Source: Defluviitaleaceae bacterium (GTDB taxonomy: Bacteria > Bacillota > Clostridia > Lachnospirales > WQUN01). Taken from it: a stretch of DNA of 64,000 nt. Shown here one piece after another: positions 1 through 64,000 of the stretch. Within the stretch, counting starts at the first letter, position 1. Every line of letters begins with the position of its first letter. A model generated the notes under the pieces. It had not been told where the DNA came from. It searched no databases and saw nothing but the letters and a program-made list of their open reading frames with translations. The stretch covers positions 1 through 64,000 of the forward strand of contig WQVF01000003.1 of NCBI GenBank assembly GCA_009781725.1. Direction: 5' to 3'. Position numbers and translations under genes: made by a program.

Positions 1-127
1 CCTCGTCGTTGCGAGGAGCGAAGCGACGAAGCAATCCAGCAAATCAAACCTTCTGGATTGCTTCGCTTTGCTCGCAATGACAGGCTTTGCATAGATATTC
101 ATGGTTTTTGCTTAGCAAGACGGCCCC
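1..127. repeat. Family A dispersed repeat, cut by the window edge
   Basis: The stretch holds a strong inverted repeat around the core GCAATCCAGC / GCTTCGCTTTGCTCGC and ends in GCTTAGCAAGACGGCCCC. Nearly the same sequence recurs at 4869-5038 (reversed) and 31869-32038. In those copies the left end reads GGGGCTGTCTCATTAAGC, so the full element is about 170 bp with terminal inverted repeats. Only the right three quarters are visible here. It has no coding capacity. Confidence 0.8.
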
Positions 128-132
128 TTTAT

Positions 133-290
133 AAAAACCGGTTTTGTTGATGGCTTTACAATAAACGGCAGGCAATCAGAGTTATTTTCGTATTATAGCG
201 ATTTCAATCCCGCATTTTGGATTGAAATTACTATATCCGCCCATTATGGGCATAATCGTCACCAATCAAGCATGAAATAATCACCACGAA
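133..290. repeat. Family F repeat carrying a short nested palindrome
   Basis: This region shares AAAACCGGTTTTG, GAGTTATTTTCGTATTA and then GCCCATTAYGGGC with CGTCACCA and AGCATGAAA with 8443-8575; parts recur at 8338-8390, 11801-11880 and, reversed, 47209-47262. At 194-235 a 42-bp palindrome with TATAG ends interrupts the motif compared with the 8443 copy. Positions 291-313 hold nothing else I recognise. Confidence 0.65.
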
Positions 291-313
291 AATCACGAAA
301 GGCAAAAAAATAT

Positions 314-1210
314 TTAGCGATTTTTAAATGGAATCCACATCTCCATATATGCATGTTTCTGGGATGAATAATATATCTCCGGGAAAAACCCATCTGCTAT
401 CAAGCCATGTTTCTTAAGCCAAAACCTCGTAAACTTCATCATTTTACCCATGGACGCCAAAAGTTCATTAAAGTCCTCAGCTTCGTATTCACAAACTATA
501 TACTCCCGCGGGGGAAGCTCCCAACTGGCGAAATCCGTATCTTTGGGAATTACATCAACTTCCGCCCCGGCAAAGTAGGTGGAATAGCCTTCCGGCGCAC
601 CGCCGTGATAAGACACCCCAACCCTCCGCCCACATGGGATACTCGGGATATCCTTGCGCAATTCATAAAACCTATCCCATATAGCGGTGGGGCCGGAGAC
701 CCCGGGCCTTTCCCCAAGCATCTTCCCCGACTCAAAACGCCAAAAATCCTTTACCCCAAGAAAATAGACCGCTTCATCAAGAATCTTACGGTTATACTCC
801 AAAACAATCCCTTCGCTAATCAAAGGAACACCCTCGTCCACCATTACATAGTTAAGGAGCAAGTTAGGCTTATCGAAGTTATTCAGCCCGACAGGGCTTT
901 GGCGATATTCTGATGGGTTAAGCCCATAGACCTCTTTAAATGCCCGAGAAAATGTCTCCCGGCTACCAAAGCCATACTTGGTTGCGATATCCGTGATATG
1001 TCCCCCGGCTTCAAGGCTCTCGCAAGCATAGGCAAGCCGTCGTAGCTTAATATACTCACGCACAGGCCTTTTGACCAGACGGGCAAATAGCCGCTGATAA
1101 TAAAATAGAGAGAGGGCGGCGATTTTGGCCAATTCCTCTATATGTATTTCCTCTGAGATATTTTTTTCAATATGCTCCAATGTTTTCTGAATGGATTCCC
1201 ATGCATGCAT
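314..1210 (-). CDS. AraC-family regulator with GyrI-like effector domain
   Basis: A 298-residue protein. Residues 1-105 form the paired helix-turn-helix of the AraC/XylS family (the segment containing YGFGSRETFSRAFKEVYG is the classic second HTH). Residues about 120-298 resemble the GyrI/AraC effector-binding fold, which binds small hydrophobic ligands in BmrR and Rob-like proteins. The start has a good upstream GGGAGGG. The gene is the last of a long minus-strand run and may control the adjacent radical SAM gene or an unlinked target; the ligand is unknown. The family call is firm and the regulon is a guess. Confidence 0.9.
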   Translation of the reverse strand: MHAWESIQKTLEHIEKNISEEIHIEELAKIAALSLFYYQRLFARLVKRPVREYIKLRRLAYACESLEAGGHITDIATKYGFGSRETFSRAFKEVYGLNPSEYRQSPVGLNNFDKPNLLLNYVMVDEGVPLISEGIVLEYNRKILDEAVYFLGVKDFWRFESGKMLGERPGVSGPTAIWDRFYELRKDIPSIPCGRRVGVSYHGGAPEGYSTYFAGAEVDVIPKDTDFASWELPPREYIVCEYEAEDFNELLASMGKMMKFTRFWLKKHGLIADGFFPEIYYSSQKHAYMEMWIPFKNR

Positions 1211-1288
1211 TGACTAGCCCTCCCTTGAAATGAATATAGCATAATCAGGAGTTGTGTGTGTGACGGCCTCTGCTCTTTTTGCATAAAA

Positions 1289-2398
1289 TTAATCAATATC
1301 CTCCAAAAGAGACATAAAGGGATATAAATCATTGTAATGTTTCTGCGTAAACATGGCATTTTGCTCTTTAAAAAGGGTTTGTGCCACATAATCAGCGATT
1401 GGCGTAATCAATCGTTCGTGGACACATTGTACTGGTGTTACGTCATTTATAATGTCTAAGCCGCTGCTAGCTAAATTGTCATAGGCATAATTACAACGGG
1501 ACTTGATGGCACAACTTCGGCAAGGTTCAGTCGGTATCGCACCCTTTTTATATATCGCCTTATGCTTCTTTTTGTTGATACCCGAAACAACATCGCCTAT
1601 TGCAAAAACAGGATTATTCAAGTGCTTTGACATCGCATAAATTATGCCGTCTGGGGCGACAGAGGGTTGATTCATGTTCATTCGTGACCTATCTATATTG
1701 TATTTTTCCCCCTTCAAATGGGACAAAATTTTCATGTCAAAGGAGGAAAAATAAAATTTATCTTCCCTTCTGGTCCAATTAATGTACATTTCCGCGATTT
1801 TTTTGTATTCCATCTCTAAAGCTAAAAGCCGTTCTTCTGTCCATGGTGCGGTTTTAGAATAGTTAACCCCCATGTGGATATATCTGAATCCCTTTTTAAA
1901 TAGATATTCAACAATTTCTGATGCCCTATCAACAGTTGCCGAGTCTACAACACTCAGGCCCATTGCAAAGGGATGATGCGCAAGCAGCAGGGAAATTTTT
2001 TCTTCAAGGACAGCAAGCGACCCGGTTCCGTCAATGGAGCTGCGGCAATAATCCTGTGCAGGCCCGTCACAGGATAATCCGATAGCCATATTGACATCAT
2101 TTGCGAACTTTAAAAACTCCTCATCCAAAAGCACACCATTTGTTGTGATTTTGTAGTAAAAGTTATGCCCCGTCTTTGTACTGATACTCTTTGCATAATC
2201 AACCACATCATATATAAGCTCCTTTTCCAGCAGGGGTTCACCGCCATAAAAAAGCAGCCCAGATGTGTTTGTATTCTCCATGCCAAGCTTTACCGCCGCA
2301 AAAGCAATCTCCCGGGACATACGCTCCGGTCCGCGTTTTACAAAGCAGTATTTGCAGTTTAGATTACATTGATTGGTAACATGGAGGGTAAGCTGCAA
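1289..2398 (-). CDS. Radical SAM/SPASM-domain enzyme, likely peptide or protein maturase
   Basis: A 369-residue protein that begins almost directly with the radical SAM CX3CX2C motif (C11, C15, C18), followed by GGEP at 52-55. The C-terminal cysteines C293, C296, C302 and C325 fit a SPASM domain holding auxiliary iron-sulfur clusters, as in anaerobic sulfatase maturases and RiPP-modifying enzymes. The start is TTG, with AGGAGCTGAT just upstream; that site overlaps the stop of the stalk-domain gene before it, so the two are translationally coupled. No sulfatase or short precursor peptide is next to it, so the neighbour is the obvious candidate substrate. This is an inference from position. Confidence 0.88.
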   Translation of the reverse strand: MQLTLHVTNQCNLNCKYCFVKRGPERMSREIAFAAVKLGMENTNTSGLLFYGGEPLLEKELIYDVVDYAKSISTKTGHNFYYKITTNGVLLDEEFLKFANDVNMAIGLSCDGPAQDYCRSSIDGTGSLAVLEEKISLLLAHHPFAMGLSVVDSATVDRASEIVEYLFKKGFRYIHMGVNYSKTAPWTEERLLALEMEYKKIAEMYINWTRREDKFYFSSFDMKILSHLKGEKYNIDRSRMNMNQPSVAPDGIIYAMSKHLNNPVFAIGDVVSGINKKKHKAIYKKGAIPTEPCRSCAIKSRCNYAYDNLASSGLDIINDVTPVQCVHERLITPIADYVAQTLFKEQNAMFTQKHYNDLYPFMSLLEDID

Positions 2399-2410
2399 TT
2401 TTATCAGCTC

Positions 2411-3580
2411 CTAGTATGTGATGTTGAGTATTCGGTCATCCTCATTCCATTCGATAGTCGCCCCGACGAAGTCTGCGACAAATTGGAGGGGAGCCAATAC
2501 TATATCATTGTGCACAAGCATAGGTATGTCCTCTGGCCAGTCACTGAAGCGATTGCGATTGACATTGGGGTTGACGGCAATGCTGCCATTAGAGGTAACC
2601 CAGATCTCTACATTATTTCTTGTTGCTGTAATTGCAATTCTGAGACCATTATCACTTACAACAGTGTCCATTCCCAATGCTTCAAACAACTCAAGTGCTG
2701 GGACCATCTTTTGATCGTTTATAATTAGGGGATATTCGCCATGGTTAAAAAGTACGCCGTTTATAATGACATCAACATCAGGAAAATGTTCCAGTATGCC
2801 CTCTGATTGCAGGATTGCAATAAATTTATCTGCTTGGTTGATAAGTTGCCTTACGAGAATCGGGCGAGCTGCTGCGGTCTCCCACGGAAATGGCCGTCTT
2901 AGCAGTCTTGGCAGAGGTGCGCCTCTACCGGCTATTCGCCCTGGATTGTGAAACGCGCCAACAATAATCTCTTCATCCAGCTCTGCAAAAATTTCCTCAA
3001 TCAGCCTGGCAATATGTCGTTCATCCAATAGAAATGACCGGTGGGTTGACCTTACATATGTAACCGCAATGCCATTTTGTGCGTCGAACAAATCAAAATC
3101 AATGCCATCAGGGCGACCCATGAATAATAATTCACTAAAGCTTAAATTATATTCCTTCAGCGTTGGGTCGGAAACAATCCTCGGCGGTGGCGTTGCATCA
3201 AAATTAAGCCCCGCCGCTTCCAGTCGTGCTCGAATAATACCAAAAGCTTCTTGCTCTGTCAGATGTACCATGTAGAATGAGCTGCCCATGCCCCCTGTAT
3301 GAAGCCTGACAAGCAAGTTTTCCTGACTAAACCCTCTATAACTGCCTTGGGTGTGTCCGAGATTATGCACTATTTCCTGGGGGAAGGTATGATTTCCGCT
3401 TCTCACAACACTGGAGAGCGCTAGTGCTCCAATAAACCCCAAACCAGCTATAACTTTTGCGTTTTTCTTCCATCTTTTCGGTATTTTTTTTAGCATTGCC
3501 GAGTTATCATCCTCAAAGGTGGGAATCTCCGGCGTATTGTAGACTTTAATCGGACATACGCTTAATTCTAATTTTCTCAT
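2411..3580 (-). CDS. Membrane-anchored stalk-domain (copper amine oxidase N-like) protein
   Basis: A 389-residue protein. It has an unusual polar N-terminus with a single cysteine (C9) and the motif VYNTPEIPTFEDDN, then a basic stretch and one hydrophobic segment (about 41-59) that could anchor it in the membrane. The middle is unrecognised. Residues about 270-389 match the copper amine oxidase N-terminal-like stalk domain common in clostridial surface proteins (INGVLF, VPALELFEALG, APLQFVADFVGATIEW). The start is the ATG after GGAGGGCTTT; a GTG four codons earlier is less likely. It lies 32 bp after the phosphofructokinase gene and 12 bp before the radical SAM gene, which suggests a two-gene unit in which this protein is modified. 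Confidence 0.8.
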   Translation of the reverse strand: MRKLELSVCPIKVYNTPEIPTFEDDNSAMLKKIPKRWKKNAKVIAGLGFIGALALSSVVRSGNHTFPQEIVHNLGHTQGSYRGFSQENLLVRLHTGGMGSSFYMVHLTEQEAFGIIRARLEAAGLNFDATPPPRIVSDPTLKEYNLSFSELLFMGRPDGIDFDLFDAQNGIAVTYVRSTHRSFLLDERHIARLIEEIFAELDEEIIVGAFHNPGRIAGRGAPLPRLLRRPFPWETAAARPILVRQLINQADKFIAILQSEGILEHFPDVDVIINGVLFNHGEYPLIINDQKMVPALELFEALGMDTVVSDNGLRIAITATRNNVEIWVTSNGSIAVNPNVNRNRFSDWPEDIPMLVHNDIVLAPLQFVADFVGATIEWNEDDRILNITY

Positions 3581-3612
3581 AAAGCCCTCCACTCTCAGTG
3601 CCTACGCAAATC

Positions 3613-4830
3613 CTAGCTTAATTCTATATAAACAGGCATACCATGTCGTGACTGCACACCAAAATCCCCCTCTACCAAGGGAGCCAGATACATAATCATT
3701 TCCTCTGTCACAAAATTACCTCGTTCATTAATCCATTCTCGGGGGATTAGCTTTTCACGATTGGCTATTGCACTGACAGGTACAGTGCCGTAGTTTACAC
3801 GATACGGGGAATCAGAAATTCTATTAATAACAGAAACCTCTCCCGATATCCCCTTAAGTGCCCGGTCAAGGGCCGCCACACCCAGGAGCTTTGCTTCGGT
3901 CAAGTCATTAGCAGATACAAGATGCCCTGCACATCGCTGCATAAGGGAAAGATCAATGGCACGTACCTTGCAGCCTATCTCTTTGCGCACAAGGCTTTCC
4001 AGGGTCCTTGCCGCGCCAGAGAGATATTTATGCCCAAAGGCGTCAATTACACCGCTTTGCTCTGACTCACCCACAAAGGAACCGTCGGAGTATTTGACTC
4101 CTTCGCTTACTGCTATCAAAACAGCAGAAGACTGACGGAGCTTTTCCTGTACATCTTCAATAAAACGCCCATTATCAAATGCCACCTCAGGCAGATATAT
4201 CAGATGTGGTGCTCCGCTCTGCAAACTAGCAAGAGCACTTGAGGCAGTGAGCCAGCCGGTATGCCTGCCCATTACCTCCACTATGGTAACGGCGGGGATA
4301 TCGTATACCTTGATATCGCACCACAATTCCGAAAAAGTGGTGGAAATATATTTTGCCGCCGAGCCAAAACCGGGAGAGTGGTCCATACCGCATAAATCAT
4401 TGTCGATTGTTTTGGGCGCACCCATTATTGATATATTACTTCCGATTTCCCTTGCATAATCGGTAAGTTTAAGAACCGTGTCCATTGAGTCATTACCGCC
4501 GATATAAATAAACCATCCAATATTATGCTTTTGAAATGTATCAAAAATAGCTTTATAGCTATAGGGGTCATTTTTGGGACTGTCGAGCTTATGCCTGCAA
4601 GAACCTAGGGCCGAGGATGGTGTGTATATAAGCCGTTTTATCATATTAGGGTCGGAAAGAGTCTCGCTTACATTGATAATATTGTCGTCGATGACGCCCT
4701 TTATCCCATGCAAAGCACCCAATACAGCACCCACATCGGAGCTTGTGATAGCCCGTTCAAAAATACCTGCAAGGGTCGCGTTTATGGCAACGCTAGGTCC
4801 GCCGGATTGTGCTACGAGTACGTTTTTCAT
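3613..4830 (-). CDS. pfp: PPi-type 6-phosphofructokinase
   Basis: A 405-residue PfkA-superfamily enzyme that phosphorylates fructose 6-phosphate. It has GGNDS at 111-115 in the nucleotide/PPi site, PKTIDND at 139-145 and MGRHTGW at 187-193. The lysine in PKTIDND is typical of pyrophosphate-using enzymes (ATP enzymes have GTIDND); the usual GGDDS aspartate is Asn here, so donor preference is not certain. The start is the ATG at 4830, preceded by AAAAGGAGGATTTTC. A longer frame to 5004 only translates a repeat element and should not be annotated. Lying downstream of the sugar dehydrogenase genes, it fits a pathway ending in fructose 6-phosphate. Confidence 0.9.
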   Translation of the reverse strand: MKNVLVAQSGGPSVAINATLAGIFERAITSSDVGAVLGALHGIKGVIDDNIINVSETLSDPNMIKRLIYTPSSALGSCRHKLDSPKNDPYSYKAIFDTFQKHNIGWFIYIGGNDSMDTVLKLTDYAREIGSNISIMGAPKTIDNDLCGMDHSPGFGSAAKYISTTFSELWCDIKVYDIPAVTIVEVMGRHTGWLTASSALASLQSGAPHLIYLPEVAFDNGRFIEDVQEKLRQSSAVLIAVSEGVKYSDGSFVGESEQSGVIDAFGHKYLSGAARTLESLVRKEIGCKVRAIDLSLMQRCAGHLVSANDLTEAKLLGVAALDRALKGISGEVSVINRISDSPYRVNYGTVPVSAIANREKLIPREWINERGNFVTEEMIMYLAPLVEGDFGVQSRHGMPVYIELS

Positions 4831-4868
4831 GAAAATCCTCCTTTTACTTAGCCCCCTTCGGCGTCTTT

Positions 4869-5038
4869 GGGGCCGTCTTGCTAAGCAAAAACCATGAATA
4901 TCAATGCAAAGCCTGTCATTGCGAGCAAAGCGAAGCAATCCAGAAGGTTTGAATTGCTGGATTGCTTCGTCGCTTCGCTCCTCGCAACGACGAGGCAAGT
5001 GCATAATTATTTATAAAAATGCTTAATGAGACAGCCCC
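4869..5038. repeat. Family A dispersed repeat, reverse copy
   Basis: A full copy of about 170 bp bounded by GGGGCCGTCTTGCTAAGC and GCTTAATGAGACAGCCCC, which are imperfect terminal inverted repeats. The interior is the palindrome found at 1-127 and 31869-32038. It separates lipA from the phosphofructokinase gene and creates a false N-terminal extension of the latter. Confidence 0.85.
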
Positions 5039-5040
5039 TT

Positions 5041-5880
5041 TTATAAACCAAAGGCTTCACCTGCGCGATAAGAACTCCTCACTAGCGGCCCGGAGGCTAC
5101 AAATTTAAAGCCTTTTTCCCTTGCTGCCATTTCCAGCTCTTTAAATTTACGCGGCTCGATATATGCCTTAACAGGTACATGCCCCTTCGAAGGCGCAAGA
5201 TATTGACCTATCGTTAAAAAATCGCAGTCTACTTCTCGCAAATCATCTAGCAGTTCATGGATTTCCTCATCCATCTCTCCTAAACCAAGCATTATCCCGC
5301 TTTTTGATGCTATATTTGAGTTAATATTTTTTAACAAGTTCAAAGACCGCCTGTACTCGGCCTGGGGGCGAACCTCTGGGTAGAGTGATTTCACCGTCTC
5401 CATATTGTGACTGATGACATCAGGCTCTGCATCAACAACGGTCTTAAGGGCATCAATGCATCCCAGAAAATCCGGTACAAGCACCTCTATTTTAGTCCCC
5501 GGGACAGCCTGCCTGATTTCCGCAATAATCTTTGCAAAATGCCCGGCCCCGCCGTCAGGTAAATCATCCCGTGTCACAGATGTGACTACTACATATTTTA
5601 ATCCAAGCTCTTTGACTGCCTGAGCGATATTCTTAGGCTCGTCGGGGTTGAGCTGCTGAGGTAAGCCGTATTGCACATTGCAAAAACCACAGTTCCGTGT
5701 GCAAACTGTCCCCATAATCATAAAGGTAGCGGTTCTGTTAGAAAAGCATTCCATATAATTAGGGCAATTGGCTTCATTGCATACGGTGTTTAGATTTAAA
5801 CTGCGAAGGATTTCCTCAACTCCCGCCCGCTGAGGATTTTCGGAATGTCGGATACGCAGCCAATCCGGTTTACGAGACAT
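5041..5880 (-). CDS. lipA: Lipoyl synthase
   Basis: A 279-residue radical SAM enzyme that inserts two sulfurs into protein-bound octanoyl groups to make lipoyl groups. The auxiliary-cluster cysteines are C34, C39 and C45 ([12 protein letters not shown]), the radical SAM cysteines are C60, C64 and C67 (CTRNCGFC), and the C-terminal RSSYRAGE motif carries the cluster-ligating serine. The start is the ATG at 5880, which overlaps the end of lplA by 11 bp; an upstream in-frame start gives 11 more residues and is less family-like. With lplA it would supply lipoyl groups to the E2 protein at 15810-17078. Confidence 0.96.
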
Positions 5881-6871
5881 CTCTATCACCAAATATACAG
5901 GACAAGAACTCATCCTTGCCTATGTTTCCAAGATAGGGCTGAATCAAGATCTCTTCCAGAGCCCTCACAAAGGCCTGATACCGAAACTCCGTGCCTGTTA
6001 GTACTTCCTCTAAGCCATGAATCGGTATGATGCCAAGAAAATCCCCTCGTATACAGCAAGAGATTACGTCCCCTTTGGCAATATCAAGAAATATCTCCAC
6101 CTTACCGCCAGCAAAGCGTTTGCTGTTATGAAATGTAAACATCGGTGCCCGTCCAAAAGTCCAGGATGGGTTTCCATACCTCTCATGATAGATTTGATGA
6201 ATCATTGCCAGAGCATTGTCTGTTAGAGTATGTCGGATTATCTTCTCGTTACAAAATAGTCGTTGTTTTAAAAGTTTCAAAAATTCCTGTATGGAGTAGT
6301 CTGGGTTTAAATATTTCTTGATATTGGTAACCCGGCTGCGCACTGACCGCAATGCTTTGGAACGAATCTTAGCATCATCTACAGTGAGCACCCGGGCAAG
6401 CTTATCCAAATCCGTATCATATAATAGAGAGCCATGGGTGCATATTCTGCCGTGCCGTGTATACTGAGCCATTCCGGAGAACTTGGCCCCGTCCGCAAGG
6501 ATATCGTTGCGTCCGTCAATCTCTGCGGGGATGCCCATTTCCCTCAACGCCTTAATTATCATATCGGCGACATTTTTTCTGACCTCATCTGGGGGATCTT
6601 TATGGGGCAGTATCACGGTATACAACAGATTGCCCATGTCGGTAAAGATAGTCCCCCCTCCGCTTGACCGGCGGACTATGTGAATCCTTTCATTCTCGGC
6701 GTAGCCTATGTCAATTTCCGCTTCAGCTATCTGATTGCATCCAAGCATCGCGCAATTATCAGCCTGCCATATCATCATGACAGTCTCATCAGAAGGAAAA
6801 TGCTCCATTACATATTCTTCAACAGAAAAATGGAAAGCAGCGTCCGTGCTTTCCATTTCGATATAAATCAT
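5870..6871 (-). CDS. lplA: Lipoate-protein ligase A
   Basis: A 333-residue biotin/lipoate ligase family protein that activates lipoate (or octanoate) with ATP and transfers it to lipoyl-domain lysines. The catalytic segment [16 protein letters not shown] and the later [17 protein letters not shown] are clear, and a C-terminal accessory domain is present. The start at MIYIEMES (ATG 6871) has GGAG upstream; the longer frame to 6991 comes from repeat sequence. It overlaps lipA and lies just downstream of the dehydrogenase-complex genes, consistent with a local lipoylation module. Confidence 0.94.
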
Positions 6872-6934
6872 ATAATCGCTCCATTCCGAATAGATTTTTT
6901 TGGCTATACCAAAAACAGCGGTTTCTTTGTCCCC

Positions 6935-7072
6935 TTCCGTGGAAGGGGAAAGACGCCGTAGGCGGCGAGGGGTTGTGTACGCAAGCCGCAAATCTCGGTT
7001 TTCAGCTACGCTACCAAGCTAGCAACCCCCGCCTCCTTCGGAGGCACCCCCTTCTAAGAAGGGGGCTTAGAG
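6935..7072. repeat. Intergenic repeat with CCCCCTT arms (family H)
   Basis: A GC-rich mosaic with nested hairpins (CCCCTTCCGTGGAAGGGG; CCGCCTCCTTCGGAGG; CCCCCTTCTAAGAAGGGGG). A related stretch with the same arms and GCTTGCGTAC/GTACGCAAG motifs is at 31695-31800. It separates lplA from the upstream dehydrogenase gene and its hairpins could end transcription, although no T-run follows. Confidence 0.55.
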
Positions 7073-8323
7073 CCTTAGAGCGTGTTCCAAGAGATATTTT
7101 TCCGCCTCAACACTCCACAGTCCATTATGCCGACTGCATATCTCAGCCAGAGCCTTGAACATCGGGTCGGTTTTACCCTTTTCTTCGAAGTCATTTATGG
7201 GAGTTAGGGGCATTGAGATTTCGTTGTAAATAAGCTTCTTGAAGCCCGGTAATTTCGGTAAATTTATGACGGTTTCCGCAACGGAGTCCAATCCTCCTAT
7301 ATGAGACACCAGAAGGGCGGGATTAATTTTCCCCGCAGCCGACATCTCAAGGGCTTCTTTCATATCGTCAGTATTACCAGAATTGGTGCCAACGACATGG
7401 GTATAATTATAATGGACATTGTAGAAATTGAGTTTAGCGGAAAATGTTGTATCCGACGGCCCCGCAAAGAAGTTAAGACACCCGTCATATGCAAGCATCG
7501 CGTCGGCCTGCTCCACTAAATCTGCTACAGGGAAGAACACAAAAACATCATCGTATCCCTGTCCGTCTGTCAATGCCATCATCTCACCCACGGGGTCAGA
7601 AGATGTAGTGGGGTTAAAATATACAAGCTTAATGCCGTTTTTAGCCGCATCTTCCACGGTCAGTGTCGATGCAGCATAGTCAAGATTGTCTTGTTTAAGG
7701 TCCGTAACCACCAACAGCCCCGGCTTACGGTCACGATGTAAAATATAGTCAATATGAGCAAACCCCATAGGGCCGCAGCCGCCGAGCACAGCCATGTTAC
7801 CCCTTTCTTTTATGTCCATATCATGGACATACTCACCCTTACGAGTATGGTAATTGGCGTGGGTGGCACCTATTACACAGGAAAGAGGCTCCGTCAGGGC
7901 ACCATGGAAAAAACCGTCACCCTCATATACAAGTACACAATCCTGGTCAAAGTAAACCTTGGGGATAATTGCGTATGTCATGTTTCCACCGATGTATTTG
8001 AAGGTATAGCCTGCGGCGTCCATTGTGCCTTTCATTGCAGGTTGCATGGTAAACTTCTGCCCTGCTTGATATTGGCCGGTTAGGTTTTTGCCCACCTCGA
8101 TAATTTCTCCACAGAACTCATGCCCCACTACAACGGGGTTTGTGCTCACGTCATTGGGTACCCGCTTATGCGAGCCCCCTTGCTTCACAGCCTTGTAAGT
8201 AGACATGCATACAGAGTCCGTGATTATTTTTACAAGCATTTCATCCGCATCCACTGGTGGTAACTCAAATTCCTCAAGTCTTAGATCATCTACTCCATAA
8301 AGTCTTACAGCCTTTGTTTTCAT
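7067..8323 (-). CDS. Zinc-dependent dehydrogenase, L-sorbose-1-phosphate reductase-like
   Basis: A 418-residue medium-chain dehydrogenase. C39 and the GHEF motif at 67-70 fit the catalytic zinc site, and a Rossmann motif GGCGPMGFAH follows near residue 180. The length and the KAVRLYGVDDLRLEEFELP start resemble the SorE group, which reduces L-sorbose 1-phosphate to glucitol 6-phosphate; the true substrate here is unproven. It has a strong ribosome site (AGGAGGGTGAA). Its neighbour, a fusion with a sorbitol-6-phosphate-dehydrogenase-like domain, makes a ketose or polyol phosphate pathway plausible. Confidence 0.8.
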   Translation of the reverse strand: MKTKAVRLYGVDDLRLEEFELPPVDADEMLVKIITDSVCMSTYKAVKQGGSHKRVPNDVSTNPVVVGHEFCGEIIEVGKNLTGQYQAGQKFTMQPAMKGTMDAAGYTFKYIGGNMTYAIIPKVYFDQDCVLVYEGDGFFHGALTEPLSCVIGATHANYHTRKGEYVHDMDIKERGNMAVLGGCGPMGFAHIDYILHRDRKPGLLVVTDLKQDNLDYAASTLTVEDAAKNGIKLVYFNPTTSSDPVGEMMALTDGQGYDDVFVFFPVADLVEQADAMLAYDGCLNFFAGPSDTTFSAKLNFYNVHYNYTHVVGTNSGNTDDMKEALEMSAAGKINPALLVSHIGGLDSVAETVINLPKLPGFKKLIYNEISMPLTPINDFEEKGKTDPMFKALAEICSRHNGLWSVEAEKYLLEHALRL

Positions 8324-8337
8324 TTCACCCTCCTAAC

Positions 8338-8575
8338 AGCCCATTACGGGCGTATTCGTCACCAGCCAAGTATGAAAAGCGGAGTCGCGGCTCCGCCGCT
8401 CAATGTAGTTTTTGAGTTGCGCGCGCTTCGTGCGCGCTTACTAAAAACCGGTTTTGGTTTGCCATAGATTGTAAGCTGATAGAGTTATTTTCGTATTAAC
8501 AGCCCACTAAGGACCGACTTCACCATCTAAGCATGAAAGTTTTCGAGTGGGGGCAGCTTCGCTGCCCATATGATT
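8338..8575. repeat. Two tandem family F repeat copies
   Basis: Two copies of the GCCCATTACGGGC / CGTCACCA / AAGTATGAAA motif lie here (8338-8390 and 8498-8575), joined by hairpins such as GCGGAGTCGCGGCTCCGC and GCGCGCGCTTCGTGCGCGC. The second copy overlaps the 3' end of the PHP-domain gene and encodes its last residues. Confidence 0.7.
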
Positions 8576-9838
8576 GCAATTTCGCGCCACATTTGCAAAG
8601 TATTGTACACGTTCTTTCAACGATGGATATTTCCGGATTGCCTCTTCAGAAAACATACCCGAACCCGTTGCCGCATTCTCATGGCCTATCAAAGCCCATG
8701 CCGCGTCGATTAGATGCTTGAACTCATCCCTTTCAAGGGCCTTGCAAATGAAAGGCTGGAAGGGAGAGTTAATATCCTCGCCGCATATTTCAAATATGCC
8801 ATGTTCCTCACACAAGGATGCCAAACGCCTTACCTGCTCATGGGTATTTCTTGTGGGCATATAGGTAATGGCTTTAAATCCTGCATCTTTAAGAAAAATA
8901 ATAAGCTCATCCAGATAAGCATCCTCGTAGCGTTCTGCTACCTTATCGCCAGTAACAGAATCCCCTACATCGCCTAAGTACGCGTATGCCGGTATTGCGC
9001 CGATGCTTTCTGCAAGCTTGATAAACTCCCCATACTCAGGTAATTCCTCGTCAGCATCAATATAAAAGTCTTTCACCATATGGCCCTTTAGCACACCAAG
9101 TAAATAATATTGATACCAAGGATTGCCGGAATCATTGAGCTTTTCAAGGCTATTACCACTTACCGCAATATCAAATTTATCCTTGAGAAATGAAACAACA
9201 CCGGGGCCGGGGCCAAGCTTATCCATAATTTTTATTGCGAGGGGATATAGTATATGTCGCTCGGTTACAGAGCCTCCGTCATTATATTGTGAAAGGGGTA
9301 GTATATCTCTATCGAAGTCAATTTCCAGTCCTGCTTTACGCACAAAGTTATCCAATTTCTTGGCCATTTGGCGATTGCGGACATTTCTTGCTTCACGGTA
9401 GGGTTTCAAGTAAGCTTCGGCGACCTCTATTTTGTCATGGGGTATCCCATGCATCGCAAGATAAGCGGCGGATTTCTGGTCGGGGTTGTTAATCCGTTTT
9501 CCATTAAATGGGGTATTTTTAAAGCTTACACGTTGCTCGAATCCTACTGTTACCGCGATGCCGATAATCTGCCCGGCTTCGATAAATTCCTGCAATCCCC
9601 CCACACTGTCATGATCCATGATTCCAGCGGTTGCAAGTCCATGGGTCCAAGCCAAATATGCGGCCATTGTTGGAGAATAAGGAGAAAATGAGTATGTGGT
9701 ATGGATATGATTATTCACATTATCGTTAGATTGTGGGGCTTCGAGTTTGCCGGACTTATAAAATGACATGAGCTCCCTTAGAGAAGAAAGCCGTTTTGAT
9801 TTTGCGTCTGCATTGAGTCTTTCAACTAAATTCGTCAT
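8507..9838 (-). CDS. PHP-domain metal-dependent hydrolase-like protein
   Basis: A 443-residue protein with the N-terminal PHP signature HIHTTYS (H44, H46), MDHDS near residue 97 and later His/Asp/Glu residues typical of the trinuclear metal site (for example CGEDINSP near 355). PHP proteins are usually phosphoesterases, but the substrate cannot be told. Its ATG overlaps the TGA of the aldolase/dehydrogenase gene by 4 bp, so the two are co-translated, placing it in the sugar-phosphate pathway. The last roughly 20 residues are encoded by a dispersed repeat and are probably not native. Confidence 0.8.
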   Translation of the reverse strand: MTNLVERLNADAKSKRLSSLRELMSFYKSGKLEAPQSNDNVNNHIHTTYSFSPYSPTMAAYLAWTHGLATAGIMDHDSVGGLQEFIEAGQIIGIAVTVGFEQRVSFKNTPFNGKRINNPDQKSAAYLAMHGIPHDKIEVAEAYLKPYREARNVRNRQMAKKLDNFVRKAGLEIDFDRDILPLSQYNDGGSVTERHILYPLAIKIMDKLGPGPGVVSFLKDKFDIAVSGNSLEKLNDSGNPWYQYYLLGVLKGHMVKDFYIDADEELPEYGEFIKLAESIGAIPAYAYLGDVGDSVTGDKVAERYEDAYLDELIIFLKDAGFKAITYMPTRNTHEQVRRLASLCEEHGIFEICGEDINSPFQPFICKALERDEFKHLIDAAWALIGHENAATGSGMFSEEAIRKYPSLKERVQYFANVARNCNHMGSEAAPTRKLSCLDGEVGP

Positions 9839-11784
9839 CCTAGCATCACCTGTCCCCCGGTTACAGGTATGGCTTGGCCGGTTTCATACTGCTGCTCAAC
9901 AGCATACAGTATTGCCCGTACCACATCAGCTATTTCGCAACCTCGCCTCATAGGAACCCGGTCTTCGTAGTATTTGCGCACATCGGCTAGACTCGTTGCG
10001 CCCTTCACCTTACCTGCATCCAGATATTGCTTGAATAAGCCGTTTTCCGGATCTGACCATAGAGGGCCGTCCAGGTAGTTTCCGGGGCAGACGGCGTTGA
10101 CCTTGATACCGTATTCGATAAATTCCAGTGCAAAGGACTGGGTCAGTCCTATCCCCCCGAATTTACTGCCTGCGTAAGCAAAGTTCTTATTACTTCCCGC
10201 CAGGCCGGATTTTGAGTTAATTTCAATGATATCACTAAGATAGTCAGGGGACATCTCGTTTTGCAGTTTCATTATTTTGGCGGCATGCTTTGCACATAAG
10301 AAATAAGCCGTGTAATTGACTGAGGTCACAAAGTCAAAACTTTCCTTTGTCAGCTCGAATACACTGCCTGCTCTGAGCACTCCCGCATTAGATACAAGTA
10401 AATCCAGACCACCGAAGTTGGCCACGGCTTCATGTATCATGTCCTCAACAGATGCTTCGTCAGTTACATTTACCGCGACGGGGATGGAACAGTATTTTCC
10501 GTATGTCTCGTTAAGCTCAGCCGAGGTTTTTTCCGCGCCGGCCGCATTTATATCCGCAACAACGATATACGCCCCTTCTGCCGCAAGGGACATTGCTATG
10601 CCCTTGCCAAAGCCCTGAGCACTGCCTGTTACGATAGCGATTTTTCCCTCTAGGCGTTTTGTAGATTTTTCTGCATCAAAGGCGGCTCTGGTGCGGTATG
10701 CCTCTATTTCCCAATTCAATATGAAATCTGTAAATGCATCAGGGAGGGGCAGAGGCCCTCCGAAGGATTCTGAGTAAAACGCAACCTTTATTGCGTCAAG
10801 AAACAGAAGCTTTGCGGTTTCCGCTTCTTTTTTGGTGGAGCCGAGGGCTATAAAGCCTAGGCCTTTGATTGCAATAATTTTGGGGGCATATCCCTTTTTA
10901 GTACAATAATTTTCGAAAGCCTTCTTAATGTCTGCGTCCGTATTTATGAATAATGGCTCATCTTTGCAATAGACGATATGGTCGGGGGAAAAGGGTTTGC
11001 CCAGTGCTCTTATAAATCGCTTTTCATCGGATACAACATCCATGACTTGTTTGCTTGTGCAGAAAACCGCCGATGCCATCCCTGTAGGAGAATAAAGCAT
11101 CCGTAACGCCGGGACAATGTGAGATACACTGTCTTTACAATAATCAATTGCCGAAAAGTCTGGCTCGCTCTTGGTTTTCAGCTTTGTCATTACGTTGCTC
11201 ATGGTAGCTTCGATTTCCTCGACAGTGTCTGCGGCAATGAAGATACCGTGGTTTTGCAAAATAGTTATCTTGGGAAACTCACCTGTTTTAGCTTGAGACT
11301 CAGTGAAGGCTTTTTTGCAGGCAAGTGCTAGTATATATCCAGGTTTGGTAAGCTTTATCCACACAGCTATATCGCCAAATAAGTCCCTGCAATGCTTTTC
11401 GCCATTTTTTCCGCATGTCAGCCCGTTTACAAGGGCGGGATGCAAATGTAAGACATATTTATACGGAAATAGGGCGTGAAGAATGGCTTCAACACTGGGA
11501 CGCTTGGCTTCTTCTCCCGGTAACCGGGCGGCAAGCATATCGGCAAGGGCTTCTGCCTCCCGTTTGTCATCCTCAGGGGAATAGTCTTTTTCTAGCATAG
11601 CATGTAATTTGTTCATATCCATCTGAACAAACTGATGGGGCTGTATATCCGCAAGGGCTGTGCCAGAGCCCTTTACATACATGACGCCGGCGTCCTTGAA
11701 TGATGTATTGCCCCCCCCTGCAAGGACATAGTTGGGGTCGGAACCGTATTTATTGGACATTGCTGTTAAAATGTTTAAGCTCAT
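9835..11784 (-). CDS. Class II aldolase / short-chain dehydrogenase fusion
   Basis: A 649-residue two-domain enzyme. Residues 1-390 are a class II aldolase/adducin-type domain (GGGNTSFKD; the metal-site HLHP). Residues about 420-649 are a short-chain dehydrogenase with TGSAQGFGKG, NAGV and YAGSK. Its tail (PGNYLDGPLW to TGQAIPVTGG) is very like sorbitol-6-phosphate 2-dehydrogenase. The layout matches the RhaD/YuxG-type bifunctional proteins, in which an aldolase product is oxidised by the second domain. The start is the ATG after GGAGGAAAACAAT; an earlier TTG- or GTG-type start adds 11 repeat-derived residues. The actual substrate is not known. Confidence 0.85.
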   Translation of the reverse strand: MSLNILTAMSNKYGSDPNYVLAGGGNTSFKDAGVMYVKGSGTALADIQPHQFVQMDMNKLHAMLEKDYSPEDDKREAEALADMLAARLPGEEAKRPSVEAILHALFPYKYVLHLHPALVNGLTCGKNGEKHCRDLFGDIAVWIKLTKPGYILALACKKAFTESQAKTGEFPKITILQNHGIFIAADTVEEIEATMSNVMTKLKTKSEPDFSAIDYCKDSVSHIVPALRMLYSPTGMASAVFCTSKQVMDVVSDEKRFIRALGKPFSPDHIVYCKDEPLFINTDADIKKAFENYCTKKGYAPKIIAIKGLGFIALGSTKKEAETAKLLFLDAIKVAFYSESFGGPLPLPDAFTDFILNWEIEAYRTRAAFDAEKSTKRLEGKIAIVTGSAQGFGKGIAMSLAAEGAYIVVADINAAGAEKTSAELNETYGKYCSIPVAVNVTDEASVEDMIHEAVANFGGLDLLVSNAGVLRAGSVFELTKESFDFVTSVNYTAYFLCAKHAAKIMKLQNEMSPDYLSDIIEINSKSGLAGSNKNFAYAGSKFGGIGLTQSFALEFIEYGIKVNAVCPGNYLDGPLWSDPENGLFKQYLDAGKVKGATSLADVRKYYEDRVPMRRGCEIADVVRAILYAVEQQYETGQAIPVTGGQVMLG

Positions 11785-11800
11785 ATTGTTTTCCTCCAAT

Positions 11801-11942
11801 TTGCCCATTACGGGCATTTACCGTCACCAGCTAAGTATGCAAATTTTCGAGTGGGGGCGGCTGCGCTGCCCCCATGCACTCCTTCTTTCGTATTATCGGT
11901 AAAGCGTTACTTTTCCGGTTTTGTCATTTTTGCCGACTCCGG
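11801..11942. repeat. Family F repeat between the aldolase and E1 genes
   Basis: Contains GCCCATTACGGGC, CGTCACCAGCTAAGTATG and TTTTCGAGTGGGGGC followed by a GGCTGCGCTGCC hairpin, as at 8498-8575. It ends with CCGGTTTTGTCATTTTTGCCG, a 21-bp-scale motif that recurs at 59188-59212 ahead of buk. It separates two genes that are otherwise co-directional. Confidence 0.65.
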
Positions 11943-14408
11943 TCAGACTCCCATTTTCGCTGTACGCATCTGCTCAACTACTGTAAAGCTCTCAGTGGGC
12001 ACATGTCCTGGAAGGGGAATTATGTTTTCATTGATTGCATCAAGAATCCAGCCTGCTTGTGGGAAGAAGAACTCGTCAAACTCGAAGGGAGGCGTTATCC
12101 AATTTTTTGCGCCTACTACAACGGGTGGGCCGTCCAAATCATCGAAGCATAGCTCGGTTATATTCCGGGCAATGTCATTTAAGAAAGAGCCTCGGGTGCA
12201 GGCGTCGGAGGCCAGTACGACCTTGCCTGTCTTTTTTACCGACTCGATTATTTTTGTATAATCCAAGGGAACAAGGCTATACAGGTTGATGATATCTGCT
12301 TCCATGTTGTACTTGTTTTTTAGGATATCCGCAGCTTCCACAGCTTTGTACAGGGTTGCACCTATTGTAAGAATTGTTATATCTTTGCCTGTCCGTACTT
12401 GGTTGACACCGCCGATTTCAAGTTCATATGGCTCTGCGGGAACGCCCTGCTCATAAAACTGCTCGCCCATATCATATAGACGCTGACTTTCGAAGAATAC
12501 CACCGGGTCTGTCCCGCCCAGGGCAGTCTGCATTAGCCCCTTGGCTTCATATGGTGTAGCGGGGAAGCAGATTTTCAGGCCCGGAATATGGGCACAAAGA
12601 GCAGTCCAATCCTGAGAATGCTGGGCACCGTATTTTGATCCTACGGATACCCGGAGTACTACAGGCATTTTGAGTATCCCCGCGCTCATGGATTGCCATT
12701 TTGATAGCTGGTTAAATACCTCGTCTCCCGCTCTTCCGATAAAATCGCAATACATTAGCTCAACAATTACCCTGCCTTCGCAGAGGCCGTACCCCACTGC
12801 ACTGCCAACAATTGCGGCTTCCGAAATAGGTGCGTTAAAAAGCCGGGAGTGGGGGAGCACCTCCCCAAGGCCTCGATAAACTGCAAAGGCTCCGCCCCAA
12901 TCCCGGACGTCTTCGCCGTACAATATTAATGAGGAATCTTCGTAGCATTTATCAATGATTGGCTCAAACAAAGCATCGCGATAATTGTAGCATTTCATTT
13001 TACTGACGGCCTTGCCGTCCTTAAAGGCAAAACGCTCCTTGCCTGCGATTTGCTTAACTCTGGAGCATTCTTCTTTGGGTATCAAGGTTGTAGGTGTTTC
13101 TGTTCCGAATGCGGGGACCTTCATATTTGAGAACATAATCCGTTCTACTACGGCCCGGTCTTTGCCAAAATCAGCATAAGGGGAAATTTCCACGTTGGAG
13201 GCCCATTCGCATATTTGTGTCATGCGGTCACGGGTCTCTTTCCAAATATCCTCGAATACACCGTCCGCGGCCACACCCGCATCCACAAGCTCCCCTCGGA
13301 ACACGGTGCATGGGTCAATGGCCATCCAGGAATCCATTTCTTCCTTGGAACGGTAGGCATTTTGGTCAGATGTGGAATGCCCGGAATGACGGTAAGTTAC
13401 TACATCAAGCAGTATAGGGCCGCCAGCGGTTTTCATGATTTCTTTTTTTCTTCTGTATGCGTCAATTACGGCGAGGGGGTTGTATCCCCATACCCGCTCT
13501 GCGTGCATTTGCTCGGCATTTACACCTGCACCTATCCGGGCGAGGATGTCATAGGCCATTGTCTCGCCGCTGGTTTGCCCCCCCATGCCGTAGCCATTGT
13601 TGAAGATATTGAAAATAATTGGCAATCCGCCGGGCTTATCCGTCCAAAGATTGTCAAACTGACCCATGGCGGCAAAGTTAATGGCTTCCCATACAGGCCC
13701 GCAGCCAAGTGAGCCATCGCCGATATTGCATACTACGATGCCATTTTTATTGTTGCATTTCTTATGAAGTGCTCCTCCAACTGAGATTGGTCCGGAGCCG
13801 CCTACAATTGCATTATTGGGATAAACCCCAAAGGGCAGGAAAAAGGCATGCATAGAGCCGCCAAGGCCCATATGGAAACCGTTTTCCCTTGCAAAAATCT
13901 CGGTTAGTGTACCGTAGATGATAAAATAAATCGCCAGTTCTTTTACGGAGGAATGCTTATATATTTTTGAAAGGGTCTTGAGAATGCGCCCTTCCAAGAA
14001 GTTTTCCATAATCTCCATTAGCTCATTGTCGCTGAGTTTTTCGATGCATGACAGGGATTTGGCTAGGATTTCGCTGTGGCTTCTATGATTGCCGAAAATA
14101 ATATCGTCTTTATCCAGTAAATAAGCCTGTCCTACGGCGGCGGCTTCCTGCCCCAAAGATAAATGTGCGGGGCCTGGATATTGAGTTTCGATGCCATTGT
14201 ATACCCCTTGGGTTTTTATCTGGTTAAGCATATGCTCGAATTCTCGTAGGATGGTGATATCCCGGTAAATTCTCACAAGGTCTTTATCGGAATAATCCTT
14301 GCGTGCGTCGGAGACTTTCTTGTTGTAACTGTTTACAGGGATGTCAGTAAAGCTTAGTTTGCCGCTTTTTTGCAGTTCAGTTGGATTGATATTTAAGGAC
14401 TTGGGCAT
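11943..14408 (-). CDS. 2-oxo acid/acetoin dehydrogenase E1, alpha and beta fused
   Basis: An 821-residue thiamine-diphosphate enzyme that decarboxylates a 2-oxo acid (or cleaves acetoin) and passes the acyl group to E2 lipoate. Residues 1-440 are E1 alpha (GGSMHAF at 183-189, TPP motif GDGS at 230-233 with NN at 270-271). Residues about 465-821 are E1 beta (GEDVRDWGGAF, FNAPISEAAIVG). Alpha and beta are usually separate chains. An extra helical stretch (about 115-175) sits before GGSMHAF. The start has AAGGAGCGAAATC upstream. It is followed by the sugar aldolase gene, suggesting the oxo acid comes from that pathway; acetoin or branched-chain substrates remain possible. Confidence 0.9.
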   Translation of the reverse strand: MPKSLNINPTELQKSGKLSFTDIPVNSYNKKVSDARKDYSDKDLVRIYRDITILREFEHMLNQIKTQGVYNGIETQYPGPAHLSLGQEAAAVGQAYLLDKDDIIFGNHRSHSEILAKSLSCIEKLSDNELMEIMENFLEGRILKTLSKIYKHSSVKELAIYFIIYGTLTEIFARENGFHMGLGGSMHAFFLPFGVYPNNAIVGGSGPISVGGALHKKCNNKNGIVVCNIGDGSLGCGPVWEAINFAAMGQFDNLWTDKPGGLPIIFNIFNNGYGMGGQTSGETMAYDILARIGAGVNAEQMHAERVWGYNPLAVIDAYRRKKEIMKTAGGPILLDVVTYRHSGHSTSDQNAYRSKEEMDSWMAIDPCTVFRGELVDAGVAADGVFEDIWKETRDRMTQICEWASNVEISPYADFGKDRAVVERIMFSNMKVPAFGTETPTTLIPKEECSRVKQIAGKERFAFKDGKAVSKMKCYNYRDALFEPIIDKCYEDSSLILYGEDVRDWGGAFAVYRGLGEVLPHSRLFNAPISEAAIVGSAVGYGLCEGRVIVELMYCDFIGRAGDEVFNQLSKWQSMSAGILKMPVVLRVSVGSKYGAQHSQDWTALCAHIPGLKICFPATPYEAKGLMQTALGGTDPVVFFESQRLYDMGEQFYEQGVPAEPYELEIGGVNQVRTGKDITILTIGATLYKAVEAADILKNKYNMEADIINLYSLVPLDYTKIIESVKKTGKVVLASDACTRGSFLNDIARNITELCFDDLDGPPVVVGAKNWITPPFEFDEFFFPQAGWILDAINENIIPLPGHVPTESFTVVEQMRTAKMGV

Positions 14409-14423
14409 GATTTCGCTCCTTCT

Positions 14424-15791
14424 TTAAAAAAATGTCTCACGTATAATTTCACTCACCGTGGGGTGGGGGAATACTATTTCCTTTAGGTCGTCTATGGGCC
14501 AGCAGGATTCTATCATCATGGCGGCTCCGTATATCATTTCTGACGCATAGGGGCCAATCAGATGTGCTCCTATCAGCCGTTGGGTACCTTTTTCGAAGAG
14601 CAGCTTGCATAAGCCGTCGGATTTGTCATTCTCCGCAATAAACCGGCCGGAATAGCGCATTGATAATTTTTTAATCACATACTCTGTGCCTTTATTCTTG
14701 GCGGTTTCTTCGGTTTCTCCCACGCAGGCTACCTCAGGGGAGGTGTAAATAACCGCAGGTATTGCGGTATAGCGCATGTAGTCCTTTTTTTGCAAAATGT
14801 GATTTACCGCAACCTCCGCTTCACGGTAGGCCGTATGGGCCAGCATACTCTTTCCGTTTATGTCCCCTATAGCATATACCCCTGGAATATTTGTCCGCAT
14901 ATTGTTGTCAGTTACAACTGCGCCGTTTTCGGTATATATTCCTAGTGCATCAAGGCCTAGTTTCTTGGTTGCGGCGCGCCGTCCTATTGAGATTAACGCA
15001 AGGTCTGTTTCAATGCGCTCTGGCGTTCCGTCTTTTTCACACATCAAAAAGCCGGGTGCAAATTCCGTTACTTTGCATCCCAGCTTAAATTCGATTCCTT
15101 TATTTTGCATATCTTTCATGAGCAGCTCGGATATTTCAGCATCGGTATATCCGGCAATTTTGCTAAGCATTTCGATTACAGTGACGTTGGAACCGGCTGT
15201 AGCAAAGTATGCTGCCATTTCCAAGCCCACAACCCCTGCGCCGATTACAGTCAGCTTCATGGGGATTTCTTGCAAATCAAGTATTTCGCGGCTGGTTACT
15301 GCATACCCTGTCTCCAATCCTTCCTTCAGGCCAGGAATAGGGGGGACCATCGCTTCGGAACCGGCTGCTATAACTAAGTAGCGTCCGCTGTACCCCACGC
15401 CATCCGCCTCTATAATAAAGGCCTCGCCTTCTTTTCCTTGTATAACAGCCGCCGCTCTTACGATGTTTACCTTGTGAGCTTTCATTTTATGTTCCACGCC
15501 GGATACTAGGGTTTTGACTACTTTATCCTTACGCTCTTTAACCACTTTATGATTTAAGCTGACGTTCTCAGCGGTTACGCCATAGGCACTGCTTTTTTGT
15601 GCATATTCATAGATTTTTGCAGAGTTGAGATATGTTTTGGTAGGGATGCATCCCTCGTTGAGGCAGACGCCCCCAAGAGCGCGTTTTTCAAATAACGTGG
15701 CCGTAAGCCCGCCTTGGGTTGCTCTTTCAGCGGCTAAATAACCGGCTGGGCCGCCGCCTATTATTAATATGTCGCTGTGTATTCTCTCCAT
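14424..15791 (-). CDS. lpdA: Dihydrolipoyl dehydrogenase (E3)
   Basis: A 455-residue FAD disulfide oxidoreductase that reoxidises the E2 dihydrolipoyl group with NAD. It has the FAD motif GGGPAGYLAA, redox cysteines C43 and C48 (CLNEGC), a second Rossmann motif GAGVVGLEMA and the C-terminal catalytic His in FPHPTVSE. There is no fused lipoyl domain. The ATG at 15791 is preceded by AAAGGAGGGATTGAAGCCA; the TTG three codons upstream is too close to the ribosome site. It sits between E2 and E1 as a single operon. Confidence 0.95.
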   Translation of the reverse strand: MERIHSDILIIGGGPAGYLAAERATQGGLTATLFEKRALGGVCLNEGCIPTKTYLNSAKIYEYAQKSSAYGVTAENVSLNHKVVKERKDKVVKTLVSGVEHKMKAHKVNIVRAAAVIQGKEGEAFIIEADGVGYSGRYLVIAAGSEAMVPPIPGLKEGLETGYAVTSREILDLQEIPMKLTVIGAGVVGLEMAAYFATAGSNVTVIEMLSKIAGYTDAEISELLMKDMQNKGIEFKLGCKVTEFAPGFLMCEKDGTPERIETDLALISIGRRAATKKLGLDALGIYTENGAVVTDNNMRTNIPGVYAIGDINGKSMLAHTAYREAEVAVNHILQKKDYMRYTAIPAVIYTSPEVACVGETEETAKNKGTEYVIKKLSMRYSGRFIAENDKSDGLCKLLFEKGTQRLIGAHLIGPYASEMIYGAAMMIESCWPIDDLKEIVFPHPTVSEIIRETFF

Positions 15792-15809
15792 TGGCTTCAA
15801 TCCCTCCTT

Positions 15810-17078
15810 TTATAATGCCATTAGCAAATCAATATTCTCAATATTCTTGGCAAGCTCGAAGGCGAAACGTGAGGCCGGAGCACCGTCTACAGCCCTGTGG
15901 TCATATGTTAGGGCCAGGCCCATGCTTTGATATAGCTCTATATTTCCGTTATTGTCTCTTACCTTTGGGGAAATCCCGCATACACCAAGTATTGCGACTT
16001 GAGGCGGGTTAATTATTGGTGTGAACATTTCCACATTCAACGCGCCTAAATTTGACACAGTAAAAGAAGCACCCTGTAATAAATCAGGATTAATTTTGCC
16101 TGATTTGGCTTGTGTAGCAACGTCTTTAGCCGCCGCTGATAATTCCAAAAGACTCATTTTATCCGCATTAAAAATTGTAGGCACCATCAAGCCCCGAGGT
16201 GTATCAACGGCAAAACCCAAATGTATGCCTGTAAACTTGCGCAAGCTATCTCCGATTAAATGAGCATTTAAATCCGGATGGGCTTTGAGTGTCCGAGCGA
16301 CTGCAAACAACACCATATCGTTGAGGGAAACATTTTCAAATCCCAAACCAGAGCTCTTAAAACGGTGTCTAAGGCTTAGCATAATGGTAGCGTCGCAGGA
16401 ATGAAGATGAGTAAGCTGTGCTATTTCGGAAAGAGACTTGCTCATGGATTTTGCTATTGCCTTGCGGATTGGTGTCATTTTTTCGTCGATATATTCTACA
16501 GAGCTAGGAACTGCGGTAATAGGAGTGCCGCCGATAAAGCCATCAGCCCTGCGTCCTCCGATGCCTTCGCCGGTCTTAATGGAGTTTGCCGCCGCAAGTA
16601 CATCTCTTTCGATAATGCGGCCTCGCGGGCCGGTTGGGGATGCGTAGTTTACATCTACTTTTAGACGTTCTGCCAGCTTTTTGGCTCGTGGAGAGACAGA
16701 GCCTAGTCTTTCGGTGTTTTCAGGCTCTATAACTTGGGGTTGTACCTCTGATATGAGAGATGTGGGGGATGATTCACTTATTAGAATATCAGTTGAAGGA
16801 GATGGGGCTTCCCCCGGTCTTAGAGCGGACACATCCTCGCCCATTTTGCCGATAGCGCATACATTTATCAGGCAAGGTACTTCCTCGCCGCTTTCAAAGA
16901 ATATTTCTACAAGCTCCCCTTCCGCCGTGGATTCACATTCGAAGGTAGCTTTATCAGTTTCATAATCAAAGAGAATATCACCAATATTTACAAAATCACC
17001 AGGTTTTCTATGCCATGTGCCTATAATGCAACTTTCGACTGAAATACCTGCCTTGGGCATTAGAACACCTACAGCCAT
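15810..17078 (-). CDS. Dihydrolipoamide acyltransferase (E2)
   Basis: A 422-residue E2 with one N-terminal lipoyl domain (lysine K43 in the ETDKATFE context), a linker, a peripheral subunit-binding domain near 128-160 (SPRAKKLAERLKVD, GPRGRIIERDV) and a C-terminal catalytic domain ending with the DHRAVDGA active-site motif. It transfers the acyl group from E1 to CoA. Its start at MAVGVLMPKAG has AAAGGGAG upstream. It is the first gene of the minus-strand run, so the promoter should lie in 17079-17236. Acyl specificity cannot be read off. Confidence 0.94.
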   Translation of the reverse strand: MAVGVLMPKAGISVESCIIGTWHRKPGDFVNIGDILFDYETDKATFECESTAEGELVEIFFESGEEVPCLINVCAIGKMGEDVSALRPGEAPSPSTDILISESSPTSLISEVQPQVIEPENTERLGSVSPRAKKLAERLKVDVNYASPTGPRGRIIERDVLAAANSIKTGEGIGGRRADGFIGGTPITAVPSSVEYIDEKMTPIRKAIAKSMSKSLSEIAQLTHLHSCDATIMLSLRHRFKSSGLGFENVSLNDMVLFAVARTLKAHPDLNAHLIGDSLRKFTGIHLGFAVDTPRGLMVPTIFNADKMSLLELSAAAKDVATQAKSGKINPDLLQGASFTVSNLGALNVEMFTPIINPPQVAILGVCGISPKVRDNNGNIELYQSMGLALTYDHRAVDGAPASRFAFELAKNIENIDLLMAL

Positions 17079-17236
17079 TTTTCATTCTCCCTTTCGGATA
17101 TGATTTTTTGCATATAGAATGCCTAATTTCTTGCAGGCACACACGACATGAGTATATTTTCCCGTTGTTGCAATGTCAAGTTTGATGCGCAAGGGGTCAA
17201 GGGGTTTTGGGGAAATTGCTGTGAATTCCAAATATA

Positions 17237-17288
17237 CATGATGCACAAAAAAAGCGTATGGTGCCATACGGATTTTTTGTGCATCATG
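17237..17288. repeat. Family P palindrome, copy 1
   Basis: A near-perfect 52-bp palindrome with the centre CGTATGGTGCCATACG flanked by A-runs and T-runs and ending in CATGATGCAC / GTGCATCATG. The same centre occurs at 23117-23158, 41764-41805 and 51428-51462. It resembles a bidirectional terminator, but here it lies upstream of the E2 start rather than after a gene. Confidence 0.85.
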
Positions 17289-17316
17289 CGGGATGTGAAA
17301 GGTGATTTTAAAATAT

Positions 17317-17374
17317 GCTGGTCTTGAAAACCGTTTGGGGCAACCCCGCAAGGGTTCGGATCCCTTACCCTCCG
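17317..17374 (+). pseudogene. 3' half of a tRNA-Ser (anticodon TGA), 5' half missing
   Basis: The 58 bases read as an anticodon stem-loop GGTCTTGAAAACC (anticodon TGA, serine), a long variable arm TTTGGGGCAACCCC, a T arm (AAGGG TTCGGAT CCCTT) and the 3' acceptor strand ACCCTCCG. The matching 5' acceptor GGAGGGT and D arm are absent upstream, so this cannot be a working tRNA. A 3' tRNA piece beside an accessory island is what integration at a tRNA gene leaves behind. No second copy is in the window. Confidence 0.75.
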
Positions 17375-17378
17375 TGAT

Positions 17379-17416
17379 AAAAGGGTTGAATCGATTAATG
17401 ATTCAATCCTTTTTAT
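17379..17416 (+). terminator. Rho-independent terminator after the tRNA remnant
   Basis: The hairpin AAAAGGGTTGAATC / GATTCAATCCTTTTT has a 7-base loop and a T-run and starts 5 bases after the tRNA acceptor end. It is symmetrical enough to work in both directions. It was probably the terminator of the original tRNA-Ser gene. The rest of 17079-17665 shows no other gene. Confidence 0.75.
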
Positions 17417-17665
17417 ATATTAATTTTACATAGTGAAGCAGTTTTAGATATACTCTGGTTCTCAGGGTTAACTTTCTCTGCCCCGTTTGTTGTCTCATCA
17501 AAATGGTTAAGTATGGGGCTTCCGTTTTCTTATGATACTTTTTTTGATTTGTTCCGGTGATATGCCGATGGTGGCGAATGCGAGGCTTGTAAAACATGTA
17601 TCATGTCGGTATTATATTCATGCAACTGGTCTATATGTACCGGGATGATAGGAGAGAGTACCCAA

Positions 17666-18571
17666 ATGGATAAATGTGATTTTGATGCCATTAACGATAA
17701 CATGAGTATAGCAAATGGTGGATGGGATGAATTTAGAAAAGAAATAATCCATTCGAATAGATTCTTCTCAAATGCAGAGAGTATGCTAGATAAATTAGAA
17801 ACCCTTTTTGCAAAATGTGTTTGCCTTATTGGTGGTAATGATAACGTTTATTTTAGAGCCCGTGAATACGATGTTAATCCATCAGGCGAATTCATTATTA
17901 AAAATTCAAAAATAGTTGAAGTCAAACATTTGCCATTATCAATGATAAAATATCCTTCTAGCATTTCTGATTTCTACAAAACAAGAGCAAAAGGAAATAA
18001 AACTCCAAAATCATACGAACAGTATATAAACTTATTAATACCAGAGAAAATTAAAAAATCAGAATGGGGATACTCAAAAGATGAGTCTGGGAAAACCCCT
18101 AACGAAAAAGCTAATACAAGTAGAGCTAGTCCCCAATATATATCATATTTATATCTTGCCAATGATGTAAATACAGCACTAGCAGAAACACGAGTACAAA
18201 TTGAGCAAGTATTTAATGTTGCACAGTACAAAATAACTGAGAAAAAAAATCTGGTAAACTTGCGTTCTACAATTTTGGACGCAGATGAATTTGGAAGTGA
18301 AGAGTTTTTTCTTCTCCTGAATGTAAGTCGTGCTTTTTCAACCCCTGTGTATTCTAACGACAAAGACTATATTGTTTCACAATATATTGCAGAATTTATT
18401 AAATCATTGAAGTATGATGGATTAATCTTTGACAGTTCGAGAAACAGAGGTGGAATAAACTATACTCTTTTTGATGACTCATCATGTGAGTTTTTATGTT
18501 CAGAACTTTATGAGGCAAGTGATATTGCTATAACATCAAAGAGGTTACTCCCATTTTCAGATAACGCATAA
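17666..18571 (+). CDS. RES-domain protein with N-terminal extension
   Basis: A 301-residue protein. The C-terminal two thirds carry the Arg-Glu-Ser signature of RES domains: RAREYD near 64-70, ALAETR, and FDSSRNRGG. RES toxins degrade or phosphorylyse NAD+. The N-terminal 55 residues are an extra helical segment like the one found on larger, HEPN-associated RES proteins. No Xre-type antitoxin gene is adjacent, unlike the usual Xre-RES pair. The ATG at 17666 has GGAGAG upstream; a frame opening at 17603 is less likely. Base composition is clearly more AT-rich than the flanks, suggesting transfer. Confidence 0.82.
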   Translation: MDKCDFDAINDNMSIANGGWDEFRKEIIHSNRFFSNAESMLDKLETLFAKCVCLIGGNDNVYFRAREYDVNPSGEFIIKNSKIVEVKHLPLSMIKYPSSISDFYKTRAKGNKTPKSYEQYINLLIPEKIKKSEWGYSKDESGKTPNEKANTSRASPQYISYLYLANDVNTALAETRVQIEQVFNVAQYKITEKKNLVNLRSTILDADEFGSEEFFLLLNVSRAFSTPVYSNDKDYIVSQYIAEFIKSLKYDGLIFDSSRNRGGINYTLFDDSSCEFLCSELYEASDIAITSKRLLPFSDNA

Positions 18572-18648
18572 AACGAACAAGAAATAACTCCCAGTACTGT
18601 ACTTATACAATACTAAAAAATGATTATAACAAGAAAGGAGCAACAGTA

Positions 18649-18906
18649 ATGACCGTAGCTGCAAAAATAACTATACCAGAGAGCATATTGTTATCGCTTA
18701 GAGAACCAGTAGAATCAATAGGTTTGGATATGAAGCGGACTTTAGCGATGAGATACTATACCGACAGAAGGCTCTCGCTAGGGCAATGTGCAGAGCTTGC
18801 AGAAATGAATGAAAAATCGTTTGTAAATTACCTCTCAAGATATGATGTATCTATTTTTTCTTTCGATTCAGAAACTGAATTATTGGAGGATATTGCAAAT
18901 GCTTAA
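18649..18906 (+). CDS. UPF0175-family antitoxin-like protein
   Basis: An 85-residue protein with a ribbon-helix-like N-terminus and the UPF0175 pattern (LRLSLGQCAELAEMNEKSFVNYLS-like: ARG/ALA-rich helix then a turn). It has a strong start (AAAGGAGCAACAGTA ATG). Its stop overlaps the start of the PIN-domain gene by 8 bp, the layout of an antitoxin-toxin pair. By analogy it should bind the PIN toxin and the shared promoter. Confidence 0.8.
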   Translation: MTVAAKITIPESILLSLREPVESIGLDMKRTLAMRYYTDRRLSLGQCAELAEMNEKSFVNYLSRYDVSIFSFDSETELLEDIANA

Positions 18907-19378
18907 TGCAGTTGTAAATTCAACTCCGCTAATCTCATTACATGACATAGGCATATTGGATATTTTGAGTAAAATGTATAATTATGTGTATATTCCATAT
19001 GGGGTTTACGAAGAAGTATGTGTTGAAGGTGACATCAAGAAAGACACATTGCTGCCTTTTCCCAATTTTGCGATTCAACACATAACTAATGAAAATGCTA
19101 AACGTTACTTCAAAACTGCCTTACACAAAGGAGAAGTTGAAGTGATGATTCTTGCTGATGAATTAAAAGCGGATATATGTATTATTGATGACAAGCTTGC
19201 AAGGGAATACGCTAAATATTTAGGATTAAAACTCACTGGAACTTTAGGATTGCTTGTGAAAGCAAAAGAACGTGGGTTTATAGAATCAGTTAAGCTATAC
19301 ATGGATTTAATGATTCAAAATGAAATATTCATTGGCAAGTTATTGTATGAAAATATAAAAAAATTAGTGGATGAATAG
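18899..19378 (+). CDS. PIN-domain toxin-like nuclease (DUF3368 type)
   Basis: A 159-residue protein that starts with VVNSTPLISL, the usual opening of DUF3368 PIN domains, followed by the acidic residues of a metal-dependent RNase (GEVEVMILADEL, CIIDDKLARE) and the TGTLGLLVKAK segment near the end. PIN toxins cut RNA to stop translation. The ATG at 18899 overlaps the antitoxin stop; a start 19 codons upstream lies inside the antitoxin gene and is rejected. AT-rich like the RES gene. Confidence 0.85.
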   Translation: MLNAVVNSTPLISLHDIGILDILSKMYNYVYIPYGVYEEVCVEGDIKKDTLLPFPNFAIQHITNENAKRYFKTALHKGEVEVMILADELKADICIIDDKLAREYAKYLGLKLTGTLGLLVKAKERGFIESVKLYMDLMIQNEIFIGKLLYENIKKLVDE

Positions 19379-19530
19379 CTATCTTGTTCTTAACAGCCAG
19401 TCGGCAAACCTCCGGCAAGGCAAAGTTCGAAAGGTGTAGAAATACTTGTATACGCTCGATTTTTAGAGAAGGGCTTGCCCTTCTTGAAAATCCCCAATAT
19501 TTCTGATAAATTAACAACACAAACCCAATG

Positions 19531-19835
19531 ACGGAGAGAGTAAGCTGTAGCAAAAAGTCCCAGTGAGCCGGAGATAGTGGAAACCCGGTACGAGTACATG
19601 CAGCCGAAAATCACTCTCGAGGGGTGCGCTGAAAGCCGTCTGGTTATTAGGTTGCAACGGTTTCCCTCCGTGACCGGGGACGCATATAGTGCCCGGAAGA
19701 ACCGGCGCTCAAAGAGCGTTTTCGCGAAGCGAAAAGCATGAGTCTGTATGGCGTAAGGGTGGTATAGCGAAGGTTTTAATGGATTAAAGACTTTCGTCCC
19801 GATGCGATTTATATTCGTTATTGGGCGGAAGTTTT
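19531..19835 (+). promoter_or_regulatory. T-box leader (isoleucine specifier) controlling ileS
   Basis: The stretch holds a long stem I closed by GGAGAGAG and CACTCTC, with a specifier loop GAAAATCAC whose codon ATC (19610-19612) matches isoleucine. It also has the T-box core AAGGGTGGTATAGCGA (19756-19771) with the pairing TTCGTCCC, and a terminator hairpin CCCGATGCG / CGTTATTGGG followed by a T-run near 19832. Uncharged tRNA-Ile would favour read-through into ileS. Positions 19379-19530 hold only small hairpins such as AGAAGGGCTTGCCCTTCT. Confidence 0.9.
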
Positions 19836-19901
19836 TTTATTTGCCCAAGGAGGTGTTTAGGTTATGGTCATAGCCGGTGCAATTGATGGCCTTTCAGACA
19901 T

Positions 19902-20005
19902 TATAGCAGTTTCGAACACTGTGCGGAAAAGTCTTCGACGATTTCTGCCCAAAAGCCGGCAGAAATCCTCTCGATTTTCCGCGCAGTGTTGCCGAAACTG
20001 CTGTA
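19902..20005. repeat. Family D palindromic element, copy 1
   Basis: A 104-bp imperfect palindrome with ends TATAGCAGTTTCG and CCGAAACTGCTGTA. A second copy of exactly 104 bp is at 29736-29839, and at least one base pair in the stem changes on both sides together. It sits between the T-box terminator and ileS, inside a small open frame (19864-20097) that has a strong AAGGAGG. Confidence 0.85.
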
Positions 20006-20035
20006 GAAATACCAAATCTGAAAGGAAAGATTATC

Positions 20036-23000
20036 ATGGCAATAGCAAAACCCGATTTTATCAAAATGGAACAGGAAATCCTTGCTCTATGGAATAAGGG
20101 CAATTACTTTGAAAAATTACGGAAAAAGAACAAAGATAACAAGAGATTCCGTTTCCTGGACGGGCCAATCACTGCAAATAACCCCATGGGCATACATCAT
20201 GCATGGGGTCGGAGCATAAAGGATATTTTTCTGCGATATAAAGCAATGAATGGCTATTCCTGCCATTATCGAAACGGCTTCGATGCACAGGGATTATGGG
20301 TTGAAGTCGAAGTCGAAAAGGAGCTGGGGTTCAAGGACAAAAAAGATATCGAGTCCTACGGAATGAACAACTTCACCAGAAAATGCGTAGAGCGGGTCAA
20401 AAAATATTCCGATGTAATAACCCAGCAGTCAAAACGCCTTGGACAATGGATGGACTGGGATAATTCCTATTTCACCCACACAGATGAAAATATCTCCGCA
20501 ATCTGGCATTTCCTTAAAATATGCCATGAAAATGGGTGGATAATCACCTCCCTCAGACCCATGCCATGGTGCCCCCGTTGCGGAACATCCCTATCCGAAC
20601 ATGAAATGTCCGGCTCACATAAGGAGATAACACACACAGTGGTTTTCGCCATTGCAAAAATGAAAAACGCCGATTTCGATGCTTTGGTTTGGACTACCAC
20701 ACCATGGACTCTCCCGGCCAACGCAGCCTTGGCAGTCAATCCTGAGTTGGATTATGCGCTGGTAAAATGCGAGGATTTCGACAGGCCACTTGTGCTGGCA
20801 AAGAACGCAATCAAGCATATCGAGGGCGAGAAACAAGTGCTGCGCTTGCTAAAGGGCGAGGAGTTGTTAGGCCTTGAGTATGAAACATTTTTCCCATGGC
20901 TCATACAAGAAGCTAATCACAAGATTATCCCATGGAGTGATGTAGGAGCAGATGAAGGCAGCGGGATTGTCCATATCGCACCTGGATGCGGAGCGGAGGA
21001 CTTTGACCTGGGCAAAGCATTTTCGCTTCCGGAAATATGCCCTATAGACGACTCTGGTATATTCACAGAAGAATATGATTTTCTTGCGGGAAAAACCGCA
21101 TCCCAAGCCCCAGAGTTGATTTTCGAAAAGCTAAAGGAGCAGGGCAAGCTATTCAAAACCCATGAATATACCCATAGCTACCCTGTATGCTGGCGTTGCA
21201 AAACTGAGGTTTTGTTCCGCCTCGTCCGTGAATGGTATATCCAGACCGATGAAATAAGGCCTCGCTTAATTGAAGCGGCAAACACCGTCAAATGGGAACC
21301 GGCATTTATCGGAAAACGAATGCTGGACTGGCTCAATAATATGGGGGATTGGAATATCTCCCGAAAAAGATTCTATGGGCTTCCTCTTCCATTCTTTCCA
21401 TGTGATAGTTGTGGGCATTTGACCGTAATCGGCTCTAAGGAAGAGCTTGTAAAACATGGCGGCGAAGCCGCAAAAAATCTACCTGAGCTGCATCGTCCCT
21501 GGATTGATGATGTGTTTATCAGCTGCCCAAAATGCAGCGAAAAAGTTTCCCGGATATCCGAGGTAGGGGATGTATGGCTGGATGCAGGTATCGTCCCGTT
21601 TTCCACATTGGGATATTTCTCCGACAGGTCGGAATGGGCGCAAAACTTCCCCTCCGAGTGGGTTATAGAGATGCAGGAGCAAGTCCGACTGTGGTTTTAT
21701 TCTCAACTATTTATGAGCGTGACCATAACTGGAAAAGCCCCATATGAGCGAGTACAGACCAATAACTGGGTGCTTGCCGAGGATGGGTCAAAGTTCTCGA
21801 AGACCGGACACATGATTCGCTTTGATGAGGTTGCTGATAGAATGGGTGCCGATGCTGCACGCTATCTTTTCGCCGGGGCGTCACTTGCAAACGATGTTCG
21901 TTTTGGCTTTAAACTTGGTGATGAGGCTCGGCGCAAGTTCCTTGGCTTCTGGAATATCTATACTTTTTTTATAACCTATGCTGAGATTGATTCTCCTATA
22001 ATCCAAAAGAAGGCATCGGGTAATTTAACGGATAGGTGGCTATACAGCAGGATAGCTGCTTTCTTAAGCAAATCAGTAAAAAGCTATGAAAGCTACAACA
22101 CAACTGAAGTTGTCAGGGAGTTTGAGCAGTGCATTGACGATGTTTCCAACTGGTATGTACGTATCAATCGCAGGCGATTTTGGAAAGAAAGCCTGGATGC
22201 CGACAAAGAAGGCGCATACAATACGCTATATTTCGCAATCAAAGAAATTGCTCAGGTAATGGCCCCGATTATACCTTTTATGACGGAGCATATATGGCAA
22301 AACCTTGTGCGCCTATACGAACCCACGGCGGCAGAATCCATTCATCTTTCGGACTTTCCGGATGCAGGTGATTTTGACTCCTTAATACTCGATAATGTGG
22401 GAAAAGTCAGAGGAGTTATTGCCCAGGCATTAAAATTGCGAAACGAGGAAAACCTGAAAGTTAAGCATCCCCTGTCAGTTTTGTATTTGGTAAAACCCTA
22501 TGAGGCATTATCAGAATACGAACCGGTTATCCGTGACGAACTGAATATAAGGGAAATCGTTTACCTTGATGATTTTGATATCCTCAGTCACGAAGTCGCA
22601 GCCCTTAATTTTCAGGTAGCCGGGCGGCAGCTAAAAGGCGATTTGAATAAAGTAAAATCCCTTTGTGATAATCTAACCCCTACCCAAAGCGCAGACTTAG
22701 TGGATGCCATCAAGAAAGGCAAACCGATTGTAATTGATGGCTACAGCGGTGAGATATCGGTGGATTGCTTCACCTTATTCAAAAAAAACAACGAGTATAT
22801 AGCAAGAACGGTTGACGCCCCACAGGTAGCAATCAACATTGAAATAACCTCCGTTCTAAAGGCAGAAGGTATATATCGAGAATTACTGCGGCATTGCCAG
22901 TTACTGCGCAAGGAGGCCGGTTATGCCATTTTGGACAGGGTAAGCCTATCTTTTGAGACAGATTCCGAATTAATCAAGTCGGTTATAGCGGCATATGCCA

Positions 23001-23107
23001 AAGACATAGAGCGCGAAACCTTGTCGAAAATAAAAGATGTTCCCCTTCAGACAATAGAAAAGCGGGTGGATATGGATGACGGGGCAGTATGTATTCGCAT
23101 ATTTTGA
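20036..23107 (+). CDS. ileS: Isoleucyl-tRNA synthetase
   Basis: A 1023-residue class I synthetase. The HIGH-like motif is the variant GIHHAWG near residue 50 and the KMSKS-like loop is KFSKT near residue 590, both away from consensus but recognisable. CPRCG motifs suggest zinc sites, and a long editing insert and C-terminal anticodon domain are present. The identity is supported by the T-box with an ATC specifier just upstream. The ribosome site is GAAAGGAAAGATTATC before ATG. The sequence is not the common Bacillus-type IleS and may be a second, eukaryote-like type; another ileS elsewhere in the genome is possible. Confidence 0.92.
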   Translation: MAIAKPDFIKMEQEILALWNKGNYFEKLRKKNKDNKRFRFLDGPITANNPMGIHHAWGRSIKDIFLRYKAMNGYSCHYRNGFDAQGLWVEVEVEKELGFKDKKDIESYGMNNFTRKCVERVKKYSDVITQQSKRLGQWMDWDNSYFTHTDENISAIWHFLKICHENGWIITSLRPMPWCPRCGTSLSEHEMSGSHKEITHTVVFAIAKMKNADFDALVWTTTPWTLPANAALAVNPELDYALVKCEDFDRPLVLAKNAIKHIEGEKQVLRLLKGEELLGLEYETFFPWLIQEANHKIIPWSDVGADEGSGIVHIAPGCGAEDFDLGKAFSLPEICPIDDSGIFTEEYDFLAGKTASQAPELIFEKLKEQGKLFKTHEYTHSYPVCWRCKTEVLFRLVREWYIQTDEIRPRLIEAANTVKWEPAFIGKRMLDWLNNMGDWNISRKRFYGLPLPFFPCDSCGHLTVIGSKEELVKHGGEAAKNLPELHRPWIDDVFISCPKCSEKVSRISEVGDVWLDAGIVPFSTLGYFSDRSEWAQNFPSEWVIEMQEQVRLWFYSQLFMSVTITGKAPYERVQTNNWVLAEDGSKFSKTGHMIRFDEVADRMGADAARYLFAGASLANDVRFGFKLGDEARRKFLGFWNIYTFFITYAEIDSPIIQKKASGNLTDRWLYSRIAAFLSKSVKSYESYNTTEVVREFEQCIDDVSNWYVRINRRRFWKESLDADKEGAYNTLYFAIKEIAQVMAPIIPFMTEHIWQNLVRLYEPTAAESIHLSDFPDAGDFDSLILDNVGKVRGVIAQALKLRNEENLKVKHPLSVLYLVKPYEALSEYEPVIRDELNIREIVYLDDFDILSHEVAALNFQVAGRQLKGDLNKVKSLCDNLTPTQSADLVDAIKKGKPIVIDGYSGEISVDCFTLFKKNNEYIARTVDAPQVAINIEITSVLKAEGIYRELLRHCQLLRKEAGYAILDRVSLSFETDSELIKSVIAAYAKDIERETLSKIKDVPLQTIEKRVDMDDGAVCIRIF

Positions 23108-23116
23108 ATATAATTT

Positions 23117-23158
23117 TGCACAAAAAAACCGTATGGTGCCATACGGTTTTTTTGTGCA
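23117..23158. repeat. Family P palindrome, copy 2, likely ileS terminator
   Basis: A 42-bp perfect palindrome (TGCACAAAAAAACCGTATGG and its mirror) begins 10 bp after the ileS stop and is followed by a T-run within its own right arm. It should act as an intrinsic terminator here. Copies at 17237, 41764 and 51428 are not placed after genes in this way. Confidence 0.85.
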
Positions 23159-23177
23159 CTATAGTCATTCTACATGA

Positions 23178-23322
23178 GGGGCCGTCTCGTTAAGAATTCC
23201 ATAAGTTCAAGGCTCGTCATCCCGGATTTAATCCGGAATCCCATTATCATTGTCGAAAGACTAAGTGATCCCGGGGCAAGTCCAGGATGACGAGCGGTTT
23301 TGCTCTTGCTTAGCGAGACAGA
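23178..23322. repeat. Family A ends around a family B core
   Basis: The ends GGGGCCGTCTCGTTAAG and CTTAGCGAGACAG match the terminal repeats of family A, but the interior is different: CTCGTCATCCCGGATTTAATC, GTCGAAAGACTAAGTGATCC and GGATGACGAG, a core also found at 29522-29721. So the same termini enclose two unrelated cores. Confidence 0.75.
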
Positions 23323-23361
23323 CATCATGACGCTCGCGTCAGAGAGGCGCAGCAGCTTTTT

Positions 23362-23455
23362 TATATGCTAGGAAATTGCTTCGCAATTTCTGCTGGCGCG
23401 GTCGGAAACAAAAGTGCGCTTCGCGCATTTTGTTCTGCAAAATTTTGTCGTGATA
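23362..23455. repeat. Family G repeat (GCTAGGAAATTGCTTCGCAA)
   Basis: Hairpin-rich sequence with GAAATTGCTTCGCAATTTC and GTGCGCTTCGCGCA. The first part recurs at 45885-45930 and the second at 51369-51412. Just after it, TTGACA (23461) and TTTAAT 17 bp later could form the promoter of the following regulator gene. The rest of 23108-23606 shows no gene. Confidence 0.65.
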
Positions 23456-23606
23456 AAAATTTGACAGCAGATTTTTTTTATGATTTAATGCACACGTTTA
23501 GCAATTCTGGATAAAATGTTTAGTATGTATGTGATAACAGCCGACACATACCCAAAGTTAAGTATAAGTAAATTTTCTCACAAAAAATCATAGGAAGAGG
23601 CCAATC

Positions 23607-24152
23607 ATGCAAATCGGTGAAAAGCTCAAACAGCTTCGACTCCGAACCAATCTGACTCAAGAAGAACTAGCCATCCGCTGTGACCTATCCAAAGGATTTA
23701 TCTCTCAAATAGAGCGGGATCAGTCCTCTCCATCCATTGCCACATTGGTGGATATATTGGAATGCTTAGGGGTGACCCCGGCGGAATTTTTTACAGAAAC
23801 AACTCGAGAAGAGGAGCAAGTGCGCTATCGCCAAGATGATGCATACACCTCCACAGATGAGGATTTGGGCCACACGATTACATGGATAATCCCCAGTGCC
23901 CAAAAGAACGAAATGGAACCTATATTAATAAGCCTGCCCCCAGGGGGTAAATCCCAAGCCTTTGACCCACATGCCGGAGAGGTTTTTGGCTATGTGCTGT
24001 CCGGTGGAGCAACCCTGCATCGCGGCAAGAAAAAATGGAAGATAAAAAAAGGCGACAGCATATACTACAGCGCAACCTTGCCATATTTCCTAGAAAACCA
24101 CGCCACTCGTGATTGCAATATACTATGGATAAGCACCCCGCCGAGTTTTTAG
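23607..24152 (+). CDS. XRE-cupin regulator, PuuR-like
   Basis: A 181-residue protein with an N-terminal Cro/CI-type HTH (LTQEELAIRCDLSKGFISQIER, about 14-36) and a C-terminal cupin (about 105-178) that would bind a small ligand. Regulators of this build commonly control polyamine uptake and breakdown, and the pot genes follow on the same strand. It probably responds to putrescine or spermidine and controls the operon, perhaps including itself. The start follows AGGAAGAGGCCAATC. Confidence 0.9.
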   Translation: MQIGEKLKQLRLRTNLTQEELAIRCDLSKGFISQIERDQSSPSIATLVDILECLGVTPAEFFTETTREEEQVRYRQDDAYTSTDEDLGHTITWIIPSAQKNEMEPILISLPPGGKSQAFDPHAGEVFGYVLSGGATLHRGKKKWKIKKGDSIYYSATLPYFLENHATRDCNILWISTPPSF

Positions 24153-24164
24153 AGGAGGAAACCA

Positions 24165-24386
24165 GTGAAAAAATTTAGAGTTGATTTTGAATATGCCGAT
24201 AAAATGTGGATAGCAAGCTGTCCTGATTTGAAAATAACTCTAGAAGAAGGCTCTTTTGACGCACTCGTCGTCCGGATGAAAATTGTTATCCAGGAGACGG
24301 CTGAAATTGAGCTAGGCCATAAAGGTGATATACAATTATTGATTTCGATGCAAGATAGAATCGAAGACATTAGAGCGGTAGGATAA
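24165..24386 (+). CDS. DUF1902/HicB-like antitoxin
   Basis: A 73-residue protein starting at GTG with GAGGAGGAAACCA upstream. The FEYADKMWIASCPDLKIT segment is the half-RNase-H fold typical of HicB-type antitoxins (DUF1902 variant). It lacks an obvious C-terminal DNA-binding domain. It lies 12 bp after the XRE-cupin gene and its TAA overlaps the ATG of the next gene by one base, the usual coupling of an antitoxin-toxin pair. Confidence 0.78.
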   Translation: MKKFRVDFEYADKMWIASCPDLKITLEEGSFDALVVRMKIVIQETAEIELGHKGDIQLLISMQDRIEDIRAVG

Positions 24387-24580
24387 TGGCTGACTACACA
24401 AGGAGAGTAAAATCTATTTTGAGGGAGCATGGATGTACGTTTGTAAGATATGGAAAAGGTGACCACGAAAGATGGTACAGTCCAATAACAAAGGAAAATT
24501 TTTCGATAGATGGCAAAATAGAAAGCCGCATTAGTGCAAACAAGCAACTTGAGGACGCAGGGGTGAAACAAAAAGTTTAA
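24386..24580 (+). CDS. HicA-like toxin
   Basis: A 64-residue protein with the small double-stranded-RNA-binding-like HicA pattern: a lysine/arginine-rich first helix, GCTFVRYGKGDHERWYSP with the active-site histidine, and a final helix ANKQLEDAG. HicA proteins are mRNA interferases neutralised by HicB. Gene order is antitoxin then toxin. The pair sits inside what otherwise reads as a polyamine regulator-transporter operon, so it was probably inserted or recruited there. Confidence 0.78.
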   Translation: MADYTRRVKSILREHGCTFVRYGKGDHERWYSPITKENFSIDGKIESRISANKQLEDAGVKQKV

Positions 24581-24637
24581 AGCAACCGTTTTGTTTAACT
24601 TCTGGGTCTATATTTAGCCTTTAAAAGGAGTGATTCC

Positions 24638-25726
24638 ATGCCCCGTCTAATTGAGCTTAAAAATATCGTCAAGGACTTTGGTCAGCAAAGGGTCTTGGAT
24701 TATATTAATTTATATATCAATCAAAACGAATTCCTTACGCTACTGGGCCCTAGCGGCTGCGGCAAAACCACTACCTTGCGAATAATAGGTGGTTTTGAAC
24801 AGCCCACCGGTGGCGATTTGTATTTTAATGGTGAGTCCATTCTCAGGACACCCCCCCATAAGCGGCAGCTTAATACCGTTTTTCAAAAATATGCCCTTTT
24901 CCCCAATATGAATGTAGCGGAAAATATCGCCTTCGGCTTAAAAATCAAGAAAATGTCCCGTTCGGATATCCGGGACAGTGTTAAAAAAATACTTGAGCTG
25001 GTCAACCTGGAAGGTTACGAAAATCGCTCGATTACGTCCTTATCTGGCGGTCAGCAGCAACGGGTGGCAATTGCCCGTGCCTTGGTTTGTAAGCCGGCGG
25101 TGCTTCTTCTTGACGAACCACTGGGAGCCCTAGACCTAAAGCTCCGCAAAGAAATGCAGGTAGAGCTAAAAAATATGCAACAAGAAGTCGGGATAACTTT
25201 CGTGTACGTAACTCACGACCAAGAAGAAGCCTTAACCATGTCCGACACCATAGCCGTAATGAACGAAGGGCAAATCCTGCAAATAGGCCGTCCAGAAGAT
25301 ATCTACAACGAGCCGAAAAGTGCCTTCGTTGCCAATTTTATCGGGGAAAGTAATATCCTTCCCGGCTTTATGCCCGAGGATAGGCGGGTAACATTTTCCG
25401 ATGTAACCTTTGAATGTATAGATACAGGCTTTGCAAAAGATGAAGCAGTGGACATTGTCGTGCGCCCAGAAGATGTGGAGATCGTTTCGGAAGCAGATAG
25501 TCAGCTTACCGGTATCGTTACCAGTGTAATATTCAAAGGGGTGCATTATGAAATGCATGTAGAGGCCCATGATTATACTTGGAAAATCCACAGCACAGTA
25601 CAATCTCCAGCCGGTGCAATGGTTGGTCTTGCTATCAAACCGGATCTTATACATGTTATGAGAAAAAAAATCAGTCCGGCGAATCCGGAGACATCTCAAA
25701 GTATGCAAGAGGACACTGAATCATGA
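24638..25726 (+). CDS. potA: Spermidine/putrescine ABC transporter ATPase
   Basis: A 362-residue ATPase. It has Walker [10 protein letters not shown] near 37-45, the Q loop, the signature LSGGQQQR and Walker [13 protein letters not shown], then a C-terminal TOBE-like regulatory domain (about 280-345). It energises polyamine import by PotB and PotC. The start follows AAAGGAGTGATTCC, and the last codons overlap potB by 4 bp. Confidence 0.95.
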
Positions 25727-26583
25727 AACGGTTATTCGCTCCTCCCTATGTGGTGTGGCTGACTATTTTTGTGGTGCTGCCTCTGCTTCTTATCGGGTAT
25801 TACAGTATCACAGCAATTGATGCAGCCGGTAATACTTACTTCACCCTGCGGCATTTTCGTTTGTTCTTCGAAGGCACTGAGCCTGGGCAGCCCTTTTTCA
25901 GCCGCCTATATGTAAATGTTGCTATACGAAGTTTGCGACTGGCCTTGCTCACTACGGTTATTACGTTTGTGTTGGGATACCCTGTGGCATATATCATGGC
26001 GGGGAAGGGTTTTAGTGATAAATCTGTTTTACTGTTCCTATTCATCGCCCCAATGTGGATGAATTTCCTTGTGCGAACATATGCTTGGCTTGCGATTTTA
26101 TCCCGTCATGGGATTTTAAATACTTTTCTAACATGGTTGGGTCTGCCTATTTTGGATATCCTATTTAGAGATGCGGCTGTGCTGCTGGGCATGGTTTATA
26201 ATTTCCTGCCCTTTATGGTGCTGCCTATTTATACGGCCCTTAAAAAAATGGACCCAAAGGTTATTGAAGCGGCGCAGGACCTAGGGGCCAATTCCCCCAA
26301 TGTTTTCTTCCGTGTTGTATTTCCCTTAAGTATGCCTGGGGTAATCAGCGGGATTACTATGGTGTTTATGCCTGCGGCAGCTACTTTTATCATCCCCAAC
26401 TTGCTTGGGGGAGGCCAGTATTTCCTACTTGGCAACCTAGTAGAGCAGCAGTTCCTACGGGTAGGAAATTGGAATTTTGGTTCCGCCATCGCTGTTATTA
26501 TGATAATGATGATGCTGGTCTCTACTGTGTTTCTCTCCCGGTTTAACAAAGAAGAGGTTAGGGAAGGGGGCGCACGTATATGA
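25723..26583 (+). CDS. potB: Spermidine/putrescine ABC permease
   Basis: A 286-residue membrane protein with six predicted helices and the cytoplasmic EAA loop ([23 protein letters not shown]) that docks on PotA. It is the first of the two permease subunits. It overlaps potA and potC by 4 bp on each side, so the three are translationally coupled. Confidence 0.94.
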
Positions 26584-27371
26584 TTGGGAAAAAACTCTAC
26601 CTGGGACTGATTATATTCTTTCTCTATGCGCCTATCATCGTGCTGATGGTGTTTTCCTTTAATTACTCCCGCTCACAGGCATATTGGGCTGGGTTTAGTC
26701 TGCGGTGGTACCGGGAGTTGTTTACTGACGATCAGATAATACGAGCTATACGCAACACCTTGCTTATTGCCGTGTTTTCGACTCTTGCGGCAACGGCCAT
26801 CGGCTCGGCTGCGGCTGTTGGGATTTCCAAGCTGGGACGGCGTTATAAGGCTGTTGTTATGAGTATTACTCAACTGCCGGTTATGATGCCGGATATTGTT
26901 ACAGGGATTAGCCTTAGGCTATTATTTATTTTTGCAATACGTATAATTGGGGCGGGGAACTTAGGATTTGGTACCTTGCTTCTTTCCCACATCACATTTA
27001 ATGTACCCTATGTGATTTTGTCTGTGACGCCAAAATTGCGGCAAATGGATGGCAATCTATATGAGGCTGCTCTGGACTTAGGCTCGTCTCCCTTTGGCGC
27101 ATTTGTCAAAGTTATTTTGCCTGAGGTATGGCCCGGGGTCGTGACCGGGGCATTATTGGCCTTTACCCTTTCTATAGACGATTTTATGGTGAGCTTCTTT
27201 ACCACAGGCTCTGGGGTGGAGAATCTGTCGATTACAATTTTCTCCATGGCCCGCAGAGGGATAAACCCAAGGATAAATGCACTTTCTACTATTATTTTTG
27301 TTGTGATAATGTTGCTGCTTTTCTTGGTACACAAGCGAGATCAACACTTGGCAAGAAAAAATGCAGATTAA
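26580..27371 (+). CDS. potC: Spermidine/putrescine ABC permease
   Basis: A 263-residue membrane protein with about six helices and an EAA loop (YEAALDLGSSPFGAFVKVILPEV). It pairs with PotB to form the channel. It overlaps potB by 4 bp. A family E palindrome follows 5 bp after its stop and could weaken transcription of the genes beyond. Confidence 0.94.
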   Translation: MIGKKLYLGLIIFFLYAPIIVLMVFSFNYSRSQAYWAGFSLRWYRELFTDDQIIRAIRNTLLIAVFSTLAATAIGSAAAVGISKLGRRYKAVVMSITQLPVMMPDIVTGISLRLLFIFAIRIIGAGNLGFGTLLLSHITFNVPYVILSVTPKLRQMDGNLYEAALDLGSSPFGAFVKVILPEVWPGVVTGALLAFTLSIDDFMVSFFTTGSGVENLSITIFSMARRGINPRINALSTIIFVVIMLLLFLVHKRDQHLARKNAD

Positions 27372-27375
27372 ATAA

Positions 27376-27443
27376 ACCTCTTCCGGGATAGGGCAAAACA
27401 AGCTACACATCAAGCTTGTTTTCCCTATTATTCAGAAGAGGTC
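27376..27443. repeat. Family E palindrome, copy 1
   Basis: The arms ACCTCTTCCGGGATAGGG / CCCTATTATTCAGAAGAGGT and CAAAACAAGC / GCTTGTTTT form a long hairpin. A second copy is at 46942-47007. It lies between potC and the following stalk-domain gene. Confidence 0.8.
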
Positions 27444-27467
27444 CAATAAAAAAACGGAGGTAACAAA

Positions 27468-28427
27468 ATGAAACTAACAAAAAGAATTCTCGGGGTGGCA
27501 TTAGTGCTTATTATAGCCTTTTCAGCACTGCTTGTTTTGGCGTCCCCCAGCAATCCAGTAACTGTAACAATTGATGGTGAACTAGTTGCATTCGAGGGGC
27601 AACAGCCCATTATCACCGGTGGCAGAACCTTAGTACCTGTCCGTGGAGTATTCGAAGTATTAGGTTTTTATCCCACATTCAACCCTGCCACCCGCCAGGC
27701 CACCCTTACCCGTGATGACTATGTTGTAATCATAACAATTGACAGCGCGGAGTTTACTACCAATGGCGAAACATTCGAATTGGATGTTCCCGCAAGGATT
27801 ATCGCCGGTAGGACTTTGTTGCCGCTGCGAGCAGTACTTGAAAGCGTGGGCTATGAAAATATGGACTTTGACCCCGCAACAAGGGTTGTAAGCATTTACA
27901 CCACACCACAAAGTGTGCATCCTTCACCAAGCCCATCCCCATCCCCATCCCCATCCCCATCCCCAGTACCTTTGACGGTAGCAGACTTAGGTCTTACCAT
28001 TGTTCGTTTGGAATACGAGGAAGGACCTGGCGAACTTGAAGGTATTGATTTCTTGCATATGTATCTATATGAAGATGAGGGCGGAGACACCCTTATGATT
28101 AGAACACAGCGTAATTTATATGATTTTAGTATGGTGAGAATGGCACCCAATGGCACCGGTGATATTATTACATTTGAGCCATTTGAGATTACAGAGGTAA
28201 CAGACAATAATATATTCTTACCCACCGAGGCTTTTATCATCAATGGGTTTATGAGTGTCGGTACATTTCCATGGAGTGCTATTACTTTCTTGGATGAAAA
28301 CGGCGATAGGTGGTACTTTGCAATAATCCAAGACCAAAGCGATGAGTTCCCAGATCCCTACCGATTGTTACGTTTGGTACGGTGTTCCAACAATGAGGAG
28401 GTGCTAAGACATGCGTCGAGCAATTAG
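27468..28427 (+). CDS. Secreted stalk-domain protein inside the pot operon
   Basis: A 319-residue protein. A signal peptide (about 1-26, hydrophobic core ILGVALVLIIAFSALLVLA) is followed by a copper amine oxidase N-like stalk domain (about 30-145, with GGRTLVPVRGVFEVLG and GRTLLPLRAVLESVG), a Ser-Pro linker (about 152-167) coded by a short tandem repeat, and a C-terminal domain of about 150 residues that I do not recognise. It has a good ribosome site (CGGAGGTAACAAA). It sits between potC and potD and overlaps potD by 17 bp, so it is likely expressed with the transporter. Its role there is unknown; binding or presentation at the cell surface is a guess. Confidence 0.82.
   Translation: MKLTKRILGVALVLIIAFSALLVLASPSNPVTVTIDGELVAFEGQQPIITGGRTLVPVRGVFEVLGFYPTFNPATRQATLTRDDYVVIITIDSAEFTTNGETFELDVPARIIAGRTLLPLRAVLESVGYENMDFDPATRVVSIYTTPQSVHPSPSPSPSPSPSPSPVPLTVADLGLTIVRLEYEEGPGELEGIDFLHMYLYEDEGGDTLMIRTQRNLYDFSMVRMAPNGTGDIITFEPFEITEVTDNNIFLPTEAFIINGFMSVGTFPWSAITFLDENGDRWYFAIIQDQSDEFPDPYRLLRLVRCSNNEEVLRHASSN
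27927..27964 (+). repeat. CCCCAT-type hexanucleotide repeat coding a Ser-Pro linker
   Basis: About six tandem copies of TCCCCA within the stalk-domain gene encode repeated Ser-Pro. Slippage here would change the linker by pairs of residues without breaking the frame. Confidence 0.85.
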
Positions 28428-29499
28428 ATTTTTTGTTGTATTATTGGGTTTGTTTCTGCTGGCAGGCTGCTTAGGAGATGAGCCCTCGGCAATAGGCCCC
28501 GCTGAAGCCGAAACAGAGGATGCCCCGCAACTGGCTTCTTCTATTAATGTCTTTAACTGGGGAGAATTTATCGACCCTGCAGTGCTAGGCATTTTCAGAC
28601 AAGAGACTGGAATCAATGTAATTTACAGCATGTATGCCAGCAACGAGGAAATGTATCAGCGGATACGCGCCGGTGGGGCTGATTTTGATGTGCTGTTTCC
28701 TTCGGATTATATGATTGAGCGGATGATTAATCAGGGAATGCTTGCTCAGCTAAACTGGGAAAACATCCCTAACGCAGAGCATATCGATGATAGATTCTGG
28801 TATATGCCCTTTGACCCTGATAACCAATATTCAGTACCATATATGTGGGGCACATTTGGGATAATGTATAACACCACTATGGTTAACGAGCCTGTGTATT
28901 CCTGGGATATCCTGTGGAATCCGGCTTTTGCCAACCAGATATTTATGTACGATGCTTCCCGGGATACCATGGGTGCTGCTCTTAGGAGACTGGGATTCTC
29001 CCTTAATACAACGGATATCAACGAGATCAATGCGGCAAGGGACAGCTTGATTACACAACGGCCTTTGGTACGGGCGTTTCTTGGTGACCAGATAAAAGAC
29101 CTTATGATTAATCGGGATGGTGCCCTTGGCACGGTGTTTTCCGGAGATGCAGTGTGGGCACGCCAGGATAATCCTGAGCTTAACTTTATCGTACCGGTGG
29201 AAGGCACCCAGATTTTCTTGGATTCTATGGTAATTCCCTCTACATCTATACGCCAGTATGAGGCGGAAATGTTTATTAATTTTATGACACGGCCGGATAT
29301 TGCATATATGAATACCAGATATGTAATGTACTCCACCACCAATGCAACAACCTTTGAAATGTTACCGGATTATATGCGCGATTGCGAAATCTACTGGCCC
29401 CCTTATGAGGTTTTTTATAGATTGGAAGCCTTTGCGGACTTAGGGGATTTTAAAGAGCAGTTTGAACGGGCATGGACTGAGGTGCTTGCGGCGAATTAG
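28411..29499 (+). CDS. potD: Spermidine/putrescine-binding lipoprotein
   Basis: A 362-residue solute-binding protein. The N-terminus is a lipoprotein signal with lipobox LLAGC (cysteine near residue 20). It has the PotD family's opening INVFNWGEFIDPAVLGIF and a conserved binding-site aspartate region (GADFDVLFPSDYMIERM). It delivers polyamine to PotBC at the outer face of the membrane. The ribosome site GAGGAGGTGCTAAGAC lies inside the end of the stalk-domain gene. Confidence 0.94.
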   Translation: MRRAIRFFVVLLGLFLLAGCLGDEPSAIGPAEAETEDAPQLASSINVFNWGEFIDPAVLGIFRQETGINVIYSMYASNEEMYQRIRAGGADFDVLFPSDYMIERMINQGMLAQLNWENIPNAEHIDDRFWYMPFDPDNQYSVPYMWGTFGIMYNTTMVNEPVYSWDILWNPAFANQIFMYDASRDTMGAALRRLGFSLNTTDINEINAARDSLITQRPLVRAFLGDQIKDLMINRDGALGTVFSGDAVWARQDNPELNFIVPVEGTQIFLDSMVIPSTSIRQYEAEMFINFMTRPDIAYMNTRYVMYSTTNATTFEMLPDYMRDCEIYWPPYEVFYRLEAFADLGDFKEQFERAWTEVLAAN

Positions 29500-29521
29500 A
29501 TTTTTTGTAATTGATTATATC

Positions 29522-29721
29522 AGCCTCGTCATCCCGCGCTACGGAATCCCCTGACCATATAGTGAAATAATTCGAAATCGGTTTCGCCTGTCGCGGCAAA
29601 ATCGTCCTAAGACGCCTTGTTTCGGCGTTTCAGGGTGCAGCTCGGGCGAGACCGTTTCTCATTGATTTCACTATAATCGAAAGACTGAGGGGACCCCGGG
29701 TCAAGCCCGGGGTGACGGTTT
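29522..29721. repeat. Family B repeat interrupted by a family C element
   Basis: The outer part (CCTCGTCATCCCGC, GGAATCCC, then ATCGAAAGACTGAGGGGACC and CCGGGGTGACGG) matches the core at 23213-23300. It is split at the same point where the 23213 copy is continuous by a 118-bp element at 29558-29675. The right arm (CCCCGGGTCAAGCCCGGGG then a T-run) may also act as a terminator for potD. Confidence 0.8.
29558..29675. repeat. Family C palindromic element, copy 1, nested
   Basis: The element has terminal inverted repeats TATAGTGAAAT / ATTTCACTATA with inner motifs TTCGAAAT on the left and GTTTCTCA on the right. Relatives are at 36405-36522 and 47088-47192. Its boundaries fall at a TA within a family B repeat, which is direct evidence of insertion. 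Confidence 0.85.
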
Positions 29722-29735
29722 TTTTTGATAGCTCT

Positions 29736-29839
29736 TATAGTAGTTTCGAACACGGTGCGGAAAAGTCTTCGACGATTTCGGCCCAAAAGCTGGCAGAAAT
29801 CCTCTTGATTTTCCGCACCGTGTTGCCGAAACTGCTGTA
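29736..29839. repeat. Family D palindromic element, copy 2
   Basis: A 104-bp imperfect palindrome with ends TATAGTAGTTTCG and CCGAAACTGCTGTA, very close to 19902-20005. It lies 10 bp beyond the stop of a small minus-strand gene and may act as its terminator stem. Confidence 0.85.
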
Positions 29840-29849
29840 TTATTTCACA

Positions 29850-30017
29850 TTAACGCTTAGGTCTGGCGTTTGGTCCGAGTCCCTGTTTGTGTATGTCTTT
29901 GTTTTGATTCGGGTTTTGGACTTTCGTGCCTACGGAGTCATCTAGCCAATCCTTAGCGGCTTCCAATGTACCGGTGTAGCCGGTGCTTTCATTTGGGCTC
30001 TTTGTCTTATCTTTCAT
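29850..30017 (-). CDS. Small hydrophilic protein of unknown function (55 residues)
   Basis: A 55-residue frame with a very strong ribosome site (GAAGGAGGTGCGTT then ATG). The sequence is polar, rich in Lys, Asn and Gly, begins MKDKTKSPNESTGYTGT, has one short amphipathic helix (LEAAKDWLDD) and ends KQGLGPNARPKR. No cysteine or membrane segment is present. The composition recalls small spore or DNA-associated proteins, but I recognise no family. It is transcribed away from the ABC-F gene and ends just before a family D palindrome. Confidence 0.65.
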   Translation of the reverse strand: MKDKTKSPNESTGYTGTLEAAKDWLDDSVGTKVQNPNQNKDIHKQGLGPNARPKR

Positions 30018-30212
30018 AACGCACCTCCTTCTTTTATAGTATGTATGTTCCCTTTACATAATATTCGTACAGGCGTTATTATATCGGTATCACTTGAAAG
30101 CATGAGGAAAAGACATGAACTCTAGATTCATTCGCAAATAGGGTTTCGTTTTTTGTAAATCCGTTAAGCCCCGTTGGGGTGAATTTGTATGCAAATGAAT
30201 CGAGGGATAACC

Positions 30213-31676
30213 ATGTCTATTTTATTGTTAGAAGCTTCTAACATAGAGAAGCATTTTGCCGATGTGCAAATTTTAAATATCAAGAATTTTCGAATCTACG
30301 CAGGGGATAAAATCGGTTTTGTAGGGCCCAATGGCTGCGGCAAAACTACTTTGCTTAATATTCTGTCGGGAGAGATGGTTCCGGATAACGGACGTATTCG
30401 CCGATACTGTGATATTGCTTATATTCATCAATTTTCACAAAAAGGTGAGAACACCTTGGACAATCCATCGTTGACCCATAAACTGGGGCAATACGGTGTG
30501 CTTTCCAAGGCAGAAAATCCACATGTAAGTGGTGGCGAAGCCACTCGGATACAATTGGCTCAGGCCATGAGCGTACCAAGGCAGTTGATATTTGCCGATG
30601 AGCCTACATCCAGCCTGGATATTTATGGTGTAAAGCAATTTAGCCGTGAGCTGGGGCAATTGGAGAGTTTTATCTTAATCTCCCATGACCGGGCATTACT
30701 TAATCACCATTGTAATCGAATAATGACCCTGGAAAACGGGGATATCGCCATATACGAAGGGGATTATGACGCCTACAAGGAGCAAGCTGAGGCAAAACGG
30801 CAAAGACAGTACTTCGAATATGAGCAATATAAAGATGAAAAGGCGCGCTTGCAAAGAGTCCATGCAGATAAAAAAGCAAAGGCGAAGAAAGCAGGGCGGA
30901 AGCCAAAAGGTATGACCTCTGCTGAAATCGGAAATGTGAATATGTCTGCACAGAGACGCTCATATGAAGGCAGTACACGTCGATTGGAGCAGGCGGCAAA
31001 AAACGTTCAAGCTCGGATTGACCAAATGGATGTGAAAACCCGGCCCAGGGAGTTACAGCAGATAAAACTTAATTTCGCCTTGACCAATCCACCCCGTAAT
31101 AAAGTAGTGCTGCTGGGTGAGGGGATAAACTTTGCTCATGGCGAAGATGTGATTTTTGATGATGCTATATTCGAAGTTGAAAACAGTGCAAAAATTGCCC
31201 TGCAAGGCCCCAACGGCTGCGGCAAAACCACTCTCCTTAACCTGATATATCAGGGAGATAAGTCCATATATGCTGTACCCAAGCTTAAAATCGGCTATTT
31301 TCGTCAAGGCTTTGAAAATATCGACCCATCCAAGACGGTACTGCAAAATGCCATGGACACCGCAGTCCAAAATGAGTCAACGGTGCGGGCGGTGCTTGCG
31401 CGGCTATTGTTTAATGCTGACAGCATAGGAAAGCCCGCAGGGGTGCTATCTGGGGGTGAGCGGATAAAGCTTGGTCTGGCAAAGCTTCTTTTATCGGACT
31501 GCAATATGCTGCTAATGGATGAGCCCACCAATTTTTTGGATATGCCCTCCCTTGAGGTACTGCAATCCATTTTAAGGGAATATGAAGGCACCATGATTTT
31601 TGTGTCCCATGACCAGGCATTTGTAGATGCAATATGTACGGAGAAAATGGCAATCTGCGATAAAAAGCTAATCTGA
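30213..31676 (+). CDS. ABC-F ATPase, ribosome-protection type
   Basis: A 487-residue protein with two ABC ATPase domains (both Walker A motifs GPNGCGKTT; signatures VSGGEATR and LSGGERIK; Walker B ADEPTS and MDEPTNFLD) joined by a charged linker of about 80 residues, and no membrane domain. This is the build of Lsa/Vga/Msr-type ABC-F proteins, which displace antibiotics such as lincosamides, streptogramins A and pleuromutilins from the ribosome; housekeeping roles are also known. The ATG at 30213 has CGAGGG upstream, and an ATG eight codons earlier is less likely. Which drug, if any, cannot be told. Confidence 0.9.
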   Translation: MSILLLEASNIEKHFADVQILNIKNFRIYAGDKIGFVGPNGCGKTTLLNILSGEMVPDNGRIRRYCDIAYIHQFSQKGENTLDNPSLTHKLGQYGVLSKAENPHVSGGEATRIQLAQAMSVPRQLIFADEPTSSLDIYGVKQFSRELGQLESFILISHDRALLNHHCNRIMTLENGDIAIYEGDYDAYKEQAEAKRQRQYFEYEQYKDEKARLQRVHADKKAKAKKAGRKPKGMTSAEIGNVNMSAQRRSYEGSTRRLEQAAKNVQARIDQMDVKTRPRELQQIKLNFALTNPPRNKVVLLGEGINFAHGEDVIFDDAIFEVENSAKIALQGPNGCGKTTLLNLIYQGDKSIYAVPKLKIGYFRQGFENIDPSKTVLQNAMDTAVQNESTVRAVLARLLFNADSIGKPAGVLSGGERIKLGLAKLLLSDCNMLLMDEPTNFLDMPSLEVLQSILREYEGTMIFVSHDQAFVDAICTEKMAICDKKLI

Positions 31677-31689
31677 CTATCTAATTACT

Positions 31690-31868
31690 TCATAATGCCC
31701 TAAGCCCCCTTCCGAAGGAAGGGGGAGCCAGCTTGCGTAGTGCAATCGCCAAAAGCCATTGATTGCGGTCTGCGTACACAATCCCCTTTCGCAAACTTCG
31801 TTTGCTGCCCGGGTGGCCCGATGTATCGCCAGTTTCGCTGGAGTTTACCTCGTCGCTTCGCGACATTT
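31690..31868. repeat. Family H-like intergenic repeat
   Basis: Begins with CCCCCTTCCGAAGGAAGGGGG, a hairpin that may terminate the ABC-F gene, followed by GCTTGCGTAG and CTGCGTACACAATCCCC motifs related to 6935-7072. No coding sequence is convincing. Confidence 0.55.
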
Positions 31869-32038
31869 GGGGTTGTCTCATTAAGCATTTTTATGAATAA
31901 TTATGCACTTGCCTCGTCGTTGCGAGGAGCGAAGCGACGAAGCAATCCAGCAAATCAAACCTTCTAGATTGCTTCGCTTTGCTCGCAATGACAGGCTTTG
32001 CATAGATATTCATGGTTTTTGCTTAGCAAGGCAGCCCC
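31869..32038. repeat. Family A dispersed repeat, full copy
   Basis: A 170-bp copy bounded by GGGGTTGTCTCATTAAGC and GCTTAGCAAGGCAGCCCC. It is almost identical to 1-127 over their overlap and to the reverse of 4869-5038. The rest of 31677-32161 shows no gene. Confidence 0.85.
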
Positions 32039-32161
32039 CTCAAAGAGGGTTTGTGAGCAAACGGGATAGTCATAAAAGCTAATCTCTCATAGGTGCTTTG
32101 ACGAACTGGAAAAGTAACACATTTGCGATATGCCCTTTATTAGGGCGAAGGAGGATATGAC

Positions 32162-33244
32162 ATGAGTAGTGACGGAATGAATTACGCCCCTAAGGGCAAG
32201 CCAGCCCCGGTGGTGAAACCGGGAGAATTTATTTTTGCGGCAATCGGCCTGGATCACGGCCATATCGGCGGACAGTGCAATGGCCTAATCGAAGCCGGAG
32301 CTCAGCTTAAGTATATCTACGACCCAAACCCAGAGCTGCTTAACCGGTACCTAGCCATGTATCCCAATGCAAAGGCTGCTCGCTCTGAGGAGGAAGTATT
32401 TAGTGACCCGGAAGTAAAATTAGTAACGGGTGCCTGCATCCCATCTGAGCGTTGCGCACTGGGACTCCGTGCAATGGCTGCCGGGAAGGATTATTTCACA
32501 GACAAGGCCCCCCTTACCACTTTGGAGCAACTGGAGGCTGCGAAAAAAGCCGTAGAAACCACCGGCAAAAAATACGCCGTATACTACTCCGAACGACTGC
32601 ATTCATCTGCGGGGGTTTTTGCCGCACAGCTAATCGAAGAAGGTGCTATCGGAAAGGTAGTTCAAACCTTAGGCCTCGGGCCACATCGTATCAATGTGAA
32701 AAGCCGTCCCGACTGGTTTTTCAGACGTGAGCAAAACGGCGGTATATTATGCGATATCGGGAGCCATCAGATAGAGCAATTCCTATACTATAGCGGCGCA
32801 AAGGAAGCCGAAATCATCTCGGCTCAGATTGAGAATTACAAATATCCCGATTATCCAGGTGTAGACGATTTTGGAGATTGTACCATCAAGGGCGATAACG
32901 GAGTTACCGGCTACTTCCGGGTAGACTGGCTGACCCCGGATGGTCTGCGCACCTGGGGAGATGGGCGTACCATTATCCTAGGCACCGATGGGTTTATCGA
33001 GTTGCGTAAATATGTAGATATCGCCAGAGAATCAGGTGGAGGACATGTTTATCTAGCCAATAACAAGGTTGAAGAGTATATAAATGTGGAAGGCAAAACC
33101 GGTTTCCCATACTTTGGCCAGCTAATCCTTGACTGCCTAAACCGCACAGAAAATGCCATGACTCAAGAGCACGCATTCAAAGCGGCTGAGCTTTGTGTAA
33201 AGGCCCAGATGATAGCGGAAAAGGCTAAGGGGATTGTCCGTTAA
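32162..33244 (+). CDS. Gfo/Idh/MocA-family oxidoreductase
   Basis: A 360-residue protein with an N-terminal Rossmann domain (FAAIGLDHGHIGGQCNGLIEAG, about 24-45) and the second-domain catalytic surroundings GGILCDIGSHQIEQFLYY. Members use NAD(P) to oxidise or reduce sugars, inositols or their derivatives. The ribosome site is GAAGGAGGATATGAC. It stands alone between repeats and the spoIIA operon, so context gives no substrate; a link with the sugar genes at 7-17 kb is possible but not shown. Confidence 0.87.
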   Translation: MSSDGMNYAPKGKPAPVVKPGEFIFAAIGLDHGHIGGQCNGLIEAGAQLKYIYDPNPELLNRYLAMYPNAKAARSEEEVFSDPEVKLVTGACIPSERCALGLRAMAAGKDYFTDKAPLTTLEQLEAAKKAVETTGKKYAVYYSERLHSSAGVFAAQLIEEGAIGKVVQTLGLGPHRINVKSRPDWFFRREQNGGILCDIGSHQIEQFLYYSGAKEAEIISAQIENYKYPDYPGVDDFGDCTIKGDNGVTGYFRVDWLTPDGLRTWGDGRTIILGTDGFIELRKYVDIARESGGGHVYLANNKVEEYINVEGKTGFPYFGQLILDCLNRTENAMTQEHAFKAAELCVKAQMIAEKAKGIVR

Positions 33245-33380
33245 CTTTTGTCGTTTTTGGTAAAGGTTTTCGTGTGCCATTTGCGGTTTTTTGATTAATT
33301 CTAGGTCCATATTGCACTGAGTTCGATGTTTTGCTGTGATGGAAGGATAGGCGTTTAAGTGGCGGCGTTAAGCATCCAAT

Positions 33381-34109
33381 TTAGCCTAACGCGTCCTTAA
33401 GTGCCGAAAGCACCTTCTTCTCAATCCTAGACACCTGCACCTGAGAAACCCCAATGGCCTTTGCAACCTCCATTTGGGTTTTATCCTGGAAATACCGCAA
33501 GATAATAACCTGCCGCTCCTTTGGTTTTAGGCGGCCTATGAGCTGTTTTAGGGCCATTACGGTGATGGCTTTGTCGCCGGACTCTTGGCTTTGAGCGACT
33601 TTATCTATTAAATAAATGGGACTTCCGTCCCCTTGGTATATGGTGGCGTGGAGGGATTCTACGTCCAGCCCCGCCTCCATTGCCACTACCAGGTCCTCTA
33701 CATCTACCCCCATCTCTACTGCAAGCTCACTAATGGTAGGCTGGCGGCCCAGCCTTGCCGTCAGCTGTTCCTGTACATATCTGGCCTTTGTGGCCATCTC
33801 CTTAAGAGGGCGGCTGATTTTTATTAACCCATCATCTCTGAGAAAACGCTTGATTTCCCCAATAATCATAGGGATGGCGTATGTGGAAAATTTCACATCG
33901 TAGCCTGAGTCGAACTTCCTTATGCATTTTAGTAATCCGATTGCCCCGATTTGATATAAATCATCCGGCTCATAGCCCCGTTTTGCGAATTTTTTTACCA
34001 CAGACCAAATAAGCCCGCTGTTTTCTTTAATCAGCTGCTCTGCGGCGTCATTGTCACCCTTTTGTGCGCGGGTTATTAGTTCCAGTGTCATTGCCAACGT
34101 GGATTCCAT
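33381..34109 (-). CDS. sigF: Sporulation sigma factor F
   Basis: A 242-residue sigma-70-family protein with region 2 (LYQIGAIGLLKCIRKFDSGYDVKFSTYA), region 3 and the region 4 HTH (TQMEVAKAIGVSQVQVSRIEKK). Gene order identifies it as the forespore-specific factor. It is held inactive by SpoIIAB, whose gene ends 4 bp upstream. It would direct early forespore genes, possibly including spoVA-type operons indirectly through sigma G. Confidence 0.96.
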   Translation of the reverse strand: MESTLAMTLELITRAQKGDNDAAEQLIKENSGLIWSVVKKFAKRGYEPDDLYQIGAIGLLKCIRKFDSGYDVKFSTYAIPMIIGEIKRFLRDDGLIKISRPLKEMATKARYVQEQLTARLGRQPTISELAVEMGVDVEDLVVAMEAGLDVESLHATIYQGDGSPIYLIDKVAQSQESGDKAITVMALKQLIGRLKPKERQVIILRYFQDKTQMEVAKAIGVSQVQVSRIEKKVLSALKDALG

Positions 34110-34113
34110 GGCA

Positions 34114-34527
34114 TTATTCCCGATTTTTCAAGGTCTTGGTAAGGGTTACTGTAGTGCCCTCACCTGGTGCTGATTCTACTTTGACATCATCCATAAAGGA
34201 CTCCATCACAGTAAAGCCAAGGCCGGAGCGTTCCATGTCTTCCTTGGTCGTAAACAAGGGTTGGCGAGCGGCTTCAATGTCTTCGATGCCTACGCCGGTA
34301 TCTGCAATTTCTATGATAATTGTCCTATCCAGGTAGGACAGGTTCATACTTACATAATCGGCTCCCCCGTGAATCACTGCATTAGTAACCCCTTCGGAAA
34401 CAGCGGTTTTTATGTCCGATACTTCATCCACTGATGGGTCGAGTGATGAGATAAAAGCTGTCACCGCTACCCGTGCAAAGGAAATATTCTCCGGAAGGCT
34501 TTCCATTTTGACACATATTTTATTCAT
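34114..34527 (-). CDS. spoIIAB: Anti-sigma F factor SpoIIAB
   Basis: A 137-residue GHKL-type kinase with the N box (SEGVTNAVIHGG), G1 box (DTGVGIEDIEAA) and G2-like box (ERSGLGFTVM). It binds sigma F and phosphorylates SpoIIAA. It lies 2 bp after spoIIAA and is co-transcribed with sigF. Confidence 0.96.
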   Translation of the reverse strand: MNKICVKMESLPENISFARVAVTAFISSLDPSVDEVSDIKTAVSEGVTNAVIHGGADYVSMNLSYLDRTIIIEIADTGVGIEDIEAARQPLFTTKEDMERSGLGFTVMESFMDDVKVESAPGEGTTVTLTKTLKNRE

Positions 34528-34529
34528 TG

Positions 34530-34880
34530 TTAATCCCTCCGGTTGGTTATAGCTTCAAGAGCATCTTCTACTGTGTCTGTGCGGGTTATAATTTTGGCGA
34601 GGCCGGATATGTTGTAAAGTCGCCCCATATCCCCATTCATACCTGTGATGTATAGGCGGCCGCCTCGTTTTTCCGCATTTTTGTAGCGTCCTATTACCAT
34701 CCCAATCCCCGATGAGTCCATGAAGCTTATTTTAGAAAAATCCAAGATAATATGCCTGCATGATGATTTTTCAAAAGCCGCGTCGATTTGAGCCCGTAAT
34801 CTTTCTGCGCTGTGATGGTCTATTTCGCAATCAGGCTGCGCCAGCAGGGCAGTTCCCATGATTTCTATTTTCAATCCCAT
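34530..34880 (-). CDS. spoIIAA: Anti-anti-sigma F factor SpoIIAA
   Basis: A 116-residue STAS-domain protein with the phosphorylatable serine in FMDSSGIGMVIGRY. Unphosphorylated, it frees sigma F from SpoIIAB. The ribosome site is GGGAGTGAGGATTT. Upstream on the minus strand, AAAGGAAAT (around 34926-34936) resembles a sigma H -35 box, as expected for this operon, but a good -10 was not found. Confidence 0.95.
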   Translation of the reverse strand: MGLKIEIMGTALLAQPDCEIDHHSAERLRAQIDAAFEKSSCRHIILDFSKISFMDSSGIGMVIGRYKNAEKRGGRLYITGMNGDMGRLYNISGLAKIITRTDTVEDALEAITNRRD

Positions 34881-34979
34881 AAATCCTCACTCCCAAAATT
34901 TGTAAGTTGTCCTATCATAATGAATATTTCCTTTATTTGCAATAGCATTCTGAAATTATAGTAATATAGTTGTTCTGCT

Positions 34980-35027
34980 TGAAAATGAGCTTGCTCATTT
35001 TCATGTAGTACGACTGTATGTTATAAT
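34980..35027 (+). promoter_or_regulatory. Inverted repeat and extended -10 promoter before bactofilin gene
   Basis: A perfect 24-bp inverted repeat (TGAAAATGAGC / GCTCATTTTCA, 34980-35003) is followed by TGTTATAAT (35019-35027), an extended -10 box. The inverted repeat overlaps where the -35 would be, so it could be an operator. The -35 itself is weak. Confidence 0.5.
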
Positions 35028-35068
35028 GGTCGTGCATAAGACCATAAGTAAATTTAGGAGGTAGCCCC

Positions 35069-35479
35069 ATGTTTTTCAAAAAGGTAGCTACACAGGAACT
35101 TAACGCACCAAACACGGTAATTGGCGAAGGTATGTATCTAGAAGCCGTACGTATGACAGGGCAAGAATCCGTAAGGATTGATGGTGTATACAAAGGAGCA
35201 ATAGAAATTGACGGTAGCTTGGTGCTTGGCGACAGTGGTAGCGTCACTGGGGATGTACAAGCCAGTTATTTTTTAGTAGCCGGAGAGATGATGGGTAATA
35301 TCAAATGCCATACCCAGTTGCATTTTGCCTCTACCGCAAAGGTAATAGGGGATGTACATGCTCAGTCACTGATAGTGGATGAAGGTAGCCAGGTAACAGG
35401 CCGATACAGAGTAGGGGAACCAAAATCCCAGGATAGTGTCACTGAAGATGATAAAGTACGGCTGATACAGGAACTATGA
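35069..35479 (+). CDS. Bactofilin family cytoskeletal protein
   Basis: A 136-residue protein dominated by a short-period beta-helix (residues about 20-115: VRIDGVYKGAIEIDGSLVLGDSG-type turns) with flexible ends, as in bactofilins, which polymerise without nucleotides and anchor envelope or pole functions. The ribosome site is AGGAGGTAGCCCC. Its TGA overlaps the ATG of yqhQ by 4 bp. Bactofilins occur near morphogenesis and sporulation genes in Clostridia, but the role here is open. Confidence 0.9.
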   Translation: MFFKKVATQELNAPNTVIGEGMYLEAVRMTGQESVRIDGVYKGAIEIDGSLVLGDSGSVTGDVQASYFLVAGEMMGNIKCHTQLHFASTAKVIGDVHAQSLIVDEGSQVTGRYRVGEPKSQDSVTEDDKVRLIQEL

Positions 35480-36408
35480 TGAAAAAAGATGAACCTGTCT
35501 TCTACGGTGGTCAAGCCCTAATAGAAGGTGTAATGATGCGGGGGAAAACCGCCTATGCCTTGGCTGTGCGCCGCCCGGACGGTGAAATTGAAATAATAGA
35601 CAAGGACTTACCTGATGCATCCAAGCGCAATCCCATATTAAAACTTCCCCTAATCCGGGGAGTAGTGGCTTTTGGTTCTTCTATGGGGGTAGGGTTTAAG
35701 GCATTGTCCCAATCCGCGGAAATTGCCATGGAAGGTGAAACTGCTGAACCTGGCCGTTTTGAACGATTCCTGATTAACACCTTTGGTGAAAAGCTTAACA
35801 AGGTACTCATGGGCATTGCTATGGTGCTTGCCGTGGTTCTTGCACTTGGCTTGTTTATGCTCTTTCCTGCTTGGATTGGTACTATGCTATTGCCTTTTGT
35901 TGGCCCGTGGGTTGGGGTAATCGAGGGTTTGGTACGGATAGTTTTATTTATTCTTTATGTAGTCCTAATCTCCCGAGCTAGGGATATTCAGCGGACATTT
36001 CAATATCATGGTGCCGAGCATATGGCTATTAATTGCTATGAGCAAAACCTCCCTTTAACATATGAAAATGTAAGTACCTGTTCCCGCCTGCACAAACGTT
36101 GCGGCACAAGCTTCTTGCTGGTTGTAATGGTAATCAGCATGATACTCTTCATGATTCTCAGGATAGAAAATGTATGGATGCGCTTCGGCAGCCGTATTTT
36201 ATTGTTGCCCCTAATAGCAGGTTTGGCCTATGAGATATCGGTGAAATGGGCCGGTAAGCGGGATAATTTTCTGGTAAGAGCGGTTATTATACCGGGGATG
36301 GCCCTCCAAAGGATGACCACCGGGGTGCCGGATGCTCAGCAGATTGAAGTGGCGGTTACAGCACTTGAGCGGGTACTTCCACAAGATGTAGAATCGACCG
36401 AGGCATAG
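35476..36408 (+). CDS. yqhQ: YqhQ-like membrane protein (DUF1385)
   Basis: A 310-residue protein of the DUF1385 family: opening GGQALIEGVMMRG, then several membrane helices (about 105-160 and 200-245), with the conserved YHGAEHMAINCYE and CSRLHKRCGTSF motifs between them. Function is unknown; it is commonly linked to prmC and prfA, as here. Its TAG stop lies within the first bases of a family C palindrome, so the native C-terminus may have been altered. Confidence 0.92.
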   Translation: MMKKDEPVFYGGQALIEGVMMRGKTAYALAVRRPDGEIEIIDKDLPDASKRNPILKLPLIRGVVAFGSSMGVGFKALSQSAEIAMEGETAEPGRFERFLINTFGEKLNKVLMGIAMVLAVVLALGLFMLFPAWIGTMLLPFVGPWVGVIEGLVRIVLFILYVVLISRARDIQRTFQYHGAEHMAINCYEQNLPLTYENVSTCSRLHKRCGTSFLLVVMVISMILFMILRIENVWMRFGSRILLLPLIAGLAYEISVKWAGKRDNFLVRAVIIPGMALQRMTTGVPDAQQIEVAVTALERVLPQDVESTEA

Positions 36409-36522
36409 CGAACGACTTTCGAAATCGTGAACCGCCACTGCACGGGCAAAAGCGGCCCAAAACGCCAAGTTCGCGTTTTTGGCTGCCCTCCTTCAATCAC
36501 GTTTCTCAATGTCGTTCGCTAT
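36405..36522. repeat. Family C palindromic element, copy 2
   Basis: About 118 bp with inverted ends ATAGCGAACGAC / GTCGTTCGCTAT and inner motifs TTCGAAATCG and CGTTTCTCA, matching the design of 29558-29675 although the middle differs. It supplies the stop codon of yqhQ and lies 26 bp before prmC. Confidence 0.82.
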
Positions 36523-36548
36523 AACAGAAGAGATTATAGGAGATTGAT

Positions 36549-37373
36549 GTGACCTTATACGAAGCCCTGGCCATAGGCACCAACGCCATTGGCCGGCATG
36601 AAGCTAGGATATTGTTATCCCATATAACAGAGCTTAGCCCCACAGACATAATGGTAAAGCCCAACCAGCCCCTGGATGAAACAACCAAAGGGGCTTTTTT
36701 TGCGGCTATGGATAGGCGAATGGCAAAGGAGCCTCTACAATATATAATAGGGGAATGGGAGTTTATGGGGCTTGCCATGAAAATAGACCGACGGGCACTT
36801 ATCCCAAGGCCGGAGACTGAGCTGCTGGTTGAAGAAGCACTGATGCATATCGGCAAGCTAGGCCACCCGGCCAAGGTGCTGGATGTTTGTACCGGCAGTG
36901 GCTGTATTTCTGTAGCAATAGCAAAGCTATCCGATGCCACAGTAACTGCCATTGATATAAGCCCAGATGCCCTTGCTCTTGCCGTAGAAAACGCGGAATT
37001 TCATGGCCTTACTGATAAAATCCGATTTATCCAAGGTGACCTGCTTAACAAGCTCGAAGATCAGACCTTTGATGTAATCATCTCCAACCCTCCATATATC
37101 CCGACATTTGATTTAATGGGATTACAGCCGGAAATTGACCATGAGCCAAAGCTTGCTCTTGACGGTGGAGGGGATGGGATGGAAATTTATCGACGGTTAG
37201 TCCCCCAAACCCTGGGTTATTTGGCTCCCAGTGGGAAATTATTATTAGAAATCGGCCCCACAGCCGTGGAAACTATCATGATTGATGTTGGATATGATAT
37301 AGTAAAGCGGATAAAAGATTATGCAGGCCACAGCCGAGTGCTGGTTGGTGCTAAATATATTGGAGGTAACTAA
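36549..37373 (+). CDS. prmC: Release factor glutamine methyltransferase
   Basis: A 274-residue SAM methyltransferase that methylates the glutamine of the GGQ motif in release factors. It has an N-terminal helical domain, the SAM motif [16 protein letters not shown] (about 109-124) and the catalytic NPPYIP. It starts at GTG with ATAGGAGATTGAT upstream. Its stop overlaps the prfA start by one base. Confidence 0.96.
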
Positions 37374-38440
37374 TGTTTGACCGACTACAAGAACTGGAAA
37401 CCAAGTACGCAAATCTATCGGAAGCGGTAAGCGACCCGGAGATTATTTCTGATACAAATAAATGGCGGGAGTATATGAAGGAGCATAGCGAGCTTTCCCC
37501 AATAATCGAAACATATAGGGAGTACAAGCGCCTACAAACAGGCTTGGAAGAAGCCAAAATCCTGCTAGCCGAAGAGTCCGATAACGAACTCCGGCAGCTT
37601 GCCAAGGACGAAATCAAAGATAGTCAGGAATCTTTGGAGCAGGTTACCGAAAATTTGAAGCTGTTATTGCTGCCTAAAGACCCTAATGATGAAAAGAACG
37701 TAATAATTGAAATCCGCGGTGGAGCCGGTGGTGACGAGGCTGCGCTTTTTGCTAACTCTTTATTCCGTATGTACAATTTGTACTCCGACAGCCGTCGCTG
37801 GAAAACAGAAATCATGTCTTCCAATGAAAACGGTCTTGGCGGGTTCAAGGAGGTAACATTTTCGGTACAGGGTAAAGGCGCGTTCTCCCGTCTCAAGTAC
37901 GAAAGCGGAGTCCATCGTGTACAGCGTATCCCTGTTACAGAGTCGGGGGGGCGCATTCACACCTCCACTGTTACGGTGGCTGTCCTGCCGGAGGCGGAAG
38001 ATGTGGATGTTAACCTGGATATGAATGATGTGCGTGTTGATATTTACCGTTCATCTGGTAATGGCGGGCAAAGTGTTAATACCACAGACTCGGCGGTACG
38101 GGTGACTCATACTCCAACCGGGTTGGTTGCTGCCTGCCAGGATGAAAAATCTCAGCTTAAAAACAAAGAAAAGGCCCTTAAAATTCTAAGGGCCAGGTTG
38201 TATGATTTGGAGTTGGAAAAGCAGAACTCCCAGTTGTCGGCGGAAAGGCGCAGTCAAATCGGTACAGGGGACCGTAGCGAGAGGATTCGCACCTATAATT
38301 ATCCTCAAAGCCGAGTGACCGACCATAGGGTGGGGCTGACACTGCATAAACTGGACGCTGTTCTAAACGGGGATTTGGATGAAATTTTAGATACCTGCAT
38401 TACCCACGACCAAGCGAAAAAGTTGCAAGGGCAGGAGTAA
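37373..38440 (+). CDS. prfA: Peptide chain release factor 1
   Basis: A 355-residue class I release factor for UAA/UAG stops. It has the catalytic GGQ in [15 protein letters not shown] (about 222-236), an N-terminal coiled domain and the conserved [11 protein letters not shown]. The start follows GGAGGTAACTA at the end of prmC. It converges on an ABC permease gene 2 bp beyond its stop. Confidence 0.97.
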
Positions 38441-38441
38441 T

Positions 38442-39233
38442 TTACCCCTCTCGATGACGCAACACATATACAGTCACCCATAATGATACAATCGTAATCA
38501 CCACAGCACCTGCAATATGAATAGGCAAATAATCCACATCTCCCCCCGATGAGAGCGCAACACCATGGGCCAAAAGTCTCCCCGGCATAAACCGTCCTAT
38601 CCGAGGTAGTAAATCTAAAAGCCTCACAACTGTAAATGAGACAAACCCAAGCACTGCGCTTATTGCAGTGCTTTTTGCTATGGCTGACCACATTAATGTC
38701 AGAGCAAGGGTCATCAATATAAAGACTGCGAAAGGTAACGCCCCAAATACAATATTCCCTAACTGCCCCCCATAGTCAAACAGCAGTAATGTATATACAT
38801 AAGTCACAAACACAGCAACAGCCAGTGCCCCCAGGGTCAATATAGCCGCAACACCAAACTTGGCCATTACAAACGCAGTCGCAGAAAGCCCTTTGGCCAT
38901 CATCAGGTCAATGGTGCCGCTGCTTTTTTCCCTAAGAATAGCCCCCATAAACAGCACAATAAAGATAATAGAGCCCATTTCCGCCAGGTTAGAATATAGC
39001 TGAGCATAGCTATCTGTCCAGACTGGGTCCGGCATTATTATTGTAAAAGGTACATTGGTGCCTTCCGCACCCAGCATAGCACCAAAGATTTCGCCCATAA
39101 AACGAGCCGTCAGCACACTCAGCAGTGCTATAAACACAAATACACATACTAATGCGAATATTTTCTTGGTGCGGAGGTTCTCCGTAAATTCCTTTGTCAT
39201 AAATACACGCGCTTTATTTCCCGATAGCTTCAT
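38442..39233 (-). CDS. ABC-2 type permease, YxlG-like
   Basis: A 263-residue membrane protein with about six helices, an N-terminal cytoplasmic MTKEFTENLRTKKIFAL start typical of ABC-2/NosY permeases and a large outside loop between the first two helices. The ATG at 39233 has TTGGAGGATATTTTCT upstream and overlaps the ATPase gene by 20 bp. With the ATPase and small membrane protein it forms a three-gene exporter like Bacillus yxlEFG. Confidence 0.88.
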   Translation of the reverse strand: MKLSGNKARVFMTKEFTENLRTKKIFALVCVFVFIALLSVLTARFMGEIFGAMLGAEGTNVPFTIIMPDPVWTDSYAQLYSNLAEMGSIIFIVLFMGAILREKSSGTIDLMMAKGLSATAFVMAKFGVAAILTLGALAVAVFVTYVYTLLLFDYGGQLGNIVFGALPFAVFILMTLALTLMWSAIAKSTAISAVLGFVSFTVVRLLDLLPRIGRFMPGRLLAHGVALSSGGDVDYLPIHIAGAVVITIVSLWVTVYVLRHREG

Positions 39234-40137
39234 AGAAAATATCCTCCAAACTGGGCGTATGAGCACCGAAGTATTCCATTGCAATGCCGCCAGAATGCAG
39301 CATGGATGTTACCGCTTTGCTGAGCTCCTGTACGTCACCTGATTTTGCATGAAGCAAAAGCTCAGTCGGGTTTGGCCGGTCTTCCGGAGCAAGGCCGCCC
39401 CCTGCTGCAAGAGCCCGGAATGCGACTGCGTCATCCTGATTTAAAAAACGTATTATCGCTGTACCTGTGGCATGTTTCTCTTTGAGATTGGCCATATAAT
39501 CCTGGGCCATAATTTTTCCTTTTTCGATTATAAGGACAAAGTCGCAAAGGTCCTCTACATCGGATAGTATATGGGTGGAGAAGATAACAGTAGTGTCCGA
39601 AAAGGAACGAATTATCTCCACCACATCCCGTCTGCCTATTGGGTCTAGGGCGGATACGGGTTCGTCCATAAAGATTACCTGGGGGTTATTAATCATGGCT
39701 TGGGCGATACCAAGTCTTTGTTTCATACCACGGGAATAGCCGCTTATTCGAGCACGGGTTTTGCTCAAGTCAACTTGTTTTAACAGTGATTTTACCCTGG
39801 CTTTGCGCTCGGCAGTAGGAATATTACATAGCTTGCCGGAAAGGTCCAAGAACTCCTCCCCGGTCATGTATCCATAGAAGCTAGGTACATCCGGCAAATA
39901 GCCAAATGGCAGACTGGATTGAACGCCAAAGACTTGCTCCTGACCCATTATAGAAATCTTACCATTGGTAGGGCGTTTTAGGCCTACCAGCATCCGTAGA
40001 GTGGTGGTTTTACCTGCGCCGTTTTTCCCTAGAAAGCCGCAACAGCAGCCCTTGGGAATAGCCAGGTCGATATTATTTACTGCAAGGGTGGTTTTATACT
40101 GCTTGGTAAGGCCTTGAGTCCTAACGGCGTAGTTCAT
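39214..40137 (-). CDS. ABC transporter ATPase, YxlF-like
   Basis: A 307-residue ATPase with Walker A GKNGAGKTT, signature SGYSRGMKQR (a SRGMKQR variant common in ABC-2 exporters), Walker B VIFMDEPVSALDP and an H-loop STHIL. A C-terminal extension of about 90 residues is typical of ABC-2 exporters of antibiotics or envelope compounds. It overlaps both neighbours. Confidence 0.9.
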   Translation of the reverse strand: MNYAVRTQGLTKQYKTTLAVNNIDLAIPKGCCCGFLGKNGAGKTTTLRMLVGLKRPTNGKISIMGQEQVFGVQSSLPFGYLPDVPSFYGYMTGEEFLDLSGKLCNIPTAERKARVKSLLKQVDLSKTRARISGYSRGMKQRLGIAQAMINNPQVIFMDEPVSALDPIGRRDVVEIIRSFSDTTVIFSTHILSDVEDLCDFVLIIEKGKIMAQDYMANLKEKHATGTAIIRFLNQDDAVAFRALAAGGGLAPEDRPNPTELLLHAKSGDVQELSKAVTSMLHSGGIAMEYFGAHTPSLEDIFYEAIGK

Positions 40138-40376
40138 TGGTCACTCTCCTTGTCTTGACGTCGGGCTGCCTTTTCATCCAGCATAGGGGAACCGATTACA
40201 AAGTAAATAATTGGCCCGGCAGTGCTGATAAGAAGAACAGGGAGCCAAAACCATTTTTCATTCCAAGGTACAGATTTGCGGGCAATGCTAACAACTGCTA
40301 CAATCACGAGGATTAGGCTAATAATAATGAGTGGGGATGCTATAAGCAATATTGTTCTCGTATCCAATGTGTTCAT
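40134..40376 (-). CDS. Small two-helix membrane protein, PLDc_N/YxlE-like
   Basis: An 80-residue protein with two membrane segments (about 8-30 and 42-62) and the W/P/PIIYFVIG pattern of the phospholipase D N-terminal (PLDc_N) domain, without a catalytic domain. Such proteins accompany ABC exporters of the YxlFG type. The ribosome site is AAAGGAGGACAACA. It overlaps the ATPase gene by 4 bp. Confidence 0.85.
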   Translation of the reverse strand: MNTLDTRTILLIASPLIIISLILVIVAVVSIARKSVPWNEKWFWLPVLLISTAGPIIYFVIGSPMLDEKAARRQDKESDQ

Positions 40377-40430
40377 TGTTGTCCTCCTTTAATGCGGCTC
40401 CGCCGCTATTTTTTGTTTGCAACATGCGAC

Positions 40431-40515
40431 TTGACGTCATTGCGAGGAGCGTAGCAACGAAGCAATCCACGTGTGTGCGGTTTCTGGATTGCTTCGCGCC
40501 GTTCGCAATGACAAC
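40431..40515. repeat. Family A core without its terminal repeats
   Basis: GTCATTGCGAGGAGCGTAG, GAAGCAATCCACG and GGATTGCTTCGCG with GCAATGAC form the same palindromic core as at 1-127, but the GGGGCYGTCT ends are missing. It lies between the exporter operon and an XRE regulator gene. Confidence 0.75.
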
Positions 40516-40527
40516 GTGGTTGGTGGT

Positions 40528-41655
40528 TTACATTAATAGAGTATTCTTCAGCCGATTGGCTATATTGATAAAGCGTTGATTCTCATAAAGTGGGGCAAAT
40601 GCCGGGTTGTTTGCGATGCCATCTACCAAGCTTTGCTTAATGGTTTTTTCGTCACGAGGTAGCTCCGCTGTTCCAAAGGGTAAATCCTGAGTCGAAACGG
40701 TTACAAGGTCAAAGAAATCATCTCTTCTCATAGTTAAAGGGAGGATATCCTTTGTCGCAATTGCCGTACATTCTTCCAGCATATAAAGGGCTTTATCCTG
40801 TTGCTCCAAAGCCAAATATCCAGCTGCGGCAGATATATAAAAAGGAATAGTAACAGCAGCAACCAGATTATCTACGTTCCATAACCGAATCATAGCAAGG
40901 GTACGTTGGCATACTTCGTCAAAGTGGGTTGCGTTGTCTGTACATATATTAAGATACGTGGAGATGACAGCCAAAGTATTCATCACGCCGTCGTAGATGC
41001 AGTTTTGCAACTCGATTTTGGCTTCGATTGTTTGGCCAAGCATAAGATATGCTTGGGACATCAATACCTCATTGGAAGCGGGAGATTGTCTGCTTGTATC
41101 TTTGAAAATACGTATGACTTCCTCTGGATTACCCAGCAGCAGGTAGCATATAGCCAGCATATGCAAAGTCATTTGACGCAAATCAGCATCATTGCTCTGG
41201 GCTCTGACCCGTAGGAATAGTTCCATTATTTCTTCTACTAAGGCGGTTTTTTCCTCTTCGTTTAAGGTGCTGACTGTATAGTAGCCATAATTAAGATATA
41301 ACACACCCATTTGAAAGAGCAGGGGATAGCAGGAGTAATATTTCTTGACTATATCCCGGCAGCGGGTCATGACCTCATCGAAGGGCTGTGATGCGAACTC
41401 CAGAGATAGCTCTTTGTAGAGCTTGCGAATATCCTCGTCAGGCATTTGGGGTTCGTATCCCATCAAGTCGTCGATGCTGATACCAAAATAAGCCGCGAGC
41501 TTAGGCAAAAATGTGATATCAGGAAAGCTTGTTCCTGTTTCCCATTTGGAAACAGAGGCTTTTGTGACTCCAAGAAAATTGGCGATCGCATCTTGAGTGA
41601 TACCCTTTTCCCGGCGTCTGCTTGCGATGATGCGTGGTAAGTTGATTTCGTTCAT
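40528..41655 (-). CDS. XRE-family regulator with TPR-like C-terminus
   Basis: A 375-residue protein with an N-terminal HTH (about 5-62: KGITQDAIANFLGVTKASVSKWE) and a long alpha-helical C-terminal part with TPR-like repeats, as in quorum- or stress-responsive XRE-TPR regulators. The ATG at 41655 has AAAAAAGGAGGGAAAGAT upstream; the longer frame to 41790 is not supported. The adjacent yxlEFG-like exporter is on the same strand downstream and is a likely target. Confidence 0.88.
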   Translation of the reverse strand: MNEINLPRIIASRRREKGITQDAIANFLGVTKASVSKWETGTSFPDITFLPKLAAYFGISIDDLMGYEPQMPDEDIRKLYKELSLEFASQPFDEVMTRCRDIVKKYYSCYPLLFQMGVLYLNYGYYTVSTLNEEEKTALVEEIMELFLRVRAQSNDADLRQMTLHMLAICYLLLGNPEEVIRIFKDTSRQSPASNEVLMSQAYLMLGQTIEAKIELQNCIYDGVMNTLAVISTYLNICTDNATHFDEVCQRTLAMIRLWNVDNLVAAVTIPFYISAAAGYLALEQQDKALYMLEECTAIATKDILPLTMRRDDFFDLVTVSTQDLPFGTAELPRDEKTIKQSLVDGIANNPAFAPLYENQRFINIANRLKNTLLM

Positions 41656-41763
41656 ATCTTTCCCTCCTTTTTTCAAGTATAACGGGGTAGTACCGCCATT
41701 ATCAATGGATTTACGGTTGATTTCAGTTGATGTAATCAACTGACGAGAAACATGGTGTGATTT

Positions 41764-41805
41764 TGCACAAAAAACCCTGTATGACGCCATACGGATTTTT
41801 ATGCA
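41764..41805. repeat. Family P palindrome, copy 3
   Basis: TGCACAAAAAACCCTGTATG and its imperfect mirror around the CGCCATACGG centre. It lies in a divergent intergenic region (41656-42006), where it cannot be a normal terminator for either gene. A TATAAT near 41983 may belong to the pilD promoter. Confidence 0.75.
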
Positions 41806-42006
41806 TAAATGCCAAGGATGTACACCTGTACATTTTGTCTAATAAAGTGTATATTACCAAACAAGCTTTGTTTTCAAGCAAGCGTATGGTACTATGCGTA
41901 AAAGCCCATTACGGAAACAAAGTTGATATTGAAACGCAACATAAACGTAATATAAACACCTTCTCAAATCTACATACTACTTGCTATAATAACTCCAGTT
42001 TCATGA

Positions 42007-42798
42007 ATGAAAGGAGTCTACACAATTTTTACGCATCTTGCCTTTGGTTTTGTCGTTGGCCTGTGCTTCGGTTCTTTTGCCAATGTTCTAATCTATCGCT
42101 TGCCGCGTAAACTTCCCATTGTATCCTCTCGGTCGGCTTGTACAGCTTGCAAAAGCACTATCCCTTTCTATGACTTAATACCTGTTGTAAGCTGGGTTTT
42201 GCTAAGGGGGCGATGCCGCCATTGTAAAGAGCAAATTAGCATACGATACCCCTTGATTGAGATATTATGTGCTTTGGTTTTTGTGGGTATGATATTAGCA
42301 ACTGGGGATTTATCTTTGATATTTTTATGCCTACTGGCCTTTGTACTGCTTGTAGTTTCGTTTATAGACGCCGATACCCAGGAAATACCTGATGGGCCGC
42401 TTATATTCGCAGCTCTGGTGGGAATCGGTTTTGTGGTGGCGGGACAATTTTCTTGCTTGTTTTACCATTCCCCTAGCATTATTGGCGCAGGATTGGGAAT
42501 ACTTGTAGGTGGACTGCCTTTGCTGATAATAGACAGAATTACCTTGATATTGTTTAAGAAAGACGGCTTTGGATATGGCGACGTCAAGCTTATGGCCGTA
42601 TGTGGGATGTTTCTGGGTTGGCAGTTGACCCTTGTTGCTTTTTTCATCGCCTTTATCACGGGAGGCATGTATGCCACCTTTTTGCTGGTTTCTCGCCGAG
42701 TAAGGCGAGGTGAGTACATAGCATTTGGCCCCTTCCTATGCGCCGGTGTGATTGCAGCCATATGGTTTGGGCAAGAATTAACTAGTTTTATTCTGTAA
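42007..42798 (+). CDS. pilD: Prepilin peptidase / N-methyltransferase
   Basis: A 263-residue membrane aspartyl protease that processes type IV prepilins. It has CX2C pairs (CTAC, CRHC) for zinc, the aspartate motifs DADTQEIPD and GFGYGDVK, and about eight helices. The first ATG (42007) lacks a ribosome site, while AAAGGAG lies inside the first codons 8 bases before an in-frame ATT at 42025; starting there gives the family's usual N-terminus. The pilM/N and pilO genes follow directly. Confidence 0.93.
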   Translation: MKGVYTIFTHLAFGFVVGLCFGSFANVLIYRLPRKLPIVSSRSACTACKSTIPFYDLIPVVSWVLLRGRCRHCKEQISIRYPLIEILCALVFVGMILATGDLSLIFLCLLAFVLLVVSFIDADTQEIPDGPLIFAALVGIGFVVAGQFSCLFYHSPSIIGAGLGILVGGLPLLIIDRITLILFKKDGFGYGDVKLMAVCGMFLGWQLTLVAFFIAFITGGMYATFLLVSRRVRRGEYIAFGPFLCAGVIAAIWFGQELTSFIL

Positions 42799-42831
42799 AA
42801 AAAATCTTTACGAAAGGACGGTTCCAAGCCT

Positions 42832-45177
42832 ATGCCACCAACGATTCACCGTAGCGAACGTATCTGCATCGACATAAGCGATAATGTTGTAAGCATAATA
42901 AAGCTGGACCCGGAAGGCGTCATGATGCGGGCTGGTGCTGCCAAGGCACCCACTATGCCCCTAGTACCCGACGATGCCTATGTTACCGACCTTTCTAGCG
43001 CAATAAGAAAAGCGGCTTGGTCTGCCAAGGTCTCAGCAGGCTTTGGTGCGTCCTGTATTGTTGTTTCCGGTATGCCGGATATGACAATGCAGCGTTTTAC
43101 TTGGCCTGATATACCTGCAGATGCAATCGGAGCAATCGCTCAGGAAGAAATTATGCCGTATTTACCCGGCGCATCCTCCCATTTTACTGTTGGCTGCGAA
43201 GTTTTAAAGCAAGCACAAGGGGATGGAAACAGCCCGGATATGATAGAAGCACTGGTAGCGGCAATGCCAATAGAACATGCCTCTGCCATAGCAACCGCGT
43301 GTAAATGGGCTAATTTCAAACCTAAGCGATTAGAGCTTAGGGAAAATGCCCGTGGCAGATTGGCACATTATTGGTGCGCACCGATAGAAGGGGAGGTCCC
43401 TACTACCTACGCAATACTGGATGTAGGCCCGGGAATGGCCAATATCGCTTTCTATCAAAATGGCATGTTCCACAGCAACCGGTACTTTCCGCCGGAGATT
43501 GTGAAGCTTGACCAAGTAGATGACTTTGAGATGCTCATGACCGTTAAGACCGGTGGAGTAGATGATAATGAAAATGCAATGCGCTATGCACCTGAGAAGT
43601 TGACGGAGGATATTGTCTCTGCCGTAGGCCATTTTCATCGCATGGCAGCAGGCGCAAAAATTTCTTGTATATTACTAATGGATGAAGAAAACATCCCCGG
43701 TATAGAGGAAAGCTTAAAGGGCAGCTTGGGGCTACCTGTGATAAAGCCCAGCGGATGGGTTTCCCCAGGTCTGAAACGTCCTAACCTAAGGCGAATTGAG
43801 CAAGCACAGTTTTTAGATGCTTTTTCAGCGGGAATGCCGCCTCTTTCCAATCATGGAAGTCGTATGGATTTACGGATGGACGAGACGGCTAGTGCCCAAG
43901 CCAAATCAGCAGCACCCAATGCCACAGTGATGGCTACAAACACAGCCATACCGGCAGGTCCAGTGCCGGGTGGAGCAGACCCTATTGTAAAGCCTATACA
44001 ACCGACTATAACTGGGGATTCAGCTTACTCGCAAATGGCAAGCCGCACCCCCATTGATGACTTACTTGCATCAAAGCCGGAACCAGTATCCCAAGGCTTT
44101 GATGACCCCTTTGTTAAAGAAAAATCCGACTCATACGACGACCCATTTGGTTCCAGGAGACCTGACTCATATGATGACCCATTGGGTTCCAGGAAATCTG
44201 ATTCATACGATGACCCGTTTGGTTCCAGGAAATCTGATTCATATGACGACCCATTTGGTTCTAGAAAATCTGATTCATATGACGACCCATTTGGTTCTAG
44301 AAAATCTGATTCATATGATGACCCATTCGGTTCCAGTAGGTATGATTCATATGGCGATTCACATATGTCTAGGAAATCAGATTCCTTTGACGACCCATAT
44401 ATCTCCAAGCAAACAGACTCTTCTTATGATGACCCATTTCCTGCAAGACTTCCAGAGCCTGTAGGCTATGGTTCCGATGATGCATATGTAAGTGTTAACG
44501 AACCCGCAAAAGCAGGGCATCATGAGTTTCCATTTGATCCGATTAAGGCTCAACCGGATGCTCATAGCGGTTTCCCATATGCTATCCCTGAAGACCCACG
44601 TCCGCCGCGCTCCTTTAAGCCCATTCTTGCAGCCCTTGGTGTTGTTGCGGTTATATTTTTAGTAGCGGTGCTGATTCCCTTACAAGAAACCCTCCGCCTG
44701 CGCTCAGATTTGCAATACTTAGAAAATAGCGCGAGTGCCCATGTTTCTGTAGAAGTAATTATGATGCTACAAGCGGAGATTAACGAAACAGACAGGCAAA
44801 TCACTGCAAGACGGGATGAAATAACCAGAATCAATGAAAGAATGGGTATAATCCGTAATTTTTACTTGCTTCCCCCTGCTCTGATAATGGTTCCTGAAGC
44901 ATTAGAAAATGCCGGGGTGCATGTAGACTCCGTAGTTGCAAGTGACAATCAAGTTAGCATTCGCGGAAGGACCAGAGCTATGTTATCACTGGTTCATGCC
45001 TCTCAATATCTAAGGGGTGATTCTAATTATCATTCCCCCTTTGCCCATTTATTTACGGTAGACTTTGATTCGGATAACGTGGGTGGCGGGTATGAGGAGT
45101 ATGTATTTACCATAACAATGGGCCCCAACTATATGCCATTCTGGCTAAACGAGTGGATAGAAAGGAGCTGGCAATGA
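42832..45177 (+). CDS. PilM-PilN fusion with a tandem-repeat linker
   Basis: A 781-residue protein. Residues about 7-340 look like the actin-fold PilM of the type IV pilus inner complex (ICIDISDNVVSIIKL opening; LDVGPGMANIAFYQNG phosphate-binding loop). A low-complexity linker follows, including about nine 12-residue repeats of SYDDPFGSRKSD type (424-540). A single membrane helix (about 597-617) and a PilN-like coiled coil and periplasmic-type domain complete it. PilM and PilN are normally separate proteins that bind through the PilN N-terminus, so the fusion makes structural sense. The start has AAAGGACGG upstream. Confidence 0.8.
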   Translation: MPPTIHRSERICIDISDNVVSIIKLDPEGVMMRAGAAKAPTMPLVPDDAYVTDLSSAIRKAAWSAKVSAGFGASCIVVSGMPDMTMQRFTWPDIPADAIGAIAQEEIMPYLPGASSHFTVGCEVLKQAQGDGNSPDMIEALVAAMPIEHASAIATACKWANFKPKRLELRENARGRLAHYWCAPIEGEVPTTYAILDVGPGMANIAFYQNGMFHSNRYFPPEIVKLDQVDDFEMLMTVKTGGVDDNENAMRYAPEKLTEDIVSAVGHFHRMAAGAKISCILLMDEENIPGIEESLKGSLGLPVIKPSGWVSPGLKRPNLRRIEQAQFLDAFSAGMPPLSNHGSRMDLRMDETASAQAKSAAPNATVMATNTAIPAGPVPGGADPIVKPIQPTITGDSAYSQMASRTPIDDLLASKPEPVSQGFDDPFVKEKSDSYDDPFGSRRPDSYDDPLGSRKSDSYDDPFGSRKSDSYDDPFGSRKSDSYDDPFGSRKSDSYDDPFGSSRYDSYGDSHMSRKSDSFDDPYISKQTDSSYDDPFPARLPEPVGYGSDDAYVSVNEPAKAGHHEFPFDPIKAQPDAHSGFPYAIPEDPRPPRSFKPILAALGVVAVIFLVAVLIPLQETLRLRSDLQYLENSASAHVSVEVIMMLQAEINETDRQITARRDEITRINERMGIIRNFYLLPPALIMVPEALENAGVHVDSVVASDNQVSIRGRTRAMLSLVHASQYLRGDSNYHSPFAHLFTVDFDSDNVGGGYEEYVFTITMGPNYMPFWLNEWIERSWQ
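44101..44450 (+). repeat. 36-bp tandem repeats encoding SYDDPFGSRKSD units
   Basis: About nine in-frame units of 36 bp, the central four nearly identical and the outer ones diverged (for example SYDDPLGSRRPD, SFDDPYISKQTD). It codes an acidic, probably disordered linker. The near-identity of central units suggests recent expansion by slippage or recombination. Confidence 0.92.
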
Positions 45178-45821
45178 AGAGATTTGCGATTTATGCCATA
45201 ATGTTCCTTTTGCTTGGAGCGGTAATATATATATTTGCCTTTTTCAGGCCCAATGCCAACCGTATCGAGGACTTGGAGCGGAGCATTATAGCTGCAGAGC
45301 TGGAACTGATAAATGCAGCCGCACGGGATGAGATGTACCCGATTTTACTCATGGAATTGGAAGCATTAAACAATACTCTTAACAGCGAAGAAGGCCAGTA
45401 TATCGACATGAGCAATTTATGGGCAGAGGGTTTTTTACGTTTTATGCCTGATGCTTTTTACGAAGAAGATATGCGGCGGCGAATAGATGGTATCGTCCAT
45501 CCCAATGTAGAAAACCTTCACGTAGAGATTTACTACAGCCAGCCCTTGACCACCATGAATCACAGTGATCAAGACCCATACGGCCTCCCCAGAGGGATAT
45601 GGCAAACACCGGTAGGCATTTATTTTTACGCAACTTACGAGGGCTTGATTAATGTACTAACCAACTTTGCCAATGGGGATTTTGATAATCGTATCAATGG
45701 ATATGAAATTGAAAGAGACGGTGAGCGATGGCGTGTATCGTTGCGTGTAGATATATTGACACAAACCCCGCCACGTTATCGGTTTAATGGGAACTATATA
45801 TTGGAGGATGGGGTAGAGTAG
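45174..45821 (+). CDS. PilO-like type IV pilus assembly protein
   Basis: A 215-residue protein with one N-terminal membrane helix (about 4-23), a coiled coil (about 28-75) and a small alpha/beta domain, the layout of PilO. Sequence similarity is weak, so the call leans on position after the PilM-PilN gene. The ATG at 45174 overlaps the TGA of that gene by 4 bp, with AAAGGAGCTGGCA upstream. The pilus ATPase, platform and pilin genes are not in this window. Confidence 0.75.
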   Translation: MKRFAIYAIMFLLLGAVIYIFAFFRPNANRIEDLERSIIAAELELINAAARDEMYPILLMELEALNNTLNSEEGQYIDMSNLWAEGFLRFMPDAFYEEDMRRRIDGIVHPNVENLHVEIYYSQPLTTMNHSDQDPYGLPRGIWQTPVGIYFYATYEGLINVLTNFANGDFDNRINGYEIERDGERWRVSLRVDILTQTPPRYRFNGNYILEDGVE

Positions 45822-45833
45822 GGAGCTTATGTT

Positions 45834-45930
45834 CGCAATTTCACTGCGTCTGCCGGAAGCAAAAGCGGTGGAGCCGTTTTGTTCTATGCTAGGAAATTGC
45901 TTCGCAATTTCTGCTGGCGCGGCCGAAAAC
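45834..45930. repeat. Family G repeat, copy 2
   Basis: GCTAGGAAATTGCTTCGCAATTTC and CTGGCGCGGCCG with AAAACAAAAGCGC match 23362-23420. It lies between pilO and a terminator hairpin. Confidence 0.7.
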
Positions 45931-45978
45931 AAAAGCGCATACTCCCCCTTTGTAATAAGGGGTGGTATGCGCTTTTTT
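45931..45978 (+). terminator. Rho-independent terminator of the pil operon
   Basis: The hairpin GCGCATACTCCCCCTT / AAGGGGTGGTATGCGC is followed by TTTTTT. With A-run on the other side it could also stop transcription of the converging ygjV gene. Confidence 0.88.
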
Positions 45979-46088
45979 CCGATAGAAATATATTAGATGT
46001 GGAATATTTCCCAATAAAAATTAAGAATATAGGCATTTCTCAGTTTTGTCATTTTGGACAAAGAATATTTTCTTCCGGTTTACATGAG

Positions 46089-46892
46089 TTATTCAGCAGA
46101 CTCTTCTTCAGCATCTTCGTCAGGCCCTGTTATGTTGCTGGCCACTTGTTCATTAGTGGTTTCTTGAGCAACCACTACATTCGGAGGTGACTCAGCTTGG
46201 AGGTTCTCGCCTCTCCGCCAAGCAAGTAACACTCTAAAATAATAAATCCCATTAGAAATAATCGCCAATGCGGCAATGATTACAGCGATAGCGTTTAGGA
46301 AATATACGTGGTTGTAGATGTTAAACATACGATTGATAACAAATGAGAGGCGCATGACATTTTGGCCCTTGAGTACATTTCCTATGGTTAGACCCACAAG
46401 CGTAGCGGCGATAGACCATTCTACAAAAAGGTTGGTATGTGGCACTTGCATAATGTGTACCATGATAATAGTAGATGCGACGATGGCGGCAGAGAATATT
46501 ATAGCGGCTATATTATAGTATTTGCGAGGTACATGGATTCCCTGTTTGACGCGCCAGTCGAAGAAGAAGAAGACATAGTTACGGACAGAGGCCTGCATGA
46601 AGAGGGAGGCGAGCACCCAGTTTTGCAAAGGTGCTGCGGATAATGCAAGAAAGAACGTACCAAAGCCCAGTAAGAGCATTACTCGCAGTTTTTCCTTGCA
46701 CTGGAATGACCATACCATAAAAACAAGGGCGATAAATGCAAAGACTTGACTCACAATCCACAGGGGGTTAGATGCCTGTGCTTCCGTTAAAACATATGTG
46801 TATCCCCCATACTCTTCACAAAATCGATAAATATAGTGTTCCCGGGTGACGCGCTCAAACGCGGTTACAAAAAAATCAATGATTGCTCTCAC
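46089..46892 (-). CDS. YgjV-like inner membrane protein
   Basis: A 267-residue membrane protein with about seven helices, the opening of the YgjV family (WIVSQVFAFIALVFMVWSFQCKEK) after an N-terminal cytoplasmic part, and an acidic C-terminal tail (GPDEDAEEESAE). Function is unknown. The GTG at 46892 has AAAGGATATTTAC upstream and is preferred over a start 14 codons earlier. Confidence 0.8.
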   Translation of the reverse strand: MRAIIDFFVTAFERVTREHYIYRFCEEYGGYTYVLTEAQASNPLWIVSQVFAFIALVFMVWSFQCKEKLRVMLLLGFGTFFLALSAAPLQNWVLASLFMQASVRNYVFFFFDWRVKQGIHVPRKYYNIAAIIFSAAIVASTIIMVHIMQVPHTNLFVEWSIAATLVGLTIGNVLKGQNVMRLSFVINRMFNIYNHVYFLNAIAVIIAALAIISNGIYYFRVLLAWRRGENLQAESPPNVVVAQETTNEQVASNITGPDEDAEEESAE

Positions 46893-46941
46893 GTAAATAT
46901 CCTTTCCTGCCCACTGAAAATGATGGCAACTCATTATATTG

Positions 46942-47007
46942 GACCTCTTCTGAAATAGGAAAACAAGCCTGAAGTGCAGCTTGTTTTGCCCTGTTTCAGA
47001 AGAGGTC
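46942..47007. repeat. Family E palindrome, copy 2
   Basis: GACCTCTTCTGAAATAGG / CTGTTTCAGAAGAGGTC arms with AAAACAAGC / GCTTGTTTT inside, as at 27376-27443. It lies upstream of the ygjV gene; 46893-47258 otherwise holds only the family C and F repeats. Confidence 0.8.
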
Positions 47008-47087
47008 TATTTTTGTTTCCCATATATGATATCTGAAAAACGAAACTAATACAATCCACTTGAATAATTCGCCGATTTAATGCAATA

Positions 47088-47192
47088 TATAGCGAATTAA
47101 ATGAGAAACAGTCCAGCCTGTCGCCGAAAATCGTGAACGATTCTACACGTTTTCGGCGACAGGCTGGACTGATTTCGAATTAATTCGCTATA
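47088..47192. repeat. Family C palindromic element, copy 3
   Basis: Ends TATAGCGAATTAA / TTAATTCGCTATA enclose AGTCCAGCCTGTCGCCGAAA and its mirror, giving a very stable 105-bp hairpin. The inner motifs GAGAAAC and GATTTCGAA match the other copies in reverse orientation. Confidence 0.85.
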
Positions 47193-47208
47193 ATGTCTGA
47201 TGTAAGGA

Positions 47209-47262
47209 GCGAGTGGGGGTATCACCACTCAAAATCATTCATGTGGTTGGTGACGATTATGG
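47209..47262. repeat. Family F repeat, reverse copy, abutting a gene start
   Basis: In reverse it reads GCCATAATCGTCACCAACCA, then CATGAA and TTTTGAGTGG, matching the family F motif at 238-280 and 8498-8560. Its last bases overlap the ATG of the following gene. Confidence 0.6.
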
Positions 47263-49502
47263 CAAGAGATACTCAACCCAAAATCCTAATGACCTTAATG
47301 GGTATGGAAATCGGCGGTGCCGAGACCCATGTACTGGAGCTTAGCAAGACCCTTAAGCGGATGGGCTTGGATGTCCATGTTGTTTCCAATGGAGGCGTTT
47401 ATGTTAAGGAGCTTGAGGAATGTGGTGTAAAGCATTATCGGGTGCCTTTGCATAATAAGCAGTTTATTAATGTATTTTCATCATATAGGGCAATTCGCAA
47501 AATTATTGTTGAAAATGATATAAGGCTGGTTCACGCTCATGCCCGGATACCGGCCTTTATTTGCGGGCTTTTGCAAAAAAGGCTTAAGTTTCAGTTAGTG
47601 ACTACAGTTCATGGGCAGTTTTCTGTGGCATTTCCTTTTAACCGATTGTCTAACTGGGGTGATAGGGTTTTTGCCGTCAGTCAGGATTTGAAGGATTATC
47701 TTTTGACTCACTACAAGGTGAAAGAGGAGAATATCAGTCTTACGGTCAATGGAATTGATACGGATAAATTTTCTCCCGATATTGACCCGGGAGATTTGGC
47801 TGGGGAATTGGGGCTTAGGCCTGATACTGTGAAAATTTTATCTGTAAGCCGTTTGGATAGTTTGGATTCCATTAGCTTGCCTGCATTCACCTTGATAGAA
47901 ATCGCGGAGGAGTTGGCTCGGGATTTATCTATTGAGATTATCATCGTTGGAGACGGGGATGACTACCAAGGTGTTAAAGCCGGGGCCAACGAAGTCAATG
48001 CTCGTGTTGGCAGGAAAATTGTTCACGTTACCGGTCGCAGGACGGATGTAAACAGATTCCTTGTTCTGGCGGATGTGTTTGTAAATTGCGCAAGGGCTTC
48101 AATGGAGGCATTGAGTGCCGCCCGGCCAGTTATCATGGCGGGTGGGGCCGGTTACATCGGTATTTTGACAGAGAAAAATATTGATGCAGCGATAAGTACC
48201 AATTTTACCTGTAGGGGATACGAAGCTGTTACCGGGGCAAAGCTTACCAGTGATTTAAGACAATTACTGGCAATGCCGGATGGGGAGCGCGCTTCACTAG
48301 GCGTAATGGGGCGTGAGTTGGTAAAAGACCGGTTCTCTTTGGAGCGTATGGCAACTGACTCCATTAATTTATATCAAGAGATGTTTGCAAAAGCTCCACG
48401 GCTAAGAAGGCGTCAGACCAATGTTGTAATTTCCGGCTATTATGGCTATCACAACAGCGGGGATGATATGCTCCTTCAGTCCATTGTGGAAAACTTACAG
48501 GCATACCGGGATGACCTGTCCCTTACGGTGCTTTCACTTAATCCCAAAGATACCCGTGCGCAGTTTAATGTAAATGCTATTCATCGTTTTAATTTTATCT
48601 CCGTTTTTTGGCAACTTAGGAAAACCGGGCTGCTTATTACAGGCGGTGGCAATCTGATACAGGATGAGACCAGTACCAAGAGCCTGATTTATTACTTGCT
48701 GGTAATCAATATGGCCAGACGCCTTGGTGCAAAAAATATGCTCTACGCTAACGGAATCGGCCCCGTTTATAGACCGGTTAATGTGCGGCGAGCCAGAAGG
48801 GCCTTAAACAAGGTTGAACTGGTAACATTGCGAGAGCCAGAATCACTGGAAGCCCTAAGCCAAATTTGCGTTAGTGGGCCGGAGGTACATGTAACTGCCG
48901 ATGCCGCGTTGGCGTTGCCTCCAGCAGATAGTTGCGCGGAACTCCTAAGGAAAGTGGGAGTAACAGGGCCGTTTTTTGCGGTAAATCTACGGAGCTGGCC
49001 TCATAACCCTCCTGATTTAGAAGAACAGGTAGCCGAGTTTACAGACCATGTAGTTGAAACATATGGTTATCAGGCGGTCTTCGTGCCAATGCGTTTGGAT
49101 CAGGACTCGGATATATCCCACCGCGTAATGGCATTGATGAAGAACCCCAGTGTTTTTATAGAGCCGGACTTACATGATTATAATCAGGCCCGTGCTATCA
49201 TGAGTGCGGCGGATTTTGCCCTGGCTATGCGCCTTCATGCATTGGTTTATGCAATGGAAAAAGGCGTACCCGGCATAGGGCTTGTGTACAGCCCAAAGGT
49301 ACGCCAATTTATGGATTCCATGGGGCAGAGCTTTCATATGCCCGTGGAGGAAACCCAGGCGAAGAAGCTTATGGAGTTTGCCCAGACAATACACAGGGAT
49401 TATGGAAAAATATCGGCAGATATATATGCGGCGGCGGATAAGCTTCGTGAGCTATCTGCTCGCAATGCTGAGCTTTGTATTGAGCTGATAAATAAGCCCT
49501 AG
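47259..49502 (+). CDS. Glycosyltransferase (GT4) fused to CsaB-type pyruvyltransferase
   Basis: A 747-residue fusion. Residues 1-375 are a GT-B glycosyltransferase of family 4 type (MGMEIGGAETHVLELSK opening; VSRLDSLDSISLPAFTLIE; the C-terminal acidic motif is diverged). Residues about 385-740 are a polysaccharide pyruvyl transferase like CsaB (SGYYGYHNSGDDMLLQSI; LLITGGGNLIQDETS; AMRLHALVYAMEKGVPGIGL), which adds pyruvate to cell-wall glycans bound by S-layer SLH domains. The two are normally separate. The start at 47259 is favoured because the 22 upstream residues come from repeat sequence; its ribosome site is weak. Confidence 0.85.
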   Translation: MARDTQPKILMTLMGMEIGGAETHVLELSKTLKRMGLDVHVVSNGGVYVKELEECGVKHYRVPLHNKQFINVFSSYRAIRKIIVENDIRLVHAHARIPAFICGLLQKRLKFQLVTTVHGQFSVAFPFNRLSNWGDRVFAVSQDLKDYLLTHYKVKEENISLTVNGIDTDKFSPDIDPGDLAGELGLRPDTVKILSVSRLDSLDSISLPAFTLIEIAEELARDLSIEIIIVGDGDDYQGVKAGANEVNARVGRKIVHVTGRRTDVNRFLVLADVFVNCARASMEALSAARPVIMAGGAGYIGILTEKNIDAAISTNFTCRGYEAVTGAKLTSDLRQLLAMPDGERASLGVMGRELVKDRFSLERMATDSINLYQEMFAKAPRLRRRQTNVVISGYYGYHNSGDDMLLQSIVENLQAYRDDLSLTVLSLNPKDTRAQFNVNAIHRFNFISVFWQLRKTGLLITGGGNLIQDETSTKSLIYYLLVINMARRLGAKNMLYANGIGPVYRPVNVRRARRALNKVELVTLREPESLEALSQICVSGPEVHVTADAALALPPADSCAELLRKVGVTGPFFAVNLRSWPHNPPDLEEQVAEFTDHVVETYGYQAVFVPMRLDQDSDISHRVMALMKNPSVFIEPDLHDYNQARAIMSAADFALAMRLHALVYAMEKGVPGIGLVYSPKVRQFMDSMGQSFHMPVEETQAKKLMEFAQTIHRDYGKISADIYAAADKLRELSARNAELCIELINKP

Positions 49503-49507
49503 ATTGC

Positions 49508-49864
49508 TTATTTTTTATGCTTGGGAGAGCTAATCAGCGCGGCTAGATATCCAAATACAACAGCGACAGTTACCCCTCCGGCCATTGCCGTGAACCCTCC
49601 GGTGATTACACCAAGGAAGCCACGCTCGTCTACGGCCTTTTTTACGCCGCGGGCAAGGAGATTGCCAAAACCGGGGAGGGGGATGGATGCCCCCGCACCT
49701 GCAAATTCAACCAGCTTATCATACCAGCCAAAGCCGCCGAGTATACAGCCTGCTACTACGAATAGAACTAATATCCTGGCGGGTGTGAGTTTTGTAAGGT
49801 CGATTAGGAGTTGGCCGATGACGCATATGGCTCCGCCGACTATAAATGCCCATAAAATGTTCAT
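49508..49864 (-). CDS. spoVAE: Stage V sporulation protein AE
   Basis: A 118-residue membrane protein with four hydrophobic segments, related to SpoVAC (both carry GAICVIGQLL-like and GAGASIPLPGFGNLLARG-like motifs). It is part of the SpoVA channel that moves dipicolinic acid into the spore and out on germination. The ribosome site is AAAGGTGATATC. It is the last gene of the operon. Confidence 0.94.
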   Translation of the reverse strand: MNILWAFIVGGAICVIGQLLIDLTKLTPARILVLFVVAGCILGGFGWYDKLVEFAGAGASIPLPGFGNLLARGVKKAVDERGFLGVITGGFTAMAGGVTVAVVFGYLAALISSPKHKK

Positions 49865-49868
49865 GATA

Positions 49869-50897
49869 TCACCTTTCGTTGTGGCTCATTGCCCTTTCAA
49901 ACGCCACAGCATGAGCAATCGCCGGTATGCTTTCCCCTTGCTGTACCGTTACCACGCTGTGCAATGCACCGGTTGGCACAAGCAGCATTTTATTTATTTC
50001 CCCTCGTAATAGCTGCCGATAAAAATACCCTGCAAAGGTTGCCGCTGAGCACCCACAGCCGCTGCCTCCTGCATGGACATCCTGTTTTTCCCGGTCGAAA
50101 ATCATCAAGCCGCAGTCCTTGTGGTTATGGTGTAGGTTGTACCCGGCTTTGTCCATCAATTGAAGCAACAAGTCCCTACCTACAGCCCCCAAATCTCCTG
50201 TAGCTATCACATCGTAGTAATCCGGCTGGATGCCTAAGTCTTGGAAATGCTTTATCAGTACATCCGCCGCCGCCGGGGCCATTGCCGCGCCCATATTGTT
50301 ACTATCCTTAACGCCAAGATCCACGACTGCACCTGTTGTAGCGGTTGTCACATATGGCCCTGCTCCCTGCGCTGACAGCACAACTGCGCCATCCCCGGTT
50401 ACGGTCCAGGAGGCTGTGGGAGGACGTTGTGTGCCAAGCTCCAGGGGAAAGCGAAAGGTCTTTTCCGCCGCACAAAAATGGCTGCTGGCAGAAGCTACGA
50501 TATTATTGGCAAATCCACCGTCAATAATCATTGCGCCTAGAGTCATAGCCTCACCGATAGCCGAGCAAGCCCCAAACAATCCAAAGAATGGCCGCCCCAA
50601 ATCCCGCACCCCAAAGGTGGTACCGGTTTCCTGATTAAGCAAATCCCCAGCCAAGATGTACTGGATATCTCCCAACTGCAAGTTGGCCTTTTGCACAGCG
50701 AGGATAATGGTCTGGCGGGATAATTCACTTTCGGCCTTTTCCCAGCTATCCGTTCCAAATAAGGCGTCTTGAGAAACAACATCAAAGTACTGCGCTAGAG
50801 GGCCTTCACCTTCTTTTGGGCCTACGATTGCCGCAGTGGCTGTAATGGTGGGCGGATTTGCGAATCGGACTGTCTGTTCGCCTATGTGTTTTTCCAT
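49869..50897 (-). CDS. spoVAD: Stage V sporulation protein AD
   Basis: A 342-residue protein of thiolase/KAS III fold (GEAMTLGAMIIDGGFANNIVASASSHFCAAEKTFRFPLE; HAGGSGCGCSA). SpoVAD binds dipicolinic acid on the spore inner membrane surface. It lies 4 bp upstream of spoVAE and has AAAGGAGGGCGTGGGAC at its start. Confidence 0.96.
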   Translation of the reverse strand: MEKHIGEQTVRFANPPTITATAAIVGPKEGEGPLAQYFDVVSQDALFGTDSWEKAESELSRQTIILAVQKANLQLGDIQYILAGDLLNQETGTTFGVRDLGRPFFGLFGACSAIGEAMTLGAMIIDGGFANNIVASASSHFCAAEKTFRFPLELGTQRPPTASWTVTGDGAVVLSAQGAGPYVTTATTGAVVDLGVKDSNNMGAAMAPAAADVLIKHFQDLGIQPDYYDVIATGDLGAVGRDLLLQLMDKAGYNLHHNHKDCGLMIFDREKQDVHAGGSGCGCSAATFAGYFYRQLLRGEINKMLLVPTGALHSVVTVQQGESIPAIAHAVAFERAMSHNER

Positions 50898-50912
50898 GTC
50901 CCACGCCCTCCT

Positions 50913-51356
50913 TTATTTAACAAAGTAATATATCAATCCTACAACTACGGAGGCCATTGCTCCATATACAATGACCGGCCCGGCGATTACAAACATTTTG
51001 GCCCCAACCCCAAGCACCAGCCCCTCTTTTTTGTACTCAATAGCCGGAGCTGCGATGGCATTGGCAAAACCTGTGATAGGTACCACCGACCCGGCACCGG
51101 CGTGTTTGCCTAGCTTATTGTAAAGGCCCAGCACCGTGAGAATAATGGCGGTGACAATGAGTATCCCCGCAACCATAAGCCCGGCATCCTCCTTGGCGAA
51201 ACCCCTGTTGTGAAACATATTGTAAAACACCTGGCCGATGGCACAGATGCTCCCCCCTACCAGAAATGCCTTTATACAATTGACCCCCACGGTGCTTGCC
51301 GGAGAAGCGGCCTTTACCATTTCGTCATACTGTTTTTTATCGGATTGAGTAGCCAT
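50913..51356 (-). CDS. spoVAC: Stage V sporulation protein AC
   Basis: A 147-residue membrane protein that acts as a channel in the SpoVA complex. It has four hydrophobic segments and the GAGSVVPITGFANAIAAPAIEYKKEG motif. The ATG at 51356 has CTTGAAAGGAGCAACT upstream; the frame extending to 51431 translates a repeat. It is separated from spoVAB by repeat sequence. Confidence 0.95.
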   Translation of the reverse strand: MATQSDKKQYDEMVKAASPASTVGVNCIKAFLVGGSICAIGQVFYNMFHNRGFAKEDAGLMVAGILIVTAIILTVLGLYNKLGKHAGAGSVVPITGFANAIAAPAIEYKKEGLVLGVGAKMFVIAGPVIVYGAMASVVVGLIYYFVK

Positions 51357-51365
51357 AGTTGCTCC

Positions 51366-51465
51366 TTTCAAGTTGCAGAACAAAATGCGCGAAGCGCACT
51401 TTTGCTTCCGACGTTCCGCTATAGCATACAAAAAATCCGTATGGTGCCATACGCTTTTTTTGTGA
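51366..51465. repeat. Family G fragment and family P palindrome within the spoVA operon
   Basis: The stretch holds GCAGAACAAAATGCGCGAAG and GCGCACTTTTGCTTCCGAC (family G, reverse of 23400-23440), then a family P palindrome (51428-51462) with centre CCGTATGGTGCCATACG and a T-run. A terminator-like stem between two genes of one operon is notable. Confidence 0.8.
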
Positions 51466-51469
51466 GAAC

Positions 51470-51910
51470 TTACATATTTCCTGTATCGAAAAACCCAGGC
51501 ACCAAGAAGTACAATAACGCCCCAGCCAGCTTACCAAGGGCAATTGCAAGGACAAGGAAGAACAGCCCCCGCTGAAGGCGTGCCCGTCGTGTGAAAATTG
51601 GGATAACATTAAGCACTTCTGCCAAGGACATAGCAAGACATCCGACAAAAATCCCGTTTGCAAGGCCAAGAATCACGATTCCCACAGGTCCGATGGGGAT
51701 ATAAAAGCTCACAATCCCCGCAACAGTCCCGAAAATTCCCCCGAGAGCCAGGGCCGACTCATAGACTTTAATCCTGTGTTTGGTCCCGGTTTTTTGGGCC
51801 AGGCGAGGCACTACCCCCACGATGGTGATAAAGGCATAAACCGCCCCGGCAACAACCAGTCCCGACGCAAAGCCAATAATCACAGATGCGGCGTGCTTAA
51901 TCAGCTCCAT
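51470..51910 (-). CDS. spoVAB: Stage V sporulation protein AB
   Basis: A 146-residue membrane protein with about four helices (IIGFASGLVVAGAVYAFI; LGLANGIFVGCLAMSLAEVLNVIPIF, typical of SpoVAB). The first ATG at 51922 is four codons earlier; the one at 51910 has better spacing to GGGG. It overlaps the end of spoVAA by 14 bp. Confidence 0.92.
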   Translation of the reverse strand: MELIKHAASVIIGFASGLVVAGAVYAFITIVGVVPRLAQKTGTKHRIKVYESALALGGIFGTVAGIVSFYIPIGPVGIVILGLANGIFVGCLAMSLAEVLNVIPIFTRRARLQRGLFFLVLAIALGKLAGALLYFLVPGFFDTGNM

Positions 51911-52544
51911 CTTTGACCCCATCTTCCTGTGCAGTCTTGCGCTGGCTTAACACTTCAACAACGGTATCAGTGACATCCTTTTCGTATAGCTCCATTTCCA
52001 CTTCGATGGGAGTTGGGTCGTCGGTGATTTTTTTTCCCATGAAATGATTAAAGAAAATGATAATCCCTACGGCAATCCCGATAGAGTATGGGATGTTGAC
52101 AATCATGGGGTTGGCCTTGGACTCCCCGTAGAACATCCGATAATAGTTCTCGAAAATCTTGGGCATTTGCCCGTCTGTATGAAAGGACATGATAGCCGTA
52201 GAAGATCCCACAAACAGTACAGCTACAATGAAGGTAACCCGTAGCCACTTAAGCCATGGGCGGTCCCGGCTTTTTTTCGCGGAGTGCTGCACAAGGGTGT
52301 CCATTTCCCCAACATTGTTGATTGTATAGTCTGGGTAGGATTTTTTGATTTTTTTTATGATATCAGTGACACTAACCAGGTAGCTTTTTTTCTTTTCACT
52401 GTCATGACCAATGTCTTGTATTTTCATTTGGTTGACTTTTTTGGTTACGTCGGCTGTGGCTACTATATCGGCTACATCTTGTATTAGAATGGCTGACTGG
52501 TTTGAGAGGGTGACCTTTTTTTTGGGTTTTATATAGATATCGAT
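51897..52544 (-). CDS. spoVAA: Stage V sporulation protein AA, probable ATC start
   Basis: A 215-residue protein: soluble N-terminal domain (about 1-105), then two membrane helices. The first ATG (52427) has no ribosome site and would remove 39 residues that belong to the family domain (IYIKPKKKVTL; VADIVATADVTKKVNQM). Upstream in frame there is no ATG, GTG or TTG close by, but an ATC at 52544 lies 6 bases after GGAGGA, and the resulting length is close to the usual SpoVAA of about 206 residues. This start is my inference. It overlaps the small upstream gene by 16 bp, which may allow coupled re-initiation. Confidence 0.88.
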   Translation of the reverse strand: MDIYIKPKKKVTLSNQSAILIQDVADIVATADVTKKVNQMKIQDIGHDSEKKKSYLVSVTDIIKKIKKSYPDYTINNVGEMDTLVQHSAKKSRDRPWLKWLRVTFIVAVLFVGSSTAIMSFHTDGQMPKIFENYYRMFYGESKANPMIVNIPYSIGIAVGIIIFFNHFMGKKITDDPTPIEVEMELYEKDVTDTVVEVLSQRKTAQEDGVKDGAD

Positions 52545-52699
52545 GGGGATTCCTCCAAAATATGCTGAATAAATATGCCTTGAAAATTCTGCTCAGCTGG
52601 GTGTGCCCGGGTGGATATCCAAACCGCTACCAAAATCCCAATCACAAGCAGCAATGTTAGTATCACCCAGCGGTATTTTTTCATGTATTTTATCGGCAT
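52529..52699 (-). CDS. Small single-helix membrane protein before spoVAA
   Basis: A 56-residue protein starting at ATG with AAAGGAGTGATTTTT upstream. It has a basic start (MPIKYMKKYRW), one membrane helix (VILTLLLVIGILVAVWI, about 12-28) and a polar tail ending EESPSISI. It is the first gene of the spoVA operon and overlaps spoVAA. No family recognised. A role in spoVAA translation or in the forespore membrane is possible. Confidence 0.72.
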   Translation of the reverse strand: MPIKYMKKYRWVILTLLLVIGILVAVWISTRAHPAEQNFQGIFIQHILEESPSISI

Positions 52700-52775
52700 A
52701 AAAATCACTCCTTTATCTGTCATTCTTTCCAGAATTAGTGCATAATAAATGCGTTGTGAACGAAGGAGGAGACAT

Positions 52776-53612
52776 ATGAGAATAATCAAAGGGACGAAAA
52801 TAACCGAGACCATTGCCAAACTATGTATAGACGCAAATATCTACGCTGATTCAGATATCCGCCGGTGCATCTGCGCTGCTCACAAGTCCGAAACTTTGCC
52901 TTTGGCCCAAAACGCCCTGGGCATGATAATAGAAAACATGGAAATCGCTGAAACTGAAAAAATGCCCATGTGCCAAGATACAGGGCTTGTTGTCGTGTTC
53001 ATAGAAATCGGACAGGATGTCCATGTACAGGGGAGTATCACCGACGCTGTCAACGAAGGTGTACGCAGAGGATACCGAGATGGATATTTCCGGGCAAGCA
53101 TAGTGGCTGACCCCATCCGTCGGGTAAACACAGGGGACAACACCCCGGCGGTAATCCATTTTAATATAGTGGATGGAGACAAAATAAAAATCATGGTAAT
53201 GCCAAAGGGCTTCGGCAGTGAAAACAAGGGCGCAGTAAGGATGCTGACTCCATCGGAGGGACTTGCAGGTATAGAGAGCTTTATGCTGGAAACAGTAAAA
53301 AAAGCCGGTGCAGACCCATGTCCGCCGATATTGGTGGGGGTAGGGGTAGGAGGGACGATGGAAAAGGCTGCACTCCTTTCCAAGCAAGCTTTGGCACAAA
53401 TGTATGATAAAGAAAAAGACCCGTACTGGGCCGAGGTGGAAGACAGGCTTTTGCAAAAGATAAATGAGCTGAATATCGGCGTAGCGGGATTGGGTGGTAA
53501 AACCACCGCCTTGGGGGTGAGGATACTCACATACCCAACCCATATTGCAGGGCTGCCGGTAGCGGTGACTATCGGGTGTCATGTCTCCCGGCATAAATCT
53601 GCAGTCTTATGA
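52776..53612 (+). CDS. Fumarate hydratase alpha-type Fe-S hydro-lyase subunit
   Basis: A 278-residue protein matching the N-terminal (alpha) half of class I fumarases and L-tartrate dehydratases, with cluster cysteines in MCQDTG, PCPP and IGCHVSRH. These enzymes interconvert fumarate and malate and need a beta subunit, which does not follow here; a permease gene does, overlapping by 4 bp. The beta subunit must be elsewhere or lost. The ribosome site is GAAGGAGGAGACAT. Confidence 0.9.
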   Translation: MRIIKGTKITETIAKLCIDANIYADSDIRRCICAAHKSETLPLAQNALGMIIENMEIAETEKMPMCQDTGLVVVFIEIGQDVHVQGSITDAVNEGVRRGYRDGYFRASIVADPIRRVNTGDNTPAVIHFNIVDGDKIKIMVMPKGFGSENKGAVRMLTPSEGLAGIESFMLETVKKAGADPCPPILVGVGVGGTMEKAALLSKQALAQMYDKEKDPYWAEVEDRLLQKINELNIGVAGLGGKTTALGVRILTYPTHIAGLPVAVTIGCHVSRHKSAVL

Positions 53613-54421
53613 TTAACTTCAAACCCTACCGAGCCCTATTCCGCATCCGCTTCATCAATAATCTTCAATACCGATTTGCGGCTTTTGCTGGGCTCCTTAC
53701 TCAATTCGTCTGGGGCTTTATGTATGTACTGGCCTTTGCCGCCTTCTACCGGAGCAACCCGGGCAGCTTTCCTATGGAATTTTCCCATACGGTCACATAT
53801 ATCTGGCTCCAACAGGCCTTTGTGTCTTTGTTTTTCTTGTGGTTCTATGACAATTCTATCTTCGAGGCCATCGAAACCGGAGCTATTGCTTATGAGCTTG
53901 TGCGGCCTATGGATTTGTATAGCCGGTGGTTTTCGATTAATGCTGCTAATCGGGTTTCTCGTACCCTTCTTCGGGCGGTGCCCTTGATTGCAATTGCGCT
54001 TTTTTTGCCTCATCCTTTGCGGCTGGTGATACCTGCTGATTTGGTGCGGTGGGGTTTGTTTGCTATTAGCATGGTGCTGGCCCTTGGGGTGGTGCTTTCT
54101 TTTTCTATGCTGGTGTATATCTCGGCGTTTTATACCATCAACAGCGCGGGTTCCCGGCTTATAGTGGGGATTGCCGCGGATTTTCTTTCCGGGGCTTACA
54201 TTCCGCTACCGTTTTTTCCGGGAACAGTAAGGACAGTAGCAGAGCTACTGCCCTTTGGGTCTATGCAAAATATGCCGCTTTTGATTTTTAGCGGGTATCT
54301 GGAAGGTGCGGCGGTGCTTAGGGGGATTGGGCTACAGGTATTCTGGTTGGTAGTATTGGTAGTGGTCGGGCGGTTTTGGATGAGCCTGGCTTTGAAACGG
54401 GTTGTGGTCCAGGGGGGTTAG
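53609..54421 (+). CDS. ABC-2 family permease (DUF990-like)
   Basis: A 270-residue membrane protein with six helices, opening INFKPYRALFRIRFINNLQYR and containing IETGAIAYELVRPMDLYSRWF, typical of the DUF990 exporter permeases that work in pairs with an ATPase. The likely partner permease is at 55796-56587; no ATPase gene is in between or nearby. The ATG overlaps the fumarase stop, and no clear ribosome site is seen. Confidence 0.85.
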   Translation: MINFKPYRALFRIRFINNLQYRFAAFAGLLTQFVWGFMYVLAFAAFYRSNPGSFPMEFSHTVTYIWLQQAFVSLFFLWFYDNSIFEAIETGAIAYELVRPMDLYSRWFSINAANRVSRTLLRAVPLIAIALFLPHPLRLVIPADLVRWGLFAISMVLALGVVLSFSMLVYISAFYTINSAGSRLIVGIAADFLSGAYIPLPFFPGTVRTVAELLPFGSMQNMPLLIFSGYLEGAAVLRGIGLQVFWLVVLVVVGRFWMSLALKRVVVQGG

Positions 54422-55719
54422 AAAATACTTTGGATTTTGACCTTGTTTTCCACAATATAGCTTAGCATTTCCCGATTTCTTTTCGCCAGCTCTTTAAACT
54501 CGTCAACGCTCTCGAAATATGCCACACATACCATTTGGATGGAGCATAGTACATAGAAAACAGCCTGCTTTTCCTCTGAGGTCAATGGATTTATGCTGTC
54601 GTAGCCATGTAAGATGCCCTCAAGTACCACCGGCCATTTTTCTTTGATATTTTCCACCCCGGTCCACTCGACAAGAAGCCCAGTGGAGCAATAGCATGGA
54701 TCTAAAATCCGAATCCGGCGTTCGCAAAAATCAAAGTCGATAAAACCACTGATTTCGTCATTATTGAAAAGGATATTGGATGGGTGGATATCTCTGTGAA
54801 TCAGTTGCTTGGGTAATTTTTCGTATAGGTCACCAAAGGTTTTGGCGAAATCATCGAAAAAATCATCTGTCAGTCCCATCCTCCATTGCTTATTTTGTTT
54901 ACGGGTTTCAGGCAGTGCCCATTCCATTGCCAATTTGTATTGATTAACTTCATCCGGCATTATATCTGCTTCGATTTCTGCTAAAGCGCAGTGTAGTTTA
55001 GCGATGCTTTGCCCATATTTGAAGCCAAACTTACGGCGATTTTCGCCGAAGCGGTTTTCCTTGGACAAAGGCGCGCCAGGGATTTTATGGGTTAGGGTAA
55101 AGATATGTTCGCCCTCCAGATAATCCTCACCGATCTTGGTAGGTACCGGCAGTGACGCCGTGAAGCCTTGCTTTGCCAGGGCTCTGACAATGCGCAAATT
55201 CTTAAGCATTTCGTCACGGGGTCCGGCTTTGAGTATATATCCGTCACCAAAAGACCAGACATTCCCCGAGACCTTTGCACCATCCATTATCCATACATCG
55301 TGAATGGGTAAATCCCCCGGCACATCCCAGTTGGTAAGTGCCGCTCTGATTTCATGTTCCTGTATCATAAGAAGTCCTCCTGATTTTTTTGTTTGTTTCC
55401 CGTATAGGGAAAGATATTTCTTTGGAGAGCAGCCATACACACGCACAAATGCCTTGTAGAATCCGGCGTAGGTATCAAAGCCGTATTCCAGTACCACATC
55501 AACGGCTTTGCGTCCGCTTGACATCTCAGCAAGAACCCTGTCAATCCGCTGCTTGCAGATATAAGCTGCCACGGGCATCCCTACGGCTTGGGTAAATAGC
55601 CGGCAAAAATGCCATAGGGAATAGCCTGCAATGTCCGCAAGTTCGTCGGCGGAAATGTGGGTTTTTAGGTTGTTGTCGATATAGGTTAGGGTTGTACTGA
55701 TATGATTGATTTGCTCCAT
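54418..55719 (-). CDS. AraC-type HTH fused to an aminoglycoside-phosphotransferase-fold kinase
   Basis: A 433-residue fusion. Residues 1-105 are an AraC DNA-binding domain (ADIAGYSLWHFCRLFTQAVG; YGFDTYAGFYKAFVRVYGCSPKKY). Residues about 125-430 are an APH-fold kinase: glycine-poor N-lobe, catalytic loop LIHRDIHPSNILFN and metal aspartate IDFDF. It may sense or modify a small molecule and regulate the adjacent genes. It has a strong ribosome site (GGGAGGAGAACTGCA). It lies antisense between two ABC-2 permease genes, its 3' end overlapping one by 4 bp. Confidence 0.88.
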   Translation of the reverse strand: MEQINHISTTLTYIDNNLKTHISADELADIAGYSLWHFCRLFTQAVGMPVAAYICKQRIDRVLAEMSSGRKAVDVVLEYGFDTYAGFYKAFVRVYGCSPKKYLSLYGKQTKKSGGLLMIQEHEIRAALTNWDVPGDLPIHDVWIMDGAKVSGNVWSFGDGYILKAGPRDEMLKNLRIVRALAKQGFTASLPVPTKIGEDYLEGEHIFTLTHKIPGAPLSKENRFGENRRKFGFKYGQSIAKLHCALAEIEADIMPDEVNQYKLAMEWALPETRKQNKQWRMGLTDDFFDDFAKTFGDLYEKLPKQLIHRDIHPSNILFNNDEISGFIDFDFCERRIRILDPCYCSTGLLVEWTGVENIKEKWPVVLEGILHGYDSINPLTSEEKQAVFYVLCSIQMVCVAYFESVDEFKELAKRNREMLSYIVENKVKIQSIF

Positions 55720-55795
55720 TGCAGTTCTCCTCCCGGGATGTGATTATTTTATCAGGCGTTTTGAGGCAAAACATTTCCTGCTTTGCGGTGATTTT

Positions 55796-56587
55796 ATGTA
55801 TAATGTGCCCATGAAACTATATATGAAATATTTCTCTATTCACCTCAAGAGCCAGACTCAATACAAGACATCATTTCTCTTTACTATGCTAGGGCAGTTT
55901 ATGGTGTCTTTTGCGGTGTTTATGTCACTGGCTTTTTTGTTTATGCTCTTTGACTCGGTGGATGGATTTACTTATCAGGAAGTACTGATAGGCTTTGCCG
56001 TTATGATGCTGGGGTTTTCTCTTGCAGAAATGTTTGGGCGAGGGTTTGACCGTTTTCCTGTTTTGCTTGGAAACGGTGGCTTTGACCGGGCACTTGTGCG
56101 GCCTCGAAATATTATTTTTCAGATAGTTGCAGGCACAATCGAATTTTCCCGGCTGGGCCGGGCTTTGCAGGCAGTGATTGTTTTCGTATATGTAATCCCA
56201 CGGGCGGGTATAGATTGGACATGGGATAAGGTGCTTACGTTGGTTCTTATGATTGTATGCGGGATTGTTTTGTTTTTCACGCTTTTTGTGCTGTATGCGG
56301 CATTTTCTTTTTTCACGATAGAGGGCTTGGAGTTTATGCATATTTTCACAGACGGCGGACGGGAACATGGACGACTGCCTTTTTCCGTTTATGGAGAAAA
56401 TGTGTTGCGCTTTGTTACCTTTGTGATTCCCTTGGCCTTGGTGCAGTATTATCCCCTTTTGTATCTGCTGGGACGGGAGGAAAGCATACTTTATGCATTG
56501 GCCCCTGTGGGAGCATTATTATTTTTGTTGCCAGTTTCGGCATTTTTCCGCTTTGGCCTTAAGCGGTATAAGTCCACCGGTTCATGA
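55796..56587 (+). CDS. ABC-2 family permease (DUF990-like)
   Basis: A 263-residue membrane protein with six helices, opening MKLYMKYFSIHLKSQTQYKTSFLFTM and containing LLGNGGFDRALVRPRN, a second DUF990-type permease. It should pair with 53609-54421. The chosen ATG has GCGGTGATTTT upstream; the ATG five codons later is equally possible. No ATPase gene is adjacent, which is odd because the usual unit has three genes. Confidence 0.85.
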   Translation: MYNVPMKLYMKYFSIHLKSQTQYKTSFLFTMLGQFMVSFAVFMSLAFLFMLFDSVDGFTYQEVLIGFAVMMLGFSLAEMFGRGFDRFPVLLGNGGFDRALVRPRNIIFQIVAGTIEFSRLGRALQAVIVFVYVIPRAGIDWTWDKVLTLVLMIVCGIVLFFTLFVLYAAFSFFTIEGLEFMHIFTDGGREHGRLPFSVYGENVLRFVTFVIPLALVQYYPLLYLLGREESILYALAPVGALLFLLPVSAFFRFGLKRYKSTGS

Positions 56588-58108
56588 GCCATAAACCGAT
56601 GGGTAATCCTTTGTTAGCACATAGAAAACCGGGATAAACAGCGCAAACAGCAGCCCGGACAGTGGTGACGCCACACCAAGCTGGGTCAGCATTATATAAA
56701 GAAGTGGCAGAAATAAAACCCCTGCAATTATTCCAGCAAAGAAATAAGCAACCCGGCTGTCAGGCTTTGCTACCCGCAAGGCAATAAGCCCTGCGCAAAT
56801 CATCGGAAAATACTCCAGCCCAGGCATAAGCACCCCAGCTACAACCCCGAAAATCCCCAGAAATATCGCCATAACCAAGGCAAAAGAATCCCATCCTGCG
56901 ATGCTTGTGATGAGCTTGAGGAAGTAATATGCCAGCGGAATCAAAATCAGAATAATTCCACTACTGGTGAGGATGATGCTTGTATGGTAGCCCAATAATC
57001 CAATATTCGACGCCAGTGAAAATATAAGAAGAGTCCCGCCAACGAACAACACAATAAAGAGCAGCGTCCCAATCAATGAAAGCATAATCCCTTTTACATT
57101 AACATCCCACCGGCCCTGGCTAAAAGGCCGGTAATTGGATCCGCTACGCCTGTAGATAATCATTGCAATAATCCCGGCAATCATCAGCCCTGCGATAATC
57201 CACCGCATCACAGGTCCATAGGAAATAAGCATCCCATATACCGGCATAAAAAATGTTTTCTCCCTGGTAGAGAAGCCCTCTATCCAACCAGCCTGGGAGG
57301 CCATTTCCATTAGATTTTGGATTGTATCAATATATCCTGCCAGAGTGTAAGTCCCTAGATTTTCTATGGTGTCATCGGGGGTATGGTAGTTCCATGGCCT
57401 GGCAAAAGGCATAATGGTCATTGCCGGGATGCCCCCCTGGGCAAAATGCCATTCATCCAAGGCCACGCCATAAGCCAATAATGAGAAACCGGCAGGGCGG
57501 GATGAAGCTTCAAATAAAATATTGCCGTGGCGGATGCCGCCTTGGAAAGGCATTAACGGGCCATTACCCATTCCGTCAAAATTGAAGGCGAAAATAGTAT
57601 TTTCTAATAAATATGAATGATATTGCACAAATTCATGAGCACCCAAGCCAATCTCATGGCCGTCGGTAAACAACAGCTGTATCCCAACCTGGAGGGAGGT
57701 TGGCTGGGAGATAAAAATCTCAAGAAGGGCGGCCACGGCGGCACCGTTATCAAGTGCCCCAGGGCTTCCAGGTACAGAATCATAATGGGCGATAAAAATC
57801 ACCGACTGCCCCGTAGTGCCTGGTATATAGGAATAAATATTCCGGATACTTACCTCGCCCCGCCGGGTGGTGTGATGCTCAAGTACATATACAGGTAGCC
57901 CAGCTTCCACTAACCGCTGGGTTATATGTACCTCGGTGCTCCGCAGATGTCGGGATTCAACAGGCCTAGGCTCGGCGGCAATAAACTCCAAAGTCTCCAT
58001 TACCGGCCAGAGCATGGGCTCGCTGGGTCTAGGCGGTGTTATAAATACTGTAAGAGAAATGGCTGCAATTAGGAGAATCACGATAGTTCTTAAACTGTTT
58101 TTGAACAT
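56582..58108 (-). CDS. M28-family peptidase with multi-helix membrane C-terminus
   Basis: A 508-residue protein. An N-terminal membrane helix (about 8-26) is followed by an M28 aminopeptidase-like domain (about 40-285: AHYDSVPGSPGALDNG, TDGHEIGLGAHE, FDGMG, NYHTPDD) and about six membrane helices (about 310-500). The zinc ligands are recognisable, but the usual catalytic Glu-Glu pair reads His-Glu (DGHEIG), so activity is uncertain. It would act outside the membrane. The ribosome site is AGAGGTGTTCT. Confidence 0.85.
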   Translation of the reverse strand: MFKNSLRTIVILLIAAISLTVFITPPRPSEPMLWPVMETLEFIAAEPRPVESRHLRSTEVHITQRLVEAGLPVYVLEHHTTRRGEVSIRNIYSYIPGTTGQSVIFIAHYDSVPGSPGALDNGAAVAALLEIFISQPTSLQVGIQLLFTDGHEIGLGAHEFVQYHSYLLENTIFAFNFDGMGNGPLMPFQGGIRHGNILFEASSRPAGFSLLAYGVALDEWHFAQGGIPAMTIMPFARPWNYHTPDDTIENLGTYTLAGYIDTIQNLMEMASQAGWIEGFSTREKTFFMPVYGMLISYGPVMRWIIAGLMIAGIIAMIIYRRSGSNYRPFSQGRWDVNVKGIMLSLIGTLLFIVLFVGGTLLIFSLASNIGLLGYHTSIILTSSGIILILIPLAYYFLKLITSIAGWDSFALVMAIFLGIFGVVAGVLMPGLEYFPMICAGLIALRVAKPDSRVAYFFAGIIAGVLFLPLLYIMLTQLGVASPLSGLLFALFIPVFYVLTKDYPSVYGS

Positions 58109-58260
58109 AGAACACCTCTGAGAATAGAAAATCTTGTCATATTATATAGTACTTTAGAATTGGGTCAATCAATTCGTGTTAAATAAAGCGCAAATTGGTG
58201 GCGAAGGATTTGGTTTTTTTTCATTCTCATGTTAGAATTGCCAAAGAAGGTGGTGATCCT

Positions 58261-59154
58261 ATAAATATATTGTCTGATTTATACGAAAAGGCTTCCCTGA
58301 GCGCATCTCAATCGGTATGTATCGCCTGCGCCGATGATGCCAATGTGCTGACTGCGGTTCAGTCAGCCCGGGATATTGCAAAATTTATCCTTGTAGGAGA
58401 CATAAATAATATTCGAAAAGTAGCGGACTCATCCAAGATAGATATATCTGGCTGTGTAATAGTAGATGAACCGGACCCGGCAAGTGCCTGCAAAATAGGG
58501 GTTCAGTTTGTATCCTCCGGCAAAGCGGCGGCTCTGATGAAGGGTAAAGTGGATACATCTATTATCATGAAAGCGGTGCTGGATAAAGAAGCAGGGATGC
58601 GAACAGTCCGCAAGCTCAGTCATGTGGCGGTTTTCGAATTGCCAACATATCATAAATTATTGTTTGTCACCGATGCGGCAATCAATATTGCCCCGGATAT
58701 TTCCGTAAAAAAAGAAATCATACACAATGCAGTTGAGGCGACACTGGCTTTAGGGATAACGAGGCCAAAGGTTGCTTTGCTTGCTGCAAAGGAAAAAGCC
58801 GACCCAAAAATGCCGGTAACCATGGACATAGTGGAACTGGTGGCCAACCATAAGGCGGCACAATCCCCACTGGATAAAAAGTTTGTTATGGATGGGCCTT
58901 TGGCTCTGGACAATGCAATCTGCAAAGAATCCTGCGAAATCAAGGGGATTGATTCCCTTATAGGAGGAGATGCGGATATTTTGGTATGTCCGGATATTGA
59001 GGCGGGGAATATCCTGTACAAAGCACTGGGTTTTCTTGCAAAGGCAAAGGTAGGGGGGGTAGTATTGGGTGCAAAGCGTCCCATTATCTTGACCTCCCGT
59101 GCAGACTCGGCGGAGAGTAAGTTGATTTCTATTGCCTTGGGGATTCTGTCGTAG
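58261..59154 (+). CDS. ptb: Phosphate butyryltransferase-type enzyme
   Basis: A 297-residue phosphotransacylase that converts acyl-CoA to acyl phosphate. It contains the family segments VDEPDPASACKIGVQFVSSGKAAALMKGKVDTSIIMKAVLD (about 90-130) and DGPLALDNAI. The start is uncertain: AAGGTGGTGATC, nearly perfect for 16S pairing, precedes an in-frame ATA (58261) by 3 bases and a TTG (58270) by 12; a GTG at 58195 lacks a ribosome site and is longer than the family. With buk it makes ATP from branched-chain acyl-CoA. Confidence 0.9.
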   Translation: MNILSDLYEKASLSASQSVCIACADDANVLTAVQSARDIAKFILVGDINNIRKVADSSKIDISGCVIVDEPDPASACKIGVQFVSSGKAAALMKGKVDTSIIMKAVLDKEAGMRTVRKLSHVAVFELPTYHKLLFVTDAAINIAPDISVKKEIIHNAVEATLALGITRPKVALLAAKEKADPKMPVTMDIVELVANHKAAQSPLDKKFVMDGPLALDNAICKESCEIKGIDSLIGGDADILVCPDIEAGNILYKALGFLAKAKVGGVVLGAKRPIILTSRADSAESKLISIALGILS

Positions 59155-59185
59155 GGACCACCCCAGCACTTCGTGCCCCCCACGC

Positions 59186-59322
59186 TTTTCTTCCGGTTTT
59201 GTCATTTTTGCCGAAGACTTTTTTTCATGGCTATGCCTTTGTTTTCGGGGTTTTTCTGCTGTTGTCGTTTTGACCATAGGTTTTTTTCTTCCGATATTAA
59301 TCATTTTAAAGGACTGATTCAT
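59186..59322. repeat. Repeat-like stretch before buk
   Basis: TTCCGGTTTTGTCATTTTTG followed by CCG matches 11911-11935, and a diverged form is at 46041-46080. It gives the buk frame a false N-terminal extension. No gene is seen. Confidence 0.45.
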
Positions 59323-60384
59323 TTGAAACTACTAATAGTCAACCCAGGCTCCACCTCAACCAAAGTAGCAATTTTCGAAGACACAAGCCTCATTATGGAC
59401 AAGACCATCCGCCATAGCGCGGCAGACCTTGCTCCCTATGCAAAGGTCACAGACCAATACGATATGCGTAAAGAAATTATTATGACCCAGATAGAGGAAT
59501 CCGGCATACCCATGACCCAACTGGATGCAGTTGTAGGCATGGGCGGCCTACTAAAACCCATCCCCGGTGGCACATACAGGGTCAATGAAGCAATGCTTAA
59601 GGACCTACGCTCAGGAGTACAAGGACTACATGCCTCCAATCTAGGCGGCCTAATCGCACATGAAATTGCAAAAGAAATTGACAAGCCCTCTTTTATCGTG
59701 GACCCTGTGGTGGTAGACGAGTTTGATGATATATCCCGTATTAGCGGGCACCCTATGATAAAACGTCGTTCCATATTTCATGCCCTTAACCAGAAGGCCA
59801 TCGCTAGGCAATACTGCAGCGATGCTGGGAAGGGCTATTTTCATGTCAATTTGGTAGTAGTACACATGGGTGGGGGAATCTCAGTAGGGGTGCACGCAAA
59901 GGGCCGAGTAATAGACGCAACCAATGCCTTGGATGGGGAAGGGCCATTTAGCCCTGAACGAAGCGGTGGTTTACCTGTGGGTGACCTTGTGGATTTATGT
60001 TACTCAGGGAAGTTTACCCAAGGAGAAATGCGTGCCTCTCTTACAGGGAAAGGGGGCATGGTGGGATACTTCGGCTCCAACAATATGATGGAAGTCGAAG
60101 AGCGGGCAAAAACCGACCCTGAGGTTGGGCGAGTAATCGACGCAATGGCATATCAGATTTCCAAGGAAATTGCGGCACTGTCCACGGCGGTGAATGGAAA
60201 GATAGACGCAATCCTTCTGACCGGTGGCCTTGCCCATTGGGACTACCTGGTAAAGCAAATTGCGAAGCGAGTGAAATTTATCGCAGAGGTTAATGCCTAC
60301 CCAGGTGAGCATGAGTTGCTGGCACTGGCCCTCGGGGCTTTACGCGTCCTTAAAGGGGAGGAACCGGCGAAAATATATGAGTAG
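59323..60384 (+). CDS. buk: Butyrate kinase
   Basis: A 353-residue acetokinase-family enzyme that transfers phosphate from acyl phosphate to ADP. The opening LLIVNPGSTSTKVAIFED, the VVVHMGGGISVGVH phosphate-binding segment, and GGLAHWDYL are clear. The TTG at 59323 has AAAGGACTGATTCAT upstream and gives the normal length; the longer frame is repeat sequence. In this cluster isovalerate, isobutyrate or 2-methylbutyrate is a likelier product than butyrate. Confidence 0.95.
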   Translation: MKLLIVNPGSTSTKVAIFEDTSLIMDKTIRHSAADLAPYAKVTDQYDMRKEIIMTQIEESGIPMTQLDAVVGMGGLLKPIPGGTYRVNEAMLKDLRSGVQGLHASNLGGLIAHEIAKEIDKPSFIVDPVVVDEFDDISRISGHPMIKRRSIFHALNQKAIARQYCSDAGKGYFHVNLVVVHMGGGISVGVHAKGRVIDATNALDGEGPFSPERSGGLPVGDLVDLCYSGKFTQGEMRASLTGKGGMVGYFGSNNMMEVEERAKTDPEVGRVIDAMAYQISKEIAALSTAVNGKIDAILLTGGLAHWDYLVKQIAKRVKFIAEVNAYPGEHELLALALGALRVLKGEEPAKIYE

Positions 60385-60396
60385 GGAGGCGACGAT

Positions 60397-60897
60397 ATGC
60401 AAGAGCTGATTATAAAAAACGTAAAAACGGCACAGTTTAACGATGTAAATCTCAATAAAATCTTCGACCCGGAAACCAAGCATAGCAAGTCCTTCGAGTT
60501 TCAGAAAAGCGATGTGGCCTCCCCATACATGGCTAAGGAAGGCAAGCTCGCCATAAAATTCTACACCTTGGCCCCAGGCAAAAGCAATTATCCATATCAC
60601 TGGCATACCGGCATAGAGGAAGTTTTCTATATAATCTCCGGTACCGCCACCCTTAAAACCCCACAAGGAGATAGAATCGTATCCGAAGGGGATTTAATTG
60701 TATTCCCCGCCAACGAAAACGGAGCCCATCAGCTTACAAATCATTCCGATGCGCCTCTTGTATACCTGGATATCGACACAGTGGATACCAGGGAAGTCGC
60801 GTTTTACCCGGATACCAACAAGGTCAGAGTTATGACAGGGGATTTTTTTAAGTCATTTGAAATAGAATCGGAAGTTAATTATCTTCATGGCGAATAG
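60397..60897 (+). CDS. Cupin-domain protein
   Basis: A 166-residue protein with one cupin barrel (about 60-135: NYPYHWHTGIEEVFYIISGTATLKTPQG with His and Glu metal ligands, and ENGAHQLTNHS). Function unknown; such proteins bind sugars or organic acids, or act as isomerases. The ribosome site is GGGAGGCGACGAT. Its stop overlaps the start of the following kinase gene, so it belongs to the fermentation operon. Confidence 0.87.
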   Translation: MQELIIKNVKTAQFNDVNLNKIFDPETKHSKSFEFQKSDVASPYMAKEGKLAIKFYTLAPGKSNYPYHWHTGIEEVFYIISGTATLKTPQGDRIVSEGDLIVFPANENGAHQLTNHSDAPLVYLDIDTVDTREVAFYPDTNKVRVMTGDFFKSFEIESEVNYLHGE

Positions 60898-61810
60898 ATT
60901 TGATTACAAAAGAGCCCGCGAGGGTATATTCAAGTATATGGGAGCTGAAACCGATGGGTTTTTATCTCGTGTAGATGGGCTTATAGAAAAGTATTCACAG
61001 AAATGGCAGCTAACCGATTTGAATTATATGTTAACTGACACAGTAAATCTGCTGTTTTCTTGTAAATCTACATTACATGGATTATGTGTGTTAAAGATGT
61101 GCATCCCAGGGCCGGAAGTCGCAACAGAAATCAACTGTATCCAGGCTTATAATGGCCAAGGCTATGTAAAACTATGGGATTATGATTTATCTGATGACAT
61201 ACTGCTTCTTGAACGAATTGAGCCCGGAAACCAAATGTGGGATGTCCAGGATTACAAAGAACGGGCCCGGCTAATGGCTGAATTGATAAAAACCCTGCCA
61301 TTTATAAAATGCCCGCAAGGTGAGTATCCCAACTATAAAATATGGATGGAAGGAATCCACAAATATCTGACCAACATAGGGGGCATGGAGGATGTACTGT
61401 TTTATCTGAACGAAGCATTGCGTTTATACAGCGAGCTAAAGCAGCAATATACCCGAAGCTGCCTGCTCCACGGGGATATGCATCAAGAAAATCTGCTTCT
61501 TAATCAACAAGGCAGCTACACAATAATCGACCCAAAAGGAGTAGTAGATGACCCTATAATGGAAACAGCACGCTTTCTTAATAATGAACTCCCTTGTAGC
61601 AAAAAAAAAATACAAGAAATGGTGGCTATCATGGCACCGACAATAAAAGTGCCAAAAGATGACATGCACAAAAGCATGTATATCGACATGGCACTTGGGT
61701 GTTGCTGGACATTGGAGGAGAAGTTTATCTCTCAGGAATCATTTGAAAAGGCGAAGTCAGAAGTACTGGCGGACTGTAGGTTTGTATATGAGTTTATTTT
61801 AAGACATTAA
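60887..61810 (+). CDS. Aminoglycoside/hydroxyurea-resistance-type kinase (APH fold)
   Basis: A 307-residue kinase. The catalytic loop CLLHGDMHQENLLL (about 196-209) and metal motif IDPKGVVDDP match the APH(6)/hydroxyurea resistance family, which phosphorylates hydroxyls of small molecules. A real resistance role is unproven, as many members are metabolic kinases. It overlaps the cupin gene by 11 bp, so both may serve one small-molecule step within this operon. Confidence 0.85.
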   Translation: MANRFDYKRAREGIFKYMGAETDGFLSRVDGLIEKYSQKWQLTDLNYMLTDTVNLLFSCKSTLHGLCVLKMCIPGPEVATEINCIQAYNGQGYVKLWDYDLSDDILLLERIEPGNQMWDVQDYKERARLMAELIKTLPFIKCPQGEYPNYKIWMEGIHKYLTNIGGMEDVLFYLNEALRLYSELKQQYTRSCLLHGDMHQENLLLNQQGSYTIIDPKGVVDDPIMETARFLNNELPCSKKKIQEMVAIMAPTIKVPKDDMHKSMYIDMALGCCWTLEEKFISQESFEKAKSEVLADCRFVYEFILRH

Positions 61811-61814
61811 TGTT

Positions 61815-61910
61815 TTGCCGCGCAAAGCGCGGCCCCATAGCAAAGCGAGGAAGCAAGCGGGGCTTTGCCCCGCGTAGCGGCGGGAGTTTGAGGGTAGCAC
61901 CCTCATTTAT
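61815..61910. repeat. Hairpin-rich GC stretch between kinase and leucine dehydrogenase genes
   Basis: GCCGCGCAAAGCGCGGC, GCGGGGCTTTGCCCCGC and GAGGGTAGCACCCTC are three successive hairpins. They could attenuate transcription between the two gene groups. No T-run follows them. Confidence 0.5.
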
Positions 61911-61928
61911 ATCAAAGGAGGAAATACA

Positions 61929-63014
61929 ATGGACAAATTCAAACTAATGGAGGAGCATAATTACGAGCAGCTATGCTTCTTCCAAGACAAGGGTACGGGC
62001 CTTAAGGCCATCACCTGTATCCACAATACCGTATTGGGGCCATCCCTTGGAGGTACCCGTTTCTGGAATTACGCCACCGAAGATGAAGCCGTGGTAGATG
62101 TACTTCGCTTGGCTCGAGGCATGACCTACAAATCAGCCCTTGCAGGCCTGCCCCTTGGAGGCGGAAAAAGTGTAATCATTGGCGACCCTTATGAACTTCG
62201 CAAGGACCCCATCAAACGGGAAGCCTTCTGGCGTGCCTTTGGCCGCTATATTGAGGGGCTAAGCGGCCGTTATATCACCGCAGAGGATGTAGGCACCCAC
62301 ACTCAAGACATGGTCTATGTAAATATGGAAACCAACCATGTTGTAGGTCTTCCCGGTCGTTCCGGTGACCCTTCTCCATTTACAGCCCTCGGTACCTACA
62401 AATCCATGCTTGCTTGTGCCAAACATGTGTACGGTGACGCGGACCTTAAGGGCAAAACTGTTGCAGTACAAGGTGTGGGCAATGTAGGCTACTATTTATG
62501 CGAACTGCTCCATAAAGACGGAGCCAATATAATCATCTCAGATGTTAACGAAGAACGTATTAAGCAATGTGTCGATGAGTTTGGTGTAGAAGTCGTGGGA
62601 ATCAATGATATCTACAGTGTAGACTGTGATATTTACGCCCCATGTGCCCTTGGTGCTACAATCAATGATGACACCATCCCTGCTCTGAAGTGCAGAATCG
62701 TCTGCGGCGGTGCCAATAACCAGCTCAAGGTTGCAAAAGTCCATGGTAAGGCTTTGCAAGACCGAAAAATAATCTATGCCCCTGATTTCCTGACCAATGC
62801 AGGCGGGGTTATCAATGTTTCATATGAATTGGCTGAAGGGGGCTACAACCAAGAAGCATCTCTTCGTGACATAGATAGAATCTACCATCGTATGCTGGAT
62901 ATCCTGCGTATTTCCGAAGAGACGGGACAACTGACCTTTGAAACCGCCGACCAAATGGCAGAAGAGCGCATTGCCGCTGTAAGGGATATAAAAAGTATTT
63001 TGACTAGGAGGTAG
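61929..63014 (+). CDS. bcd: Leucine/valine/phenylalanine dehydrogenase
   Basis: A 361-residue Glu/Leu/Phe/Val dehydrogenase that oxidatively deaminates branched-chain amino acids to 2-oxo acids with NAD. It has the catalytic lysine region KSALAGLPLGGGKS (about 77-90), the NAD motif VQGVGNVGYYL and the GGANNQL motif. The ribosome site is AAAGGAGGAAATACA. It precedes a ferredoxin and VorB, the next step of the pathway. Confidence 0.95.
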   Translation: MDKFKLMEEHNYEQLCFFQDKGTGLKAITCIHNTVLGPSLGGTRFWNYATEDEAVVDVLRLARGMTYKSALAGLPLGGGKSVIIGDPYELRKDPIKREAFWRAFGRYIEGLSGRYITAEDVGTHTQDMVYVNMETNHVVGLPGRSGDPSPFTALGTYKSMLACAKHVYGDADLKGKTVAVQGVGNVGYYLCELLHKDGANIIISDVNEERIKQCVDEFGVEVVGINDIYSVDCDIYAPCALGATINDDTIPALKCRIVCGGANNQLKVAKVHGKALQDRKIIYAPDFLTNAGGVINVSYELAEGGYNQEASLRDIDRIYHRMLDILRISEETGQLTFETADQMAEERIAAVRDIKSILTRR

Positions 63015-63017
63015 CCG

Positions 63018-63227
63018 ATGAACAAGGTAATCTTCGACGAGGCCGCTTGCAAAGGCTGCCGACTATGTATAGATGTCTGCCCCAAGAAAATCTTAGCCCT
63101 AGACACCGCCAAAGTAAATCATAAGGGCTATAATCCTGTTACCTGCATAGACATGGGTCCATGCACCGCCTGCGCTATCTGCGCTCGTGTCTGCCCGGAT
63201 TCCGTAATCTCAGTAGAAAGGGGCTGA
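63018..63227 (+). CDS. vorD: Ferredoxin-type subunit of 2-oxo acid oxidoreductase (2x4Fe-4S)
   Basis: A 69-residue protein with two CX2CX2CX3C(P) motifs (CKGCRLCIDVCPK and CTACAICARVCPD) binding two 4Fe-4S clusters. Placement immediately before vorB identifies it as the delta subunit that passes electrons to free ferredoxin. The ribosome site is TAGGAGGTAGCCG. Confidence 0.93.
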   Translation: MNKVIFDEAACKGCRLCIDVCPKKILALDTAKVNHKGYNPVTCIDMGPCTACAICARVCPDSVISVERG

Positions 63228-63232
63228 TGTGA

Positions 63233-64000
63233 ATGAAAGTCTTAATGAAGGGCAACGAAGCCTTATCCGAAGCCGCCATCCAAGCGGGATGTACCACTTT
63301 TTTTGGCTATCCCATAACCCCGCAAAACGAAATCCCAGAGTATATGTCCGCAAAAATGGAACCTGCCGGTGGTGTGTTTATCCAGGCGGAGTCTGAGGTT
63401 GCGGCAATAAATATGGTTTACGGCGCGGCGGCGGCTGGAGCTCGTACCATGACCACATCATCCTCACCGGGGATGGCACTCAAACAAGAAGGGATTTCTT
63501 ATCTTGCCGGTGCCAATCTTCCCTGTGTAATCGTCAATGTGGCCCGCTGCGGCCCTGGTCTTGGTGGGATTCTTCCGGCCCAAAGTGATTATTTCCAAAC
63601 CACCCGTGGGGGAGGTAACGGGGACTATTACACCCCGGTCTACGCCCCAAGCACTGTGCAGGAGTGCTGGGATTATGTATTCAAATCCTTTGATATCGCG
63701 GATAAATACCGTACCCCGGTAATGATTCTTATCGATGGAATGCTGGGCCAAATGATGGAGCCTGTAGAAACCACAGTCTATCCCAGGCTCAATGTAGAAA
63801 AACCTTGGGCAATCAATGGTAATGCCGACAAACGCCCCAGGAACATGCTTACATCTCTGAGCCTATACGGGGAAGTGCTGGAAGCTATGAATATCGAACG
63901 TTTCAAGGTTTACGAAGAAATTGTCAAGAACGAAGTCATGGTAGAAAGCACCGTAAAAGAAGGGGACACAGTGGCAATAGTGTCATATGGCGCACCTTCA
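63233..64000 (+). CDS. vorB: 2-oxoisovalerate ferredoxin oxidoreductase alpha subunit, partial
   Basis: The first 256 residues of a frame running off the right edge. It opens MKVLMKGNEALSEAAIQAG and contains GYPITPQNEIPEY and AESEVAAINMVYGAAAAGARTMTTSSSPG, characteristic of the alpha subunit of 2-oxo acid:ferredoxin oxidoreductases (VorB). It oxidatively decarboxylates branched-chain 2-oxo acids to acyl-CoA, the substrate of ptb, giving reduced ferredoxin. The beta and gamma subunits should follow outside the window. Confidence 0.95.
   Translation, partial: MKVLMKGNEALSEAAIQAGCTTFFGYPITPQNEIPEYMSAKMEPAGGVFIQAESEVAAINMVYGAAAAGARTMTTSSSPGMALKQEGISYLAGANLPCVIVNVARCGPGLGGILPAQSDYFQTTRGGGNGDYYTPVYAPSTVQECWDYVFKSFDIADKYRTPVMILIDGMLGQMMEPVETTVYPRLNVEKPWAINGNADKRPRNMLTSLSLYGEVLEAMNIERFKVYEEIVKNEVMVESTVKEGDTVAIVSYGAPS

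Follow-up and report, generated by a model that had tools for sequence, protein, structure and literature searches.

A two-gene system on the minus strand of contig WQVF01000003.1 from a Defluviitaleaceae bacterium is probably a leader-dependent radical SAM modification system for surface proteins and lipoproteins. The stretch of DNA analysed, positions 1 to 64,000 of this contig, is called the window here. The system consists of a radical SAM maturase and a precursor protein that carries a leader in front of its signal helix and a Gly-rich core behind it. It is present in 13 sampled genomes of the termite-gut type and in several relatives across the phylum, and the genome of the window has a second copy on contig 19, where two precursor genes lie ahead of the maturase gene.

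Gene Organization

The open reading frames of a radical SAM enzyme and of a stalk-domain protein are located where a preliminary description of this DNA had placed them, and the features of the two genes are as follows.

1289..2398, minus strand: radical SAM maturase gene, 369 aa, TTG start at 2398, stop at 1289–1291
1424..1522, minus strand: retained cysteines CX2CX5C...C (C293, C296, C302, C325), presumably the AuxII ligands
2345..2368, minus strand: CX3CX2C radical SAM cluster motif (C11, C15, C18)
2408..2412, minus strand: AGGAG ribosome site of the maturase gene, overlapping the precursor stop codon TAG (2411–2413)
2411..3580, minus strand: precursor (stalk-protein) gene, 389 aa, with leader, signal helix, Gly-rich core, domain and stalk domain
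2426..2764, minus strand: optional stalk module (Cu_amine_oxidN1), from Pfam
2801..3247, minus strand: domain following the core, residues 112–260, from alignment, model and fold search
3248..3307, minus strand: Gly-rich core RLHTGGMGSSFYMVHLTEQE, residues 92–111; H94, G96, G97, Y103, T108 and E109 invariant
3404..3460, minus strand: hydrophobic signal/anchor helix, residues 41–59; position 58 is Val in the window protein
3449..3553, minus strand: leader PIKVYNTPEIPTFEDDNSAMLKKIPKRWKKNAKVI, residues 10–44; Y14, P17, P20, L30, P34, R36 and W37 invariant

The gene order on the minus strand is a PPi-type phosphofructokinase gene, the precursor gene, the maturase gene and a gene for an AraC-type regulator (314–1210). 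The regulator is not conserved at other loci and was rejected as a component of the system. The precursor gene starts with ATG at 3580 and has GGAGGG upstream. The overlap of the maturase ribosome site with the precursor stop codon, already pointed out in the preliminary description, was confirmed. In 20 of 22 loci, the distance between the end of a precursor reading frame or fragment and the maturase start is −10 to +31 bases; the exceptions to this tight coupling include locus L013, where the maturase gene comes first and is followed by the precursor gene.

A dispersed repeat, TTGCTTCGTCGCTTCGCTCCTCGCAACGACG, is found at 4–34, 4962–4992, 31915–31945 and 40435–40465 of the window, and one copy sits at the contig end. 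The copies at 4–34 and 4962–4992 have opposite orientations and bracket the block from the phosphofructokinase gene to the AraC-type gene. Since these two copies are inverted, a search for direct repeats in 1–6000 was empty.

Distribution and Co-Occurrence of Maturase and Precursor

Relatives were sought at the family, order, class and phylum levels, together with a contig scan of genomes. Together they identified a close group of maturases, with 49–74% identity in the contig scan, surrounded by a wider circle. Nearly all close members come from metagenome bins, and those in the named collection are nearly all bins such as Emb289, Lab288 and Nt197; Emb289 and Lab288 are part of a study of 589 genomes from the guts of higher termites (PMC7024585). 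The system is also present in two termite-gut bins labelled Treponema (L025 and L035), suggesting either transfer between phyla or a binning error. The radical SAM proteins found on viral contigs and plasmids are all distant ones.

One to three precursor genes lie directly upstream of nearly every close maturase gene. A precursor profile matches 13 of the 392 genomes of the order, and all 13 are among the 16 genomes with a maturase; the probability of this overlap under random placement is about 8e-22, a value that is indicative since the genomes are related. A profile of the leader alone finds 26 leaders in 13 genomes that have a maturase, as against none in five relatives lacking one. Within the 392 genomes of the order, no homologue of the stalk protein was found without the radical SAM gene, and the loci of the relatives show no conserved gene for a short Cys-rich precursor next to the pair. 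Both results agree with the pairing put forward in the preliminary description. No conserved third gene was found around the pair, and neither a dedicated protease nor a dedicated transporter, which fits a general export route.

Leaders are also encoded away from a maturase gene, on contig 8 of genome G561 and contigs 21 and 37 of genome G019, with a broken copy in genome G020, and some of these unlinked proteins keep both leader and core. Conversely, the maturase of locus L023 has no adjoining precursor, and the known precursors of L026/G019 are located on other contigs than the maturase. The precursor on contig 37 of G019 (L106:685-1854) has a leader and a core and ends in a type I dockerin (Pfam 3.7e-14), suggesting that it is attached to a cellulosome-like complex.

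More distant maturases, grouped as types B to E, also adjoin leader-bearing lipoproteins. Leader and anchoring are shared with type A, and the core motifs vary among types A to E, so that Gly is their sole common feature and the cores of types B to E align to that of type A through glycines only. The type B precursors (L070, L073, L075, L076, L112 and L113) have the strongly conserved motif APIFxHGDGRGSFGCxSVAPPxFLSEEEA, in which Cys is invariant, and the maturases beside them have a complete SPASM domain. Type D (L066, L067, L071, L072 and L077–L079) consists of families of lipoproteins of 70–150 aa, several per genome, encoded beside the maturase; their leaders read YKKPxYA and their repeats VxLxG[DEG]VxV.

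These observations bear on the possibility that co-transcription as neighbours is all that links the two genes and that the maturase has another target. The relation of maturase to substrate is drawn from sequence comparison, which leaves some room for this reading, but co-occurrence is perfect even with unlinked precursors included, and the pairing recurs in distant lineages with a different gene order, so that mere neighbourhood is highly improbable. Since the leader has invariant residues, the two genes co-occur, unlinked precursors keep leader and core, and distant lineages show the same pairing, the neighbouring stalk protein is probably the substrate of the maturase, as the preliminary description had proposed.

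Leader and Gly-Rich Core of the Precursor

In an alignment of 31 precursors from many genera, the seven leader residues and the six core residues listed above are invariant. The leader (residues 10–44) has a mean relative entropy of 2.77 bits and the core (residues 87–111) one of 2.84 bits, as compared with 1.33 bits for the linker and 1.83 bits for the rest of the domain. Thus the N-terminal segment is better conserved than the middle of the protein, supporting the earlier suggestion that this N-terminus is leader-like. Since a signal peptide has no need of an n-region as long as about 40 residues, this segment may well act as a leader. C9, the sole Cys of the window precursor and a residue stressed in the preliminary description, is not conserved in the alignment, the commonest residue there being Ser (29%), and was rejected as a modification site.

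The membrane helix of that description is present as a hydrophobic helix, and in most relatives it is part of a signal and lipobox region: 25 of the 31 aligned relatives have a lipobox Cys at position 58 (for example LSGC, LTGC or LAGC). The stalk domain gives a clear Pfam match in the window protein (PF07833, 5.4e-12; 46.1 bits against a gathering score of 24.2), and is the sole match of the precursor domains in Pfam and NCBIfam. It is, however, optional, being missing from most relatives and once replaced by a dockerin, and mobile, since it lies ahead of the core in L008 and behind the core in the window protein. Among termite-type precursors without an extra module, the lipobox is present in 25 and missing in 2, whereas of the precursors bearing a stalk or dockerin module 4 have it and 6 do not (Fisher test, 0.002; the set includes two near-duplicate loci). 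The window precursor belongs to the module-bearing group without a lipobox. A Foldseek search of the precursor domain against the PDB gave no match below E 0.001. Stops or frameshifts interrupt the precursor genes at L014:2595-3446, L032:6376-7180 and L104:825-1755, which are perhaps pseudogenes or assembly errors.

The core motif, HxGGxG...YVxxxTE, is located behind the signal helix in one to three copies. About 11 stand-alone cores of about 17 residues lie between the lipobox and a complete domain, keeping H, GG, Y and TE and lacking the fold that follows; copies in L024 and L036 are counted among them, and one copy in L030 counts as a complete one. Two complete paralogues without a leader (L102 and L064) have lost the core and kept the rest of the domain. 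The short distant precursors of type D have no folded domain; besides a short leader and a lipobox, they contain one to six VxLxG[DEG]VxV repeats. Because of these stand-alone copies, the loss of the core in leaderless paralogues and the type D repeats, the core is the candidate target, and the modification site would lie within it. As a target, the comparison points to the Gly-rich core behind the helix rather than to the N-terminal segment.

The maturase could also modify the leader or signal region itself, for instance an invariant Tyr or Trp, say to control export, the core being the conserved start of a fold. Leader and core are about equally conserved, and a low-confidence model of the precursor (pLDDT 75) predicts the core as a beta-hairpin plus helix, in which the GG motif could be structural, both of which are compatible with such a reading. 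It is nevertheless quite unlikely, since duplicated cores occur as stand-alone 17-mers lacking the fold, since paralogues that have lost the leader have lost the core as well, and since the type D leader is reduced to YKKPxYA although up to six Gly-rich repeats are present.

Maturase and Type of Modification

The maturase contains a Radical_SAM domain (Pfam 7.8e-15). Its radical SAM core starts at residue 2, without an N-terminal RRE domain, and C11, C15 and C18 of its cluster motif are invariant across 51 sequences. The best NCBIfam model is that of PapB (NF047865), and because the score of 153 bits is under the cut-off of 340 and no curated NCBIfam cut-off is passed, the maturase falls in no named NCBIfam family. 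A model of the maturase built by AF2 (pLDDT 92.9) matches CteB, anSME and ChlB, which are modifiers of peptides or proteins.

The seven-Cys SPASM motif is incomplete in the window maturase, three AuxI ligands being gone: S238, M256 and Y306 take the places of the equivalents of C261, C276 and C330 of anSME. The four retained Cys residues, which we take to be the AuxII ligands by the standard SPASM assignment together with the alignment, are invariant, and the three AuxI Cys residues are missing throughout the termite clade. The non-termite relatives keep the full set of seven. The termite enzymes form one group in the tree (support 74/92), so that a single loss of the AuxI ligands suffices. 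These observations suggest that the termite maturases have lost AuxI and retained AuxII. The AuxI ligands of anSME are C255, C261, C276 and C330, and those of CteB serve substrate binding (PMC6231123).

The preliminary description had considered a thioether or formylglycine type of modification. PapB, SCIFF and anSME are the best NCBIfam and fold matches, as would be expected for ordinary Cys-dependent chemistry of the ranthipeptide or sactipeptide kind or for formylglycine formation of the kind known from the maturation of anaerobic sulfatases. However, the window precursor has a single Cys, the unconserved C9 in the leader, type A cores have no conserved Cys, the window precursor has no [CS]x[PA]xR motif anywhere, including CxPxR, the PapB score is under the cut-off, and the AuxI ligands that bind substrate in CteB (PMC6231123) are missing. 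Such chemistry is therefore very unlikely.

A radical epimerase that places D-amino acids in the core would require no Cys in the substrate and, as a redox-neutral enzyme, could tolerate the AuxI loss, and the maturase model weakly resembles the epimerase EpeE (8ai4) in its fold. However, no invariant Cys was identified as H donor, since the Cys near the active-site loop (alignment column 134) is missing from some maturases, and Gly, the common residue of the cores, is incapable of epimerisation; epimerisation is thus a minor possibility, though the second most likely one. We rather favour a non-Cys cross-link or another side-chain or backbone change in the core.

Proposed Mechanism

From the pair, leader, core, lipobox and co-occurrence, as read from the sequences, we infer the substrate relation, the site of modification, the order of the steps and all enzymatic steps of the following process. 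In the cytoplasm, the maturase would recognise the leader YxxPxxP...LLKKxPxRWKKN and modify one or more hairpins of the core (HxGGxG...YVxxxTE) in the precursor or precursors encoded beside it, and the modified product would then pass through the housekeeping Sec pathway for export. A cut by signal peptidase II before the lipobox Cys would, in most relatives, remove the leader and leave the modified protein lipid-anchored. In the stalk and dockerin forms, including the window protein, the helix may stay as an anchor, or signal peptidase I may cut. The comparative evidence is consistent with the earlier view of the precursor as a surface-type protein. It also agrees with the view that this is not a standard short-peptide RiPP, except that the distant type D relatives are short (70–150 aa).

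On a broader scale, we tentatively suggest, at somewhat less than even likelihood, that leader-dependent radical-SAM-modified lipoproteins extend across Bacillota, with a RiPP leader fused before the signal peptide for removal by signal peptidase II, and that the termite branch has an AuxII-only SPASM enzyme which places a previously unseen modification on Gly-rich hairpins of folded surface proteins. If so, leader-dependent RiPP chemistry would be joined to general lipoprotein export, one cut both removing the leader and anchoring the product, and in termite-gut bacteria radical SAM modifications would occur on entire surface proteins, some of which carry a stalk or dockerin module. With a SPASM enzyme that has AuxII only, the debated roles of the two auxiliary clusters could also be put to a direct test.

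Comparison with Known Systems

A search of the non-subscription literature on the radical SAM pair, on termite radical SAM RiPPs and on SPASM enzymes without AuxI found no description of this system. To this extent it remains a candidate for an undescribed system, as first suggested, although its concept is near that of known RiPPs. RiPPs in general have a leader and a core within one ribosomal precursor, which a co-encoded enzyme recognises. A conserved leader, a repeated core and co-occurrence with the enzyme are observed here, and recognition is putative.

Among known maturases, the PapB ranthipeptide enzymes are similar to the window maturase in length and domain order; unlike their substrates, the core here has no Cys/Asp pairs, and the three AuxI ligands are missing. 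CteB and SCIFF maturases (5WGG/5WHY) are among the best fold matches (TM 0.76), but CteB makes thioethers and has both an RRE and the full SPASM domain, whereas the window maturase has no RRE and has lost AuxI ligands. The anaerobic sulfatase maturating enzyme (4K37; TM 0.78) also acts on a large protein, but no CxPxR-type target is present here and the equivalents of C261, C276 and C330 are gone. Twitch-domain enzymes keep AuxI and have lost AuxII, and the termite maturases show the reverse. In the poly-cyclopropylglycine system (PMC9062424), the radical SAM-SPASM enzyme TvgB likewise acts on Cys-free, Gly-rich repeats; unlike in the present system, these are TVGG repeats on a peptide, accompanied by dedicated dioxygenase and transporter genes and lacking a lipoprotein leader.

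The closest published concept is that of the DAG-RiPPs, which are RiPP-lipoprotein hybrids made by the MNIO enzymes DybH and NedB (PMC12636315). In DAG-RiPPs, a cytosolic RiPP-type enzyme accompanies a precursor with a lipobox signal, and the gene pairs described here resemble this arrangement, the lipobox Cys being present in 25 of 31 aligned relatives and missing from the window protein itself. In DAG-RiPPs, modification precedes maturation by Sec and signal peptidase II and some substrates are whole proteins, and the same is proposed here. The MNIO enzymes depend on a C-terminal motif instead of a leader, and the authors of that preprint expect lipidated RiPPs to arise by leader-independent pathways, as those compatible with lipoprotein signals (PMC12636315). 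The present system differs in having a radical SAM enzyme, a leader ahead of the signal helix and a Gly-rich core without Cys. If the proposed mechanism holds, the DAG-RiPP concept would be widened beyond leader-independent pathways, and the system described here looks like the leader-dependent radical-SAM counterpart of DAG-RiPPs.
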